This document shows, in pieces, positions 1 through 64,000 of a stretch of DNA of 64,000 nt (positions are counted from its first letter, which is position 1; every line of letters begins with the position of its first letter). The stretch comes from Spiroplasma turonicum (lineage in GTDB: Bacteria; Bacillota_I; Bacilli_A; Mycoplasmatales; Mycoplasmataceae): the NCBI RefSeq assembly GCF_001262715.1, contig NZ_CP012328.1, positions 992,001 through 1,056,000 on the forward strand, given 5' to 3'. Under the pieces are notes generated by a model. The model was not told where the DNA came from and ran no database searches. It saw nothing but the letters and a program-made list of their open reading frames with translations. A program made the position numbers and the translations under genes.

Positions 1-1653
1 AATGTATTCTAACTTAAAAAACGAGTTAGTTAATTTATATTCTCCATCAATGCTAGGGTCTTTAAAACTTTCATATTCATTAGTTTGTAAGACATGAGCA
101 TAATAAGGAATTGGAAATATTAAGTTTTTATATATAAATTGGTCATAATAATTATCTTTGGAACCCATATTATTAGACATTACAAATATTTGAAGAAATG
201 GATTTAAATTATAAAAATTTTTACTTATGCTGTAAAAGTTATAAAACTCATATAAAGATTTCCCTTGATCAACACCTGGTTCTTGTAATAATTCTGTTAA
301 AAAATATATAAATGTATGATAATTATATGGAATTCTAAAATACTTATTAAATGTATCAATATGTTCATAGAAATCAAATATATTAAAACCAAATGAATTA
401 TAATAAAACTTTGTATTTGAGTAATAATACAATACTTGGTTTTTAATAATTTTATTTATTTTACTTAAATCATTTTTGTTGTAGTTGTCTAGTATTTTAT
501 CAAAATTTGTAAAACTTTCAGGAGAACTTAATCCACTTTTTTTAAATAATGATTTATAAACATTAGTGGAAAAATAAGAGTTATCTCAATAAATGTTTTT
601 ATTGAATATTGGGTCAACTTCTTCGGGTGCAGCAGTAACTAAATCCATTAAGAAATCATCTTTTTTTTGTAAATCTAATAACTTAGTTGTAAAGTTTTTA
701 CTAAACTCAATTTTAAAAGAAGAATTCTGATCATTCAAATTAAAAAAGTCTTTTCAAAAGTTTATATATTGATTATTATTATTTAAAATATACATTTCTA
801 AAGACATAAAATTATTCATAGTATAATCTATAATTAAACTTCTAGCACTATCAATAACATTTGATTTCGATTCAGTACCAGAATAATCAATTTTTAAATT
901 CTCATCTGAAAATAAATTCTCATATTGACTTTTTAAACTTGCTTTACTTTTGTAATCATTAAATAATTTTATTAATATTGAGTTATCATTTTTTCTTTCT
1001 AAATAAGAATCATATTTACCATAATTATATGCATTTGTTGTCTCTGAAAAACTTGGTTGACCCATTGTTATTAAGTAAATAATCATTGGTCCTAAAACTG
1101 GATATAGTCCAATAAAAGTTGTAAAAATTCAAGGTAAAGGTAATGTTTTTTTATAACTTTTTGTAAATACAGCTAAAAACAATGTAATAGCAGTTATAAA
1201 TAAATCAAAAGCAAATAGTACAAATAAACCTAATGAGTACTTATAAGTTACTATTTCCTGATATTGATTTTGAACTAAAAATGATAATAAAAAATATATT
1301 AATATTATTAGAAATATATAAGAGAAAGAAACTAATTTGTTAATAAATATTTTTGAAAAAAATATGTTCTTAGGTTTTTTTCCTTTTCTTATCATTAGTG
1401 ACTCAAGGTTTGATATATTATCTTGTATGAAAAAATCAGCTATATTTGAAATATTAAAAAAAGCTAAAAATAGAAAATTTATAATAAATACTGGAATTGT
1501 ACTGATTGTAATTGTTGAAAAACTTTTAGCAATTAAAAAAATACATAACATTAATATGATATTTATTCATATTAGTATACTAAAACCAATAATATACATT
1601 TTATTTTTAATAACTCTCAATAATGAAAATTTAAAAACTGTAAATCTATTCAT
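1..1653 (-). CDS. ABC-2-like transporter permease (3' end outside window)
   Basis: The frame is open from an ATG at 1653 to the window edge, so the C-terminus is missing; in-frame TGA codons (754-756, 577-579, near 1129) are read as Trp. The start has a good ribosome site (AAGGAG). The first ~190 residues hold about five or six hydrophobic segments, followed by a long polar, aromatic-rich domain that is probably extracytoplasmic. This fits the large ABC-2-like permeases of Spiroplasma, but I see no diagnostic motif. It follows a lipoprotein gene by 66 bp on the same strand, so the two are probably co-transcribed. No ATPase partner is visible; it may lie beyond position 1. The substrate is unknown. 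Confidence 0.7.
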
Positions 1654-1719
1654 ATTTACTCCTTGATATAAATTTAACACAAATAATTCCAATTATAATT
1701 AGTTTCATAGAAATTATTT

Positions 1720-3438
1720 TTATCCATCTTTTGAGTAAATGTAACTTATTTCTAAACTATCAACATACTTATCACTTGATTCATTTGCAGAAATTGTCGC
1801 TTGTACAATATTAAAAGGATAATTTTTGTTAATATAAACATCCTTGACGGTTAAATTTGTATTATTATTCTTATTTATAATTAATAATAATTCCTCTAAA
1901 GTAGGTAAATCATCATTTCCACTAATTACATCTAAATCAGTTTTTGTAATAATATCTTTTAAACTAGTTATTTTTATGTATTCATAAGTAAATGTAATTG
2001 ATCCATAAAAAAAATTGAAACTTTCATTACAAGTAAAAGTTGCTTGAGTTGTAGTAGTTTTTTCTAATTCAAAACTACTATTTCAATAATTTATAAAGTT
2101 AGGATTAAGACTTCATATACTACGTTTTAAAGTATTTAAATCAGGCAAGTCCTTAGTACCTTTAATTACACCTAAGTTTGTTTTTGTAATAATTGTATTT
2201 ATATTTTTTCTAAAATAATAAAATAAATTTAAAACCCCATAATAATTTTCACAAGTATCTTTAGCTTTTAATACAAGTTCTACAGGTGTATCTTGATTAT
2301 TTCTTGATATAACATCTAAATCTAAAGCATTTAATTTATAATTTTTATTTTTATTATTTGTTATTTCAATCAATTCTTCTATTGTTGTGTTTTCAACTGA
2401 TGAAGAATTGTCAACTAAATCAAAATTAATAAGTGATGAAAATTTTTCTTCACTAACAAAATTTAAATAATCAAAGCTTATTTTGTAATTGTAATAAAAG
2501 GTTTGTGTTCCTTTAAAGTTAGAACTTGTACTTTTAACAGTTAATTTAGATGATTTATTTTTTATAATTTCTTCAAATAATACATCTTCTTCTTTTAATT
2601 TTATACCTGTATATTTTTCGTTTATTTCTCTTAAAAGTATACTTATATTTAATGTTTCACTTTCATAATCAGATTTTGTAATATTTTTTTGTAAAATTGC
2701 TGACAAATTATTATTTATTAATGATATATCTTTTTTTTCATCTCCATTAATTATAAAGTTAAGTTTTAAATTTTCTGCTGTTTTATATGTCAATAATAGA
2801 TTAGCAGAACTTTTAAAAGTCTCTTTTATGGGGTCTATTTTAAGTTGGTAATTTATTTTTTCATTATCATTAGTATTTAATTTATTAAGTGCAACACTTT
2901 TAAAGTAAATGCCCTTGTCTAAATCTTCTACTTTCAATTCAAAATTTGAGATTGGTCTAATAACTGATATATTATAATATCAAGTTTGTTTTTGAGTATT
3001 TATTATATAATCATTATCTGGTTTATCTATACTAATTATTGATCTACTAGTATCATCATAGAAATTTATAATAAAACTTTTAGAAACAAAATTTTCAACT
3101 TCTATTGTTATAGTGTCTTGTCCAACTTCACTTCCTTTTAAAATAATCTCAAATAAACTCTCTGTTTTAGATTCCTTAATTGTGTTTAATGTAACATATG
3201 AGTTTAGATTTGTTGATTTAGCAGTGACAGTCCTATAATATTGATTGAAAATCTGAAATTTTACTTTACATTCTTCATTAATGTTTGAATATTGAGTGTC
3301 AATGTCTGAAATGTTTGGTTCTGGTTTTTTATCATCTACTCAATTATTATTAAAATAGCTTCCATTATTACATGAAATTACAAAAAAACTTGACGTTGAA
3401 ATAATTAAACTTAAAAGTATTAACGTAACTTTTTTCAT
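1720..3438 (-). CDS. Lipoprotein with internal repeats
   Basis: 572 aa with a classic lipoprotein signal: MKK, a hydrophobic stretch, then a VISC lipobox, so it is probably anchored on the outer membrane face through the Cys. TGA codons at 2041-2115 and elsewhere are Trp. The C-terminal half repeats a module with the pattern TxLxVIxxxxDLPxLxxL, followed by an Asn-rich spacer, DV, a beta-rich stretch and an aromatic YxY segment. Similar repeats occur in many Spiroplasma and Mesoplasma lipoproteins of unknown role. It lies just upstream of the permease gene, suggesting a surface partner for that transporter; binding of a ligand is inference only. Confidence 0.8.
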
Positions 3439-3469
3439 ACTACACCTTTATTGTTATTTTACCACTTTG

Positions 3470-3497
3470 TTGATAAAAAATTTTTTTAGTTTAAAAT
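3470..3497 (+). promoter_or_regulatory. Putative promoter of the HEXXH protease gene
   Basis: TTGATA at 3470-3475 and TAAAAT at 3492-3497 are 16 bp apart, followed by a ribosome site (AAGGAG, 3505-3510). It sits in the divergent gap between two genes. Predicted by eye only. Confidence 0.45.
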
Positions 3498-3518
3498 TAT
3501 AAAAAAGGAGAGATTAAT

Positions 3519-5201
3519 TTGTTTAAAAAAACTTTATTTGTTTTTTTATTAATATTTTTTAGTTCATTCGGATTATTTTATAAATCAAATGAGCCAATTT
3601 ATTATAATAATATTAATAATCAAATACTGAATAACAATTCAGAACTTTCAAGTAATAATTCTGAGTTAATGTGAGGTGGGATATCTTTACAGTACTTTTT
3701 GTATAAACATTCAAATATAAATGAAAATGATTATATTAAAAAATTAGTTAGTGGATATAAAACAAATCATTCTAATACACAATTATTAGAAACTCAAGAA
3801 GAAATTTTTTATATGTATTATATATCTAATGCACTAAATATTTCATTATATGGCGTATCAAGTTACAAAGAGTTCTTCGCAGAAGCATATTCTAAATGAC
3901 AAACAACAGATTTAAGTAGGGCTAATAAGGCTTGAGAACTACTAAATTATTACTTTTTACATATTTACAATAATTTAAAGAATCAGTTTTCAGGTTCACT
4001 AGATAATTCAAAATTTACAAATATAAAAAAAATAATTGATGATGATTTTAGTTTAAATAATTCATTAATATATAAAACTAATTTATCTGAAAAAGCAACT
4101 GACCTAAGCTATGATAGTTTCTTGTATAATAATGATGATTTTGGAGTTAATGATTTTACAGGTTACAATAATAGCGGAATTTCATATTCTTATAATTTAT
4201 TAAATGCTTCAAAATTAGCTTGAAATTATTCAACTGAATTAATTAACAAAAATTTAGCATTGAGTGATTTTGTATATAGTTCAGTTAGATTCTTAGGTAA
4301 TTCAAGTGTATTATTATCTAATGAGTTTGGTGAATCTGGTTTTGATAAGAATAAGTTAGGACAAATCAATTATGATATTTACACAAAGGCGTCATCTAAG
4401 TCAATAAATGAGTTCACAAAGATTATTGAAGATGATGATCTTAAAGAATATAAATCATTTATAGATCTAGATACATTTTATAAAAATCACACTAATACAA
4501 ATTATAATTATTCAAATATAAGTTTAAGTTCTACAATTTCAGCTATGAAAGTTTATTATAATTGAGATGATTCAACTGAATCAAGGTTTAAAAAACAAAT
4601 ATTAGACATGTTCAATTTAACTACATATATCACAAGTTACAATGGTACAAATTTTTACAAAAACTATTTAATTGGTTTTATTATTTCACCCGATTATCCA
4701 TTAATTGGAACAAGTCAAGGAACCATGGCTTATACAGCTAACATGACTACTACAATAAATAATGAAAAAACTACTTATTTTTCTTATTTAGTCTATACAG
4801 GGTTATCAATGACACAATTTAAAAATGAGAAAGATAATGATCAATATTTACAAGGTTGATGAAGTAGTCCTAATGTGTTTGCAACTTTAAATCATGAGAT
4901 GGGCCATGTAATTGATGGTTATTTAAGTCAAAATAAAGATTCAGCCGAAGACTTAAAAAATAATTTTAGTTCAAAAGTTAATATATATAATAACAAAAGT
5001 TTATATAAAGGAAAAATTTTTGGTATAGATGAAGTTGAAAATAATTCAGGTAGCTCTGAACCGACAATTGGTAATGAAAGTGTTGGTTCAAAAACAACAT
5101 TTAATATTGTTTTATTTTCAATACTTGGTGCTTCATTATTCTTAATCGTTTTAATCCTTTTAATTGTATTATTAACCAACAAAAAAAATAAAAACAAATA
5201 A
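3519..5201 (+). CDS. Membrane-anchored HEXXH metalloprotease-like protein
   Basis: 560 aa. The only start that fits the AAGGAG site is TTG at 3519; it gives a short cationic N-terminus and a hydrophobic signal segment (residues ~4-18). The body is Asn/Ser/Tyr-rich. Near the C-terminus lies a zinc-protease motif HEMGH (residues 459-463, then VIDGY), preceded by hydrophobic FATLN as in an active-site helix. A single strong transmembrane helix (~530-552) ends in a KKNKNK tail, so the enzyme should sit outside the cell, held at its C-terminus. The third zinc ligand is not obvious: an Asp three residues on and a Glu in SAEDL are candidates. TGA Trp codons occur at 3897, 4860 and others. No close family recognised. 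Confidence 0.7.
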
Positions 5202-5228
5202 AAAATGCATTTAAATATGCATTTTTTA
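5201..5228. terminator. Bidirectional terminator hairpin
   Basis: AAAAATGCAT, a short AT loop, then ATGCATTTTTT. It lies between two convergent genes and has an A-run on one side and a T-run on the other, so it can serve both. Confidence 0.75.
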
Positions 5229-5238
5229 TTTATTTGAA

Positions 5239-6597
5239 CTATTTTTTAAAATAATTTAATCCTAAAACTTCAAGTGCAGCTAATGTAACAAAATTATAAG
5301 GTTTATTAAAATGAGGTAAAAAGAACATATCAACTAATGGTAATTCATCAATTGTCATTTTTTTCTGTATTGCAAGTGATAACATATGTATTATTTCAGT
5401 ATGGTTAGATTCTGAACCTACTTGTGCTCCTATTAATACTCTTGTTTTTTTATCCCATAAAAGTTTCAATCAAACTGGTTTTGTTGTGCTCATAAATTCA
5501 GGTCTATCATTATCAGTAAATAAGATGCTATCATAATCCATACCTAATTTTTTTGCAAAATTTTCAGAAACACCAGTTGATGCCATGCTAAAGTCAAATA
5601 CAGATATTGCATTTGCACCTGTGAAACCCATTTGAGGTAAAGTATTGTTTGTAGCAATATTAATTGCAGCTAATATACCTGACCTTACTGCTGTAGTTGC
5701 AAGTGCAATTTGAGTGTTCTTGTCTTGAGTTAAATTAACAACTTCTGCACAATCACCAATAGCATAAATATCATTGTTTGAAGATTGCATAAATTGATTG
5801 GTTTTTACTATACCTTTTTGATCTAAATCAACAATTCCCTTTAATAATTGTGTTTGTGCCTTAATTCCAACTGATAAAACTGCATAATCAACATCAACTA
5901 TTGTTTTATCAGTTTTAATTTGTTTCAGCTTACCATTTTCTCCAACAAATTCAATAACTTTTTGTCCTAAAAGACTATTAACATATGCATTGTCCATTCT
6001 TTTTTGAACATGATTTGATAATTCAGAATCAAAATAATTTGGCATAATAGAAGTTTCAACATCTATTAAAGTAACATTTTTATTGCTTTCAACAAATGCA
6101 TCTACTAGTTCAACTCCAATATATCCAGCACCAATAACAGCTACATTTTTAATATTTTTGTCTTCATTTGCCTTTTTAATTTTTTGAGCATGATAATAAT
6201 TTTTACAAATTTGTACGCCATCTAAATCAACTCCAGGTATAGGAGGTAATATAGGTCATGAACCTGTTGCAACAATTAATTTGTCATAATTATCTTCAAA
6301 TTGTTCATTTGTATCTAAATTCTTAATTGTTACAGTTTTATTTTTATCATTAATACCAATTCATTCATGGTTTTTATGAACACTTATCCCTTCACTTTGC
6401 AATAATTCTGGAGATGCGTAAAATAATTTTTCTGGTTCCTTTACTTCTCCTTTAACTCACAAAGCTATTCCACAACCTAAAAATGATATTAAATCATTTC
6501 TTTCGTATGCAACAACTTCTATATCTTTATTTAATCTTTTTAATGTTCTTGCAGCAACTGTTCCTGCATGATTTATTCCTAGTATAATAACTTTCAT
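5239..6597 (-). CDS. nox: NADH oxidase (CoA-disulfide reductase/Nox family)
   Basis: 452 aa, normal length for water-forming NADH oxidases. It oxidises NADH with O2, regenerating NAD+ for glycolysis and removing oxygen. The N-terminal FAD Rossmann motif (GINHAG) carries the conserved His10, and the redox-active Cys42 lies in FLGCG. A second Rossmann motif (GAGYIG) binds NAD, and the FAD-binding GDCAE box and C-terminal dimerisation domain are present. TGA Trp codons split the frame near 5470 and 6046. The ATG at 6597 follows AAGGAG. It stands alone between the surface-protein clusters. Confidence 0.95.
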
Positions 6598-6708
6598 AGA
6601 TTCTCCTTAATAATTTCCAATAAATTGTAATTTTATAAAAAATATTATCACTATTATATTACACTATTTATATCACTAATAGTTGAATAAAATTAAATTT
6701 AATTACTT

Positions 6709-6741
6709 TAATAAATAATTAAAATTAATTTTATTAAAGTT
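6709..6741 (-). terminator. Possible terminator hairpin
   Basis: CTTTAATAAA ... TTTTATTAAAG forms an AT-only stem in the gap between the permease and nox. It has no clear T-run, so the call is weak. Confidence 0.3.
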
Positions 6742-6756
6742 TCAAATATAACTGTA

Positions 6757-8511
6757 TTATGATATATCTATTTTATTAAATCTTTTTATAGAAAATAATA
6801 ATAAGATTAAGCAAATAATTATAATTACTGCAAATTGATAAACAGGGTTGAAGTATTGATTATAAGTATCAGTTAGTATATAAGAATTATTATCAACATT
6901 AATATTAAAAGAAGTATAGGGTAAAAATAAATTATTTTGAGTTGTAAAATCAATTTTTGAAGTACTACTTGGTACAAATCAAAAATCATCAAAATAAAAT
7001 CCTGAATATTTAGTATATGTACATCAAACTGCATAAAAAGGGTTTAAATAAGAAACATAGTTAATTAATTTTCTATTAGCTAAGTATGTATTATAATTAT
7101 CATCTTTAATTATATTATAATTTAAAACATTGTAATAAATTGTTGTATAATTTATAAAATAATTTTCTAATACACTTGCAGTCAACATTGTAGGAAATGT
7201 TAAATTATCATCAATAAAGTTTTGTAAATTATCCCCATTGCCTAAAATTAAAGACACATTTGATTCTAATCTACCAGTCATCTGATATTTAAAAACTTCT
7301 GATAAGTCTTTGCTTGAAAATGTTATTTTTGTATTATTTGATTTGTTTAAAGCATAGTTATTAGTACTATCTTTAGTAAAATATAAAAAGTTCCCAAAAT
7401 AATCACTTTTCTCTTTGTTTAAATCTAAGAATATATTTATTAAATCATTAGTTAAATTTTTAAAATCTATTAAAATTTTTTTTGTTTCATCATTTACTTC
7501 AGACAAAGTTTGATCAATTTCATCAATTGATTTAAAGTGACTATCTAATACATAGTTCAATTCAACTTTATCTCCAATTTTTCATAAAGCTTTTTGAGCA
7601 TCTGTGTTTAAATTTATAATTGTTCCTGTATATTGTTGTTTTAATTTTGTGTGACTTATTAAATTTAATTTTTCATCTCAAAAATCATTATATCTAATTA
7701 AAGATTTGTCTATAGAATCCAAGTTTTCTTTTGTAAAGATTGTGTCAGAATCAAAATTAGTTAAATATGCATTAATCGCATTTGATAAATACTTATATTT
7801 TATATTTTCATTTTTTAAGTAATTTTGTAATGTAAAAGAATCATAAATATCATTTGAATGATATTGAAATGTTTTGCTACCTTTTACAAAATTAAAATTA
7901 ATATCATCATTTTTAGTTTCAAATAACTTTATTGGTATATTTGCAATAAAAGAAAGAGATAAAAGTATTGTTGAAATAATTAATGTAGGTTGAGAACCTA
8001 GAAATAAGATTAAAAAAATGATAAATGTAGATAGGCAAAATAGAATCAGTAAACTCATTCATAGAAGTACAAATGATTTTCTTAATAAAAAGTAATCTAT
8101 ATTTAACGAGTTTATGAAAAAGCCTATCAAATTAAAAAAAATAAATGAAAAAAATATAGATATTGCTAAAAATGAAAGAGAACTAATATATTGTGAAAAA
8201 AACAACTTTAATCTAGAAATAGAATTAGACAAAATAATAAATGTTGTTTTATCTTCTTGTTTTTTTACAAAAAATAAATTTATAATCCTTATAATCATTA
8301 AAAAGAAAAAGACATTTATAAAAATTATAGAATAAAAATCATAAATAATGTTCTTTGTTTCACCCTTACTTATTAAAAAATACACTATTGAAAAACTTAT
8401 TGTAAACAAATTTATAAGTACTAAAAAAATTATATAAACTTTTTCTAAGAATATGGCTTTTATTGAGAATACAAAAAGACTCCAAAAGGAGATAAATTTC
8501 TTTTTTTTCAT
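6757..8511 (-). CDS. ABC-2-like transporter permease
   Basis: 584 aa, one open frame when TGA is Trp (junctions near 7024, 7561-7680 and 8059). The ATG at 8511 follows GAGAGG. About six hydrophobic helices fill the first ~190 residues; a long polar domain follows, and a final membrane helix lies just before the end (tail KRFNKIDIS). This layout matches the permease at 1-1653, suggesting paralogues. It follows a 680-aa lipoprotein gene, the same order as in the first pair. No ATPase gene is adjacent. Substrate unknown; family assignment rests on topology. Confidence 0.65.
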
Positions 8512-8597
8512 TTTAACCTCTCTACAATATAAATAAAAAAATAATTTATTATTTTAAGGGCCACCCCAAAATACAATTATTTTTTTATAATAATAAG

Positions 8598-10640
8598 TTA
8601 TGCTTTTTCTATAATTGATTTGTTTTTCATATTACTTTTGTCTTTTGAAAATATAGTGTCTACTCTAAAAGTTACTTGCATAAAATCAAAATTAATTTTC
8701 AGGTTTGCAAATTCAAAATCTCCAGCTTGTTTTTCAATAAAATTATTAATTACTAAACCTTTTTCATTACCTTCTAAGTTTTTATTAAGAACTACACGCG
8801 GTCTTACAGATTTAAAGTTATAGAAGTTTCAATCATATATTGATTGGTTTCCATCGTTTAATAATTTGTTTCTAACAATAGTTTCAAGACCCGCAGCACT
8901 GCCAGAAGACTGTTTTAAAGAAAGGTTTTCATTGAAATTGTTTAATACACTATCATAATAAAGATACATATTATTTGATGAACTTCCACTAATATAATTT
9001 GGATCGAATGCATCGGTTCATAAATTAACTTTTTTATTATCATATTCAACGTTAGTTTCACCAGTGAATGCAGTTATTGCATTATCATTTTTTACATTAG
9101 TTATTCCTCAAATATTATGGAATGAATCAATTCCTTTATTTAAGTTAGCAACAATTGATTTATATGTTAGTTTATCTTTATTATTTAAAATTTCTGTTAA
9201 ATTTTCAGATTTATCTATTGTATAAGCAGTTGCTACAGAAAAACTATTAATATCAGTTTTAAAATATGCTTCGCTTGTTCCTTTAATAATTAATTCTAAA
9301 TTTTTTACTTCTATAAATTTGAATTTCATTGTATTGTCAATTTTTGCTATAATTTGATTTTTAACTTCTTCACTGAAGTCACTTGAATCTAAATTGTCTT
9401 TAATTATCTTACTTTTATAATTATTAAACCAAAGTTTTAAGTTAACTTCATTCTCAGTGAAATGGTTTTTATTTAAATATTCTTCGACTGAATCTTTGTT
9501 ATCCGCATTATTTCTAAAAATATAATTAAATAAACTTACATTTTCCTTAATAGAATCAGATTGTCACCCATTTTTTGCAGCTTTTCAAGTGTACATATTT
9601 TCAGAAGCTTGGAAAGAATTGAATTCATAATCTCAACTATTTTTCTCTCCAATTTCATCAATAATATTTCCGCCCTTACTTTTTAATTCAACTTTATCAT
9701 CAAATTCTCCTACCCCATTTACATCAGCAATTAAAGAATCCAAGAACTCTTTTCCAAAAGTTTCTTTTAATTTACTATTAATTGATTCTAATGAGTCAAT
9801 TTTGTCATCGTCAGATGAACCTTTTTTTGTTGATTCAATTATAGTTGAATTATTATCATCTAGCAAATATTTATACTTAACATCATTGATTTTAGTTTTA
9901 AGAGCATTCACAATATTTCCATAAGTAGTTACTTTATAATCAAAATTAAATATGTAATTTCCAGGTTCAGCTAAACTTTCTGAATTCTCAGATTTGTAAT
10001 TTATTTTTAAATTAAGATTTACATTTTCTAATGAACTAGTAAAGTTATTTTCTGTTTGCCCCTCAATGTTTTCCTCATTTAAAAATTGTAAAGTTGGATC
10101 AACACCTTCATTATTATTATAAGAAAATTTTTCAGAATCCAATTCTACAAGATTATTTTTATTTATATTATTAGTTAATATATTGTACTCATCTTTTTTT
10201 GCAATACTTTCAACTTCTTTTTGAATAGCTGATAAACTAATTTTATTTTCCACATCAATAATAAATTTTGATTTGATTTCAGAATCATTCAATACAGTTT
10301 CAAGATTTAAACTTTTTGTTTCTGCTTTTGAAACATTTTGAAAAACTTCTTTTAAAACTTTTGAGTTAAAAAAATTGTTTTGAACTGAATCATATTCAAC
10401 AGCTTCGATTCAAGATTCCTTACTTTTATTAATATATTTAGTTATTACAGCATTTACTTCATCAAGATACTTATTCTTTAAACTTGAATATGATTCTCCT
10501 TCTGATTCAGGGTCTGGTGAAACACCATTAGAATCAGGGTTTTCTGAATTTTCATTATTATTTGAACCACAAGATATTATTGAAGTTACAGGTGCTAAAG
10601 TTATACCAGTTGATAATAATAAAAGTAAAAGTTTCTTCAT
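8598..10640 (-). CDS. Large lipoprotein
   Basis: 680 aa. The leucine-rich signal ends in an SIISC lipobox with Cys24, followed by an Asn/Ser/Glu-rich linker. The rest is soluble, rich in Asn, Lys and Ser, with several TGA Trp codons (for example 9108). The start ATG at 10640 follows GGAGG. No domain recognised. It precedes the permease at 6757-8511 in the same direction, so it may be the surface part of the same system. It resembles the broad class of long Spiroplasma lipoproteins, whose roles are mostly unknown. Confidence 0.8.
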
Positions 10641-10688
10641 AAATAGTTTCCTCCGTTATTTTTTTATATAAATAATTATATATTAATT

Positions 10689-11519
10689 TTATTTCTTATT
10701 ATAGTTATTATAAAAATGTTTCGTAATTACATTTAACAATAATTCTTTAAACTTATTTTCACTTAACTTTGCAGTTTCTAAAACTTCTTGATGACTTAAT
10801 TTTCCACCTAAACCTGCAGCCTTATTAGTTATTAAACTAATTCCTAAAATATTTATCCCAGCATGATGTGCTACAATGGCTTCAGGAACAGTAGACATCC
10901 CTATTGCATCTGCTCCTAAAAATTTATATGAATTTATTTCTGCTGGAGTTTCATACATTGGGCCATGAAAATATGCATATGTACCTTCTTTAACTTCTAT
11001 ATTTAATTTTTTTGCAATTTGTTTAGTTGTATCTATTAAATCATTATTATAAACATTGGTCATATCTGGAAATCTAGTTCCAAATTGATCATAATTTTTT
11101 CCTCTTAAAGGAGAAGGACAAAACAATCCTATATGATCTTTAATTATCATTAAATCACCTGGGTTTAAAAAATCAGAAATACCTCCACATGCATTAGTTA
11201 ATATTAAATTCTTAATTTTTAAATTTGCAATAACTCTTATTGGTAAAACTACATCTGAAATGTCATAACCCTCATAATAATGAAACCTACCTTTGAAAAT
11301 CAAAATATTTTTATCCATTACTTCAGCAAAAATCATTTTAGAATCATGACCTACTACTTCACTTTCAATAAAATATGGTATATCTTTGTATGATATTTCT
11401 TTAATAATATTTATATCATTTACAATTGATGATAAACCACTACCCAAGATAATAGCCATATCTATACTTTTGTTGAACTGAGTTTTTATATAATTTGTTA
11501 TTTCTTCTATTCTTTTCAT
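10689..11519 (-). CDS. punA: Purine-nucleoside phosphorylase, class II
   Basis: 276 aa, full length for the trimeric PNP family. It splits purine nucleosides with phosphate into base and (deoxy)ribose-1-phosphate, feeding purine salvage, which matters in Mollicutes lacking de novo synthesis. Visible motifs: the phosphate-binding GSGLS, GRFHYYEGY, the TNACGG box, HGPMYETPAEI, the base-binding GMSTVPE and the TNKAAG segment. There are no TGA codons. An AGGAAA site precedes ATG 11519. It follows the PTS gene by 84 bp on the same strand. Confidence 0.95.
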   Translation of the reverse strand: MKRIEEITNYIKTQFNKSIDMAIILGSGLSSIVNDINIIKEISYKDIPYFIESEVVGHDSKMIFAEVMDKNILIFKGRFHYYEGYDISDVVLPIRVIANLKIKNLILTNACGGISDFLNPGDLMIIKDHIGLFCPSPLRGKNYDQFGTRFPDMTNVYNNDLIDTTKQIAKKLNIEVKEGTYAYFHGPMYETPAEINSYKFLGADAIGMSTVPEAIVAHHAGINILGISLITNKAAGLGGKLSHQEVLETAKLSENKFKELLLNVITKHFYNNYNKK

Positions 11520-11603
11520 AATAATTTCCTAATCTATAAGAATATTTTACTAAATATATTTTTAATTAAGTTTTTAATATGTATTTTAATTCACTAAATA
11601 AAA

Positions 11604-14030
11604 TTAATAAATGTGCATTACTTCTTTGAACTTATCTACATATTTTTTATAATTTTTTATTTGAGCTTCTTTATATTTACTTTTATACTCATTATTTATA
11701 TTGTTTTTTTCTTGTTTAAAATTACTTGGTAAATCACTTTTGTTAACATTCTCAATATTTATTTTAGAGTGCTTAATTCTTAGCTTGTTTATTTTATCTT
11801 TTTTTATACTTCTTAACTTTAAAAAGTTGTTTTTTATAGCTTTTTTTTGTGCAGAATTTGATTTTATATAGTCCTTATTCAATTCATTAAAAACCTTTTT
11901 TGAAACTCTTAATTTTGCTTTGCATTCTAACTTGATATTAACTAATTTGTTTTTTAAGTCTTTCCTTTTTTCAAATGATTCATTGTGCTTTAAATATTTT
12001 AATGAACATTTGATGCATTTAAATTTATATTTATATAAATTAATTTGAGATTTGCGATATATAACATAAGTTTCTTTTAATGAACCGACTCTTCCATTTG
12101 TATATAACAACATAAAACAATAAATTAAGGTAGTGATTGAAACACCAACTAATGTTGAAAATAAGAATAAAAATGTTTGTTGCCCATAAGGAACAGAACC
12201 AAGTATTGCAACTAATGGACCACCATGTCCAGCATTATTTTTTATACTGAAAAGACATGCCAATGCTGAAGAAGTAGAGCCTCCAATCACATTACATAAA
12301 ACTGTTTTTTTCGGATCTTTTAATACCAAAGGTATTGCTCCTTCTGAAACACCAATTATACCTATTAATATTGAACTAATACCAATAGTTCTTTCTTCGG
12401 TTGTGAAGAATCTTTTCATAAATATTGTTGATAAACCCATACTAATTGGAGCGACTGGCACTGCAGCTGCATAACAACCCATTGGCTCATAAATGCCTAC
12501 TTCGACTAACAAAATACAAGTTATAAATGCAATTTTATTAATTGGTCCTCCAACATCTAATGAGGCCATCGCCCCAATTAAAGCACCAGCTAATATTGTA
12601 ATCGATAAACTATTTGTTTTATTAGTAAATATATAATTGATGAATTCTGAAAATCCTTGCATTAATAATCCTACTGGAGCTCCAATAATATAAATGAATA
12701 TTATTGAAATACCAATTCCTCCAACTATTGGAATGAAAAAAATAGGCATTAAAGTTTTTAAACTTCTTGGTAAGTTCCATGTATTAACTCATCTAGAGAA
12801 ATAACCTACACATATGCCTGATATTATTGAACCAATGAATCCCATTGGAGTTGAAACAATTGGAAGACCTGGTAATTGTATAAAATTAGATGCATCATTA
12901 CCAATAAATCCACCAACAACAGAAGGTGCAATAGCAACTTTACCACCAATAGAACTAGCAATAAAAGCTGCCAATATTGGCACCATTAATGTAAATGCAG
13001 CAACACCAATTCTCTCAATAATTGAAAGAATATTATATGGTCTTTCTGAAATTGGTGGTCCAGCCTCAAAACCTCAAATAGCCTTTGATAATCCGTTTGA
13101 AGTAGCAAGACAAATACCTCCAATAATCAAAATTGGTATCATATAATTAATTCCCGAAACTATGTGTTTTAATAATGAGTTTTGTTTTAAATTATCATTA
13201 CATGTTAAAACAAAATCCAAATCTTCAAAGTATGATGTAGCATTTAATTTTGCATCATTTAACAATTTTGAAGGGTTTCTTATAGCGTTAATAACTTTTG
13301 TTTCATATAGCTTTTTACCAATAAATCTAGTTTTATCAATTGGGACATCTGATGCAATTATAACAAGATCAGCATCTTTAATTTCTTCATCAGTTAATTT
13401 AGTCCCTACACCTCTTGAACCTTGCGTTTCAACTCTAATTTGATAACCATCTTTTGTTAATGTATTTAGCAATTTTTGCTCAGCTAAATAAGTATGAGAT
13501 ATACCAACCAAACATGAAGTAACAGCCACTATTTTTAAGTTTTCTTTTTGATTTGGAATAATATTTACATAGTTATTTTCATATTTATGTTTTAAAAACA
13601 ATAATTCTTCTATTTGTGATGTTAATTGAGACTTTTTAATTGCTTCTTTAAAGCTTTTGTTATACAGTTTTTTTGTAATTTCACTTATTATATCTTTTTC
13701 TTCACTTTTATCATTTTTAGGAAGTATTATAGAAATTATAAATGATGTGTTTTTACCATCCAAAGAATCTCAAAATACTCCCCTATTATTTTTGATACAT
13801 ATTATATATGGTTCTATTAAACCTTCTACGACTATATGAGGTATTGCAAAACCGTCTTGCAAACCAGTAGATGATAAATTTTCTCTTTCTATAAATTTCT
13901 TATAAACATAGTCTGCATCTTTTATAAAATTTGCTTCTGAAGATTTTTCTGAAATAAATTTTAAGATGTCTTCTTTGGAAGAAAAATCTTTATTAATAAA
14001 AACCAATAAGTTTTTTTCGCTTATTCTCAT
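11604..14030 (-). CDS. fruA: PTS fructose-type transporter, EIIABC
   Basis: 808 aa, one frame with TGA Trp codons near 12750, 12990 and 13764. It imports and phosphorylates a sugar, most likely fructose, at the membrane. Domains in order: IIA (~1-150) with the phosphorylated His65 in GFAIPH; IIB (~165-270) with the Cys site TSCLVGISHT, which departs from the usual ACPTGIAHT; and multi-pass IIC (~295-640). The last ~165 residues are an unusual Lys/Asn-rich helical tail. ATG 14030 is preferred because GGGGG lies upstream; ATG 14042 adds four residues. No sugar-phosphate kinase gene is adjacent. Sugar specificity is inferred. Confidence 0.9.
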
Positions 14031-14070
14031 TTTAACCCCCATAGTTATTATAAAACTACATTCCTATGTT

Positions 14071-14097
14071 AAAAAAAAATAAGCCCAAAACTTATTT
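14071..14097 (-). terminator. Terminator after the membrane-protein gene
   Basis: On the minus strand AAATAAG, loop TTTTGGG, CTTATTT, then a run of T. It lies just after the stop at 14101. Confidence 0.7.
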
Positions 14098-14100
14098 TAA

Positions 14101-14829
14101 TTATTGAAATTTATTTTTTCTTCTACTGATCTTGAAGTCATTTTTTATTGTTAAATTTGATAAATAGTTTATAAAGACACCCATTAACCAACAAACTAAT
14201 ATCAATGATACAATACCAGTGTAAAATAGAAAATTTCCAATAATTCTAGGGTCCATTTGTTTGTAAGGGTATGGATGGAGTGCATTAATTGGATCATATT
14301 TAATTAACAGAATTGACCTAGTTAATGCAAATAAAATATAAAGTGTTATTAAAATAAAATTGTTTCAAGAATATTTTTTAATATATACCTTGGATGTGAC
14401 TATTTCTCTTTTTAAAATAAAATAAAAAATAATTATAATAACCGGAGTTACAAAGTGCTCTAAAATTGATTTAATTATATTATATCAAGTATCAAAACCA
14501 GGAACTTCCTTAGAAGATAATCCACCTAAATAAAGAATAAAACTTATCACATTTAATGAAACTATCCTTGTAAAGTTACTTTTATTTGTTATTCAAGTTG
14601 GCATATTTTTATATTTCAAATGAATTAAATTTAAAAGACCAAAAACGAAATTATCAATGCATATTCAAACTGATAAATAAATTATCTGATTTGTAATAGA
14701 ATTATCAAAGTTTCTAGATTCTAAAGACTTTGGTGAGGGACTAATTGTTGACATAATTAAATCTAATATAAAACAAAATATTGGGATTATTGAACAATAT
14801 AGATAAAATACCTTACTACTTATTTTCAT
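14101..14829 (-). CDS. Multi-pass membrane protein (Pr6Pr-like)
   Basis: 242 aa, and easily missed because several TGA Trp codons break it up. Translated with code 4 it runs from ATG 14827-14829 to TAA 14101. About six hydrophobic helices are visible, with a basic tail (KISRRKNKFQ). A conserved-looking loop holds NALHPYPYKQMDP before the last helix. The size, helix count and loop resemble the Pr6Pr / FAR-17a-AIG1 group of membrane proteins, whose bacterial role is unknown. No strong ribosome site is visible. Its own terminator follows. The family call is tentative; the reading frame is secure. Confidence 0.7.
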
Positions 14830-14905
14830 AAAATTTATTTTAACAAAAAAGGCATAAAAAGCAAATTTTTTTAAAAAACATGTCGAAATTATTAAAGGGT
14901 TAAAT

Positions 14906-15394
14906 ATGATATTAAAAAATAAGGGTTTGTTTTTAGAAACAATTATAAATAATAGTATAAAAAATGATGATTATGAAAAAGGATACTTAATTTATAAAAT
15001 GCCAATAAATTCAAAGTTAATTAATTGTGAGGGAAATATAGTGAAATCTATTTTGGAGACTAATTATTTTTGTGATTATATTGGTATTTATAATGGATTT
15101 TATATTGAGTTTGAAGCGAAAGAAACAGAAAAAACATATTTTAATTTAAATAATATAAAAAGTAATCAAAAAAATAAAATGTACAAAGTAATTGAAAATA
15201 AAGGTATTGCTTTTGTACTAATTTATTTTCATATTTATAATGAAATTTTTTTAATAGATGCAAATGACTTAAAAAACTTTAATAAAACTAAAATTGAGTA
15301 TGATTTTTTTAATAATAATATAAAAAAAATCAATTTCGATAATGGTAAAATTGATTTTAATTATGTATTTAATCATTTAATCAGTTATACATAG
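14906..15394 (+). CDS. recU: Holliday junction resolvase RecU
   Basis: 162 aa, shorter than Bacillus RecU (~206) because N-terminal sequence is missing. It cuts four-way DNA junctions in recombinational repair. The family's opening N-[KR]-G-x-FLE motif is seen as NKGLFLE. The catalytic core is DYIGIYNGFYIEFEAKET, with the Asp and the E-x-K pair of the nuclease fold, followed by NLNNIKSNQ as in NxHQ of relatives. The later segment GIAFVLIYF matches the family's GIAFLIIRF. It is read on the plus strand and its stop overlaps the end of the convergent DnaD-like gene by 14 bp. Confidence 0.88.
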   Translation: MILKNKGLFLETIINNSIKNDDYEKGYLIYKMPINSKLINCEGNIVKSILETNYFCDYIGIYNGFYIEFEAKETEKTYFNLNNIKSNQKNKMYKVIENKGIAFVLIYFHIYNEIFLIDANDLKNFNKTKIEYDFFNNNIKKINFDNGKIDFNYVFNHLISYT

Positions 15395-15920
15395 TAATTT
15401 TTACAGAGCTATTTTTAGATTTAGAATCTAATACTTTAAATAATTCGTCTAAATTACTTATATTAGAAGAATCTATAATACTTGTAATTTTAGATATCGA
15501 TATACCAACGCTTGAATATTCTTCAAGTTTTTGTATATCATTATCATTTAATTTATAATTTAATTTATTTTCGATTATTTTATAATTCTCTTTTATTTTG
15601 TTTTTTGCATATTCATCTTCAAGGTTTACTAATAGTTTATTAAATAAAGGTGATAAGTCTAAAATAGTTTTTTTAGATTTTACTACAAGTTTAATCAAAT
15701 TATTTTTTAATAGTTTTGAGATTTCTATTTCAATTTCATTACTTGTTAAAGTCATATAATTTGATAGTTGAGATGGTGTAAAGTTTTTTTGTTCTTCAGT
15801 TGATAGTTCCATAATAAGCAATATTATTGAAAGTTGATTTTCTGTTAATCCTACTTTTGAATAATTAAGTATTAAAACTGCTTTTTTATTTAAATAACCA
15901 CTTTTAAATAATTGATTCAT
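15381..15920 (-). CDS. DnaD-like replication initiation protein
   Basis: 179 aa. The N-terminal ~90 residues look like the DnaD winged helix: a hydrophobic helix (LTENQLSIILLIMEL), FTPSQLSNYM, then a recognition-like helix and KNNLI. The C-terminal part ends in a helical stretch with GISISKITSIID, compatible with the DnaD C-terminal domain but weak. In Firmicutes DnaD helps load the helicase at the origin and at restart sites. It is 17 bp beyond the hup terminator, so it may depend on readthrough or a promoter inside that gap. No clear ribosome site. It overlaps recU at the 3' ends. Confidence 0.65.
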   Translation of the reverse strand: MNQLFKSGYLNKKAVLILNYSKVGLTENQLSIILLIMELSTEEQKNFTPSQLSNYMTLTSNEIEIEISKLLKNNLIKLVVKSKKTILDLSPLFNKLLVNLEDEYAKNKIKENYKIIENKLNYKLNDNDIQKLEEYSSVGISISKITSIIDSSNISNLDELFKVLDSKSKNSSVKITMYN

Positions 15921-15936
15921 TTTTTCAAAAAAAAAT

Positions 15937-15960
15937 TAAAAGTTGCATTAGCAACTTTTA
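15937..15960 (-). terminator. hup terminator
   Basis: TAAAAGTTGC, loop of four, GCAACTTTTA, then a T-run on the minus strand: a strong rho-independent terminator directly after hup. Confidence 0.88.
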
Positions 15961-15969
15961 AAATTGTAA

Positions 15970-16245
15970 TTATTTAGCAACTGCGTCTTTCAATTGTTTA
16001 GCTGCTTTAAACTTAGCAACAGTAGTAGCTGCTATTTTAATTTTTTCACCAGTTGCTGGATTAACACCTTCACGAGCTGCTCTATCACTTGTTAAGAACT
16101 TACCAAATCCTGAGATTTGAACTTCTTCCTTACTTGTCAAAGCATTTGATATTTCGTCAAATATATAACTTACAATTTTTTCTGCTTCTGCTTTAGAAGT
16201 GTCGAAATTCACTGATAATTTTTCTGATAATTCTTTTTTTGTCAT
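15970..16245 (-). CDS. hup: DNA-binding protein HU
   Basis: 91 aa, the standard HU length. It is a dimeric nucleoid protein that bends DNA. Motifs: N-terminal TKKELSEKL, the ISGFGKF strand typical of HU, then RAAREGVNPATGEKI, the DNA-embracing arm with the conserved N-P-x-T-G, and the C-terminal FKAAKQLKDAV helix. No TGA codon. It ends in a strong terminator, so it is probably a highly expressed single-gene unit, although gpsA lies upstream only 24 bp away on the same strand. Confidence 0.96.
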   Translation of the reverse strand: MTKKELSEKLSVNFDTSKAEAEKIVSYIFDEISNALTSKEEVQISGFGKFLTSDRAAREGVNPATGEKIKIAATTVAKFKAAKQLKDAVAK

Positions 16246-16269
16246 AGTAAAATCTACCCCTTATTGTAT

Positions 16270-17274
16270 CTATACTACCTTAGCGTACTTGAAGAAATTG
16301 TTAATAAGTATGCTAGGGTTAAGATTATTGTATAGTATTTTATACATTATTTCAAATAAAGGTGCATTAATTTTATGTTTTTCAATTAAAGAATAAGCTA
16401 TTTTTGAAGCAGACACTCCTTCAACTGTTTTTTTATGGTATTTCAAAGCACTTAAAGCGCTGTTTTTTTCAGCAATTGCAATTCCTAATGAGAAATTTCT
16501 TGATTTAAAAGATGAACAAGTTAATATTAGATCTCCTAATGTTGCAAAATTCATGAAAGTTTCTAACTTTGCTCCAAATATTTTTGCAAACTCAAATATT
16601 TCTGCGTTACCAATTGTAATTAAAGAAGCTCTTGCATTGTCTGAAGCACTATAACCTTGTAAAATTCCACTTGCAATTGCAATAACATTTTTTAAAGCTG
16701 AAGCTACCTCACACCCCGCTATATCAGTTGTACTTTTTACTATAAAATATTCATTGTTAAATAAATCTGAGACAATATTAGCGAACTCTATGTCCTTACT
16801 ACAAGCCATTACGCAAGTTGGCTTTCTTAAGATTACTTCGATTGCAACAGAAGGACCATATAATGCTCCTAAATTTTTTAATATATTTGTATTTTTTAGT
16901 TTATTAAAAATTTTATTGCTTAATAAATCTAGTTTATCTTCATCTAATCCTTTAGCAATATTAATTATTGATATTGGGTTTTTTGCATACTTAATAATAT
17001 TATCAAGAGCACTATCTAATGCAAAAGTGGGTACGCTCAACACAACAATTTCTGCTTTTTCGATAGCAATTGCAAAATCATTAGTTGCTTTAATGTTATC
17101 ATTAATAATAAAATCTCTAAAAAAAGCTGAATTAATATGGTTTTCATTTATATCATTAACTTGGCTTTCTTCAATACCATACATTATAACGTTATGTCCA
17201 TTATCAGTTAATACATTTGCTAAAACGGTACCATATGCACCAGTACCAACAATTGTGATGTTTTTATTTTTCAT
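16270..17274 (-). CDS. gpsA: Glycerol-3-phosphate dehydrogenase [NAD(P)+]
   Basis: 334 aa, full length. It interconverts dihydroxyacetone phosphate and sn-glycerol-3-phosphate, the precursor of phospholipids. The N-terminal dinucleotide-binding motif is GTGAYGTVLA; NIAKGLDED, the conserved ALKNVIAIASG helix with the catalytic Lys, and SDNARASLITIGNAE are all present. ATG 17274 follows GGAG at good spacing, and the gene starts 3 bp after the der stop, so both are in one operon with cmk upstream. Confidence 0.95.
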   Translation of the reverse strand: MKNKNITIVGTGAYGTVLANVLTDNGHNVIMYGIEESQVNDINENHINSAFFRDFIINDNIKATNDFAIAIEKAEIVVLSVPTFALDSALDNIIKYAKNPISIINIAKGLDEDKLDLLSNKIFNKLKNTNILKNLGALYGPSVAIEVILRKPTCVMACSKDIEFANIVSDLFNNEYFIVKSTTDIAGCEVASALKNVIAIASGILQGYSASDNARASLITIGNAEIFEFAKIFGAKLETFMNFATLGDLILTCSSFKSRNFSLGIAIAEKNSALSALKYHKKTVEGVSASKIAYSLIEKHKINAPLFEIMYKILYNNLNPSILINNFFKYAKVV

Positions 17275-17277
17275 TAT

Positions 17278-18591
17278 TTATCTCCTTTCCCTAAAGATAA
17301 TTTTCATAGGTACACCTGTAAAGTCAAAGTGTTGCCTTATTTGATTTTCAAGGTATCTTCTATATGAAAAATGTGCATAACCAGGGTTATTTACAAATAA
17401 AACAAAAGTTGGAATATACGCTTCAACTTGTGAAGAGTAATATATTTTTAGTCTACCACCATTATGGTTGGGTGCAGGGTTAATAAGTTGTGCTTTATTA
17501 AATATTTCATTTAAAACACTTGTTTTAATTCTTTTCTTTAAATTAGCATTCACTAAACTTATTAGTTCAAATATTTTTTTAACTCTTATATTTTCAACTG
17601 CAGAAATGAATAAAATTTTTGCATAACTTAAATACTTAAAATAAGATCTTATTTCGGTTTCTTTTTTATTCATTGAATTTGAGTCTTTTTTTTCAACTAA
17701 ATCTCATTTATTAGCAATTATTATAATTGGTTTACTCTCTTCATATGCAAAACCCCCAATGTTTGAATCATGATCAGTAATTGGTAAACTAATATCTAAC
17801 ATTAATAAAACTACATCAGACTTATTTATAGAAGATATTGATCTTATATAACTATATTTTTCAATATTTTCATATATTTTTCCTTTTTTTCTAAGACCTG
17901 CGGTATCAATTATAGAGTACTTAATATTGTCAAACTCAATTTTACTATCAACCGAATCTGTTGTAGTACCAGGAATTTCTGAAACAATCATTCTTTTTTC
18001 ACCTAACAAAGCATTTACAAAACTTGATTTACCAACATTTGGTTTACCAACAACTGCGATTTTTATTTCATCATTTGATTGTTCTTCATTGGCTTTTGGT
18101 AAATTTTCAATTATCTTATCAAGTAAATCACCAATTCCAATACCATGAGTTGAAGAAACTAGAATAGGTTCACCTAGCCCTAAACTCATATACTCATAAG
18201 AACTATTAAAATCATCCTTTTTATCATATTTATTAATAACTAAAATAATAGGTTTATTTGTTTTATATAAAATTCTTAATACAGCATTATCTTCTGGACA
18301 TATACCATCTTTGTAATTTAAAACAAATAATATTAAGTCTGCTTCTTTAATTGCAATTTCAGCCTGAACTTTTATTTCCTTAGCAAACTTTGTATCTTGT
18401 AAAGTTATACCACCAGTATCAATTAGTATGAAGGGAACTGTTAGTCACTCTGCATCACCATATAATCTGTCCCTAGTTACTCCTGGAACATCTTCTACAA
18501 TTGATTTTTTTTCTTTTATTATTCTATTAAATAAAGTTGATTTTCCAACATTTGGCCTACCAACAATTGCAACAATTCCCTTTTTTTTCAT
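17278..18591 (-). CDS. der: Ribosome-assembly GTPase Der (EngA)
   Basis: 437 aa with two tandem GTPase domains, the mark of Der, needed for 50S assembly. Domain 1 opens with GRPNVGKST and has DTGG; domain 2 has GKPNVGKSS, the PGTTTDS switch, DTAGLRKK and a NKWD-type base motif in which Trp is encoded by TGA. A KH-like C-terminal domain ends the protein ([12 protein letters not shown]). The frame is broken by TGA at 17674-17703 and 18190. It lies between cmk and gpsA; the order cmk-der-gpsA-hup is a Firmicute arrangement. Confidence 0.96.
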
Positions 18592-18601
18592 AACATTCCC
18601 C

Positions 18602-19267
18602 TTAATTTATAATTTTTTTAATTTTATTTATAACAGCATCAACAGCTTCTTCAATACTTAAATTACTTGTGTCTAAAACTCAAGCATTATCAGTAATTAC
18701 AAGAGGGCCTTCTTTTCTGGTTTTATCATTTGAATCACGTTTTAAAATACTTTGATATATATCTTCATATATGTTTGGTTTTATTCCATTATTTTCATTT
18801 TGCTTAAATCTACGTATTGCACGTGATTCTATAGAACAATCAAAATATATTTTTAAAGTTGCGTCTTTTAATACAACAGAAGTAATATCTCTTCCAACCA
18901 TTATAATATTTTTATTAAAAGCAAGTTGTCTTTGAAAACCAACCATATAATCTCTTACTATTTTATTATTTGCAACATACTTTATATTTGTTACAACGTC
19001 ATTATCTGATAAAAAACTTGTATAATTTACTTTATTTACATAAACATTTTCGTTATCAAAACTGAAATTAAATGATTTAATCAATGACTCAATTGAACTA
19101 CTTTCTAATAAATTGATTTTATTGTTAAGACAATATTTTGTATATGCCCTATACATTAATCCAGTATCTAAAAAGTGAAAATTTAATCTTTCTGAAACAA
19201 TTTTCATAACAGTACTTTTGCCACTACTTGCAGTTCCATCCACTGCTATTGTTATAAATTTATCCAT
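18602..19267 (-). CDS. cmk: Cytidylate kinase
   Basis: 221 aa. It phosphorylates CMP and dCMP. The P-loop is [20 protein letters not shown], the GRDITSVV motif and [10 protein letters not shown] are typical. A TGA Trp codon at 18680 hides the last ~25 residues; the true end is TAA at 18602. The stop is 10 bp before the der start, in the cmk-der operon order seen in Firmicutes. ATG 19267 follows AAGGAG. Confidence 0.95.
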
Positions 19268-19275
19268 TTATCTCC

Positions 19276-19977
19276 TTAAAAATCTATAAATATTGGAACA
19301 ATTATAGAAACTAACATCAAACTAAATAATAAAAATAAAATAAGTCAGATTCATTTTACTTTTCCTTTTTTTACTTTGCTAACGTACTTTTGTAGTAGTT
19401 TTCCTTGATACTTCTCTACTTTATCTTGAACATCTACTAACATTTGGTTAGTTGATCTAGAATCTTGACTTCTCATTTGATGAACAGTAGTCATTGAAAT
19501 ATCGTGGGAAACATTAAACTTTTTAGACTGTTTAAGTTTCAACTTTTCAATATTTTTCTGAAATAATAATTGATTATTTTTTAGACTTTCAAGATACTTT
19601 ATAAACTTGTCTGATTTTAATTGAACAAATTCTTCATCTTGATTCTGATTTTTTTCATTATAATTATTTTTATTATTTGAAAGTGTTTTTTCATCTATTT
19701 TTTTTAACTCTGAAAGCTCCCTTTTTAAATCGTATTTTATATCTTCTGAAAAGTAATTTGAAGAATTGTCTTTATCTAAATATGGTTTTTCAAGTTGGTG
19801 TTTTTTGTCAAAATATTCAAGTTTTTTTTCAAAAAAGTTTTGGTCAATTTGTTTTAATTTTTCAAAAGTTGAGTTAATTATTGATTTCTCATTTTGAATT
19901 TGACTATTGTAGATAATGTCTTTATTAACTTCATCATGTAGTCTTTTATTTCGTAACATTCTTGTATTATTTTCCAT
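19276..19977 (-). CDS. Tail-anchored coiled-coil membrane protein
   Basis: About 233 aa. The first ~205 residues are highly charged and Lys/Glu/Gln-rich, with long heptad-like stretches that suggest coiled coil. A single hydrophobic C-terminal helix follows (WIWLILFLLFSLMLVSIIV), in which two Trp are TGA codons, and it ends in PIFIDF. The bulk should be cytoplasmic and tail-anchored. The GAGGTG site sits very near ATG 19977; an in-frame GTG at 19983 is an alternative start. It is first in the cmk-der-gpsA run, 8 bp before cmk. Function unknown; I recognise no family. Confidence 0.65.
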
Positions 19978-20068
19978 AAACACCTCATCAATACTTATAT
20001 TATTATAAATTAAATGATTTAATAAATGAAATTATTGTAATATATTAATATAAAAAGGAGAAATCAAA

Positions 20069-20248
20069 ATGAAAAAAACTTGGATTGATAAAGATTTATG
20101 TATTGGTTGTATGGCTTGTGTTGAAATGGATGAAACAGATACGCTATTTATGGATGAAGATGGTTTTGCTGAAGCTAAAGATAATGATTTAGAGCTAAAA
20201 GAATGTCAAATGGTTTGTCCTACTAGTGCAGTTAAAATTAAAGAATAA
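20069..20248 (+). CDS. Small [4Fe-4S] ferredoxin
   Basis: 59 aa, too short for many gene finders. Cys11, 14 and 17 in CIGCMAC and Cys50 followed by Pro form one 4Fe-4S site; an extra Cys46 is present. The acidic middle (DEDGF, DNDLELKE) is typical of ferredoxins. It starts after AAGGAG and ends at a strong bidirectional hairpin. Its electron partners are unknown; the MEP enzyme IspG, encoded at 31311-32393, is one that usually needs a ferredoxin or flavodoxin. Confidence 0.9.
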   Translation: MKKTWIDKDLCIGCMACVEMDETDTLFMDEDGFAEAKDNDLELKECQMVCPTSAVKIKE

Positions 20249-20249
20249 A

Positions 20250-20278
20250 AAAAAGCATATTTAATATATGCTTTTATT
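20250..20278. terminator. Bidirectional terminator
   Basis: AAAAAGCATAT, short loop, ATATGCTTTT between the convergent ferredoxin and mreB genes, with A and T runs on either side. Confidence 0.8.
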
Positions 20279-20281
20279 TTA

Positions 20282-21313
20282 TTAAAATGCGTTATCTGAT
20301 GATTTACTTCTTAGTTCTTTAAGCATATCATATACTTCACTCTCGTATTTTTTAGTTCCATTAATTACTGACATTAAAGGATTTTCAGCAATTTTACATG
20401 GTAATTGTAAAGTATCTGCAAAGTATTTATCAATACCTTTAATTAATGCTGTTCCACCACATAAGACAATTCCATTTCTGAATATATCTCCTGCTAATTC
20501 AGGTGGTGTTTCTTCTAAAACTTGAACAACTAAATCAATTATTTTTGACAATGGAATTTTTAAAACTTCTCTCATTTCTTGAGGAGTTACTTCGATTTCT
20601 CTAGGTAATCCCGAAACAACATCACGTCCATAAAGTTTAATTGATCTTTCATCAGGATATTTTGCTAATGAACCAATTTTTATTTTTGCTTGCTCAGCAG
20701 ATTTAATCCCTATTTCTAAACCATATTGTGATTTTATAAATTTAAGAACTTCTTCGTTTAAAAAGTTACCTGCAATTTTAACAGATTTTGAAAGAACTAT
20801 TTCCCCTGCTGATAAGACAGCAGCATCAGAAGTTCCTCCTCCCATATCTACTACTAAATGACCTGATGGAGCGTCAACTCTAACACCACCACCAATTGCA
20901 GCCATTTTAACTTCTTCTTCAACGAATACTTCAGCAGCTCCTAAATTTAATGCTATTTTTCTTAATGCATTTTTTTCTAATTCAGTAATTACTGATGGAC
21001 ATGCCAATAGAACTACTGAATTTTTTAAGAATTTTTCAATTCTTAGTCTTTTAAAAATGTAATTTAACTGAGCTTGAGTTGCTTTTGCATCAGTTATTAC
21101 ACCATTTACCATTGGTCTAATGATTCTAAGGTTTTTATTTGCCTTTCCAATCATTTTATATGCTTCGTTACCTACTGCTACAATTCTATTTTCAGGTATC
21201 TTGTACGCAACAATTGAAGGTTCGTTATAAACGATACCTTGACCTGAAATATAGACTAATGTATAGGCTGTTCCTAAATCTAATGATACATAAATTGGTT
21301 TTTTACTTGCCAT
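20282..21313 (-). CDS. mreB: Rod-shape protein MreB
   Basis: 343 aa, full-length bacterial actin. The phosphate-1 motif DLGTAYT, the DMGGGTSDAAVL phosphate-2 motif and the GIVLCGGTALIKG adenosine motif are all visible. In wall-less Spiroplasma several MreB paralogues make the internal ribbon that shapes and moves the helical cell; this is one of them, but which one I cannot say. ATG 21313 (MASKKP) follows GCGAGGAC and is preferred to an upstream in-frame ATG. No TGA codon. It is the best single pointer to Spiroplasma in this window. Confidence 0.95.
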   Translation of the reverse strand: MASKKPIYVSLDLGTAYTLVYISGQGIVYNEPSIVAYKIPENRIVAVGNEAYKMIGKANKNLRIIRPMVNGVITDAKATQAQLNYIFKRLRIEKFLKNSVVLLACPSVITELEKNALRKIALNLGAAEVFVEEEVKMAAIGGGVRVDAPSGHLVVDMGGGTSDAAVLSAGEIVLSKSVKIAGNFLNEEVLKFIKSQYGLEIGIKSAEQAKIKIGSLAKYPDERSIKLYGRDVVSGLPREIEVTPQEMREVLKIPLSKIIDLVVQVLEETPPELAGDIFRNGIVLCGGTALIKGIDKYFADTLQLPCKIAENPLMSVINGTKKYESEVYDMLKELRSKSSDNAF

Positions 21314-21367
21314 ATTTGTCCTCGCTTTAATAATATACATATTGATTTTATCAAAATAAATATAAAT

Positions 21368-22243
21368 TTATTTAAATATATGATTTATTTTTTTCATTTG
21401 TGGTTCGATTAAACCAAATAGTGTATAACAAATTGAGAATCTTGCTAATTCTATTCCAAAAATTATAAATGTGTATACTCACATCTTACTTGAGAAGTTT
21501 CCTCAGTTTGCATGATGGTGTTCATGTTCATCATGGTCATGATCTTCGTGGAATAATTTTACAAATTGATATATTTTACTCTCATCAGTGTGTGCTTCTT
21601 CACCACCTGCTGAATTAATATATATTATTAAAACGTTTATCATTGTAAATAAAACTACAACTATTGGGACAAAAGCAACCATAGGTAATCATCTTTTAAA
21701 TAAGTCAACTTTTTTATTTGGGTTTTTATGAGTATATGAGTTTTTAAATACAAAATAATAAAATAATCATAAAACTCAAATAACAATAAAGTATCCAAAG
21801 GCATCAACAAGTGATGATAATGGATTGTGAATTGCTCCACCCCCATGAATTAACATATGTATTCATGGTACTATAAATGCTATTAAACTACTAAATATTG
21901 GTCCTAAACTACCTATTGATAGTGTAATTACTAAAATGTCTAAAAATCTTGTAGGTAATATAACTCCATCAATTGGTATTATTAAATGTTCTAAATATAA
22001 GTCTATTGAAGTAGCTGCAATTGCGATTGCAAGTATCATACCTGATAAGGTTAATCTAAAAGTTAAATTCCTTCTTGAAGTATAAATACTTTTTTTTCAA
22101 TTAAAATCATCTTCTTTAACATCATCGTGATTTCCAAACATATCAAAATGGTGTTCATCGTGGTAGTGATCTCTTGTTTTTTTTGTAGAATCGTGATCAC
22201 TTACTTTGTGATCTTGTTCATTATCTTTAATATTGTTATCCAT
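21368..22243 (-). CDS. ECF transporter S-component, histidine-rich
   Basis: 291 aa, missed if TGA is a stop. It starts at ATG 22243 after AGGAGG and ends at TAA 21368. Residues ~1-45 are hydrophilic and rich in His and Asp (clusters such as DHYHDEHH). About six helices follow; one loop before the last helix holds a second His cluster (EDHDHDEHEHHH). The helix pattern, with IVPWIHMLIHGGG, suits an S-component of an energy-coupling factor transporter, the substrate-binding membrane subunit. The His clusters hint at a metal ligand or metal sensing. The shared ECF ATPases and T-component are not in the window. Confidence 0.65.
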
Positions 22244-22272
22244 AATTTTCCTCCTAAGGAATATTATAAACT

Positions 22273-22319
22273 AAAATTTATATCTAATTTATAATTTTTA
22301 TAATTTAGATATAAATTTT
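22273..22319 (-). terminator. Long hairpin after the second ECF S-component
   Basis: Arms AAAATTTATATCTAA and TTTAGATATAAATTTT pair perfectly around a ~16 nt loop. It overlaps the end of the 22298-23005 gene. It lacks a strict GC stem, but the 15-bp perfect arms make an RNA structure likely. Confidence 0.6.
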
Positions 22320-23005
22320 TCAATAGATTCATTTATCATGATATATATAATAAAGTTAATACTATATTTCAATGCATTAAAACCAAAAATTATTAAAGCA
22401 TAGACAAATCAATTTATATGTAATGACTTAAGAAAGTCATTAACTGATCCATAGTATCCTAAAAAATAAATATACATTGGTAATAAAAAGGCAAAGTTTA
22501 AAATAATGTTTATTAATCCTACTGAAATAATACAAAGTATAAAAGATAATATATTTAACATATAAAAGTGAAGTTTTTTATCTACTTTAAGAACTTTTGT
22601 AAAAATATGATGAAAAAATATATATATTATTAATGCTAACAAGTCAGAAATATTTAAACTAATTAATCCAACAAAATCGTTATCAATTCAACCAAATCTA
22701 ATTCATGTTCCAATGAAAATAAGTATTGAAGCATAAAATGAATTTACTAATCTATAACAAATTAAGTAACTAATGAAACTAAGTTCGATTCTCAAAAATC
22801 CAAGGAAGGCAACTTTTGCAAATACTAAAAAACATACTAAAGAAATAGTTACATTAATTGCCAAAAGTAATGATAAATATGTGATTTTTTTAGTACTTAA
22901 TGTAAAGTACTTCTTTATTTTTTGTTTTCAAGGATTAAAATGAATGTCAATATCATTATCATCAATTATAATAGTTTCATTATTTTTATTTATATCATTT
23001 TTCAT
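22298..23005 (-). CDS. ECF transporter S-component-like membrane protein
   Basis: 235 aa, again fragmented by TGA Trp codons. The N-terminus is hydrophilic (an Asp/Asn-rich stretch, then FNPWKQKIKK), followed by six predicted helices. LSLLLAINVTISLV, GFLRIELSFISYL and WIRFGWID resemble the riboflavin-type ECF S-component fold. It is followed closely by another S-component-like gene, so the pair may share an operon, though a long hairpin lies between them. Substrate unknown. ATG 23005 has only a weak GAGA ribosome site. Confidence 0.6.
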
Positions 23006-23064
23006 ATTTAAATCTCATTTCTATAATAATAATATAAAATAATTTTGTATTAAAGGAGTAAAAA

Positions 23065-23628
23065 ATGAAAAAAAATATTATTGATGTAATTATTGAAAAT
23101 CCAAAAGGTAGCACTAATAAATATGAATATGATGTGCTAACTAAAAGTATTACTTTAGATAGAGTTTTATATGGCGCAAATTTTTATCCAGGAGAATATG
23201 GATTTATTGATGAAACTTTAGACTGAGATGGTGATCCATTAGATGTAATATCTTTAGCAACATACCCTACTTTTCCAGGTGTAAGAGTAAGAGTAAGAGT
23301 TCTTGGGACAATTAGAATGATTGATGCAGGTGAAATTGATACAAAACTATTTGGTGTTTTCAACGATGACCCTCGTTTTAATGGAATAGAAACTTTAAAT
23401 GATGTTCCTAAACACTTAAGAGATGAAATAGAAAACTTTTTTTTACAATATAAAGCTTTACAAAAAAAAGAAGTAAAAATCAATGGTTGAGGAGATATTC
23501 CAGAAGCAATTAAAGAAATTGAAGAATGTAAAGAACGTTATATTGAATATAAAGACAGATATTTACAACCCGGTGGTAGAGAAGAACTTTTAAAAGAGTG
23601 AAAAGAAAAAGGATTAGGACAAGGTTAA
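23065..23628 (+). CDS. ppa: Inorganic pyrophosphatase
   Basis: 187 aa, family I. It hydrolyses pyrophosphate and pulls biosynthetic reactions forward. Motifs: ENPKGSTNKYEYD, the GFIDETLDWDGDPLDV metal-binding box (its Trp is TGA) and the HLRDEIENFFLQYK segment. The frame contains several TGA codons, so no long open frame exists in the standard code. Start after AAAGGAG. A strong terminator follows the stop. Confidence 0.95.
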
Positions 23629-23636
23629 AAATATTA

Positions 23637-23679
23637 AATATATAAAAAATGCTAGTTAAACTAGCATTTTTTATATATA
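23637..23679. terminator. Bidirectional terminator
   Basis: TATATAAAAAATGCTAGT, loop, ACTAGCATTTTTTATATATA: a long perfect hairpin between the convergent ppa and the gene ending at 23681. Confidence 0.88.
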
Positions 23680-23680
23680 T

Positions 23681-24478
23681 TTAAAGATAAGTAAAAGGGC
23701 CTAAATACTTCATATTTATAGTTTTACTATTGAACCTAAGTATTTTAAAATTAATTCTTGGAAAGTTGTTAGAGTGCACTCTTGCAGCTGCTATATCGAA
23801 CTTATAACTTTCACAACTTTTGTCTACAAAAGATATTATTTCGGATTCATATTTCGATTCTAATAGACTTTTATATTTATTAATATAAAAAGAGTTTATT
23901 AATAAAATTATAAATGTACTTAAACATAATATTTGAAATATAGGATAATCTATTAAAAAAGTTAAAACCTTATTTGCATAGAATATTTCTGGATTATTTT
24001 GATTTAAATATATAAAAATTAAAGTACCTATACTTAATAAAAAAAATAAGTAAAATAATACATTTAATAATAAGGGTACTAAAACACTTAATAAGCAGTA
24101 TCTTTTGATAAACTTGTCTTTTTGATATAGCTTAACATTAAATCAAATACTTGCAATGATGTAATCTATTTCATATCCAACACTTGGCATGAATCATTTA
24201 GGAATTTCAATGGTTTTCTTTTTTTTGTTTAACATTTGATATATCCTTTGATAATTCTCTTTATTAGCATATTCAATTTTTAAATCATTTGCATTTAAAA
24301 ATACTTTCAAGTTTTTTATAATATCATCAATTTTACTTGTAGAAATATTAGAATCTGGTGAGTTAATTTCATAAACATTAATTTTAGAATACATATATGT
24401 GTATATCATTCTTATTGAAAGTAAGCAAATAATAGCCAAAACTAAAGCTATTAGTAATATTTTATTTAAATCTGACAA
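23681..24478 (-). CDS. Membrane protein, possible degenerate zinc peptidase (YugP-like)
   Basis: 265 aa. An N-terminal helix is followed by a ~110-residue soluble part, two or three helices (~140-205) and a short tail ending YLGPFTYL. The order helix, short alpha/beta domain, then KRYCLLSVLVPLL resembles the YugP-type neutral zinc peptidases, but where those have HEVGH this protein has FNVKLYQ, so it would be inactive. That comparison is by eye and uncertain. TGA codons occur near 24194 and elsewhere. It is 15 bp downstream of glpX on the same strand, so the two probably share a transcript. Confidence 0.5.
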
Positions 24479-24493
24479 ATTTAAACACCTTTC

Positions 24494-25513
24494 CTATCTT
24501 TTATACTTATCAAATAAATATTTTATATCTGGTTTTAAGTTATTGACTTTATTAACATCATAAATAGAACTAAAGTTTCGTACTATTCCATGAGATGCCA
24601 TAAATCCATTAACAAAAAATTTACCCTTTTTATATTTAATTGGTTTTAAACTGCCACCCGCTGTAAGTCCTGCTGCAAAAAATCTTGTTCTTTCATCACT
24701 AACTAAATCATAATCACTTAAAATTGATGAAGTATCAATATTATGCTTTGACATTCAAGCATTTTCTTTTTCCATTCTAGATTCTGTTTCTTTTTCATTT
24801 GGTCAAATTTGATTATAATTTATTAATCTTGATTGCATTTTACATCCTGATGCCAGTGCAAGTGAAGCCATTAAACAACCTTCTGGAGCTCCACCGATTC
24901 CATAAACAAAATCAGCTTCTCCATTAACAACATCAATTGCAGCTAAAACATCACCATCTTGAATTAATCTTGTAACTACTCCAAGTTTGCTTAATTCCTG
25001 TATTATTTTGTTATGTCTTGGTTTGTCTAATATAATGCAACGCAAATCCTTTCTGTTTTCAAACTCTTGAAGCCTTAGAACATTATTAATTATACCTTCT
25101 GATAAGTTTATTAAATTAGAATATTTATCTTTAACAAAAAACTTTTCCATATACATTTCTGGCATTTGAAGCATAGTGTTTTCTCTAGAAATTGAAATAG
25201 TTGATATACTTCCTGCAAAATTATATGCAGCAGGGTTTGTTCCCTCAATTGGATCTACAGAGACATCAAATGTAGGAACCTCAGGGTCATTTAAATCCCC
25301 TAAAAACTGATTTACATAAAGCATTGGTGCATTATCAAGTTCCCCTTCACCATTTACAACTTTTAATTTAAAACCTCGTTCATTTCTTAACATTACTTCA
25401 AATGCTTCAACAGCTGCTTGATCTACCATGTTTTTATCTTTCATACCTATATACTTATATGAAGCTATTGCTGCAACTTCAACGGTTCTTAATAATATAA
25501 TATCTTTATTCAT
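24494..25513 (-). CDS. glpX: Fructose-1,6-bisphosphatase, class II
   Basis: 339 aa, normal for GlpX. It removes the 1-phosphate from fructose-1,6-bisphosphate. VNGEGELDNAPMLY and SVDPIEGTN are the metal and substrate boxes, and the GIGGAPEG loop is intact. Trp codons TGA near 24755-24803 split the frame; the C-terminal part continues in the same frame to 24494. ATG 25513 follows GGAGG. In a fermenting mollicute its role may be sugar-phosphate balance or supply for the pentose pathway; that is inference. Confidence 0.93.
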
Positions 25514-25624
25514 TTTTCCTCCAAGAACAAGTTTATTATATCAATAATATTTGATTAATATTTATAGTTACTATTCTTATTTTATTTAATAAAAGTATAT
25601 ATAATAAATGTAAGGAGCGTTATT

Positions 25625-27532
25625 ATGAAAGATAAAAAAAGAATACAAGATAATTTTTTTGAAGCAATTAATCAAGATTGAATCGAAAAAACTGAATTAC
25701 CAAGTGGATACCCTTCTTGAGGGAGTTTTGAAATATTAAGAAAGAAATCTATTGATGATATAAAAGATTTAATTCTAGAATTAGCTAATAAAAGCAAAAA
25801 TGACTTAAATACACAACAAAAGATGATTGTTTCTTTATTTAATAATTATTTAAATTGAGAAGAAAGAAATAAAGATGGACTTAATCCATTATTACCTATG
25901 ATTCAAGATATTGATTTATTTAATGATAAATCTATGCTTACAAATTTTATAACAAGTTTTTCTAAAAAGTATAATACTAATTTCTTTTTTAAAATTGGAA
26001 TTGACTCTGATTTTAAAGATAGTAATCTTAGAGCCTTATTTATTTCAACAATGGGTCTAGGTATGTCTGATAGAGATTTTTATGAAGAAAGTCACCCAAG
26101 ACACAAAGAAATAAAAAATGCATATAAAACTTATGTAAATGATTTAGTTAAAGAGTCAAAATTAAAATTTAATACAAAGGATGTATTTGAATTAATTTAT
26201 AACTTTGAAGATAAACTTGCTAAATCAATGTATAAAATGGAAGAACTTAGATCACCTGAAAACATTTATAATGTTGTAAAAGTAAAAGATTTAGATGGTT
26301 ATTGTAATTTAATAGACTGGAATTATTACTTAAATGAAACAGGATATTCTAAAGCTAGTTTATTAATAGTTACTCAACCTAAATTTTTAATGAAACTTAA
26401 TGAAATTTTAACTTCAATATCATTAGATGACTTAAAAGATATTATGAAGTTTGATATCCTAAGTAGTTTTAGTTCTATGACAACAGAAAAGTTTTATAAA
26501 ATAGCATTTAATTTTGGTTCTGTATTTAGTGGTGTTAAGGAAATGAAACCAGAATTAGAAAGAGCTGTTGAATTTACTGATAATAAAATTGGTGAATTAT
26601 TAGGAAAAGAATATGTAAAAAAACACTTTTCAGAAGAAGCTAAAAATGATGTTTTAGATATGGTTCATAAATTGATTAAAGTATATGAGAAAAGAATTAA
26701 ATCACTTGAGTGAATGAGTGATTCTACTAAAACAAAGGCTATAGAAAAGTTAAATAATTTTACAATTAAAATAGGTTATCCAGATAAGTTTGAAAATTAT
26801 GATGGAGTTATTATTAATGAATACAAAGATGGTGGTAGTTTATTTGAAAATGTTAATAACATTATAAATTTTCATGTAAAAAAAGAATTAAATGAAATTA
26901 ATTTACCAGTAGATAAGACAAAATGATATATGCATCCTCAAACTGTAAATGCTTATTATAACCCTAGCTCAAATGAAATTTGTTTCCCTGCCGCAATTTT
27001 ACAGGCACCTTTTTATGATATAAATGTATCAAGAGCAAGAAATCTTGGTGGTATTGGTGCAGTAATTGGTCATGAAGTAAGTCATGGATTTGATGATGAA
27101 GGAAGTAAGTTTGATAAAGATGGTAACTTCAATAATTGGTGAGCTGAAGAAGATTACAAACAATATTACGCTAGAACTCAAGCACTAGTTGAACAATACA
27201 ACAAATATCAAATAAATGGTTCTTTTGTAAATGGTAAATTAACTTTAGGTGAAAACATTGGTGATCTAAGTGGAGTTGCAGCTGCATTAGATATTTGTAA
27301 AAATGAAGCACCTAATGACTTGAATCAATTTTTTGAAAATTATGCAATTATTTGAAGAAGAAAGTCTACTGATGAATTAAAAAATACAAGACTATTAATT
27401 GACCCTCATTCACCAGAAGAATTTAGATGTAATGGTGTATTGGTTAATATCGATGAGTTCCATGAAGTTTATGGAACAAAACCAGATGACAAAATGTATA
27501 AGAAAAAAGAAGAAAGAATTAAAATTTGATAA
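25625..27532 (+). CDS. pepO: Neprilysin-like metallopeptidase, family M13
   Basis: 635 aa, the usual length of bacterial PepO. The zinc site HEVSH lies in [15 protein letters not shown], the third ligand in GENIGDLSG, and the substrate-binding [12 protein letters not shown] box matches the family's NAFY motif. There is no signal peptide or membrane segment, so it is probably cytoplasmic or leaves by another route. It would cut small peptides, useful in an amino-acid auxotroph. TGA Trp codons split the frame at 25860, 26712 and others; the last sense codon before the TAA stop is TGA. It starts after AAGGAG. Confidence 0.94.
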
Positions 27533-27558
27533 AAAAAATGAAGTTTAAACTTCATTTT
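27533..27558. terminator. Bidirectional terminator
   Basis: TGAAGTTTAAACTTCA flanked by A and T runs: a near-perfect palindrome between the convergent pepO and yebC genes. Confidence 0.82.
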
Positions 27559-27560
27559 TT

Positions 27561-28277
27561 TTATTCTTCAATATTGTGGTAAACATTTTGCACATCTTCA
27601 AGTTCGTTTAATTTATCAATTAATGTTTCGAAATTGTTTTTACTTTCTTGGTCTAAAATTTTAATATACTCATTTGGAATCATTGTAGTTTCAGCAACTT
27701 TATACTCAGTTATATTTAGTTTATCAAGTGTTTTTTTAACATTATTGAAAGAACTTAATGGTGCATACACAATGATTAATCCATCTTCTTCAATTACATC
27801 ATTTACATCACAATCATCTTCCATAAGAGTTTCTAAAACTTTTTCAATACTAATATTTTCAAATGCAAACATGCTTGATGAGTTAAATGAATGAGAAACT
27901 GCACCAGTTGAGGCCATTTTACCATTGTTTTTATTGAATACTTCTCTTATATTAGCAATAGCCCTATTTACATTATTAGTTAGTGAATCAACAATTATCA
28001 TTGAATTACCAGGTCCATATCCTTCATACCTATTAGCAATATAGTTTTCATTATCACTACCCTCAGCTTTTTTTATTGCTCTTTGAATAACATCTGTGGG
28101 TACTTGTTTAGATCTTGCTTTATCAATAGCACTGCGTAATGCTAAATTTGACTCTGGATCTTTTGAACCACTTTTTGCAGCCATATAAATTTCTTTTGAA
28201 CATCTTCCGTACAAAGCAGACTTCATAGAAGCAGTTTTTGCCATACTTTGTTTTCTAACTTCATGCGCTCTTCCCAT
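27561..28277 (-). CDS. yebC: YebC/PmpR-family regulator
   Basis: 238 aa, full length. It carries the conserved N-terminal MGRAHEVRKQSMAKTA and the LRSAIDKARSKQVPTDVI and YEGYGPG boxes. Members bind DNA as regulators or, as shown more recently for some, help ribosomes through difficult stretches such as proline runs. Which applies here cannot be told. It is last in the run 31193 to 27561 and is followed by a terminator. No TGA codon. Confidence 0.93.
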   Translation of the reverse strand: MGRAHEVRKQSMAKTASMKSALYGRCSKEIYMAAKSGSKDPESNLALRSAIDKARSKQVPTDVIQRAIKKAEGSDNENYIANRYEGYGPGNSMIIVDSLTNNVNRAIANIREVFNKNNGKMASTGAVSHSFNSSSMFAFENISIEKVLETLMEDDCDVNDVIEEDGLIIVYAPLSSFNNVKKTLDKLNITEYKVAETTMIPNEYIKILDQESKNNFETLIDKLNELEDVQNVYHNIEE

Positions 28278-28289
28278 AATTCTCCTTTT

Positions 28290-29033
28290 TTATCTTAAAC
28301 TTGTGGATTTATATATTCCATAAAATTTTTTGATTTCATGAACTTTTAATTCTCTATACTTTCCGATTTCAATATCATCTAAAGTTAAAAACTCTATTCT
28401 AGTTCTTTTCAACTTTTTCAAATAAATATCAGCTGCAATTAACATTTTTTTGACGTGATGTTTTCTTCCTTCTGCTATGGTAAGTTCAATAACAGATTCA
28501 TCATATTCTTTGTCATAATTAAGTAGTTTAGCATCTAAAGCTCTGGTTTTATAATTTTCATCAATTATAACACCTTTAATTAACATTTCTATTTGTGATT
28601 TATGAACTTTACCATTACACAATGCTTGATAAGTTTTTTGAAACTCATATCTTGGGTGCATTACAAAATTTGCAAACTCACCATCATTAGTCATTATTAT
28701 TGCTCCACTCACATCATAGTCCAATCTACCAACTGGAAATAATCTTAATTTTATATTTTTGAAATAATCTGCGACAGTTTTTCTGCCATCTTTATCAGCC
28801 ATTGTTGTTAAAACTAATCTAGGCTTATTAAATAAATAATAAACTTTTTGAGAAACAGGTTCAACTGGTTTGTTGTCAATATAAATTTCCACATTAGGTT
28901 CAAATTTTGCTCCTAATTCATTTATTATTTTACCATTAACTTTTACAAGGTTTTTTAGAATTAAATCTTCAGCTTTTCTTCTAGAACAATAACCTCTTGA
29001 TGCTATAATTTTTTGTAATCTTTCTTGATTCAT
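28290..29033 (-). CDS. rluB: 23S rRNA pseudouridine synthase RluB-type
   Basis: 247 aa. An S4 RNA-binding domain (RLQKIIASRGYCSRRKAE, then LVKVNGKIINELGAK) is followed by the synthase domain with the catalytic Asp in GRLDYDVSG and the later AEGRKHHVKKML motif. It modifies 23S rRNA near position 2605. It starts 1 bp after the scpB stop, in the classic scpA-scpB-rluB order of Firmicutes, so translation is probably coupled. Confidence 0.93.
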   Translation of the reverse strand: MNQERLQKIIASRGYCSRRKAEDLILKNLVKVNGKIINELGAKFEPNVEIYIDNKPVEPVSQKVYYLFNKPRLVLTTMADKDGRKTVADYFKNIKLRLFPVGRLDYDVSGAIIMTNDGEFANFVMHPRYEFQKTYQALCNGKVHKSQIEMLIKGVIIDENYKTRALDAKLLNYDKEYDESVIELTIAEGRKHHVKKMLIAADIYLKKLKRTRIEFLTLDDIEIGKYRELKVHEIKKFYGIYKSTSLR

Positions 29034-29034
29034 T

Positions 29035-29589
29035 CTAACCTCTATTAAATATTTCTTTATCAGAAATATTGCTTTCTTTTAATTTTGGCAACTCTTCTAA
29101 ACTATTTAAGTTAAAATATTTTAAAAACTCAGTTGTTACGTTATATAGTGTTGGTTTACCAACATCATTAGACTTACCAACCTCTGAAATTAAATTTCTT
29201 AATTTTAGTTTGTAAAATATGTTATCACAATTTACACCTCTTATATTTTCAACATCAGCTTTAGTGACTGGACCTTTATATGCAATTATTGATAAAACTT
29301 CAATACTTGCAGATGATAACCTTGATTCAGTTTTTAAATTTGCAAGTTTTATATAATATTCTGAGTTTTCTTTTTTTGTTATCATTCTAAATTTATTTTT
29401 AGCAAATCTTTGTAACTCTAAACCACACTCTAAATCTTTTTTATATTTATTTTGTATTAAGACAATTAGTTCTTCACTCTCATCAATTGAAATATCTAAA
29501 AAAATACTTACTTCTTCTAATGAAACTCCTTCATCACCATTAATAAATAGTAAACCTTCTATTAGTGAAATCTTTTTTTTATTTTCCAT
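29035..29589 (-). CDS. scpB: Segregation and condensation protein B
   Basis: 184 aa. It has two winged-helix domains: SLIEGLLFINGDEGVSLEEV at the start and SSASIEVLSIIAYKGPVTKADVENIRGVN in the middle, the best-conserved ScpB box. It forms the kleisin complex with ScpA and SMC for chromosome compaction. The gene is flanked by scpA and rluB with gaps of 12 and 1 bp, so all are one operon. Confidence 0.95.
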   Translation of the reverse strand: MENKKKISLIEGLLFINGDEGVSLEEVSIFLDISIDESEELIVLIQNKYKKDLECGLELQRFAKNKFRMITKKENSEYYIKLANLKTESRLSSASIEVLSIIAYKGPVTKADVENIRGVNCDNIFYKLKLRNLISEVGKSNDVGKPTLYNVTTEFLKYFNLNSLEELPKLKESNISDKEIFNRG

Positions 29590-29601
29590 AAAATACTCCT
29601 A

Positions 29602-30342
29602 TTACATAAGAACTTCAATAATTATTTTTTCTTCTAATTGTTCGATTGTTATAATTTTTTTTGCAGCTAAATCTAAAATAGCTAGAAATGTAGCCACCAA
29701 CATTTTCAAACTATATTCTTTTAGATTTATTAATTCTTCAAGATCTATATTTTTAATTTTATTATCGGTAAAATATTCAATAATATCTTTTGCTAATTCC
29801 TCAGGTGAAACTTCTGTTGTTGTTAAAGTATTAGTTTCTAAGTTTTTAAATTTATTTCTCTCAATTGCATTTAAAAATATTTTTGAGAAATTATCTATAT
29901 TGATTGTGTTTTTTGCTAAAGGCAGCTTATCATCATCTATCTTAGTAACTTTTATAATTGATTTTTTCTTACTAAAAGATTTTAAATACTCATCTTGTTT
30001 TTCTTTAAAAAAGTTAGTAACTTCTTTAATCTTATGATATTCAATTAACCTATTTATTAATTCTTCTCTTTCTCTTTCTTCATAATTTTCATCAAACTCA
30101 ATTACTTCTTTTGGTATAAGTATCTTTGATTTTAATTCTAATAGGTATGCTGCCATAACCAAATATTCACTTGCAACTTCAATATTTAAAACTTCTAAAC
30201 TTTGAATATAATCAATATATTGATTTGATAAGACCAATAAATCCACTTCTAATATATTTAATTCTTTTTCTTTTATTAAATGAAGCAACAAGTCGATTGG
30301 TCCATTAAAATTTTCTAAATTTACTGTACTTCATTTTTCCAT
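29602..30342 (-). CDS. scpA: Segregation and condensation protein A (kleisin)
   Basis: 246 aa. The true start is ATG 30342, reached only by reading TGA at 30331-30333 as Trp: it restores the conserved NFNGPIDLLLHLIKE opening of the kleisin. EYLVMAAYLLELKSKILIP follows. It bridges SMC heads and ScpB. The start follows GAGG. The stop is 12 bp before scpB. Confidence 0.95.
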
Positions 30343-30353
30343 AAATTCCTCAA

Positions 30354-31193
30354 TTAACTATTACGAAGACTATCAAGAGTTTGACGCATGCTTTTTTCAG
30401 TTTTTAAATGTTTATCAAGTGCTAATACTATTCTACCAATAATTATAAATAATAAATTTATAGAAAATGATATATTGTAATTAAAGTTAGGGTCTGCAAA
30501 ATCATGTTCTAATAAATTTCTAAGACGTCTTATATAGTGCCAAGCTCTTGAGTAAGTTATTAAGTCTATTATACTTGTCAATTCTTCAAAATCTTCTGGA
30601 CTTTTTGATAAAAATGATATATCTTTTAAAAAGTCAGTAAAAAATTTCAAAGTTGTTTCTGGACTTTGTTTAGTTTTTTCTAAGTATTTACATTTTAAAT
30701 GATTTGCAATATAAGTTAATTTATCAAATATTGTATATAAGTATTTAAATGTTTCATTTTGTTGATGAAATTCTGGTGTGTTTATACCATATAAAGTTTC
30801 AAAATTGATTAATGATTCAAGACTATAAGTTTTTTGCAAAAAATATTTTATAATACTTCTAATTTCAACAAAAATAGTATGATTGAAAATACCTTCTTCT
30901 GTAAAAATTGATACTTCCAAAGCCTTTTTTGAATACTTAATGTAGTTAGCAATATCATCAACTGATAAATCTATTTTTAATTCATTTTTAAATGTTATAT
31001 CCAAATGTCTAGAGCTGTTTTCACAATATTTAACTAATTTTTCTATAATTGCTTCATTGTTAAAAAAAGTCTCATCTATATAAGATTGGATTAAATCTAA
31101 ATAAACTTTAAATTCAGATATACTTTTGTACCCTTTTTTCTCAAGAACTTTGCTAATTTGGGCGATATCCTTAAGAGTTGTTTTATTAGCCAC
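30354..31193 (-). CDS. Unknown helical protein with a HEPN-like RNxxxH motif
   Basis: 279 aa, all helical by eye. GTG 31193 is chosen because AGGGGTG precedes it at proper spacing; an in-frame ATG at 31223 has no ribosome site and overlaps a TATAAT. It is first in the scpA-scpB-rluB-yebC run, 11 bp before scpA. Near the C-terminus a helix carries R225-N-L-L-E-H230, the R-N-x3-H pattern of HEPN RNases, in the context RRLRNLLEHD, followed by a hydrophobic helix. Motif identity alone does not prove RNase activity. I do not recognise a named family; the position suggests a chromosome or translation role. Confidence 0.7.
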   Translation of the reverse strand: MANKTTLKDIAQISKVLEKKGYKSISEFKVYLDLIQSYIDETFFNNEAIIEKLVKYCENSSRHLDITFKNELKIDLSVDDIANYIKYSKKALEVSIFTEEGIFNHTIFVEIRSIIKYFLQKTYSLESLINFETLYGINTPEFHQQNETFKYLYTIFDKLTYIANHLKCKYLEKTKQSPETTLKFFTDFLKDISFLSKSPEDFEELTSIIDLITYSRAWHYIRRLRNLLEHDFADPNFNYNISFSINLLFIIIGRIVLALDKHLKTEKSMRQTLDSLRNS

Positions 31194-31250
31194 TTTTTTC
31201 ACCCCTATAAAGTAATTATACATAAAATATTACTTTATTTATTAATTTTG

Positions 31251-31280
31251 TTGGTATGCTGTTTTCTTTTTATATATAAT
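31251..31280 (+). promoter_or_regulatory. Putative ispG promoter
   Basis: TTGGTA (31251-31256) and TATAAT (31275-31280), 18 bp apart, 30 bp upstream of the ispG start. Confidence 0.6.
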
Positions 31281-31310
31281 TAAAATTGAATTTAATAATA
31301 GGAAGAAAAT

Positions 31311-32393
31311 ATGATGATTAATAGAACTAAAACAAGAAAAGTTATGGTTGGAAATGTGCAAATTGGTGGAAATAATAAAGTAGTAATTCAATCAATGACA
31401 ACTTCTAAAACACATAACATTAATGAAACACTTAAACAAATAAATGAACTACATAAAGAAGGTTGTGAGATTGTTAGAGTTGCTGTTTTAGGTAATGAAG
31501 ACGCAGAATCATTAAAAGAACTGGTTTTAAAATCACCATTACCCATAGTTGCAGATATTCATTTTAATTATAAGTTTGCATTATTAGCAGCAGATGCAGG
31601 TTGTGCAAAAATACGAATAAACCCAGGTAATATTGGTAAATTAGAAAATACAATAGCAGTTGTTGAAAAATGTAAAGAAAAAAATATACCAATAAGAATA
31701 GGTATTAATTCTGGTAGTTTACCAAAAAATATGGTTGAAAAGTATGGATGGACTGCAAAAGCAATGGTTGAATCATTAAGAACACATATTGAAATATTAG
31801 AAAATCTTGATTTTAAAGATATAATATACTCATTAAAATCGACCGATCCATTAATGGCTATTGAAGCATATACAATGGCTAGTGAAATTTGAGATTATCC
31901 ATCTCATTTAGGTATAACCGAAGCTGGAAGTTTGCTAAACGGAACTATAAAATCAAGTTTTGGATTAGGTGTAATTTTATTTAATGGTATAGGAAGTACA
32001 ATAAGAATTAGTTTAAGTGAAGACCCTATTCAAGAAATTAAAGTTGCAAAAAGGCTACTTAACTCAATGGGTTTATATGAAAACATAGTAGAAGTAATTG
32101 CATGTCCAACATGTGGAAGGCTAGAATTTGATTTATCAAAAGTTGTAAAAGAAATTGAAAATTACGTTGAAGGCTTGAATTTTCCATTAAAAATTGCAAT
32201 TCTAGGTTGTGTAGTTAATGGTCCCGGTGAGTCTGCACAAGCAGATATTGGAATAGCAGGCGGTAATAAAGGCGGAATAATATTTAAGAAAGGCAAGCTA
32301 TTTAAAACAGTTAAACAAGAAGAGCTAGTTCCTGAACTTAAAAAACTTATTTTAGAATATTATGAATCTTGAAAAAATAAAATCCCAAATTAA
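31311..32393 (+). CDS. ispG: 4-hydroxy-3-methylbut-2-enyl-diphosphate synthase IspG
   Basis: 360 aa, standard for bacterial IspG. It performs the next-to-last step of the MEP isoprenoid pathway and carries a [4Fe-4S] cluster; it needs reduced ferredoxin or flavodoxin. Motifs: the opening VMVGNVQIGGNN with QSMTT, KIRINPGN in the TIM barrel, and the cluster ligands in CPTCGR and CVVNGPGE. TGA Trp codons at ~31890 and 32370. Two adjacent ATGs are possible (31311, 31314) after AGGAAG. Most Mollicutes lack this pathway, but Spiroplasma is known to have it. Confidence 0.95.
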
Positions 32394-32405
32394 AGGGATT
32401 TTTTA
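32382..32405. terminator. Bidirectional terminator overlapping ispG 3' end
   Basis: AAATCCC, loop, GGGATTT with flanking A and T runs. It overlaps the ispG stop and abuts the convergent gene's stop at 32403. Confidence 0.75.
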
Positions 32406-33902
32406 ATTATATTCATTAATATCATTTGAATTTATTTTGTTTACATCAATTTTTGTTTTTACTTTGTCAAGCATTCTTTTTTTAAGTAGATTTTTAATAT
32501 TTCTAGTAGCATTTCTATAATTTAAATAATCTGCAAAAAGCGAATTGTTTTTATAATAAAATATTAATACACTTATCAAAACTACCATACAAGAAAATGA
32601 CATAATTAATGTTGTTGCAATATCAAAATCCTTTAAAGAAGTACTATTAGCAACATCATAAAAGGATAAATCAGATAAATCATTAATATCTTTAAATACC
32701 CCGTAATTAGATTTAGATATGAATTTTTCAATTGATTCAACTAAAAACTTGGCTAAAAATAGAGATGTTCCAAAAAAACCAGTTACAGGGTTTTTGGGTG
32801 CTCTATAATTTCAAAAAATACATAATGAGAATAAAGTAAATATAATTTGATTGCATAATATACCTGATAAAATACTTGAAAACATATAAATATATGGATT
32901 AGTAGTAAATGCTAATAAAGTATAAACACCAAATAATAAAAATAAGCAAGTTATGATTAAATATTTTTGTCCTAAATATTTTAATACAAATTTATAAATA
33001 AAATAAGAAACAATGATTGAAGGTACATAATAAAAATAATTAAATGATCTTAAAAATGACTCTATAGTTTCATAAGAACTACCATAATCCTTTAAATTTA
33101 ATCCTATAAATAATTTTACTATTTGAGAATTATTCAAAGCACTTGTTAATGAAATTAAAAAACCTAATAAATATAGTATGAAAAAGTTGAAATTATTCTT
33201 TTTTGGTAAATTTTCAATTATATATTCATCAAAAACACCTGCTAGGTTTTTTGTTTCCTTACAAAAAAAACTATAAATAAATAAATAAATCAATATAATA
33301 ACGAAAATTGACAATGATGTTATTTCATATTTTTCTTTTAACAAAATGTGATTAATTTCACTAATATAGTTACCTAATATTGTACCAAAAGTTATAAATG
33401 TAAATATTATTCAAGTAACTGATATAACATATATTCTATAATTAAATTGCTCATTATAATATAAAAAGAAAATTGAAGAAGATGATATACATATTGCTAA
33501 AAATAATGATAGAAAAATGAATAAAATAATATTATTTTCTTGTATAAAAAATTGTGTAACAGTAATTATAAAAGCAAAGAAATATGATATTTTTAATCAA
33601 GTGAATCTGTTTCTAATTAAACCAGTTATAAAAGTTGATAAGGGTTTTAAGAACAAACTAAAAAAAGAAGTTCCTAATATTAATGCAATCAAATAACTAG
33701 ATTTATCAAAGTTCAAGTTAGTTGGCATCAAATTAAAATTTTTGTTAGATAAATACCCCACTACTACCCAAAAAAGAGTTAAATTTATTAAAAAGATTAG
33801 CTTTTTTGACTTTATTTTTTCATTTATGATAATATAAATCAATGTACCAATACATAAAAATAAAAGGATAGGCATCATTATTATTAAATCCCAATTAGTC
33901 AT
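32403..33902 (-). CDS. Multi-pass membrane transporter (MFS-like)
   Basis: 499 aa with about 12 hydrophobic helices; the frame is broken by several TGA Trp codons (near 32604-32810 and 33345-33596). The C-terminal tail is Asn/Lys-rich. Motifs like GTSFFSLFLKPLSTFITGLIRNRF after the third helix are compatible with an MFS loop 2-3. No substrate is indicated. The start ATG 33902 is preceded by GAGG. It follows a 538-aa membrane protein gene on the same strand. Confidence 0.55.
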
Positions 33903-33962
33903 TTTTACCTCAACTATAGTATATTTTAATACAATTTAACAAATAATTATATAATAAAGAGA

Positions 33963-35579
33963 TTAATGAGAAAACTTTGATTGTTGTGAATTATTTTTTA
34001 TACTTGATAAATTAGATTGATTTTGTTTTTTTAACCTTTGTTTTATTTTTTTAATATCACTATGTACTTTTATTAAGAAAGTACTTGTTTCTGAATTAAA
34101 CTCTTGAATAGAATCAATTATTTTTAATTTACTATCAATTACATAGTTTTGATATGCAACTTTTTTAAACTGTGTTTTCATACAAAAAATTATATAGGCT
34201 ATCAAATAAGAAATAAATATTATTAATAAAACAATTATTGATGCAATCATCGAAATATCAATATAGATCATACTTTGCAATTCAAACAATTTAAAATAAG
34301 AAGTGCTAAATTCTTCGTTTTCTAAAAATAAAAGAGTTAATTTAGTGGTTAAAATTGATAATGGAGTAATTAATGTAAAAACCATTATAACAACTAATCA
34401 AATGGACATAGTTTTAAATTTTTTATAAGCAGTTGATGCTTTTAATACAGCTTTATTAAAGTTGCTCCCTAGTCCATAAATTGTATTAGTTTCATTATAT
34501 TCATTGTTTTTATAATCATTAATTATTTGTTCATGTTTATTGATTATGTCATTTAGTTTATTTGTACCAAATAGATTTGTTTCTGTTAAATTATCAATGT
34601 TTTCATAATTACTTGCTTCTATACTTGATTTTGAAGTGTTTAAATCTTTAAATGAGTTAGCTTCTATGTTATCATTGCTAATATAATTATTAAAACTTGT
34701 GTTAATATCTTTAGATGGTTGATTTACTTGTGGGTTATTTAATAAATGGTTATTCAATTGGTTAAGGTCTTCAGTCAATGAAACAACTGAATTTAAATTT
34801 GGCTCAGAATTATTTGTACTTTTAAAAACATTATTTTGGTTGCTTGTATTAAGCAAATTTTCATATTCATTAAATGTGTTTTCAAATGATTGAACATGGT
34901 TTGAAGAGTTATTATAATTTATATATTTTCCATCCAATTTAAGATTTTCATCTTGGTCAATTTCTTCATTTTTGACAAATTCTTGGACCTTTTCATTATT
35001 GTCAATTACATTTATAGTTTTTAATGAACTAATATTTGATTGAAGTTCATTATTTTCATTATTTAATTCACTTGTTTTTAGGTTTGAAAATGTTTGGTCA
35101 ACAAACTTACTATTCATTGAACTACTAAAATCACTATTATTTCTTCTAGGTTTATAAATTGGTTGAGTTTTTTCAGTAAAAAAACTTTCGACAATTTTAT
35201 TACCATTAAGATTATAATTTTCTAAATCTTTTGTACTAAAATTTTCATTGTAAATTCCATTATCATTTAAAAGAGTATCATTCGAATACACTTGTTCATC
35301 ATTAGTAATATCAAAAAAAGTTTCTTTTTTATCTTTATTATTTTTAAAGTCAAAAAGTGAATTAATATATTCAGTATCACTCTTATCAAAATCATTTGTT
35401 CTTTTATTTACAACAATTGACTTTACAGAGCTAGATTCGACAGTCAATACTTCTTGATTCAATAAATCTTTAATACGCAAAAAAGTCAATTGTCTATCAG
35501 ATAATTGTTTATGAATTACTTCTTCGATTAAATAATTTTTTTGATTGTAATTTACAATTACTCCTTTTTTAAAACCCAT
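33963..35579 (-). CDS. Asn/Ser-rich protein with C-terminal two-helix membrane domain
   Basis: 538 aa, one frame: TGA at 34398 is Trp, joining two apparently separate reading frames. Residues 1-60 form a small beta-rich domain (GFKKGVIVNYNQKNYLIEEV). About 300 residues of very Asn/Ser/Thr-rich, low-complexity sequence follow, probably disordered. Two transmembrane helices come after residue ~390 and a Lys-rich helical tail ends it. Unknown family. It sits between frr and the MFS-like gene. Its architecture suggests a cytoplasmic or surface tether, not an enzyme. Confidence 0.65.
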
Positions 35580-35653
35580 TTCGCCCTCTCCTATAAGTAT
35601 ATCATAGGTATAAAGATTGCAATAAAATGCATTCTTTACATTAATTATAAATA

Positions 35654-35688
35654 AAAAAAGAAAAATAATATACTTATTTTTCTTTTTA
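35654..35688 (-). terminator. frr terminator
   Basis: AAAAAGAAAAATAA, loop GTATA, TTATTTTTCTTTTT on the minus strand, starting within the frr stop codon. Confidence 0.8.
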
Positions 35689-36234
35689 TACTTTCATTAA
35701 ATCATTTTCTTTACTTTTTGAAACTTCATCTAAAAGAGAAATATTTTTATCAGTTAATTTTTGAATTTGGTTTTCAAAATCACTCTTTAAATCTTCTGGT
35801 AAACTAGAATCTTTTTTTACTTTATCAATAGCATCTCTTCTTAAATTTCTTATTCTTACTTTAAAGTTTTCTAACTCCTTCATCATTTTTTTAACTAAAT
35901 CTTTTCTTATTTCTTCAGTTAAAGGTGGAATATTAATTCTTATAAGATCTGCTTCCGCTAAAGGGTTTAAACCTAAATCAGCTTTATTTATGCCAGCGAC
36001 TACATTTTGCACTTGACCCCTATCGTAAGGTTTAACCACTAATTGTTGTGGTTCTGGTGCAGAAATTTGTGATGTTTGATTAATTGGTGTTAATGTTCCA
36101 TAAAAATCAACCATAACACTGCTTAATATACTTGCATTTGCTCTACCAGTTCTAATTTTTGAGATGTAAGTTTTAAAGCTTTCAACTACTTCAAGCATTT
36201 CTAAATTTGTAATATCTAATAATTCTTTAATCAT
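35686..36234 (-). CDS. frr: Ribosome recycling factor
   Basis: 182 aa, normal length. It splits post-termination ribosomes with [15 protein letters not shown] is the conserved loop, and the [11 protein letters not shown] helix and [26 protein letters not shown] box are intact. It lies 11 bp after pyrH. Order rpsB-tsf-pyrH-frr is the standard bacterial cluster. No TGA codon. Confidence 0.96.
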
Positions 36235-36245
36235 TTTTTGTCTCC

Positions 36246-36959
36246 TTATTTTATAACACTACATTCTAAATCTCCATGGGCTACTTTTACAATGTTTTCA
36301 TTTCCTTTAATATCAAAAACAACAATTTCTAACTTACCATCTCTTGATAATGTTGCTGCTGTTGAATCCATTACTTGTAAGTTTTTAGTTACAAGATCAT
36401 TATGTGTTAAATAATCATAAAATTTAGCATCTTTGTTTATATTTGGGTCTTTATCATAAACTCCTTTTGTACCATATTTTGCCATTAATAATGCATCGGC
36501 TTTAATTTCTATAGCTCTGATTGAAGCTCCAGTGTCTGTTGTAAAGTAACTATATCCTGTTCCACCTGCAAATAAAACTACATAACCTTCTTCAAGTTTT
36601 TCTCTAGCATTTCTATAATTATATGAACTTGTTACAGTTTTAATTTCTAATGAAGAGTAAACTTTTACTTTATCAAAATTTAATTTTCTTAGTGTAGCTT
36701 CAAATGCAAGTGCATTCATTATTGTGGCTAACATTCCCATATAATCTGCTTCGATTCTATAAAGTTCCAATGTACCAGCTAATTTACCTCTTCAGATATT
36801 TCCTCCACCAATAACTATACCTATTTGTAAACCTTCTTTTGTTAATTTTATAACTTGCTTAGCTACATCTTCCAACTTTTCTTTATCATATATATCATTC
36901 TTACCCTTTAAGGCTTCTCCTGAAATTTTTAATAAAACTCTTTTATACTTTAATGCCAT
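36246..36959 (-). CDS. pyrH: Uridylate kinase
   Basis: 237 aa. It makes UDP from UMP in the amino-acid-kinase fold. LLKISGEAL opens the protein; [12 protein letters not shown] (Trp encoded by TGA) and [16 protein letters not shown] are the nucleotide boxes. ATG 36959 (MALKYK) after GCGAGG is preferred to the longer in-frame opening at 37004. The frame is interrupted by TGA at 36771-36791. Confidence 0.95.
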
Positions 36960-37068
36960 AATTACCTCGCTAAAAAGATTATAACAAAAAATTATTAATT
37001 TCATTTGTTGTAATTTTTACAAATGTTAAGAATAAATTTTGTACAAAATAAATATTATTAGGTCATAA

Positions 37069-37107
37069 AAAAAACATCTTTTATCAATAAGACTTTTAGA
37101 TGTTTTT
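37069..37107 (-). terminator. Hairpin after the 259-aa membrane protein gene
   Basis: AAACATCT ... AGATGTTTT stem followed by a T-run on the minus strand, just after the stop at 37123. Confidence 0.65.
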
Positions 37108-37122
37108 TGAAAGCTTTTAAAT

Positions 37123-37902
37123 TTATTTATTTTTTTTGTTTTCATCAACTACTTCTATATTTTCAGTAATTGGTTCATCATTAATATTTTCATTATTTTT
37201 TTCTGAACTATTTTCTAATTCAGTTTCTGTAATTTCTGTTTCTTCAACTGAGTCATTTTTTTTCTTATCTGATTTTTTAACTTTTTCATAAGCTGCTTCT
37301 CTATTTTTAACTTCTAAATCATTGATAAATTCTGATTGAGAAATTTGTTCTGGTTCGACACCTGAAAACTTTGCATTTTCTAAGAAAAAGCTTCCTATTA
37401 ATGTACTTTTTGCAAACTTAATTTTTCTTAATCTTCTAGTTCCTTCAACAAAGTTTAAGTATACATTTTTGTTTGAATCAACATCATCTACTATTTTAGT
37501 AATTTTTTCATAATTTATTTTTTCTGCAAGTGTTATTAATTTATTATCATCAAATAACACTCAAATGTATTGGCTAAAAAAGAATAATATTACATATAAT
37601 AAAACAATTAATAAATATGAGATTGCTAAGAATACAACAACAAGTATACTATCTGTATCTGTATTAATAATTTCTAGTTTTATAAAAACTATTGATAAAA
37701 TTGAAAATACTAAACTAAAGAATATATTTAAGTTAAGTAATGAAAAAGATAACTTACTTAAATACTTTGGTTTTTTTGCTTTTAAAAAATTAATAAATAA
37801 ATAATAAGTTAATATGGCAGGAATAGCAACAACAATAGCTGCAATTATTGCAATTATTAAAACTTGGTTATTATTCTTAAAGTCCACTAATAAATTCATC
37901 AT
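37123..37902 (-). CDS. Membrane protein with acidic C-terminal tail
   Basis: 259 aa across a TGA Trp at 37561-37563. Three or four helices fill residues ~10-115. A ~60-residue soluble part with TRRLRKIKFAKS follows, and an acidic Glu/Asn/Lys-rich tail ends it. Unknown function. It sits inside the translation cluster, 1 bp after tsf and before pyrH, so it may be made with EF-Ts. ATG 37902 or 37899 follows AAAGGAAA. Confidence 0.7.
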
Positions 37903-37903
37903 A

Positions 37904-38779
37904 CTAATTTCCTTTCAATTGTGCCGCAACTTCTGCTGCAAAGTCTGAAACTACTTTTTCAATACCTTCACCAACTTCGAATCTATACATATTTAAAATT
38001 GATGATTTTTTTGATTTTAAGAAATTACCTACAGTTTGTTTTTCATCAATAACATATGCTTGTTCAAGAAGTGTAACCTCAGCAATTTTTTTATTTAATT
38101 TTCCATTTAAAATGTTTTGTGCAACATTTTCAGGTTTACCAGTTACATCTGTAGTTTCTTTAATTATATGCATTTCAGAATCTTTGAACTCTTGTGGCAC
38201 ATCGTTACTTGATACATATTTTGGTGACATAGCTGCTACATGCATACATACGTTATATGCATCTTCTTTTGAAATATCTCCTTCAAAACTAATTAAAACA
38301 GATATTCTTTTATTTGAGTGGTTATAAACAGCTAAGTTTTTACCTTCAACAGCAGCAACCCTTCTTAATGAAATTTTTTCACCGATTGTTGCTGTAGCTT
38401 CTATACAAGCTTCATTAATTGTAGATCCACTGCTTAATTTTAAATTAAGTGCATCTTCTAATGAAGAGATATTTGATTGTAAAATTACTTTAGCAATTTC
38501 ATCAATTAATGATATAAACTTTTCATTTTTAGAAACAAAATCAGTTTCCGAGTTAACTTCTATAATAATAGCTTTTTTATCATTTGAAATAGCTAAAGAA
38601 ACACCTTCAGCAGCTACTCTATCTGCTTTTTTAGCGGCTTTTGCAAGTCCATTTTCTCTTAGTCAAACTATTGCCTCATCAATATCACCATTTGTAGCTT
38701 CAAGAGCTTTTTTACAATCCATCATACCAGCAGATGTCATTTCTCTAAGTTGTTTTATTAATTCAGTAGTAACAGCCAT
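37904..38779 (-). CDS. tsf: Elongation factor Ts
   Basis: 291 aa. It recharges EF-Tu with [25 protein letters not shown] with the following [13 protein letters not shown] is the N-terminal module; the core TDFVS and the [11 protein letters not shown] motif are present. The Trp in WLREN is TGA, which is why the frame looks short. Start ATG 38779 overlaps the rpsB stop by 1 bp (TAATG), so the two are translationally coupled. Confidence 0.96.
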
Positions 38780-39651
38780 TATTTTTCCTCCTTAACTTCA
38801 ACACTTTTTTCAGAATCAACAGGTTGTTTTGCAGCTTCTGCTTCTTTGTTATTATTTTGTTGATAGTTTCTTTGTTCATAATTGTTGTTTCTATTATAAT
38901 TATTTTCTCTTGGTTTATAATCTTCTTTTTTTTGTGCAACAAATTTTAAAGTTGTTGGTGCTAATTTAATACCTGCAAAGTCACCATATAATTCAGCGAT
39001 GTAATTAGTTATTATGTTAACTGACTCTTGAATATCATCATTTGCAGGAATAACATAATCAACCATATCTGGGTCAACATTTGTATCACAAATTGCTATT
39101 ACTGGTATTCTTAATTTTCTAGCTTCTTTTACAGCAATTTCATCAGTTTTAGGGTCTACAACAAACATAGCAGCAGGAAGTTTATGCATTTGTTTTATCC
39201 CACCCAATAGTTTTTCTAATTTAACTTTTTCTTTTTTTATTAAAATTTGCTCTTTTTTAGGTCTTAAGTTTATTTTTCCTGTTTTTTCTTCATTTTCAAT
39301 ATCTCATAAAGCTTTTATTCTTAGAGAAATTGTTTTCATATTAGTTAAAGTTCCGCCTAATCATCTTGAATTTATATAAAAGTTTCCACTTCTTATAGCA
39401 GATTCTTTTACAGCTTGTTTAGCAGTTCTTTTAGTACCTACAAAAATAATTTTTTCTTTTTTTGCAGCAATTTGTGAGATTAATTTTTTTACATCTTCAA
39501 GTTTTCTAACTGTTTTTTGTAAATCTATAATGTGATTTTTATTTTTTGAATTGTAGATGTAAGGCTTCATTTTTGGATTTCATCTTTTAGTTTGATGTCC
39601 ATATTGAGCTCCTGCATCTCATAATTGTTCTCTTGTTAAATCTTTAATCAT
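38779..39651 (-). CDS. rpsB: Ribosomal protein S2 with Asn-rich C-terminal extension
   Basis: 290 aa against ~246 in Bacillus. The opening [22 protein letters not shown] (Trp as TGA), [43 protein letters not shown] and the DDIQESV region are all S2. The extra ~45 residues are unlike other S2 tails: a low-complexity Asn/Tyr/Arg stretch ([19 protein letters not shown]) and an acidic end. Frame breaks at 39361 and 39571-39600 are TGA. A structured leader precedes it. Confidence 0.95.
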
Positions 39652-39790
39652 AATTTTTTCCTTTTCTAATTTATTCGTTATTCTTCCAAGTAGTTCAAAA
39701 TCTATCCACCTTTATTAAAATTGGCACTAGGATAGAAAATTCCTAAATGTGATTGCATACCATAAAATTTATATACAACAAATATAGTAT
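39652..39790 (-). promoter_or_regulatory. rpsB leader with stem-loop
   Basis: On the minus strand CTATCC (39730-39735) pairs with GGATAG (39702-39707) around a 22-nt loop. A TATACT near 39786-39791 could be a -10 box. Whether S2 or another factor binds it is unknown; the leader resembles no tRNA. Confidence 0.4.
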
Positions 39791-39847
39791 ATCATTTATT
39801 TATTTTTAATATTAATTATATATTTAAAACTTTTTAATTGAAATAAA

Positions 39848-39873
39848 AAACAATCCTTTATAGATTGTTTATT
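39848..39873 (-). terminator. Ferritin-gene terminator
   Basis: AAACAATC, loop, GATTGTTT followed by a T-run on the minus strand, directly after the stop at 39874. Confidence 0.75.
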
Positions 39874-40395
39874 TTATTGATGTGGTGCAAATGGATCTAC
39901 AACAGGGTCAGTGTTAGGAGCTATTCTTTCTGATGCTTTAATGTCAGCTTTATAATGATCACTATTTGATAGTTTTAATCCATCAATTAAATCCTTAGTT
40001 TCTGCAATTTCCTCATAAAAATCAATTAAGAATCAGTCATAAAATTTTGATGTTACAAAATCATCTAAGTTTGACGCGTTTTTATAATATTTTGAAGTCA
40101 ATTCTGCAAAATGTTCTCTATGTTTTTTATAAGTTTCAAGCACTTCTATAATTGAATTGCAATTATTTTTTTCAATGCTAACTGATTTAATTTCAAATAA
40201 TTGATCCCTTTCAGATAAATATTTTATAATTCTTCTTTGATGTAAGAATTCATCTTGAGCTTGTACTTGGAAAAAGTGTGCAAATCCATTATAACCAAGT
40301 TTTAAACATTGAACACTTAAGTCAAAACAAGTGTATTGCATTTTAGCATGTTCTAAAATATATTCTTCTAAGTCTTTTTTTATTTCATTTTTCAT
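39874..40395 (-). CDS. Ferritin-like iron-storage protein
   Basis: 173 aa, normal for bacterial ferritin. The first helix ends in EHAKMQY; the second has the ferroxidase pair Glu49 and His52 in QAQDEFLHQRR. It oxidises and stores iron or protects DNA. TGA at 40033 is Trp, and the C-terminus runs to TAA 39874 (FAPHQ). The GGAGG site is too near ATG 40401, so ATG 40395 (MKNEIKK) is the better start. It is a single-gene unit with its own terminator. I do not assign a specific symbol because Dps-type and ferritin-type cannot be separated here. Confidence 0.82.
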
Positions 40396-40465
40396 TTTCA
40401 TTACCTCCGCGTAATAGATAATAATAATACATTAATTGAATAAAGTCAATAAAAATATTAGTTAA

Positions 40466-41326
40466 TTATTTATTTCTGAATTGCATTATTAGATCATAGG
40501 CATTATTTATTTCTGCCATTTTTCTTTTTGCATTGCTAGATTTATTTCTATCAGGGTGGTACTCTTTTGCAAGTTTTCTATAATTTTTCTTTATTGTTTG
40601 ATTGTCGTCAGATGGTTTTGAACCTAAAACCTTATAAGCATTTATAAGTTTTTCTTGCTCTTCATCAATATTTATATTTCTATAATTATTATTATAATTA
40701 TTATATGAATTACTTGTGCTTTCATCCTTAATATATTTACTATAACTAATTGATTCTTTAATAATTTTATTCATTTCAATTAAGTCTTCACAAAACATTA
40801 TAAAATATTTATCAATTTTAGAATCATTGTCCTTAAATTTAATATCAATTGTATCAAAATTTTGGAAATTAAAAATAATTAAAGGTATAACAGATTGAAG
40901 GTAGTATTTTTTATAAATGGTAAAACTTTGTTCAGCAAATTGTTTATAAATTTCAATAAAGTCATTGTCTGGAATTTTTATTCCATTTTCATAACTCAAG
41001 ACTTCTAAATAAGAAAATAAATCATACTCTATATTAGTTCAGTAATTATAGTATACCTCTTGTTTTTTTATTAATTCTTGAACTAAATCAATTATATTAA
41101 CTTGTTTTTTTATGTTGTTGAAATTTGATAAAAACGGGTATTTATTTATATTTTCAGTTAAATTCAAATCAATAACATTAAATGTTTTATTACGAATAAA
41201 CTCTTTTTTGAATGTCTTTAATTTTGAATTTAAGCTTTTCTTATTTAATTTATTAAAAATAATTAAAATAGTTAAAATAAGTATTGCTATTGCTGCTATA
41301 ACATATAAAAAAAGGTAGTTTCCCAT
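40466..41326 (-). CDS. Membrane-anchored C-terminal J-domain protein
   Basis: 286 aa. One N-terminal helix (LFLYVIAAIAILILTILIIF) anchors it; a long linker of ~190 residues follows; the C-terminal ~65 residues form a J-domain with HPD at residues 257-259, the loop that activates Hsp70. The frame includes a TGA Trp at 41039. The layout resembles membrane DnaJ-like proteins that recruit DnaK to the membrane. The client is unknown. Upstream of the ferritin gene and followed by a short gap. Confidence 0.8.
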
Positions 41327-41350
41327 AAAATAAATCTCCTCATATTAAAA

Positions 41351-41371
41351 AAAAGTACCTTTTAGGTACTT
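41351..41371 (-). terminator. rpmA terminator
   Basis: AAAGTACCT, loop, AGGTACTTT then T-run on the minus strand. Confidence 0.82.
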
Positions 41372-41373
41372 TA

Positions 41374-41655
41374 TTATTTTGGTAAAACACTAACTTTTGT
41401 TCTGTTTTTTCCAAATCTTTGGTACTTAACAACACCTGATATTAATGCAAATAAAGTGTCATCTCCACCTCTACCAACATTAAGACCTGGGTGTATTTTT
41501 GTACCTCTTTGTCTAAAAATTATTGAACCTGCATTAGCAAATTGTCCATCTGACTTTTTAGCCCCTAATCTTTTTGATTCTGAATCTCTACCGTTTTTAG
41601 TTGATCCAACACCCTTTTTAGAAGCGAAGAACTGTAAACCTAATAAAAATTTCAT
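41374..41655 (-). CDS. rpmA: Ribosomal protein L27
   Basis: 93 aa. The conserved [22 protein letters not shown] is L27, which touches the peptidyl-transferase centre. An N-terminal extension [11 protein letters not shown] precedes it: the LQFFA tag is cut off by Prp in Firmicutes. ATG 41655 has a strong AGGTAGGTG site; a GTG at 41664 is a weaker alternative. Third gene in rplU-prp-rpmA. Confidence 0.95.
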
Positions 41656-41656
41656 T

Positions 41657-41971
41657 TTATTCACCTACCTTTTTTATTATAAAATTCTCTGGATATTGAG
41701 TTGATATTGTTTCCAGTTGTATTAACAAGAAGTTTAATAAGATACTTACTTCTTTTGTGTTCTTCAATATATTAACACTAATTTTATTTGTTTTAACATC
41801 AATTTTAAAACAATCATTATAAAGAGAATCAAATGCATTTAATGCACCAGATACTATACCCGTTACAGCAGAACATACAATGTCTTTGCCATAATTATCA
41901 AAGTTGGCATGACCTCTAACATTAAAATTATTAATAGTTTTGTCTACGTAAACAAATTCAGCTATAATCAT
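41657..41971 (-). CDS. prp: Ribosomal-processing cysteine protease Prp
   Basis: 104 aa. It removes the N-terminal extension of L27 at LQFFA before assembly. The active-site His is in [12 protein letters not shown] and the Cys in DIVCSAV, both in the usual order. It is encoded between L21 and L27, the standard place. No ribosome site; its ATG follows the rplU stop at once, so coupling is likely. Confidence 0.92.
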
Positions 41972-41973
41972 TA

Positions 41974-42750
41974 TTATTTATTTTCAACTTTTTTTGTTGC
42001 TGTTTCTTTTTTTTCAGCTACAGCTTTTGTAGTTGTAGTTTTTTTAACAGCATCAGTTTTAGCAGTTGTTTTTTTTGTAACTGTTTCTTTTTTTTCAGCT
42101 ACAGCTTTTGTAGTTGTAGTTTTTTTAACAGCATCAGTTTTAGCAGTTGTTTTTTTTGTAACTGTTTCTTTTTTTTCAACAGCTGCTTTAGTAGTTACAG
42201 TTGTTTTAGTAGTTGGTGTTTTAGCTACTGTTTCTTTTTTTTCAGCTACAACTTTTGTTGAAGCACTTGCTTTTGTAGTTGTTTTAGCAGGTGTTTCTTT
42301 TTTTTCAACAGCTGCTTTAGTAGTTACAGTTGTTTTAGTATTTGGCGCTGTAGCAACTGTTTCTTTTTTTGCAGCAATAGTTGAAACTTTTGCTTCACTA
42401 TTAACTTCTGATGACTTAGAAACTGGCTTAGGTTTGTTTGATAAAACTCCAGTCAATGATACCTCATCAATTTTTACCTTTGTATATGGTTGTCTATGAC
42501 CATAAATCTTATTAACATTTTTTTTAGGGTGGTATCTAATAACTCTTAATTTTTTTTCTTTACCTTGTTTAAGTATTGTTCCTGAAACAACAGCATTTTT
42601 TATAAATGGATTACCGAAAGTAGAATCTACCATTAAAACTTCTTTAAATAGTATTTGTTCTCCTTCCTCTAATTTAACTTTTTCAATGAATATTTCATCA
42701 CCTTGTTGAACTTTAATTTGTTTACCACCTGTTTTAATAATTGCAAACAT
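41974..42750 (-). CDS. rplU: Ribosomal protein L21 with a long Lys/Thr-rich repeat tail
   Basis: 258 aa against ~100 in other bacteria. Residues 1-100 are normal L21: MFAIIKTGGKQIKVQQGD, EVLMVDS and VIRYHPKKNVNKIYGHRQPYTKVKID. The next ~155 residues are a basic tail of near-repeats built from AEKKET, TKKTTAKTDAVKK and TTTTKA. Two 27-residue units are identical at DNA level. ATG 42750 after GGAGG; the longer frame to 42849 reads through a -10 and leader and is rejected. L21 binds 23S rRNA; the tail may add RNA binding. Confidence 0.93.
   Translation of the reverse strand: MFAIIKTGGKQIKVQQGDEIFIEKVKLEEGEQILFKEVLMVDSTFGNPFIKNAVVSGTILKQGKEKKLRVIRYHPKKNVNKIYGHRQPYTKVKIDEVSLTGVLSNKPKPVSKSSEVNSEAKVSTIAAKKETVATAPNTKTTVTTKAAVEKKETPAKTTTKASASTKVVAEKKETVAKTPTTKTTVTTKAAVEKKETVTKKTTAKTDAVKKTTTTKAVAEKKETVTKKTTAKTDAVKKTTTTKAVAEKKETATKKVENK
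42001..42162 (-). repeat. Perfect 81-bp tandem duplication in the rplU tail
   Basis: 42001-42081 and 42082-42162 are identical. Each encodes 27 residues. Degenerate copies of the same Lys/Thr motif continue to about 42360. This shows recent expansion by slippage or recombination. Confidence 0.92.
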
Positions 42751-42850
42751 TATTTTACCTCCGAATAGACTCGCCTTGTATGTGAATATAAAATATTTCT
42801 TAAAACATACAAAAGAGCGGTTGAATCTACAACCTAAATAATTGTACATT
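42751..42850 (-). ncRNA. L21 leader RNA (Firmicute-type)
   Basis: The minus-strand leader ends in AGTCTATTCGGAGG just before the rplU ATG, the signature of the L21 leader. A TACAAT near the 5' end is a plausible -10. The role is assumed to be control by a ribosomal protein. Confidence 0.65.
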
Positions 42851-42898
42851 ATTTTTTTATTAATTTCATTAAATTTTGATTAATTAATATATAAAAAA

Positions 42899-42920
42899 GC
42901 TAGCATTATATAACACTAGC
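42899..42920 (-). terminator. Terminator of the GG-peptide gene
   Basis: On the minus strand GCTAG, loop, CTAGC followed by TTTTTT. It overlaps the last codons of the peptide gene. Confidence 0.8.
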
Positions 42921-43184
42921 TCAGTTTGCGGATTTTTGTGAATATTTATTTTCGTTTAGTTTTGTTCTATCAAATGAAAATGAATTATTCCCTATTTTAA
43001 AGTCCATTTTATCAACATTATTAATTACTTTTGAAGCCAATATAGGTGTAGCTATCGCACCAATATTATCAGTAAAAAATCCAGTAGCACTTTTAATAAT
43101 ATTTGCTATACCATCCAGAAATGCACCTGAAATACCAGCTCCACCTACAATGTTTCTTTTTTCATCTATAGTTAATTTTTGTAT
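42906..43184 (-). CDS. Bacteriocin-like peptide with double-glycine leader (ATA start)
   Basis: 92 aa, not found by standard callers. Read from ATA 43184, the leader is (M)QKLTIDEKRNIVGG: Gly-Gly at 14-15, Ile at -4, Glu at -8 and Leu at -12, the pattern of leaders cut by C39 peptidase transporters. A Gly/Ala/Ile-rich, hydrophobic core follows (AGISGAFLDGIANIIK, then DNIGAIATPIL), and a polar tail. GGTGAT sits at the right spacing before ATA, and no ATG, GTG or TTG exists upstream before the in-frame stop. TGA near the end is Trp. No C39 transporter or immunity gene is seen nearby. It lies between rsmI and rplU. Confidence 0.6.
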
Positions 43185-43209
43185 TTTATCACCCTTTTAT
43201 AATATCGAC

Positions 43210-44082
43210 TTATTTTTTTAATTTGTATATAATATTTGATAAAGTATTTTTATTAATCTTATATTTTTGGTGTAATTCTTTAATAATATCTTTATTTGTA
43301 AGACCATTGGTTTTTAAAGATAGTACAAGTTCTTCAATTTTGTTTTCACTAATATTATCTAAAATCTTTATATTTGATAAATCTAGTACAATTGAAAACT
43401 CACCTTTAGCAATAAAATCATTGCTATTTAAATATGCTTTAACTTCTTCTAAGGTTCCATGAATAAATTGTTCATTTATTTTTGATATTTCTCTACCTAT
43501 AACAATATTTGTTTCTAATGGCAATAATAAAGAAAGTGAATTAATTCTAGTAATAATTCTATGAACAGACTCATAAAAACAAACTATAGTTGAATTATTG
43601 TTGATTTGTTCAATTATTTCATCATTTGTGTTCTTTTTTAAAAACCCTAAAAAAATATTTTTATAAGATATAAAACCACTGACCAATAAAGTATGAATAT
43701 ACGCTGGTCCTGCATTTACAGCCGTTATATTTATGTCATCATAAAAGTTTAAAATGCTATTAACAAAATACATTCCAGGGTCTGAAATGCATGGCACACC
43801 TGCATCAGATATAATAGATATTTTATTGTAATCATTAATTTCAGTTTTAAAGTAATCAAATTCTTCTTGCTCATTAAATTTATGTAAAGTTTTTAAACGC
43901 GTTTTAATGCTATATTTGTTTAAGAGATTTATACTTACTCTTTTATCTTCACAATATATCAAATCCGAGTTTTTTAAAACTTCTATTGCTCTTAAAGAAA
44001 TATCATCTAAATTTCCTATTGGCGTACCAACTAAATATATAGTTTTATTATTATTTTTAAATGTATTTTGTATTTTAAGCAT
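43210..44082 (-). CDS. rsmI: 16S rRNA (cytidine-1402-2'-O)-methyltransferase
   Basis: 290 aa. SAM-dependent enzyme that 2'-O-methylates C1402 in the decoding centre. TIYLVGTPIGNLDDIS and ALEVLKNSDLIYCEDKR-like motifs, SDAGVPCISDPG and the VCFYESVHRI segment are the tetrapyrrole-methylase fold signatures. No TGA. Downstream gene is the GG peptide, 25 bp after its stop. Confidence 0.95.
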   Translation of the reverse strand: MLKIQNTFKNNNKTIYLVGTPIGNLDDISLRAIEVLKNSDLIYCEDKRVSINLLNKYSIKTRLKTLHKFNEQEEFDYFKTEINDYNKISIISDAGVPCISDPGMYFVNSILNFYDDINITAVNAGPAYIHTLLVSGFISYKNIFLGFLKKNTNDEIIEQINNNSTIVCFYESVHRIITRINSLSLLLPLETNIVIGREISKINEQFIHGTLEEVKAYLNSNDFIAKGEFSIVLDLSNIKILDNISENKIEELVLSLKTNGLTNKDIIKELHQKYKINKNTLSNIIYKLKK

Positions 44083-44099
44083 GTTACTCCTAAATAAAA

Positions 44100-44117
44100 A
44101 AACCTAATTAAAGGTTT
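44100..44117 (-). terminator. greA terminator
   Basis: AAACCT, loop, AGGTTT then T-run on the minus strand, between greA and rsmI. Short stem. Confidence 0.55.
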
Positions 44118-44121
44118 GTAA

Positions 44122-44595
44122 TTATTTTATATCTTTTATCAAAATCTTGTATGGTTCTTTTAGTTCTCTTACTTCGCAAGTATCATTAGTACTTTTACCC
44201 AGCATTGCTTTAGCAAGTGGTGATTCATTTGATATTTTTGATTCAAATGGATCAGCTTCAATAACACCAACTATTTTAACAGTCATTTCTTTTTTTGTTT
44301 TTAAATTCTGAAAAGTTACAGTAGTTCCAACTTTTATTTCTTTATTAAGATTGTTTGAATCTTCAATTATTTTAGCCTTTGAAAGCATGGTTTCAATTTC
44401 TTTTATTCTTGCTTCTACTTCTGCTTGTCTATTTCTAGCTGCATCATAGTCTGCATTTTCAGATAAATCACCTTGTGCTCTTGCTTCAACTAACTCCTCA
44501 ATAACTTGAGGTCTAATAACATTAATTAAGTTTGATAATTCTTTTTCTAATTCTTCCCTACCTTCAGAAGTTAAAATTATATCTTTTTCGGTCAT
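44122..44595 (-). CDS. greA: Transcription elongation factor GreA
   Basis: 157 aa. It cleaves RNA in backtracked polymerase. The N-terminal coiled coil (EGREELEKELSNL) ends in the tip with QGDLSENADYDAARNRQAEVEAR, where the acidic residues work; the C-terminal FKBP-like part has SPLAKAMLGK. ATG 44595 follows AAGGAGTATC. The longer frame to 44631 begins in a TATAAT and is rejected. Confidence 0.95.
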   Translation of the reverse strand: MTEKDIILTSEGREELEKELSNLINVIRPQVIEELVEARAQGDLSENADYDAARNRQAEVEARIKEIETMLSKAKIIEDSNNLNKEIKVGTTVTFQNLKTKKEMTVKIVGVIEADPFESKISNESPLAKAMLGKSTNDTCEVRELKEPYKILIKDIK

Positions 44596-44636
44596 CTTGA
44601 TACTCCTTTTACCAACTATGTAATTATACAATTAAA

Positions 44637-46400
44637 TTATTTTTTTTTCTTGTTTTTTAAAAAATTTAATACATTCTTGAAAGTGGTTTCATTTTTAATA
44701 AATTCTTTTAAATCTTGTTCATTTAAACTATAAAAATGACTTCTATCTTTAAATTCAGTATTTATTTTATTTAATAACTTTGGTCCAACTCCTTTAACTT
44801 CTGATAGTTCATCTTTGGTGACACCTTTTAATTTTCTTTTTCTAAAACCAGCTATTGCAAAATTATGTACTCTATCTTGTATTTTTTCTAAAAATAAGAA
44901 TTCTTCACTTGTTTTATCTAAATTAATAATTTTATTGTTTCAATTTAATATATGATCTGTTTTATGCTTATCATTTTTAACAAGACCAATTATTGGTATG
45001 CTTAAGTCTAATAATTCTAATTGAGAAATTGCTGCATTTACTTGTATTTTTCCTCCATCCATAATTATTAAATCAGGTAGGTTTTCAGGTTTATTAAAAT
45101 CTTTTTGATATCTTCTATATATCATATTTTGCATTCTGTGATAGTCATCTTTATATTCTATATCAATATTAAATTTTCTAAAATCATTATAACTTGGAAG
45201 ACCATTTTTGAAAACTACCATTGCACCAGTTACAAATTCATCTAATATGTTTGCAACATCAAACATTTCAATATGGTTAGGTATGGTTGGTAAATCTAAA
45301 GAGTGTTGAACTTTTTCAAGCAATTCATCATATAGAACAGATTTTTGATTTTTATATTTTATTTTTTCTATTAAAAATTCTTTTGCATTTTCATTTGCTA
45401 ATTCAACAAGTTTTACTGATATTTTATCAACTAAATTTGATATTTTATTTGTAAAAATTAAAGATAGACTTCCAACAGAAAAATTGGGGGGGAGAATTAT
45501 TAAGTCTGGTATCATATTTTTTTGATAAACTTGCATAACAAAACTTTCAAATAATTCTTGTAAATTTTCATAATCACTTTCAAATACCATACTATCTTTA
45601 GAAATTAACTTACCGTTTCTATAAAATAAAACTGTAAATGATATGTACTTTTCATCATGAAAGTATCCAAAGATATCTTTATTAAAACTTTCACTAAAGT
45701 CTACAAATTGATCAACTGTTGTGAACCCTAAATGTTGAATAATTTCTTTTATTCTTTGTGCTTCTTCAAACTGAAGATTTTCTGCTGCCTTTATCATTTT
45801 TTGTTTTAATAAGTTTTTTAACTCAGTACCTCCTTTGTTAAAAACTTTTTTTACATTTTCAATTTGTTTATCATAATAAGATTTATCAACATTTTTAAAA
45901 CAAGCTCCAGAACATTGGTCTATATGATAATTTATACATGGTTTGCCAAGATTACCTTTACACCTTCTTAATGGATAAACTCTTTCTAAAGTTCTTAGAA
46001 TATTTCTTGCACTAGAACCTTCTGGAAGAGGACCAAAGGATATCTTATTTTTAGGGTCATAATTTCTTGTATAGATGTAGGTTGGATCTTTTTCATTAGT
46101 TATTGAAATATAAGGATATTTTTTATCATCATTTAATACAACATTATATTTTGGTTTATATTTTTTTATTAAATTTTGTTCTAATATTAAGGCTTCTTTT
46201 TCATTTGCAGTTACTATTGTATTAAGATCTTTTATTTCTCTAACAAGCTTTGTAGTTTTAAAATTATGGGCTTTATTAAAGTAACTAGAAACTCTTTTTT
46301 TTAAGTTTTTAGCTTTTCCAACATAAATAACCTTGTTATTATTATTTAAATATATATAACAACCTGGCTTATCTGGTATAGTTTTAATTTTATCATTCAT
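44637..46400 (-). CDS. uvrC: Excinuclease ABC subunit C
   Basis: 587 aa. It makes the two cuts of nucleotide excision repair. The GIY-YIG-like N-terminal nuclease (PGCYIYLNNNNKVIYVGKAKNLKKRVSSYF), a UVR motif (LQFEEAQRIKE) and the RNase-H-like half with the DGGKIQVNAA motif are intact. A TGA Trp at 44940 joins the helix-hairpin-helix C-terminus (KGVTKDELSEVKGVGPKLL) to the rest. ATG 46400 lacks a strong ribosome site. Confidence 0.95.
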
Positions 46401-46424
46401 TATAACACCTGCTTATCATTAAAA

Positions 46425-46449
46425 AATAAATCAGTAAAACTGATTTATT
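46425..46449 (-). terminator. ftsK terminator
   Basis: AATAAATCAGT, loop of three, ACTGATTTATT followed by T-run on the minus strand; it overlaps the ftsK stop. Confidence 0.85.
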
Positions 46450-49387
46450 AATATAATTCTTCATTTTTTAAGTATACTTCTCTAGGTTTAGCACCATTCT
46501 GAGGTCCTATGATTCCACACATTTCAAGTTCATCAATTATTTTTGCAGCTCTATTATAACCAATACTAAATTTTCTTTGTATTAAACTTGTTGAAGCTTT
46601 TTGTTCATTAATAATGTAAGTTTTTACTTCATTGAATAATGGGTCTTTTTGAACTAATTGTGTATTAACCATATTATTATAATCTTCTTCTAATGTCAAG
46701 AATTCTTCATCAAAAACTTGTTGTTGTTGTGATCTACAATGTAAAACTAACTTTTCAATTTCTTCATCGCTAATAAAAGTACCTTGAGCTCTTGTTAAAA
46801 AATTACTTCCTGGTGCCATATAAAGTAAATCACCTTTACCTATTAATTTTTCAGCACCCATTGAATCTAATATTGTTCTTGAATCAATTGATGAAGCAAC
46901 AGAGAATGCTATTCTAGTAGGTATGTTTGATTTTATAACTCCAGTAAGAACATCTGTTGATGGTCTTTGTGTAGCTACAATTAAATGAATTCCAGCAGCT
47001 CTTGCCATTTGAGTTAATCTCATTATAGAATCTTCAACATCTTTTTTATTTGCAGTCATCATTAAATCTGCTAATTCATCGATTATTATTACATAATATG
47101 GAAGTTTGTTTTCATTTTTATGTTGTTTAGAGTTATAACCTTCAATATTTTTTGCGCTTGCACTTGTAAATAATGCATATCTTCTTTCCATTTCACTAAT
47201 AACTTTTTTTAATGCATTATTGGCTAGATTCATATCACTAATTACTGGAGCTAATAAATGAGGAATATCAGAGTAAATAGATAGTTCAACTTTTTTAGGG
47301 TCTATCATTAAAAATTTTACTTCATGAGGTTTAGATCTCATAAGAAATGAGCTTATTATTCCATTAATCATAACTGATTTACCACTACCTGTTGAACCCG
47401 CAACTAATAGGTGAGGCATTTTATCTAATTCACCAAATAAAAAATCACCAGTTACAGTTTTACCAATTGCAAATAATAGTTTTGAATTAATTTTTTGTAT
47501 TGGGGCATTTTCTATTACATTTCTTAAACCAACAATCATTGTTGATTCATTTGGGACTTCAAGTCCAACTGCTGATTTTCCTTGTATTGGAGCTTCAATT
47601 CTTAGACTTTGACTTGCTAAAGCTAATTTTAAATCATTTTCAAGACTAGTTATTGAATTAACTTTTGTTCCGGCAGAAGGTTGAACTTCATATTTAGTAA
47701 CACTTGGACCAATGTTAATGTTAACAACTTTTGCATTAACCCCAAATTGATTAAAAGTTTCTTCAATAAGCTTTGCTTTTTTACCTGCATATTCACTAAG
47801 AATTGCATACTCTCTTTCATCATCAGTATTTTTTTTAAGTACATCAATATTTGGTAACCTATAAGATTCATTTACAAATAGTTTTTTTTCTGACGCTTTT
47901 CTTTTGTCAACCTCTATTTTTCTTGACTGATTATTTTGAAAACCATAATTTCCTTGACCATTTACAATTGTTCTTGCAAATTCATCTTGAATTGGTGAGG
48001 TATAATTGTCATATCTACTATAAATATTTTTTTCACTACGTTCTTCTTTAACTTCATTAATATATTGATCTAAAGTTATTTGACCTGTTTGCTCTAAAAC
48101 GTTAGATTTATCCTTATTTTTATTAAGTCTTCTTAATTCGCTTGCGACTTCCAATGTGTGACCATTTCCTCCAAAAGGAGTAAGGTTAGATTCTAGGTTA
48201 AATTTTTTTCTTGCCTCTTCATTTAAAGAACTTGAATTATCAATATTATTTTTATTTTCTAAAGGTCTTGGTTGAATAAAGTTTTGATTATTTTGAAAAT
48301 CATTATCATAATTTGATTGTTCATTAATTTGATAACTGTTTTCATAGTTATGTTCTTGAACTGGATGAAAACCTCTATTTGATTCATAATAGTTATTATT
48401 ATGCATGTTTTCAAAATCTAAATTGTTATTGTAATCTAAATTATTTAATTCAGAAAAGTCACCTTTGTAAAAATTTTCTGCAGTGTCTTCATAAATTTCT
48501 TCTTTACGTTTTCTATTGAAACTAGGTAGTTCAATAGTTATATCAGATTCTTTAATTGATGAAAGAATTTGTCTTTCATCAAATGTTTCTTCATTATCAA
48601 CATTTATCAAAGTAAATAGATTAAAGCCACTTCTTTTTTTAGCTTTTTTTGGTTTTCCATTATCTACATTAACATGTTGTTTTTTTAATGATAATATTCT
48701 TAATCTGTTTGTTTTTCTTAGTCTTTTTGGTTTTAAAACATATAATGGATCACCAGTAAATATTCATAAAGAGTTTATAAATAAAAAGAATAAAGCAATT
48801 AATAAAGCACCAAATATTGTTAAATAAGATGAGACACCACATAGAGTGGTACCGATGATACCCCCACCAGCTCACAATGTAAAATAACTATCTGGATTAG
48901 CAATTATAAGATTATGTTCGGTATTTCATAAAGAGTTACTATATCAATTATTTGTATATGATTTTATAGAATCTAAAAAAATAGACTTTGTTCAATAATT
49001 ATCTACAACAAAGTTTTTTGACTCACTAGCGTAAGCAATTATGAATAAAATTGAGCTTATTAGTCAACATAAAACAACAAAAGTCGTAAATAACATAGCT
49101 ATAAATCTTTTTTTAACTTTAAATTTAATACCAAAATAAATTGAGAATGCAATTATAAAAATTAACAAGTACAAGAAATATTTAAATCAACCAAAAGGGA
49201 AAGTAAAAACTACGTCATCTAGAAATTGACCAACAATTGTTATTCTTCCAATTGAAATAATATTTGTAAAGAATAAAAATAATGCACTAATAATTCAAGA
49301 CACAGAATCTGGTCTTCTTTGTTTTCTTTGTATTGTGAATGCAGAAGTTCTGTCAGAGTTGTTGTTATTATTGTTAAAGTTATCCAT
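46448..49387 (-). CDS. ftsK: DNA translocase FtsK/SpoIIIE
   Basis: 979 aa. It pumps DNA at division. The N-terminal ~200 residues hold four or five helices, visible only with TGA as Trp (several between 48611 and 49387). A disordered Asn/Glu-rich linker (~270-470) follows, then the motor with Walker A AGSTGSGKSV, Walker B YVIIIDELADLM and LIVATQRPSTDV, and a C-terminal gamma winged helix (STSLIQRKFSIGYNRAAKIID). Start ATG 49387 after GGGTGA. Confidence 0.95.
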
Positions 49388-49467
49388 TTGATTCACCCAT
49401 TATTGCCCTTTACAATATTTTAATACAAAATTAAATACTTTTACAACTTTCAATCAAAATATTAACT

Positions 49468-51186
49468 TTATTGGTTACTTTTTTGTCTAATTTTTGGTTC
49501 GTAATTTATTCCAGAAAGTTCATTAACAATAACAAGAACAATTGGTTGCTTACCAGTTTCTTGTTTAATTATAGATCTTACTTTCGATACAATATCTTTT
49601 TTTATTTGATTTATATCAAAACTTTCAGGTTTTAATTTTCAATCATCTTTTGCTCTTGTTATTAAATCTACAATTTGTTTTTGCATTAATTTAAATATAG
49701 GGTTATCGTCAACTATATAAACAACACCACGCATTTGTATGTCTATAAGAGAACATAATTCTTTAGTTTTATCATTTAAATTAGCACCAATTATTACAGC
49801 TCCATCTGTTGCTAATTGTTTACGTTCATTTAAAACAATAGCACCTATATCCCCTGCTCCAATTCCATCAACAAATATATCTGCGGTTTTTATTTTTTGG
49901 TTTGAAACTACTAACTTACCATCAGGAAATACCTTTAGAACTTGGCCATTCTTTACTAATTCTATATTTTCAGATTTTACACCTGCTTCAATAGCAGCTT
50001 TTTCAGCTGATAAGAAATCCTTGTACAAGCCTTTAACAGGAATGAATGATTTGGGTTTCATAATTCTAGTCATTAGTTTTATATCTTCATAACTAGCTCT
50101 CATGGTTCAAATGTTTTTATCTGATAATGCAATTAGATGTGCATTTGTTCTAGCCAATTCATCTAATATTTCTGCATGTCTTTTTTCAACACCAGCAGAC
50201 GGTGGGGTTGCAAGAATGATTGTGTCATTTTCTGTAAATTCAACAACTTCATCGTTTCCTGCTGCAATTTTAGCAAGTCTTGAATACAATAAATCACCTG
50301 CACCAGTAATTACTAAAACTCCATCTGTTGAATTCATAAATTCCTCAGTTGTGATTATATCCTTTTCATAAAGTTGTAAACTTTCTTGAACTGTTTTAGC
50401 TTCTATAATTTTTGCTATAGTTTTACCATAAATTGCTATTTTACGATCATTTTGCTTTGCTTGAGCAATAATTTCAAACAACTTAAATACATCTTCTTCA
50501 AATAATCCTAATACTAATCTATTTTTTTTGTTTTTCATTGGTCCAACTATAAATTTTTCAATTCTATGATTAGGTACTGTGTAACCAAGTCTTGAAGCAA
50601 ACTCAGAGTCCGAAATTAAAGTAAGAACTCCTTTTTTTGAAATTTGTGCTAAGTGATTCATGTCTGTTGAAAAATAAGATTGCTCTGTTCCATCCATTAT
50701 ATAATCACCTGCATAAACAATACTTCCATCTTTTGTGTGAATTGCAAATCCGAATGATTCTGGGAACATAGAAGTTGTTCTAAAAACTTCAACTGAAACA
50801 TTTTTATCAAATTTTAGAATGTCTTTGTCTTTTATTATTTTAAAATTATTTTCTCTGTTTTTTATTCTATACTTCAAGTTTCTATATTTTAATACTATTG
50901 TTGTAAGTTCGTTGCAATAAACAGGAACATCAACATCTCTTAAGATATAACTAATTGATCCTGCATTACTTGAACTTGGATTTGATATAAATATACCTTT
51001 AATTTTTTTTGCATTTTCTTTTAAAAAGTCAAAATTTGGTATTATAACATCTATTCCCAATACACTTCTTTCTGGAAATTTCATTCCTGAATCAAAAACA
51101 AAAAGTTGTTCATCTACGCTCACAATGAAAAGATTTTTACCTCTTTCATCTTGGCCACCTAAGGCCATAAATTTAATTTCTGCCAT
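49468..51186 (-). CDS. RNase J paralogue, catalytically degenerate
   Basis: 572 aa, normal RNase J length with beta-lactamase fold and beta-CASP parts and a C-terminal domain. The metal-binding HxHxDH motif is replaced by NPSSSN at residues 69-74 (FISNPSSSNAG), the later His of the family's HSIPDS box is lost (SMFPES), and the GHAS and VHGEY motifs read RAS and VKGLY. All main metal ligands are missing, so it is probably a non-catalytic partner of an active RNase J, like an extreme RNase J2. Frame broken by TGA at 50104-50106 and 49639. Confidence 0.9.
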
Positions 51187-51353
51187 TTTTTCTCCTTTTA
51201 CTTGATAAATATTTATAATATTTCATTAAATAAGCAACATAAAAATCATAATATATAAAAATTATTTAAATTATACAAATATTTATAAAAAGCCCAATTT
51301 ATATTTATTATACACTTTAAAAACTATAAAATTAATATATAAGGAGCAAAAAA

Positions 51354-51653
51354 ATGATTTCACCAGAAGATTACAAAAGAGTTAAAGATAAAGTTTTAAC
51401 AATTGATGTTAGAACAAAAGGTGAATTTGAAATGTTACCACATTTTGAGTGAGCAATTAATATTGAATTCACTGATTTTATAAAGAATTATGAGTATTAT
51501 TTAGAAAAATATAATCCTGATAATAAATTAATTATCACTGTATGTAATGCAGGTAATAGAAGTGGTCAAACAGCAAGTTTTCTTAAAGAACATGGTATTG
51601 ACGCCTTAACACTTCAAGGTGGTATTTATGGTTATAATAAGAAATTTAAATAG
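51354..51653 (+). CDS. Rhodanese-like protein
   Basis: 99 aa, one rhodanese domain. DVRTKGEFEMLPH is the CH2A-like opening and the active loop is CNAGNRSG with Cys64. It transfers sulfur or acts as a sulfur carrier; the substrate is unknown. A TGA codon at ~51450 is Trp. Starts after AAGGAG. Its stop overlaps the convergent 51646-52011 gene by 8 bp. Confidence 0.88.
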
Positions 51654-52011
51654 ATTCATTTTCAATTTGTTTTTTTAGTTTTTTATAAAATAAATTTATA
51701 TTAAATCCTTTGACTGAAATAATAATATAATTATCATTTATATCATATTTAATTTTAAAATAATTTAGTTTCTTTTTATTAATTAAATTTGTAGAAACTA
51801 AATATATTTTTTTATTATCTACTTTTTCTATGTTTTCTAAACCACCCAATGATTCTAATATATTTTTATATGTAAAAGCTTTATCATTATTTTCAATTTT
51901 ATATTTTTCATACTTTACAATTTTATATTTTCTTAAATTTAAATGAATTATAAGAACAATTAAAAAAATTAGAAAAATAACTGAAAATAGAGTTAAAACG
52001 ATCACTAGCAT
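51646..52011 (-). CDS. Membrane-anchored degenerate PTS EIIB-like protein
   Basis: 121 aa. An N-terminal helix (LFSVIFLIFLIVLIIHL) is followed by a ~80-residue domain resembling the glucose-family EIIB fold: ILESLGGLENIEKV matches ALGGxENI of EIIB, but the phosphorylated Cys is absent (DNKKIYLVS). It starts in a 1-bp overlap with the nadK stop. In Mycoplasma genitalium the gene next to NAD kinase (MG129 beside MG128) is also PTS IIB-like, so this linkage looks conserved. Role unknown. Confidence 0.65.
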   Translation of the reverse strand: MLVIVLTLFSVIFLIFLIVLIIHLNLRKYKIVKYEKYKIENNDKAFTYKNILESLGGLENIEKVDNKKIYLVSTNLINKKKLNYFKIKYDINDNYIIISVKGFNINLFYKKLKKQIENESI

Positions 52012-52817
52012 TACAATATTTCCTCTTTATCTTTTATAAAAATGTCTCTAATGATTTCAATATCATTTTTTAAATCATTTTTTAAACATGTTATAACATT
52101 TATTGATATATTTGATAATTTTATTTCAATCCTTTTATCAATAAGTTTGTACTCTAATGTGTCAATTATCATAGACTCATTTGAGTTATCTTCTAACACT
52201 AATGATAAATCAAAATTCTTATCTAATATAAGTGGTGAGTTAAGTGAACGAAATTTATTGGTGCTAACTGGTGTTAATTCTTGCAATTGATAAATTCCAC
52301 TTTTTCTTGGTAATATAACGGCTCCTCTAGCTGATTTCATATAACCTGTGCTTCCATTTGATGTTGAAATAACTAAACCAGTTCCATGAAATCTTTCTAA
52401 GAAATTATTGTTTATATAAATTTCAATATAAATAGGTTTTTTTTCATTTAATATTTTCATTTCATTAACAACTAATAATTTATCATTATTATTTTTAACT
52501 TCTAACATTTCAAATGATTGCATTTCATAGTTATTTGATTCAATTAAGTCTAATGTTAAAGAAAGTTCATTTAATCTATTTTTATTAGTATAAAAACCAA
52601 TACCACCAAGTTTAAAAGGAACAAATTTAATTTTATCAATTATTTTTTTATAATATGAAACTGCTCTTAAAAAAGTTCCATCTCCACCAATAATAAAAAC
52701 AAAATCAGGGTTTTCTGTATTCAAAATTCAACCCCTTTTTTTCAATTCTGCTTCAAATAATTCAATTTTCTCAGCTGTTTCAATGTAATCATTTTTTATT
52801 AAATTATATGTCTTCAT
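52011..52817 (-). CDS. nadK: NAD kinase
   Basis: 268 aa. It makes NADP from NAD. IIGGDGTFL is the catalytic motif, followed by GGIGFYTN, VVNEMKI and STSNGSTGYMKSARG. The true start is ATG 52817, joined through a TGA Trp at ~52730. Ribosome site AGGAAG. The trpS gene is divergent upstream, as in Mycoplasma genitalium where trpS is two genes away from nadK. Confidence 0.94.
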
Positions 52818-52852
52818 ATTAACTTCCTTTTATTAATTAATTTTACTCATTT

Positions 52853-52880
52853 TTGTTTTAAAAATAAATAATTGTATAAT
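52853..52880 (+). promoter_or_regulatory. Putative trpS promoter
   Basis: TTGTTT (52853-52858) and TATAAT (52875-52880), 16 bp apart, 26 bp before the trpS start. Confidence 0.6.
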
Positions 52881-52906
52881 ATAAAATGTAACTTAAGGAG
52901 AAGTAT

Positions 52907-53923
52907 ATGGAAATTAAAAAAAGAATGGTTTCAGGAATAACTGCAACTGGGACTATAACACTTGGAAATTACATTGGTGCAATCAAAAATTTTGTTTCCT
53001 TACAAGATGAATTTGAAATGTTTATATTTGTGGCTAATTTACATGCAATAACAACACATATAGACAAAACTGTTTTAAAAAATAATATCAAAAATATGAT
53101 TGCTCTTTATTTTGCTTGTGGATTAGATCCAAATAAATCAAATGTCTTTATTCAAAGTGAAGTATTAGAACATACCCAATTATGTTGAATTTTAACATGT
53201 AATAGTACAATTGGAGAGTTAAATAGAATGACTCAATTTAAAGATAAATCTAACAAGGTTAAATCTACAAATGGAACAGACTTTATACCAACAGGTTTAT
53301 TAACATACCCATTATTAATGGCAAGTGATATTTTATTATATGACCCAGATTATGTACCTGTTGGAAAAGACCAAAAACAACATATTGAATTAGCAAGAAA
53401 TATTGCCGAAAGAATGAATAATAAATATGGGGAAATGTTTAAAATACCTGAAGATTATATTTCTAAAGTTGGAAATAAAATTATGGATTTACAAGATCCA
53501 ACTAAAAAAATGTCTAAATCATCTGAAAACCCAAAATCATATATTTCTTTACTAGATGACTTAAACACAATAGATAAAAAAATAAAATCTGCTTTAACAG
53601 ATTCTGAAAATATTGTAAAATATGATCCAATAAATAAACCAGGGATAAGTAATTTGATAACAATATATTCATCCATTACAAATATAGAACCAAAAGATGT
53701 GGAAAATAATTTTAAAAATAAAGATTATGGTGTATTTAAAAATGAAGTTAGCAAAGTTGTTTGTGATTTGATTTCAGGCATTCAAAAAAAATATAATGAA
53801 GTTATAAATTCAAATGAAATTGACAATTGATTAGAAGAAGCTGCAAATAAAGCTAGATTTATTGCACGAAAAAAACTTAATAAAGTTATGAATTTAATTG
53901 GATTAAACTATAAAAGAAAATAA
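52907..53923 (+). CDS. trpS: Tryptophanyl-tRNA synthetase
   Basis: 338 aa. It charges tRNA-Trp, including the one that reads UGA. The HIGH-like motif is TITLGN, GDxQ-type loop is KDQKQHIELARN and KMSKS is at 201-205. Two TGA codons in the gene itself code for Trp (53186, 53828). Start after AAGGAG. Confidence 0.96.
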
Positions 53924-53925
53924 TA

Positions 53926-54255
53926 TTATTTATAATAATTTTCATCAAACATTCAAGCAGATTGTTTGATTTTTTTTACTAATTTTGTGCAATCTAGTTT
54001 TGGTCTTAATTCCATACAATTTTGATGAACTGCGATAAAGTTATTTTTTTCTAAACTGATTGTTTTAAGATTAATTATAAATATATTTCAAGAGAGATCT
54101 CCATTTATTATATTTTTTTTATTCATATGGAACTTGCATATGAAACACAATTTAAAATCATTAATATCTTTATTAATTAATTTAGGAGCATTACTTCAAG
54201 CTTCTTCAAAATCATTATCATCAAATTCGATATTGTCATTAACTAAATTTGCCAT
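53926..54255 (-). CDS. Small protein with CxxC and further Cys/His (possible zinc site)
   Basis: 109 aa, visible only with TGA as Trp. Cys37 and Cys40 in LCFICKFH, then HQNC and a later Cys, could form a zinc ribbon-like site. The N-terminus is acidic (DFDDNDFEEAW). The end, SAWMFDENYYK, is rich in aromatics. No family recognised. It ends 2 bp from the trpS stop. No strong ribosome site, though AAGGAG occurs 10 bp upstream. Confidence 0.6.
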
Positions 54256-54290
54256 ACTTTATTTACTCCTTATATATCTAATTAAAACAA

Positions 54291-54319
54291 AAAAAATCCT
54301 TATTTTAATAAAGATTTTT
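54291..54319 (-). terminator. rplT terminator
   Basis: AAAAATC, AT loop, GATTTTT with a T-run on the minus strand, right after rplT. Confidence 0.7.
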
Positions 54320-54321
54320 CA

Positions 54322-54687
54322 TTATTTTTTTGATTCTAATGCTTTTTTTGAAGTTTCTACTAAAACCTCAAATTGTTTTGGTTCGTGAATTGCTAATTCT
54401 GAAAGCATTTTTCTATTAATTTCAACTCCAGATACTTTAAGACCATTCATAAATTTTGAATAACTTAAACCTAAAGGTCTAACAGCAGCATTTATACGGA
54501 TTATTCATAATTTTCTAAAATCTCTTTTTCTTAGTTTACGACCAACAAAAGCATAAGCCATTGAGCGAACTACTTGTTCATGAGCTTTTTTATAATGGGT
54601 TTTTTTAGTTCCATAATAACCTTTTGCTCTTTTTATTCAACGTTTTCTTCTTGCTCTTGTAACTTTACCAAATTTAACTCTTGCCAT
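54322..54687 (-). CDS. rplT: Ribosomal protein L20
   Basis: 121 aa. It binds 23S rRNA in early 50S assembly and usually represses its own operon. [14 protein letters not shown] and the [20 protein letters not shown] and [18 protein letters not shown] boxes are typical. TGA Trp codons (RKRWIKR, LWIIR) hide it from standard gene finders. Third gene of infC-rpmI-rplT. Confidence 0.95.
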
Positions 54688-54703
54688 AAATTATACTCCT
54701 TTA

Positions 54704-54898
54704 TTAATTTTGTAATAATCCATCTAATCTTTTTAGATCACTATCAGATATAAATGTTGATTTCTTTAAATGTCTTTTTTGTTTTGTTGATTTATTTTGT
54801 GCTAAGTGAGATCTGTAAGCTTTTGCACGTTTTAATTTACCTGCACCATTTTTCTTAACTCTTTTTGCTAATGCGCTTTTTGTTTTCATTTTTGGCAT
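54704..54898 (-). CDS. rpmI: Ribosomal protein L35
   Basis: 64 aa. [23 protein letters not shown] and the [12 protein letters not shown] box are L35. It lies between infC and rplT, gaps of 25 and 16 bp. Confidence 0.96.
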
Positions 54899-54923
54899 GT
54901 CTAATTTCCTCCTTTATTTGTTT

Positions 54924-55454
54924 TTAAGGTTTTTTGGGCACAATATACATATCTAGAAATCTAGTATTTAGTTTTGCATCTTTTTCAACTTTTGCTAAAT
55001 CTTCAACTTTTGCAAAAAATTTATTCAAGGTTTCTTTACCAAGTTCTTGATATGTAATTTCTCTACCTTTAAATTTTAATGAAACTTTGACTCTATCTCC
55101 AGCTTCTAGAAACTCTCTTGCTTTTCTAGCTTTAGTATCTAAATCATGCTCTCCTATACCAACAGTGAGCCTAATTTCCTTATTTTCTACTTTTACTTGA
55201 TTTTTTTTATTTTCTCTTTGTTTTCTTTTTTGCTCGTACTTATGTTTCCCATAATCAAGTATTTTTGCTATTGCTGTTGAATTATCTTGCATACCTACTT
55301 GCATAAGGTCTAAACCTTGTTCTTCGGCCATTTTTAATGCTTCAAACTTATTTAAAGGACCTATTTTTTGACCATCTTGGTCAATAACTAGGATTTGTCT
55401 TGCTCTAATGTCTTTGTTAACAAAGTCACTTTTATTGTTTTTTATTTCTGCCAT
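54924..55454 (-). CDS. infC: Translation initiation factor IF-3
   Basis: 176 aa. It keeps subunits apart and checks the start codon. NKDIRARQILVIDQDGQKIG, DLMQVG, the Lys-rich linker and VSLKFKGREITYQELG are typical. ATG 55454 after GGAGG. First gene of the operon. A structured leader with a terminator precedes it. Its fidelity role may matter for unusual starts elsewhere in this genome. Confidence 0.96.
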   Translation of the reverse strand: MAEIKNNKSDFVNKDIRARQILVIDQDGQKIGPLNKFEALKMAEEQGLDLMQVGMQDNSTAIAKILDYGKHKYEQKRKQRENKKNQVKVENKEIRLTVGIGEHDLDTKARKAREFLEAGDRVKVSLKFKGREITYQELGKETLNKFFAKVEDLAKVEKDAKLNTRFLDMYIVPKKP

Positions 55455-55467
55455 TTAACCTCCAAAA

Positions 55468-55580
55468 AATAAAAAAATGTGCCTTAAAAAACTAGGAGCA
55501 CATTAACTATTATTTTTATATAAAAGAATAAAGTTATACCATTTCCTATAAGTAATGGTGAGCAATGTGCGCTACTTTTT
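55468..55580 (-). promoter_or_regulatory. infC-operon leader with attenuator (L20-type)
   Basis: A hairpin AATGTGC ... GGCACATT followed by a run of T ends the leader, 20 bp before infC. Upstream GCACATT (55564-55570) can pair with AATGTGC instead, giving an antiterminator choice; ACCATT ... AATGGT forms a third stem. Binding by L20 is known in Firmicutes; here inferred. Confidence 0.7.
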
Positions 55581-55854
55581 TAACAATATTATTATAATAT
55601 TTTTTTATATAATGTAAATAGTTTTTTAATATTTTTTTTATTAAGCAAAAATGAAGTTAAAAAAGAGTATAAATTTAAAGTTTATTGTTTATATTTAAAA
55701 ATCTTTTTAGTAATATAGTTTTTTAAATCTTTATTTTAAACAAATTTGAAAACTTATAGTTCTTAATAATTTTAAATAATAAAAAAATTTATAAATATTA
55801 GTTATTTATAAATTTATAATATTTTATATTGATATTTATATATTTTACAAGATT
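55581..55854. other. AT-rich intergenic stretch
   Basis: About 270 bp, almost pure A and T. No ORF, hairpin terminator or promoter that I could support. It separates the infC leader from the surface-protein region. Confidence 0.5.
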
Positions 55855-57972
55855 TTAGAGATCAATTATTCCTTCTAGATAAGATTTAATTTTTGACAAT
55901 ACACTTTCAATATCATCATCAAAAAATAAAATTCTATGGTTTATGTTTTTATAATCTATATAATCATAATAAAATCTTTTTGAAATTTTGTTTTTTAAAA
56001 TATTATCTATATTTAAAGAAGATTTTATTGAATTTAATGCTAATTCAAAAGATGGAAAATATAAATAATCATTAGGTTTATTTATATTTTTTATTTTATA
56101 AACTAAATATCTACCATCTGAAATTATTGAGTCAAATGATTTTTTGAAGTTTAAATTCCAAGTTTTTATTTCATTATTATTTACTAATTTAGATTCTAAA
56201 TAAATTTTGTTTTGCATTTTTCTTATGACATCTTCTTCACTTTCGCCAGAAACTTCTGTGTTACCAAAGACATCATATGCAATATATTGTTTTTTTAAAG
56301 TTCTTTTACCATTAATAAAAGCTTTTTCCTTCGCTTCTTCCATACTTCCAGATAATTTATTACCTTCTCTATTTGAAAAGAGCATATCATAAGATTGAAA
56401 GTATTTTACAAAACTATTAATGCCATTATTTAGAGGAAGAAATGTATCTAGTTCTTTTTCATTTACATATAAACCAGGGTTTAATTCATATTTAATTTCA
56501 TCATCAATTCATTTACCATTCTCTTTTATTTTTTCTTTTCTAATATTAAAATCGCTAATACTTTGTAATATTGTGTAATTCTTACCTATTCCATTGTTTA
56601 GTTTATATACTAAATCTTTTTTTACAGTTTCATTTATATTATATATATTATTCCCTTTTAAAATATCAGCATAGGTCAATCTTTTATTAGAATTTTCTGC
56701 AAAATTAGTTAAAACTTTTTGAAAATAATTATCAAAAAATATATCAAATAGTTTTGTTTTTTCTTCTTGAGTTATATCATTTACACCGTATCTTAAAGGT
56801 AAATCACTTAAAACTCCTAAAACATTGGTTTTATTTTCTTTATCTTTTTTGTTAAGATAAACTTTTGCAGATGAAATAGTATCATCATGATAATTATAAA
56901 AATCAAAACTTGGGTTATTTTTACCAAAACCATATGACCATTTAGGCATTAATATAATAGTTACTTTTTCAACTCTATTATATTGATTTAAAATTTCTAT
57001 ATCTCTTTTTCAATAACGCCTACCTATTGATCAAGTTCCTTCTGAACCACTTGTATCTCACTTAGATATGTCCTTAAAATCTTTTATCATTTCAAAATTT
57101 GAAGAATATTTATTTGCAAACCTTATTTTATATGACTCATTATTTGAACCATAATATATTTTTTGAGTTCCATTTTGATTAACTCGAAACTCGTTATTTC
57201 CAGTTGGGGTTATAGTAAGTGAATTTTCGGAATCTATATCAATTACATCTGAAAAATATTTTGACATAAAATCTGGATTTAAAAAATCTTTAACATTGCT
57301 TCTAAAGTCACTAATTGTTCCTGCAAATGAGTAAGGATTAATTAATTTCGTACCATTTAAACTTTTATTAATATTTACATTTAAGCCTTCTTCAAATGAT
57401 GCTAATAAGTTTTCTATATCATCAATATTAAAAGCATTATAATAATAGCCATTAACCATATAAAATATTGAATTATATATACTTAGCTTTTCTTTTTCAT
57501 ATAATTTTGCTTCTTCTGGTGTACTAAATCATTTTATACTATCATAACTATATTTTTCTTTTATATTTCCTTTATTAACATATGTATTTAGCGCATCAGA
57601 ACTTGATAAAGTTGCATTATTGAAAACATCTCTAAATACTTGTTTACTATTATTTGTATCTAAATCATAAATTTTGTTTTCGTCCAAAATTGAATTCTCA
57701 TAATCTTTAATTATTTTTGAGGGGTTAGATGATGTATATACTTTATCTATGTAAGATTTTCCCAATATGTATTCATTTAATGAATTTTCACTATAAAATC
57801 TTTGCCCATCATAATCGTTATAATTAACACTACCTATATACTTTTTGTTAGTTAAAATATCTTCTTTAAGTTTTTCATAATAATCATTATCATTCGTATT
57901 CTTAACTAAAGTAGACACTCCGCAACCAGTTATAGAAGTAACTGCGCAAAAACTTAATACTAATTTTAACAT
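55855..57972 (-). CDS. Large lipoprotein, partner of the 913-aa membrane protein
   Basis: 705 aa in one frame over TGA codons at 56386-56508, 56950-57057 and 57460-57528. The short signal ends in SITGC, a lipobox. It is rich in Asn, Lys and Tyr and carries several short segments of the pattern aromatic-x-[ST]-x-x-E-A/S (FSTPEEAKLY, FPSFELALNS). It lies 22 bp after the upstream 913-aa gene, so the two are an operon. The only assigned feature is the signal; function unknown. GGAGG before ATG 57972. Confidence 0.75.
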
Positions 57973-57994
57973 TTGTTTAATTCCTCCATTCTGT

Positions 57995-60736
57995 TTAATT
58001 TCACATTCTTAAAACTTCTGTTGAATCCTTAATTCAATTGTTAAAATCCAACTCATTGATAAATTGTTCATCTTCAAATGTGTAAACATGAGTTGAATTA
58101 TCGTTTTGAATTTCTTCCACTTGTAAATGATTTTTTAAATATTTCCATGCTTGTAGATATGTTAAAAAATATAAAAACTTACCGTAAAATTTTAATTCAT
58201 AAATATCATATTTGAAGTTATCTATTTCTTTTAGCTCATCATATATCATAGTTGTAAATAAGTCAGATGAAATAACAAGTTTATTATCAACCAATTCATT
58301 TTGTTTTATTAAACCCTTAATACTTTCTAATGAGTTTGAATAAATTTTTTTGCCATTTTCGGTATTGTAATAATATAATTTATTATAATTTGATTCGTTA
58401 TTTACTTTTTTATCCAAACTATTTAAAGCAGCTTCTCTTGTTTCAAAGTAATCTCCAAAACCATCTAAATAATATTGTTTTTTGTTTTTTTCATAAAATT
58501 TATTAAATAAATCTTCAATAAATAATTCTCTACTTTCAGAAACTTTTATGTCATATTTACTTCTTGATATACAACTATCATCGACATTATTAGTTTGACA
58601 AACCGGTTTTAAGTTTAAATAATAAAATGAATTATCAATACCCGATGTTAAAAGTTTTCTAGTTTCAACATAATATTCTGGATTTTTGTACATATCTCTT
58701 TTTAAATCTTCAATTGCATTATTCTTATCAATATAATATTTACCTTTGTACTCTCATACTTTTGTTGTTTCTTGGTCATCATTAGATTTCATATAGTCTA
58801 AGGGAGCATTGAATAATTTTATTATTTGATTATTAAATTTGGGAGAATTAAATTCAAAACCAAATATTGGCATTTTATAAACTATTGTATTGTAGAATAA
58901 AGATTGATAACTATCAATCTTAGCTTCATAGGTATTTAAAGATACAAAACTAAATATTTTACCTAAATTTCATACTTTGCTTATTAATTCTAAAACTAAA
59001 AGAGGTGCCACCCTTCCTTGGACATGGCTTTTAGTGTTTAAATTATCACTCTTTTCACCAAAAGATTTTAAAACAAAACCTAAATTATCCTGTAATAAAG
59101 ACGCTGCCTTAAACTCGTTTTGACTATTTATTTTAGATAATTTATCATTATTTTTTTCTTTATTTGTTTTTAACTCATTTATACTCCCTAATAAATCACT
59201 TATACCACTAATACCATCCATTATACTATCTATAATACCCAAAATATTTTTGGATAATTTAAATATCTTATTGGATATTGTATTATGTGTATAAAATGTT
59301 TGTGTGTTTATAAAAAGACTGTATATATAATCAAATGATATATCTTCATCTAATAATGAGTCGATGCCACCATCTATGTCTTTAAATAAAGTTTCAACTA
59401 CATCAGGTTTGGTTTTTAAAACATTTACAACTAATTCCTTTATTATTTTCTCAAGTTCTAAATTATTATAGGATTCAATAGGAAAAACTTTATTTCTGTT
59501 TAATAATCTTTTTAATGATATCAAAAACTTATGGAACTGAGATAGATCATTGTTTTCAATATTATCTAAACCTACTGAGAAATCATCAATTATTGGATCA
59601 TTAAATAAACTAACTACCTTATCAAACTTTTCTGTATCTATTTTAAATTCTACATTTAAATAATTAAGATACTTTTGTAAATTATAATCTTTATCTTTTT
59701 CATTATTAAAAATAAATTTATATATTAAATTAAACATTTCTATTCCCGCAACCAGACTAAGTGGTGTTAGAAAGGCATTTACATCATACGATTCATTTTT
59801 TTCAAATTTTAATGATGCAAGATTTTCACTAGTTTCTACATACTTTGGCCCTGTATAAAAGCCATAAATGTCAGTTTTTGGCTGAGTAATTCAATATGCG
59901 CTTTTGTTTGCATTTGCAATTGATTTAATATTTTTATTTATTAAATTGTCATCAATTTTTGTTGTTGCTAAATTGTATTCAGAAAGATTGTAATAACTGA
60001 ATTCATTTCCATTATATTCAAACCCTGATTTTATATAATCTCTTAACCATGATTTAATATCATCTTTAGTCGTACATAAATTGTCTTGTAAGTAGCAATC
60101 TTTTTTTGCATTTGTGCTATTTTTTAATTCTTCTTCTATTGTTCCTTTATAATAACTTTGTGCTGAAAACAAGTTATCAAACTCTTTACCATCTACTTTA
60201 TAGCTAATGTTATAACTATTTTCATAAGTATTAAGCGCTTCTTCTTTAGCTAAATAAGCACTGCCATTTTTACCTCTATAAACATTTTTTTGTAATTCAT
60301 TTTCACTAGTTACAACACTACTTGATAATTCACCCTCTGAATTTATAGTGTAATTTGAAGGGTTTCTTAATGTATTCTTTTTATTTATATTAAATTTTTT
60401 TAATATCTCATTATTTAATTTAGATGTATTTTGATATATTTTATTATCTAAAATATAGCTTTTTGTTTTATAGTTATAATTTTCTATTATTGAATTATTA
60501 TAAGCATAATTTTTAACTTCAGTTTCGTTCTTAAATATAATATTATTAAATTTATAAACATCATAATAATTTGTATTTGATTTTATTGTCAATAAAAGAG
60601 TTGTTAATATACTTAATAAAAGAATCGTTGACATTATTGAAAATAATATAATTTTTTTAATTTTTTTGCTTTTATCACTTTTAGTAGATAATAATTTATC
60701 AACTAAGACAGAATATGCATTTTTTATTTTTTTCAT
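57995..60736 (-). CDS. Large surface-exposed membrane protein
   Basis: 913 aa. One signal-anchor helix (residues ~27-51, SIMSTILLLSILTTLLLTI) follows a basic N-terminus; the remainder is soluble and probably outside. It contains at least six short repeats of the form YxFxxxxEALNxx, such as FETREAALNSL and YLAKEEALNTY, often before an aromatic strand. The frame is broken by TGA codons at 58694-58969, 59738-59890 and 58034. Its C-terminus (RMWN) is followed by the 705-aa lipoprotein gene. Unknown function; I do not recognise an adhesin or enzyme. GGAGGAAG precedes ATG 60736. Confidence 0.7.
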
Positions 60737-61492
60737 AACTTCCTCCTACTTTTATAATATAATAAAAATAAAATAATTTTTATAAATATTAAAAATTTTG
60801 GAGAAAATACCGGTTTTTTTTACAATGAAAGAGTCTTTTTAACATTAAATTTGTTTTCTTTATCCATTTAGTTGTGACAATAAAAATGAATATTGTGGAA
60901 TTATATATTAAAATTCAAAAAAAGTAAAAATACTAAGATCTTCAACAAGGGATTATTTGGAAAAGTAATTAACTTATAGAAAATAGTTTAAAAAAGAATG
61001 GCACGGAAAATAGATTTAATGAACAAATTTTTTTATAATAATGATATTTTAAAATAACAATTCTCCTTTTAAGTAATTAATTTGTTATGAACAGGATAAT
61101 TATAAGATATACAATAAGTCATAAACTTAAATTTTTAAAAGAAAAAATGTAAGTAATATTATATTTATATAGATTTACCATATAAATGAATTGAAAAAAA
61201 TAGCATAATTTATTAAATAATATTTATATATATTGTAATATGTAAATATAAAAATTTTTTAAAAGTTGTGACATAATAAAAAATACATTAAACAAAACAA
61301 ATATTAAACAACTATTTTAATTATAAATTATATTAATTTTAATTATTCTACTTACCTTAATTTTTATTTTGTAAAATCAAGCTGTTTATATATTGTATTT
61401 TATTCAAATATTATTTAGAGACTACTCTTTACCTAATGAAATATAAATCTATTAAATAATATAAATTTATAATTTTATTTTCTTAGTAATTA
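60737..61492. other. Long AT-rich region, no gene
   Basis: Only short ORFs. About 60960-61060 is less AT-biased and gives broken coding-looking fragments (for example FNKGLFGKVINL, KKNGTENRFNEQ in different frames), possibly remains of a decayed gene. A TATAAT-bearing element lies at 60747-60760 upstream of the 913-aa gene. Confidence 0.35.
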
Positions 61493-62082
61493 TAAAGTTT
61501 TTATAATATAATAAAAACGTAATTATTATTGTAAATATTATAAAAAATGGAAAAAATACTACGGAGGTTACAATGAAAAAATTACTTTTAACAATTTCAT
61601 CATTTACTTTAATAACATCTTTTTCTTTTAATGCAATTAGTTGTAGTAATGAAAAGGATTGATTTGAAATTATATATGATCACCCAAAAACAATGGAAGA
61701 ATTAAAATCTCAAGCTGAATATTATTTAGAGAAAGAATTAGATTATAGAGAAGAATTTAAAAAAGATGCAATAAAAGACGGTATGGAAAATGGGTCTAGT
61801 TATGATTATGTTTATAATAATGATAATTGACAAAAAAGAACTATTTTCACTTTTACTAGAGCATGGTGTTATGGATATGAAATGTATAAGCTAGATAATA
61901 ATTTACAATATTTAACTTTAGAATCAAAAAAGTACAATGAAGCTTATTCTATTCGAACAGTGGATGAAGAAAGTTTTAAAGGTTATTATGAATCTTATCA
62001 AAAAGAAAATGAATTTCCTTATCCTAATAAAAAATACTTCAATTATTTAGAAATGGCATATAATTGAAGTATTGAGAAGTAA
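61493..62082 (+). repeat. Tandem duplication, copy 1
   Basis: 61493-62082 and 62473-63062 are ~90% identical at offset 980 bp, including ~80 bp upstream with TATAATATAATAAAAACG and the ribosome site. Each copy carries one small lipoprotein gene. The spacer between the two is not duplicated. Confidence 0.9.
61573..62082 (+). CDS. Small lipoprotein, duplicate A
   Basis: 169 aa. Signal MKKLLLTISSF, then AISC with lipobox Cys24. The mature part is acidic and Tyr-rich: KTMEELKSQAEYYLEKELDY, DGMENGSSYDY, ESKKYNEAYSIRT, and NWSIEK at the end. One Cys in WCYGYEMY is conserved in both copies. TGA Trp codons at 61660-61670 and elsewhere hide most of it. Start after CGGAGG. The next gene is its own duplicate. 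Unknown function; no related gene in this window. Confidence 0.82.
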
Positions 62083-62133
62083 CTTAATTATTTTTATAAA
62101 ATAAGTTTTTAATAATAGGTTATCTTATCCCAT

Positions 62134-62170
62134 AATACAAGATTTAATAAATGATCTTGTATTTTTCTTT
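62134..62170 (+). terminator. Terminator of duplicate A
   Basis: AATACAAGAT, loop, ATCTTGTATT then TTTCTTTTTTT: strong rho-independent terminator, 52 bp after the stop. Confidence 0.85.
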
Positions 62171-62472
62171 TTTTATTAAATATTATTAATTTTAAGACCA
62201 AAAAAATTTTATATTGAAGGAAAATTGAATTTAATTTATTGAAAAAAGAATAAAAAATAAATTAAAAAATATTCCTAAAGAAATTTTTTTGAATATTTTA
62301 TTAAGCATTTTATTAGTTTGGGTTTAAACTTTTGTCATATATTTTATATCAAATAAACGAATTATTAAAAATCAGACGTTATTTAAATATTGTTTAAATG
62401 TTGTTTTATAGCATAATGAATTATCATTTAATTAATAATTTAATTATATAATTTATTTCCATACTACATTAT
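62171..62472. other. Spacer between the duplicated genes
   Basis: About 300 bp, AT-rich, with no ORF of note; it holds no copy of the terminator or gene. Confidence 0.4.
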
Positions 62473-63062
62473 TAAAGTTTTTATAATATAATAAAAACGT
62501 AATTATTATTGTAAATATTATAAAAATTGGAAAAAATACTACGGAGGTTACAATGAAAAAATTACTTTTAACAATTTCATCATTTATTTTAATAACATCA
62601 TTTTCCTTTAATGCAATTAGCTGTAGTAATGAAAAGGATTGATTTGAAATTATATATGATCACCCAAAAACAATGGAAGAATTAAAATCTCAGGCAGAAT
62701 ATTATTTAGAGAAAGAATTAGATTATAAAGAAGAATTTAAAAAAGATGCAATAAAAGACGGCATGGAAAATGGGTCTAGTTATGATTATTATTATAATAA
62801 TGATAATTGACAAAAAAGAAATATTTTCACTTTTACTCGATTAATTTGTTATGGATATGAAATGTATAAGCTAGATAATAAATTACAAAATTTAAAACTA
62901 GAATCAAAAAAGTATAATGAATATTATAGTATTAGAACACTGGATGAAGAAGATTTTAAAGGTTATTATGAATTATTTGAAAAAGAAGAAGAGTTTCCTT
63001 ATTATAATAAAAAGTATGATAGTTATTTAGATTTAGCATATAATTGAAGTATTGGAAAGTAA
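62473..63062 (+). repeat. Tandem duplication, copy 2
   Basis: Second copy of the unit at 61493-62082, offset 980 bp. Confidence 0.9.
62553..63062 (+). CDS. Small lipoprotein, duplicate B
   Basis: 169 aa. Same signal, lipobox Cys24 and length as duplicate A; about 85% identical. Changes cluster in the C-terminal half (for example AWC to LIC, and YPNKKYFN to YYNKKYDS), while the signal and first 60 residues are nearly constant. TGA Trp codons are shared. The same CGGAGG site. This looks like a recent duplication diverging at the surface. Confidence 0.82.
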
Positions 63063-63511
63063 ATAGGATATTTACTAATAATTTATAATTTAATTATATA
63101 ATTATAAAAATTGTTTAAAAAGTTATAATATAATACTCTAACAGAATCACTAGATTAATGATACAAAGAGTAGTTTTTTACATTTTAAGAATACATTAGA
63201 AAATTTCAATAATTTTTGAATAGGTTTAGTCAGTTTGTTGTTAAAATAAATTTTACAAACTTACATATATTACAAAAAAAGAACTAAATATTATAAATTT
63301 TTTAAGTAATTTCAAGTTTAATTATTTATTCAATTTTATATTAAAGAAGATAAAAATGGAAAAGAGGATATTTTGTAAAAATCTATGGATGGTTTTCATA
63401 GTGATAAAATGCTTATTTGATTAAAAAATTTGATAGAAAGTAATTGTCATCAATTTAAAAATATATTAACTAAATAAATTTTAATGAAATAAATTTTTAA
63501 AATAACATTTT
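63063..63511. other. AT-rich region, no gene
   Basis: No convincing gene. A weak hairpin with T-run at ~63132-63178 (ACTCT ... AGAGT) may end duplicate B's transcript. At 63380-63480 a 30-residue reading frame (GFHSDKMLIWLKNLIES) may be a remnant of a larger gene. Confidence 0.35.
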
Positions 63512-63558
63512 ACAAAAATAAAGGGTGCATTTATAATTTATGCACCTTTTATTTTTGT
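63512..63558. terminator. Terminator of ridA
   Basis: ACAAAAATAAAGGGTGCAT, loop, ATGCACCTTTTATTTTTGT: a long hairpin after ridA with A and T runs both sides. Confidence 0.85.
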
Positions 63559-63583
63559 AAAACTTAAATATACGTATAACTTA

Positions 63584-63958
63584 CTACTTAAATGCAGTTA
63601 CCTCAATTTCTATTAAACCGTTTTTTGGTAAAGTTTTTACTGCAAATGTAGATCTTGCTGGTTTATGTTCACCAAAAAAGTTGCCATAAATTTCATTTAC
63701 AATACTAAAATTATCCATATCAGATAATAATATAGTTGTTTTAACAACATTATTTTTAGAATAACCAGCCTCATTAAGCACATTCTCTATGTTTAATAAT
63801 GATTGTTTAGTTTGTTCTTCAATATTATTTTTTAACTCTGAAGTATTTGGGTCCATACCCAATTGTCCTGATAAAAATAAGAAGCCATTATCTGTTTTAA
63901 TAGCTTGAGAATAAGGTCCTAACGCTTTAGGAGCACTATTTGAATTTATAATTTTCAT
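63584..63958 (-). CDS. ridA: RidA-family enamine/imine deaminase
   Basis: 124 aa. It hydrolyses reactive 2-aminoacrylate and similar imines. APKALGPYSQAI opens the protein; FLSGQLG, VKTTILLSDM and the PARSTFAVKTLP box with the active Arg are intact. No TGA. Start in TAATG, overlapping the stop of an upstream gene. Terminator follows. Confidence 0.94.
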   Translation of the reverse strand: MKIINSNSAPKALGPYSQAIKTDNGFLFLSGQLGMDPNTSELKNNIEEQTKQSLLNIENVLNEAGYSKNNVVKTTILLSDMDNFSIVNEIYGNFFGEHKPARSTFAVKTLPKNGLIEIEVTAFK

Positions 63959-64000
63959 TATTTATATATTTCCTCCAAAAAATTTTTTTCAATAACATCA
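63958..64000 (-). CDS. 3' end of an upstream gene (window edge)
   Basis: An open frame of 13 codons ends in TAA at 63958-63960 (DVIEKNFLEEIYK), overlapping the ridA ATG by one base. It contains the GGAGG ribosome site of ridA. A helical C-terminus is plausible; identity cannot be told. Confidence 0.4.
   Translation of the reverse strand, partial: DVIEKNFLEEIYK

Follow-up and report, generated by a model that had tools for sequence, protein, structure and literature searches.

The ribosomal protein L21 (bL21) of Spiroplasma turonicum, encoded by rplU, continues past a normal core into a basic C-terminal tail of 158 residues, rich in Thr, Lys and Ala, whose gene segment contains a perfect tandem repeat of 81 bp. 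Tails of this kind on L21 have been described before, and that of S. turonicum is an extreme, fast-changing example from Spiroplasma, a genus associated with insects. The gene lies in a 64,000-nucleotide stretch of the S. turonicum chromosome, referred to below as the window, and its features, with those of its neighbours, are collected in Table 1.

The L21 gene and its surroundings

With genetic code 4, rplU reads from an ATG at 42750 to a TAA stop at 41974-41976 and has no internal TGA codon. A first-pass annotation of this DNA had described a normal L21 followed by a Lys/Thr/Ala-rich tail. Both parts are real, as the PF00829 domain occupies residues 1-97 and the tail follows; the tail length given there, 155 residues, was right as to the existence of a long tail but falls short of the count of 158 (residues 101-258). 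An upstream start at 42849 (291 aa) was ruled out, as a GGAGG ribosome-binding site precedes the ATG at 42750 and the Pfam match begins there. A plus-strand gene over the tail (a frame of 196-198 aa) was likewise ruled out, the frame being the complement of the repeat. The GGAGG is overlapped by the 3' end of an L21_leader RNA, an element that usually stands upstream of L21 in Bacillota. PF04327 and PF01016 genes lie directly downstream of rplU, giving the order rplU-prp-rpmA. Enzymes of the Prp family cleave the N-terminal extension off L27, and motifs of the LQFFASKK type are given as Prp cleavage sites, among others for two further Spiroplasma species (PMC9405229). The L21 tail contains no cleavage-type motif like that of L27.

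Table 1. Features of the S. turonicum L21 region, numbered from the first nucleotide of the window, and the uL29 gene, located elsewhere in the same genome
Feature	Position	Strand	Evidence
rplU, ribosomal protein bL21, 258 aa + stop	41974..42750	minus	PF00829, 111 bits (cut-off 27); TIGR00061, 101.3 bits (cut-off 43.7)
bL21 core domain, residues 1-100	42451..42750	minus	PF00829 over residues 1-97; AlphaFold2 strands within residues 2-98
Thr/Lys/Ala-rich basic C-terminal tail, residues 101-258, net +23, predicted disordered	41977..42450	minus	
Tandem array, period 81 bp (27 codons), 2.7 copies, 92% matches	41989..42208	minus	Tandem Repeats Finder
Two 81-bp copies, exactly identical (98-nt match, offset 81)	42000..42178	minus	
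Older degenerate copies, period 66, overlapping rows of period 129 and 63	42137..42370	minus	Tandem Repeats Finder
L21_leader (RF00559) cis-regulatory RNA	42757..42832	minus	44.4 bits (gathering score 36)
prp, cysteine protease (family cleaving the N-terminal extension from L27)	41657..41971	minus	PF04327, 78.7 bits
rpmA, ribosomal protein bL27, with LQFFASKK cleavage-type motif	41374..41664	minus	PF01016, 120.1 bits
uL29 with 248-residue extension (own genome, outside window)	L067:11750-12694		

Composition of the tail and its DNA repeats

The 158 residues of the tail comprise T41 K39 A23 V19 E14 S8 P5 N4 D2 G1 L1 I1, with a net charge of +23. Lys, Thr and Ala together account for a share of 0.65, compared with 0.31 in the runner-up when the 57 open frames of the window that reach 158 codons, over all six frames, are ranked; with three residue types making up 65%, and with its tandem repeats, the tail is a low-complexity region. 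Its GC content is 0.31 vs 0.24 in the window (window G+C 24.0%). There are no aromatic and, Val aside, almost no hydrophobic residues, which counts against insertion into the membrane, and inspection of the sequence revealed no KPAA unit. Both other reading frames contain stops within the tail. The L21 coding strand (41974-42750) also carries nine A8 runs, ~10 per kb; none of the other 42 window frames longer than 200 codons exceeds 2.7 per kb. These runs are possible candidate sites of slippage.

The perfect 81-bp repeat and the degenerate copies noticed in the first pass were both recovered. The coding strand matches itself exactly over 98 nt at an offset of 81 (42178-42081 vs 42097-42000), and the older copies appear as rows of period 66, 129 and 63. 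The 81-bp array scores 370 in Tandem Repeats Finder, whereas the best row in the window outside the array scores 82, and a 35-mer from the repeat has two occurrences in the window vs none in 100 shuffles. In the 1.26-Mb genome the 35-mer was not found, at up to three mismatches, beyond its two places. A paralogous tail elsewhere in the genome was rejected as well: the sole other protein-search match falls within the same stretch and has six stops, and the DNA repeat is unique.

Assemblers can go wrong at short perfect repeats, and the first-pass annotation had allowed for an assembly artefact in this one. The assembly is a single contig of 1,261,374 bp, the same length as the published chromosome of strain Tab4cT (PacBio, 616x, mean read 13.7 kb; G+C 24.20%), and for another Tab4cT subculture, sequenced with 301-bp Illumina reads at ~288-fold coverage, the differences reported across the genome amount to only 12 SNPs and one 1-bp indel. 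As the 220-bp array is shorter than either read type, we regard an artefact as very improbable and the repeat as genuine. The 1-bp indel could conceivably lie in a homopolymer of the tail.

L21 tails in related genomes

L21 was present in, and extracted from, all 60 related genomes, S. turonicum included. Tail length was counted from 14 residues after the GH[RK]Q motif, by which rule the S. turonicum tail has 157 residues, as opposed to 158 from residue 101. Tails of at least 12 residues occur in 40 of the 60 genomes (20/20 in the genus, 10/17 in the rest of the family and 10/23 outside the family), contradicting the earlier claim that L21 tails are short elsewhere. The genus tails range from 15 to 157 residues (20/20 genomes). 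The tail has 0 or 7 residues in seven of the 37 family genomes, which suggests that it is dispensable over evolutionary time.

The composition of the genus tails is uniform. Lys, Thr, Ala, Pro, Ser, Glu and Val together constitute 0.91-0.98 of each (n=20); no aromatic residue or His is present in any of the 20, and none displays the composition of a shifted frame. Among the 40 genomes with tails of at least 12 residues, 35 tails are positively charged, four are neutral and one is negative. Within the genus, net charge rises with tail length (Spearman 0.95, n=20, uncorrected for descent), and the shortest tails are near neutral. Outside the family, tails of 50-100 residues (L049, L050 in G053 and G040, L054, L055 and L057) contain more Glu/Asp, Ile/Leu and Asn/Gln and little or no Ala, which suggests, as far as sequence can tell, that they have separate origins.

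In a wider, even sample of 149 genomes from the phylum, 147 yielded an L21 match, and the stop-to-stop L21 frame of S. turonicum, at 301 aa, is the longest of these, the next being 211 and 208 aa. The two genomes with no L21 match (G062 and G064) are rated 99% complete. Solved structures contain 47 distinct matching L21 sequences, mostly of 94-115 aa, with one 50S L21 chain of 147 aa (7jil_R); most of the longer chains are labelled chloroplast or mitochondrial. Structure 7ood is presumably from Mycoplasma pneumoniae, and its L21 (7ood_q) is 100 aa long and tail-less.

Evolution of the tail

A tandem repeat (score at least 50) is present in 15 of the 20 genus L21 genes, and every printed period is divisible by three. 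The units are 81 bp in S. turonicum, 45 bp x 4.4 at 100% in G012, 18 bp x 12.2 in G006, 48 bp x 4.1 in G013 and 18 bp x 5.2 at 100% in G002. In a tree built on the L21 core, the L29 core, Prp and L27, S. turonicum groups with G012 and G006 (support 1.0), with G012 as its sister (0.85). The first-pass annotation had proposed that copy number may vary between strains. Between Spiroplasma species, even near ones, both the number and the unit differ; no variation between strains was seen in the single S. turonicum strain covered, of which two subcultures are reported to differ as given above. At the level of the genes compared, these data show that the tail is built and rebuilt by in-frame tandem duplications that arose separately in each lineage, each with a unit of its own.

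Selection on the tail was estimated in 11 sister pairs picked from the tree after 46 non-independent close pairs had been examined. Pooled pN/pS from codon counts is 0.72 in the tails vs 0.02-0.29 in the cores, the tail values being rough, as they derive from gappy alignments of repeats. Four of the 11 pairs display an excess of synonymous changes in the tail (one-sided Fisher p<0.05). No such excess is seen in G014/G019 (1.37), G016/G018 (1.09) or S. turonicum/G012 (0.94), and the tails of G004/G010 differ by one nonsynonymous and zero synonymous changes. Taken with the composition, the alignments show that the tail sequences have kept their reading frame, composition and positive charge, that residue order is kept only weakly and that length is not kept.

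The uL29 extension and other ribosomal extensions

The uL29 of S. turonicum, encoded in a 19.9-kb stretch with S10 and spc ribosomal genes, is 314 aa long, with 248 residues past the core. An L29 match was obtained in 58 of the 60 relatives, and the extension spans 185-472 residues in the genus (20/20). It consists of a conserved start, present in tail-poor genera too, a variable middle and a conserved end module around KPKDAKTYTFGSNAEEAKKQIEEANKK. The pattern occurs in 24 of the 58 genomes, with a variant in G026 and G034; every one of the 20 genus genomes has the module of KPKDAKTYTFGSNAEEAKKQIEEANKK type, as do a few neighbours, and its alignment drew on the 26 family genomes whose extension is complete and longer than 150 residues. 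Pfam and NCBIfam scans of uL29 returned nothing above cut-off except the L29 core. Comparison of the endings of the L21 tails revealed no conserved end comparable to that of L29. The L29 end module resembles a docking peptide held on a long tether.

The lengths of the L21 and L29 tails correlate across 56 species (Spearman 0.53) and 23 genera (0.43, p 0.04), uncorrected for descent; the cut genes of G025 and G030, and G043 and G046, which gave no L29 match, were omitted from the 60. Within the genus the coefficient is -0.30 (p 0.19), and a functional coupling of the two lengths was judged unconvincing. Two further ribosomal proteins carry additional sequence. S2 (window 38779-39651, minus strand) has ~70 residues past its Pfam match (10-220 of 290), whose abundance of Asn, Glu and Lys sets them apart from the L21 tail, and S5 (L067:7985-8653) has a ~58-residue N-terminal extension, rich in Asn, Arg, Lys and Gln, before its Pfam domain.

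Predicted structure and comparison with known systems

The AlphaFold2 model of L21 has nine strands in residues 2-98 and a tail without secondary structure. The pLDDT is below 50 for 145 residues, all beyond residue 100 among the segments listed; the alignment contained only four sequences, such that low confidence in the tail was to be expected regardless. A search of the open-licence literature found no paper on this Spiroplasma L21 tail.

The survey PMC6821194, which we take to be that of Ntountoumi et al. (2019), is a close precedent in bacteria for a Lys-rich, low-complexity stretch on L21. It lists L21 among the ribosomal proteins with at least 20 orthologues bearing low-complexity regions, and more than 30% of residues are Lys in 34 of its 45 bacterial L21 regions (PMC6821194). 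The S. turonicum tail differs from these in its Lys content (39/158, 24.7%; a value above 30% is not a requirement in that survey), in being Thr-rich, in its length of 158 residues and in its recent perfect 81-bp repeat. Extensions of ribosomal proteins are also described in M. pneumoniae, where 11 of 52 proteins have them, mostly predicted to be disordered, and where their disruption affects fitness or survival (PMC9534751); a later transposon study describes such extensions as non-essential, yet often contributing to fitness (PMC12494982). The S. turonicum tail resembles them in coming from a member of the Mollicutes and, at 158 residues, in reaching more than 20 residues past the core and the E. 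coli end with predicted disorder. It differs in that L21 is not named in the main text of the M. pneumoniae report (PMC9534751), the L21 of 7ood being tail-less.

In the chloroplast, bL21c is almost doubled by terminal extensions, mostly on the solvent side, another known case against short L21 tails elsewhere, as are the published Lys-rich regions (PMC5071890, PMC6821194). Unlike the S. turonicum tail, the 97 extra residues of bL21c are spread across both ends (PMC5071890), and its core match starts at residue 123 (5mlc_T), which places much of the addition at the N-terminus. Bacterial long L21 proteins are also represented by PRK12278 (models NF008916 and NF008915, 216-223 aa), but the S. 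turonicum protein lies below both cut-offs, with 81.4 of the 193 and 63.5 of the 281 bits required, respectively. The histone-like Lys/Ala character suggested in the first pass agrees with a composition resembling H1-like bacterial tails such as that of AlgP. AlgP and PhaF have disordered Lys/Ala repeat tails of ~150 residues with variable copy number, although, unlike the L21 tail, these are on non-ribosomal proteins and are built of KPAA units (PMC9239181). The KKE/D domains of snoRNP proteins are a further parallel, being Lys-rich disordered regions on rRNA-associated proteins, and AEKKE-type blocks occur in the L21 tail; these domains belong to eukaryotic proteins, and homology with the L21 tail is not claimed (PMC11528048).

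Proposed role of the tail

We give about an even chance to the view that the tail is a translated, disordered, polycationic surface element that aids the ribosome through non-specific RNA contacts and is probably dispensable. The tail would be translated and retained on L21. As bL21 lies at the 50S surface, it would project as a flexible cationic arm, touching weakly and non-specifically the rRNA of its own or a neighbouring ribosome, or other nearby RNA. Such contacts may help 50S assembly or local ribosome crowding, making the tail an accessory part that tunes fitness and is inessential. Bulk charge and flexibility would be what counts, with length set by repeat slippage or recombination. 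Published systems are consistent with parts of this scheme: bL21c is located at the surface of the chloroplast large subunit, where extensions mainly face the solvent (PMC5071890), the M. pneumoniae extensions are mostly predicted to be disordered and matter for fitness (PMC9534751, PMC12494982), and in yeast Lys-rich disordered domains collect factors around nascent rRNA (PMC11528048). The uniform composition of the genus tails and the rise of net charge with length also speak for it. By analogy, we infer a solvent-side cationic arm with weak RNA contacts. Points against this reading are the low constraint on residue identity (the pooled pN/pS, and the value for S. turonicum vs its sister), the seven family genomes with no tail or only 7 residues, and a charge of +23 that is small next to that of rRNA.

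The low constraint would also fit a near-neutral expansion of low-complexity sequence, in which replication slippage after the L21 core lengthens the gene and any basic sequence that is soluble and does not aggregate is tolerated, with no particular function. We consider this a serious possibility, though a less probable one, which comes close behind the RNA-contact reading because residue-level constraint is undetectable in the S. turonicum lineage. The tail pN/pS near 1 in three sister pairs, the differing repeat unit and length of near species and the family genomes in which the tail is missing or nearly so all favour neutrality. Against it stand the composition held in 20 of 20 genus tails, with the longer ones positive and with Ala and Thr high (GC 0.31 vs 0.24), the synonymous excess in four of the 11 sister pairs and, presumably, the cost of one translated tail per ribosome.

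Binding of the tail to the nucleoid or to the membrane's inner surface, positioning ribosomes much as AlgP and PhaF tie granules to DNA, seems unlikely. Its composition is like that of the DNA-binding, H1-like KPAA tails (AlgP; PMC9239181), and KPAA-type units do occur in some relatives (G012, G029); the S. turonicum tail, however, has neither these units nor an amphipathic or hydrophobic segment, and for a ribosome-bound tail rRNA and mRNA would be the nearer anions. More doubtful still is that the tail is made only in part, with a mix of shorter tails arising from slippage in transcription or translation at the A8 runs or from proteolysis. The density of these runs and the stops in both alternative frames speak for such a mixture, whereas A8 is a modest run length and the neighbouring Prp targets an L27 motif that is missing from the tail (PMC9405229).

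Implications for the Spiroplasma ribosome

A wider, and improbable, idea is that the Spiroplasma 50S subunit has a tunable disordered brush. The polycationic bL21 arm, its length reset by tandem-repeat mutation, and a much longer arm formed by uL29 close to the tunnel exit, with its conserved docking module, would jointly tether ribosomes to each other or attach them to the membrane or cytoskeleton of this helical cell, which has no wall, and repeat number would adjust the brush. The uL29 extension, with its conserved end module, is the more specific target and a better lead than the L21 tail. Ribosomal extensions are common in reduced genomes and their function is largely unknown. Spiroplasma L21 offers a natural length series, from 15 to 157 residues on a nearly identical core, and the sister genera include relatives that lack a tail; this set would permit a direct test of the importance of bulk charge and length in a ribosomal tail.

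Follow-up and report, generated by a model that had tools for sequence, protein, structure and literature searches.

The stretch of Spiroplasma turonicum DNA analyzed here (64,000 nucleotides, hereafter the window) carries an unannotated small gene of 92 codons on the minus strand (43184-42906), which under genetic code 4 is translated into the leader IQKLTIDEKRNIVGG followed by AGISGAFLDGIANIIKSATGFFTDNIGAIATPILASKVINNVDKMDFKIGNNSFSFDRTKLNENKYSQKSANWASVI, with the core directly 3' of the leader beginning AGISGAF. An earlier note on the same DNA had described a 92-codon frame with Gly-Gly at codons 14-15, Ile at -4, Glu at -8 and Leu at -12 without giving a strand; the translation reproduces each of these features and places them on the minus strand. 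The sole TGA, at codon 88, is read as Trp. The 15-residue double-glycine leader (43140-43184, minus) is followed by a predicted mature peptide of 77 residues (42909-43139, minus), which comprises a Gly/Ala-rich predicted helix and then a predicted beta-hairpin. An AlphaFold2 model of low confidence (mean pLDDT 56) has a helix at residues 6-53 and strands at 59-64 and 67-72. Profile matches in the PDB were to designed coiled coils (E 0.0025-0.03) and were set aside as an effect of composition. The leader alone, searched as a DNA pattern in the same genome, gave five matches, the peptide gene among them.

The ATA codon at 43182-43184 (minus) is the sole in-frame start on the upstream side, because the stop-to-stop frame begins KGDK-I and holds no ATG, GTG or TTG upstream, and it aligns with the initiator Met of the relatives. 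Three nucleotides 5' of it lies the Shine-Dalgarno (SD) sequence GGGTGAT (43188-43194, minus), in a position equivalent to that of GGAGG(T) in the relatives. Further upstream, 2 nt past the stop codon of rsmI, is the box CGATAT (43202-43207, minus), a putative promoter -10 element that recurs, about equally far from the SD, at the peptide genes of relatives, the C39 exporter gene, recA, ssb, comEA-comEC, ruvA and recU. At the other end, inspection of the sequence reveals a terminator-like hairpin and T-run over the stop codon (42893-42921, minus) with a 6-bp inverted repeat, AGCTAG/CTAGCT, at 42921-42898. The flanking genes are themselves conserved, with an rsmI motif 5' of the peptide in 27 of the 30 loci checked (here rsmI, 43210-44082, minus) and a ribosomal protein L21 motif 3' of it in 26 of 30 (here rplU, within the minus-strand ORF 41974-42849, inside which its true start probably lies). 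Within 41974-42440 (minus), rplU encodes a long repetitive Lys/Thr/Ala-rich C-terminal tail with AVEKKETVTKKTTAKTDAVKKTTTTK repeats.

Comparative sequence data indicate that this is a real, conserved gene and not a chance frame, because homologues in other species reach E 1e-32 and a profile built from 26 members detects relatives in 51 of the 60 family genomes. When 60 related genomes were searched at the protein level, almost every genome of the genus gave a single match, and the gene is almost always single-copy and nearly always flanked by rsmI and rplU. Judged by this distribution, it is a family-wide, mostly single-copy, syntenic gene and not the oddity of one insect associate. An alignment of 26 sequences shows no variation at residues M1, G15 and G65 and very little at L4; in it, the initiator of the five non-ATG members (ATA, ATC or ATT) was entered as Met. 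The leader pattern, hydrophobic at -12 and -4, acidic at -8 and with GG at -2/-1, is present in the window peptide and kept in its relatives, and the GG site is preserved in homologues, a few of which carry AG instead. Against the two nearest species the synonymous rate is about twice the nonsynonymous rate (pN/pS 0.28/0.59 versus G012 and 0.29/0.52 versus G006).

The search of related genomes for the leader with alternative starts, also suggested in the earlier note, showed that the initiator codon is ATG in 25 of 30 family loci, ATA in three (the window genome, G006 and G016), ATC in one (G011) and ATT in one (G020). An SD sequence precedes the initiator in all five non-ATG loci, whereas rplU starts with ATG in 23/23 cases in the same loci. 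The nearest relative by sequence (G012) has ATG, so the change of initiator probably occurred more than once. An internal TTG or ATG start was rejected, as the conserved leader would be lost, and we infer that translation of the window peptide begins at ATA. In this family, probable AUA, AUC and AUU starts recur, and such starts are missed by gene callers. In two other genomes (G028 and G035) the C39 exporter gene itself seems to be ATT-initiated, after GGGTGAG.

The earlier note had advised looking elsewhere in the genome for a C39-type ABC transporter, and there is one C39 peptidase-ABC transporter (PCAT) gene, a 684-codon ORF after polC-rimP with Peptidase_C39, ABC_membrane and ABC_tran domains, the translation of which probably starts at an internal Met right behind a CGAT box and SD. 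The nearest solved structures are PCAT1 (4ry2) and the pneumococcal-type competence-factor transporter ComA (8hf4), and the protease-site residues Cys, His and Asp align with those of PCAT1. Among 60 genomes of the family, 49 have both peptide and exporter, eight have neither and three are discordant (Fisher p=1.5e-7, a value that ignores kinship among the genomes). Mesoplasma, the genus of M. florum, also retains peptide and exporter. The discordant genomes speak against the export pairing: G027 and G066 carry the peptide without a C39 match and G062 shows the reverse. On balance, the sequence evidence makes it most likely that the peptide is cleaved after GG and exported by this sole PCAT.

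The JCVI-syn3A minimal cell likewise keeps a mollicute C39 exporter (0401), and mycoplasma C39 exporters have been described as having no double-glycine substrate at all (PMC6609329, citing Dirix 2004). Since no GG peptide was reported, 0401 was given another tentative role (PMC6609329). Our literature search found no double-glycine substrate on record for mollicute C39 exporters. The difference here is that a substrate family is proposed, for relatives rather than for M. mycoides itself, and the peptides can be put forward as substrates for mollicute C39 exporters that have been considered orphans.

The CGAT box, or a one-base variant, stands shortly 5' of the SD in 20/20 peptide genes of the genus; the box itself is present in 10/10 PCAT genes examined within it. 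In 20 genomes the pattern CGAT-N6-14-GGAGG-N3-9-ATG gave 123 matches versus 19 with the reversed pattern, and it lies in front of recA, ssb, the peptide gene, PCAT, ruvA-ruvB, recU, comEA-like/comEC and several unknowns. Within the S. turonicum genome the box precedes recA, ssb-dprA (dprA assigned by PF02481 over the cut-off), PCAT, comEA-comEC, a 109-codon unknown beside mraZ and the peptide gene; in relatives it is also found before ruvAB and recU. By this sequence feature, ssb-dprA, comEA-comEC and recA are candidates for co-regulation with the peptide in the manner of late competence genes. As background, 55 SD-bearing genes in three stretches of the same genome, a small set from a single genome, yielded one clear CGAT box, that of PCAT. 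The -35 element of these putative promoters is weakly defined. In the genus of G028 and G035 a TAATyCTTTAGGG-like box, common to peptide and exporter, replaces CGAT, and in several species predicted secreted proteins of up to ~500 aa are encoded behind a CGAT box.

One species (G005) indicates that the CGAT-box gene set decays jointly: frameshifts disrupt the peptide gene, ssb and a regulon gene of 250 aa, PCAT has an internal stop, ruvA has a stop, and a comEC match was looked for in this genome and not found. The genes recA, rsmI and rplU are all open there, and sequencing error may explain some of these lesions. In another genome (G014) recA is interrupted by a stop at codon 171 and retains its CGAT box. 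Transcripts of ruvA, ruvB, recU and comEC rise jointly in Spiroplasma poulsonii in culture, for which the authors suggested competence (PMC5874924).

Most genomes of the genus encode, at ~33 kb, a second sigma-70 protein of ~200 aa, and in S. turonicum its gene lies directly between cysS-rlmB and secE-nusG. It matches TIGR02937 with E 2.8e-10, just under the family cut-off, and combines a sigma-70 domain with a location between rlmB and secE-nusG that would class it as SigH-type. In Firmicutes, Staphylococcus aureus included, this is the place of sigH. The alternative sigma factor probably reads the CGAT box. Its gene (G000, L278:2651-3271) has a TTG start like that of S. aureus sigH, which is TTG-started and translation-limited (PMC3486894). 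In both systems a secondary sigma factor gene is TTG-initiated, and com genes are under its control in S. aureus (PMC3486894), but they differ in that here the box is of CGAT type, the regulon holds a GG peptide and a PCAT, and the pairing of sigma factor and box is putative.

Relatives beyond the family of Spiroplasma were approached through the NCBIfam model MPN313 (NF045747), which scores the Spiroplasma peptide at 12.6 bits with a cut-off of 100, leaving it outside that family. A search of 320 Mycoplasmatales genomes with MPN313 revealed proteins with the same layout, one of which, in G047, we take from its position to be MG220 of Mycoplasma genitalium, alias RrlA. A joint profile (A3), for which both groups supplied members and in which the leader weighs heavily, places the peptide family in 141 of the 320 genomes at E<=0.001, the M. 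genitalium protein included. This would make it a substrate family with a link, seen in the genera that were examined, to genes of recombination and DNA uptake. A third family (f7) has genomes with clear leaders, such as MQKLNQKQCNEISGG, and in a further one (f11), which is also devoid of C39, there was no peptide among the matches listed for the joint profile over the 320 genomes. MPN313/MG220 of Mycoplasmoides resembles the window peptide in its ~90 aa, its MxKL....K..I.GG leader, its single copy and a promoter in common with the C39 exporter and recA; it differs in core sequence and in neighbors, and the Spiroplasma protein misses its NCBIfam cut-off. Homology between the two rests mainly on the leader and the hydrophobic core. 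Given the make-up of the joint profile and its dependence on the leader, the cores probably descend from a common ancestor, but this is not proven.

The M. genitalium promoters lie just 5' of the start and read TTGTCA-N19-ATTAAT for MG390 (the exporter), TTGGCA-N18-ATTAAT for MG220 and ATGTCA-N19-ATTTAT for recA, which gives the common pattern [TA]TG[TG]CA-N18/19-ATTWAT. All three are sigma-20-like, fitting the sigma-20 consensus with at most one mismatch. No ruvAB was located in the M. genitalium stretches examined. According to a review, rrlA and rrlB are required to activate the alternative sigma-20, a controller of recombination, in a feed-forward loop; the review counts RrlA among the transmembrane sigma accessory proteins (PMC9262362). 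The passages concerned do not mention a GG leader in RrlA.

Taken together, the promoter box, the co-loss with the exporter and the M. genitalium relative tie the peptide to recombination and DNA uptake, and joint retention with the exporter, along with a promoter signal common to DNA-uptake and recombination genes, probably makes it a secreted signal or helper in DNA uptake and recombination. The reading that we favor, and consider reasonably probable, is that of an exported GG peptide of a competence/recombination regulon, driven by the CGAT box, cleaved by PCAT and acting as a positive-feedback signal. The alternative sigma factor, encoded where SigH would be expected, would probably switch on the CGAT-box promoters. 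In S. turonicum these would drive the peptide, PCAT, recA, ssb-dprA and comEA-comEC, and in relatives also ruvAB and recU; PCAT would cut the peptide after GG and release the 77-residue mature form, and this would most likely feed back on the cell or its neighbors and raise sigma activity. The feedback step is proposed by analogy with M. genitalium, where sigma-20 activity depends on RrlA (MG220). ATA, as a weak start, would hold peptide output low. Counting against a signal, the mature region is well conserved across species, unlike typical strain-specific pheromones. With the streptococcal ComC/ComA system the peptide shares a GG leader, a C39-ABC exporter related to ComA and a link through a sigma-type box to recA, ssb, dprA and comEA-comEC, but it is a long conserved peptide of a wall-less reduced bacterium with an ATA start and without comDE neighbors. 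Neither a comD-type kinase or receptor nor an adjacent histidine kinase/response regulator pair of the ComCDE kind was found beside it, the locus neighbors being rsmI and rplU.

Streptococci couple competence to the export of bacteriocins or lytic peptides, and the GG leader, the C39 exporter and the Gly/Ala-rich hydrophobic core resemble those of class II bacteriocins; the peptide might then be exported together with the DNA-uptake machinery, lyse neighbors and free their DNA. We regard this as unlikely and rejected it as the main explanation, since most genomes have a single conserved copy, always sought and found at the same kind of locus, the core is strongly conserved, no Pfam or NCBIfam family matches over the cut-off (class II bacteriocins included), and the neighbors are rsmI and rplU, with no adjacent immunity gene. 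Of the competition or signalling inside an insect envisaged in the earlier note, signalling is the better half and competition is disfavored on these grounds, so that its interpretation is partly supported overall. About as improbable is an exported structural helper, a membrane-bound or membrane-embedded component of the machinery for DNA uptake. The CGAT box common to the peptide and comEA-comEC, the helix-plus-hairpin layout of the low-confidence model and the long conserved core would suit such a part, whereas the need for RrlA in sigma-20 activation, as described in the review (PMC9262362), points to regulation rather than to a structural role.

The listing of RrlA among transmembrane sigma accessory proteins in that review (PMC9262362), and the two genomes that retain the peptide without a C39 match, would also fit a protein that acts in the cell or membrane, with the GG incidental or serving for insertion only. 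We consider this very unlikely, given that the leader is kept over three mollicute families while the core diverges, that peptide and C39 exporter are lost together and that both have the same box.

Extending the favored reading of an exported feedback signal, it can be speculated, tentatively and with less assurance, that mollicutes share an ancestral circuit of GG peptide, C39 exporter and alternative sigma factor over recA, ssb-dprA, ruvAB, recU and comEA-comEC, in which RrlA and the window peptide would be two versions of one exported signal and the weak non-AUG starts (ATA, ATC, ATT) a recurrent built-in brake. The parts are of known kinds; what is new is their combination and the recurrent non-AUG start. 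The peptide is a testable candidate for the trigger of natural competence in spiroplasmas and of sigma-20-type recombination, on which M. genitalium relies for antigenic variation. The 109-codon gene with a CGAT box (G000:C1:262762-263111) lies directly upstream of mraZ-mraW and has relatives in four further genomes (G001, G002, G004 and G012); by analogy, it is possibly a functional counterpart of rrlB.
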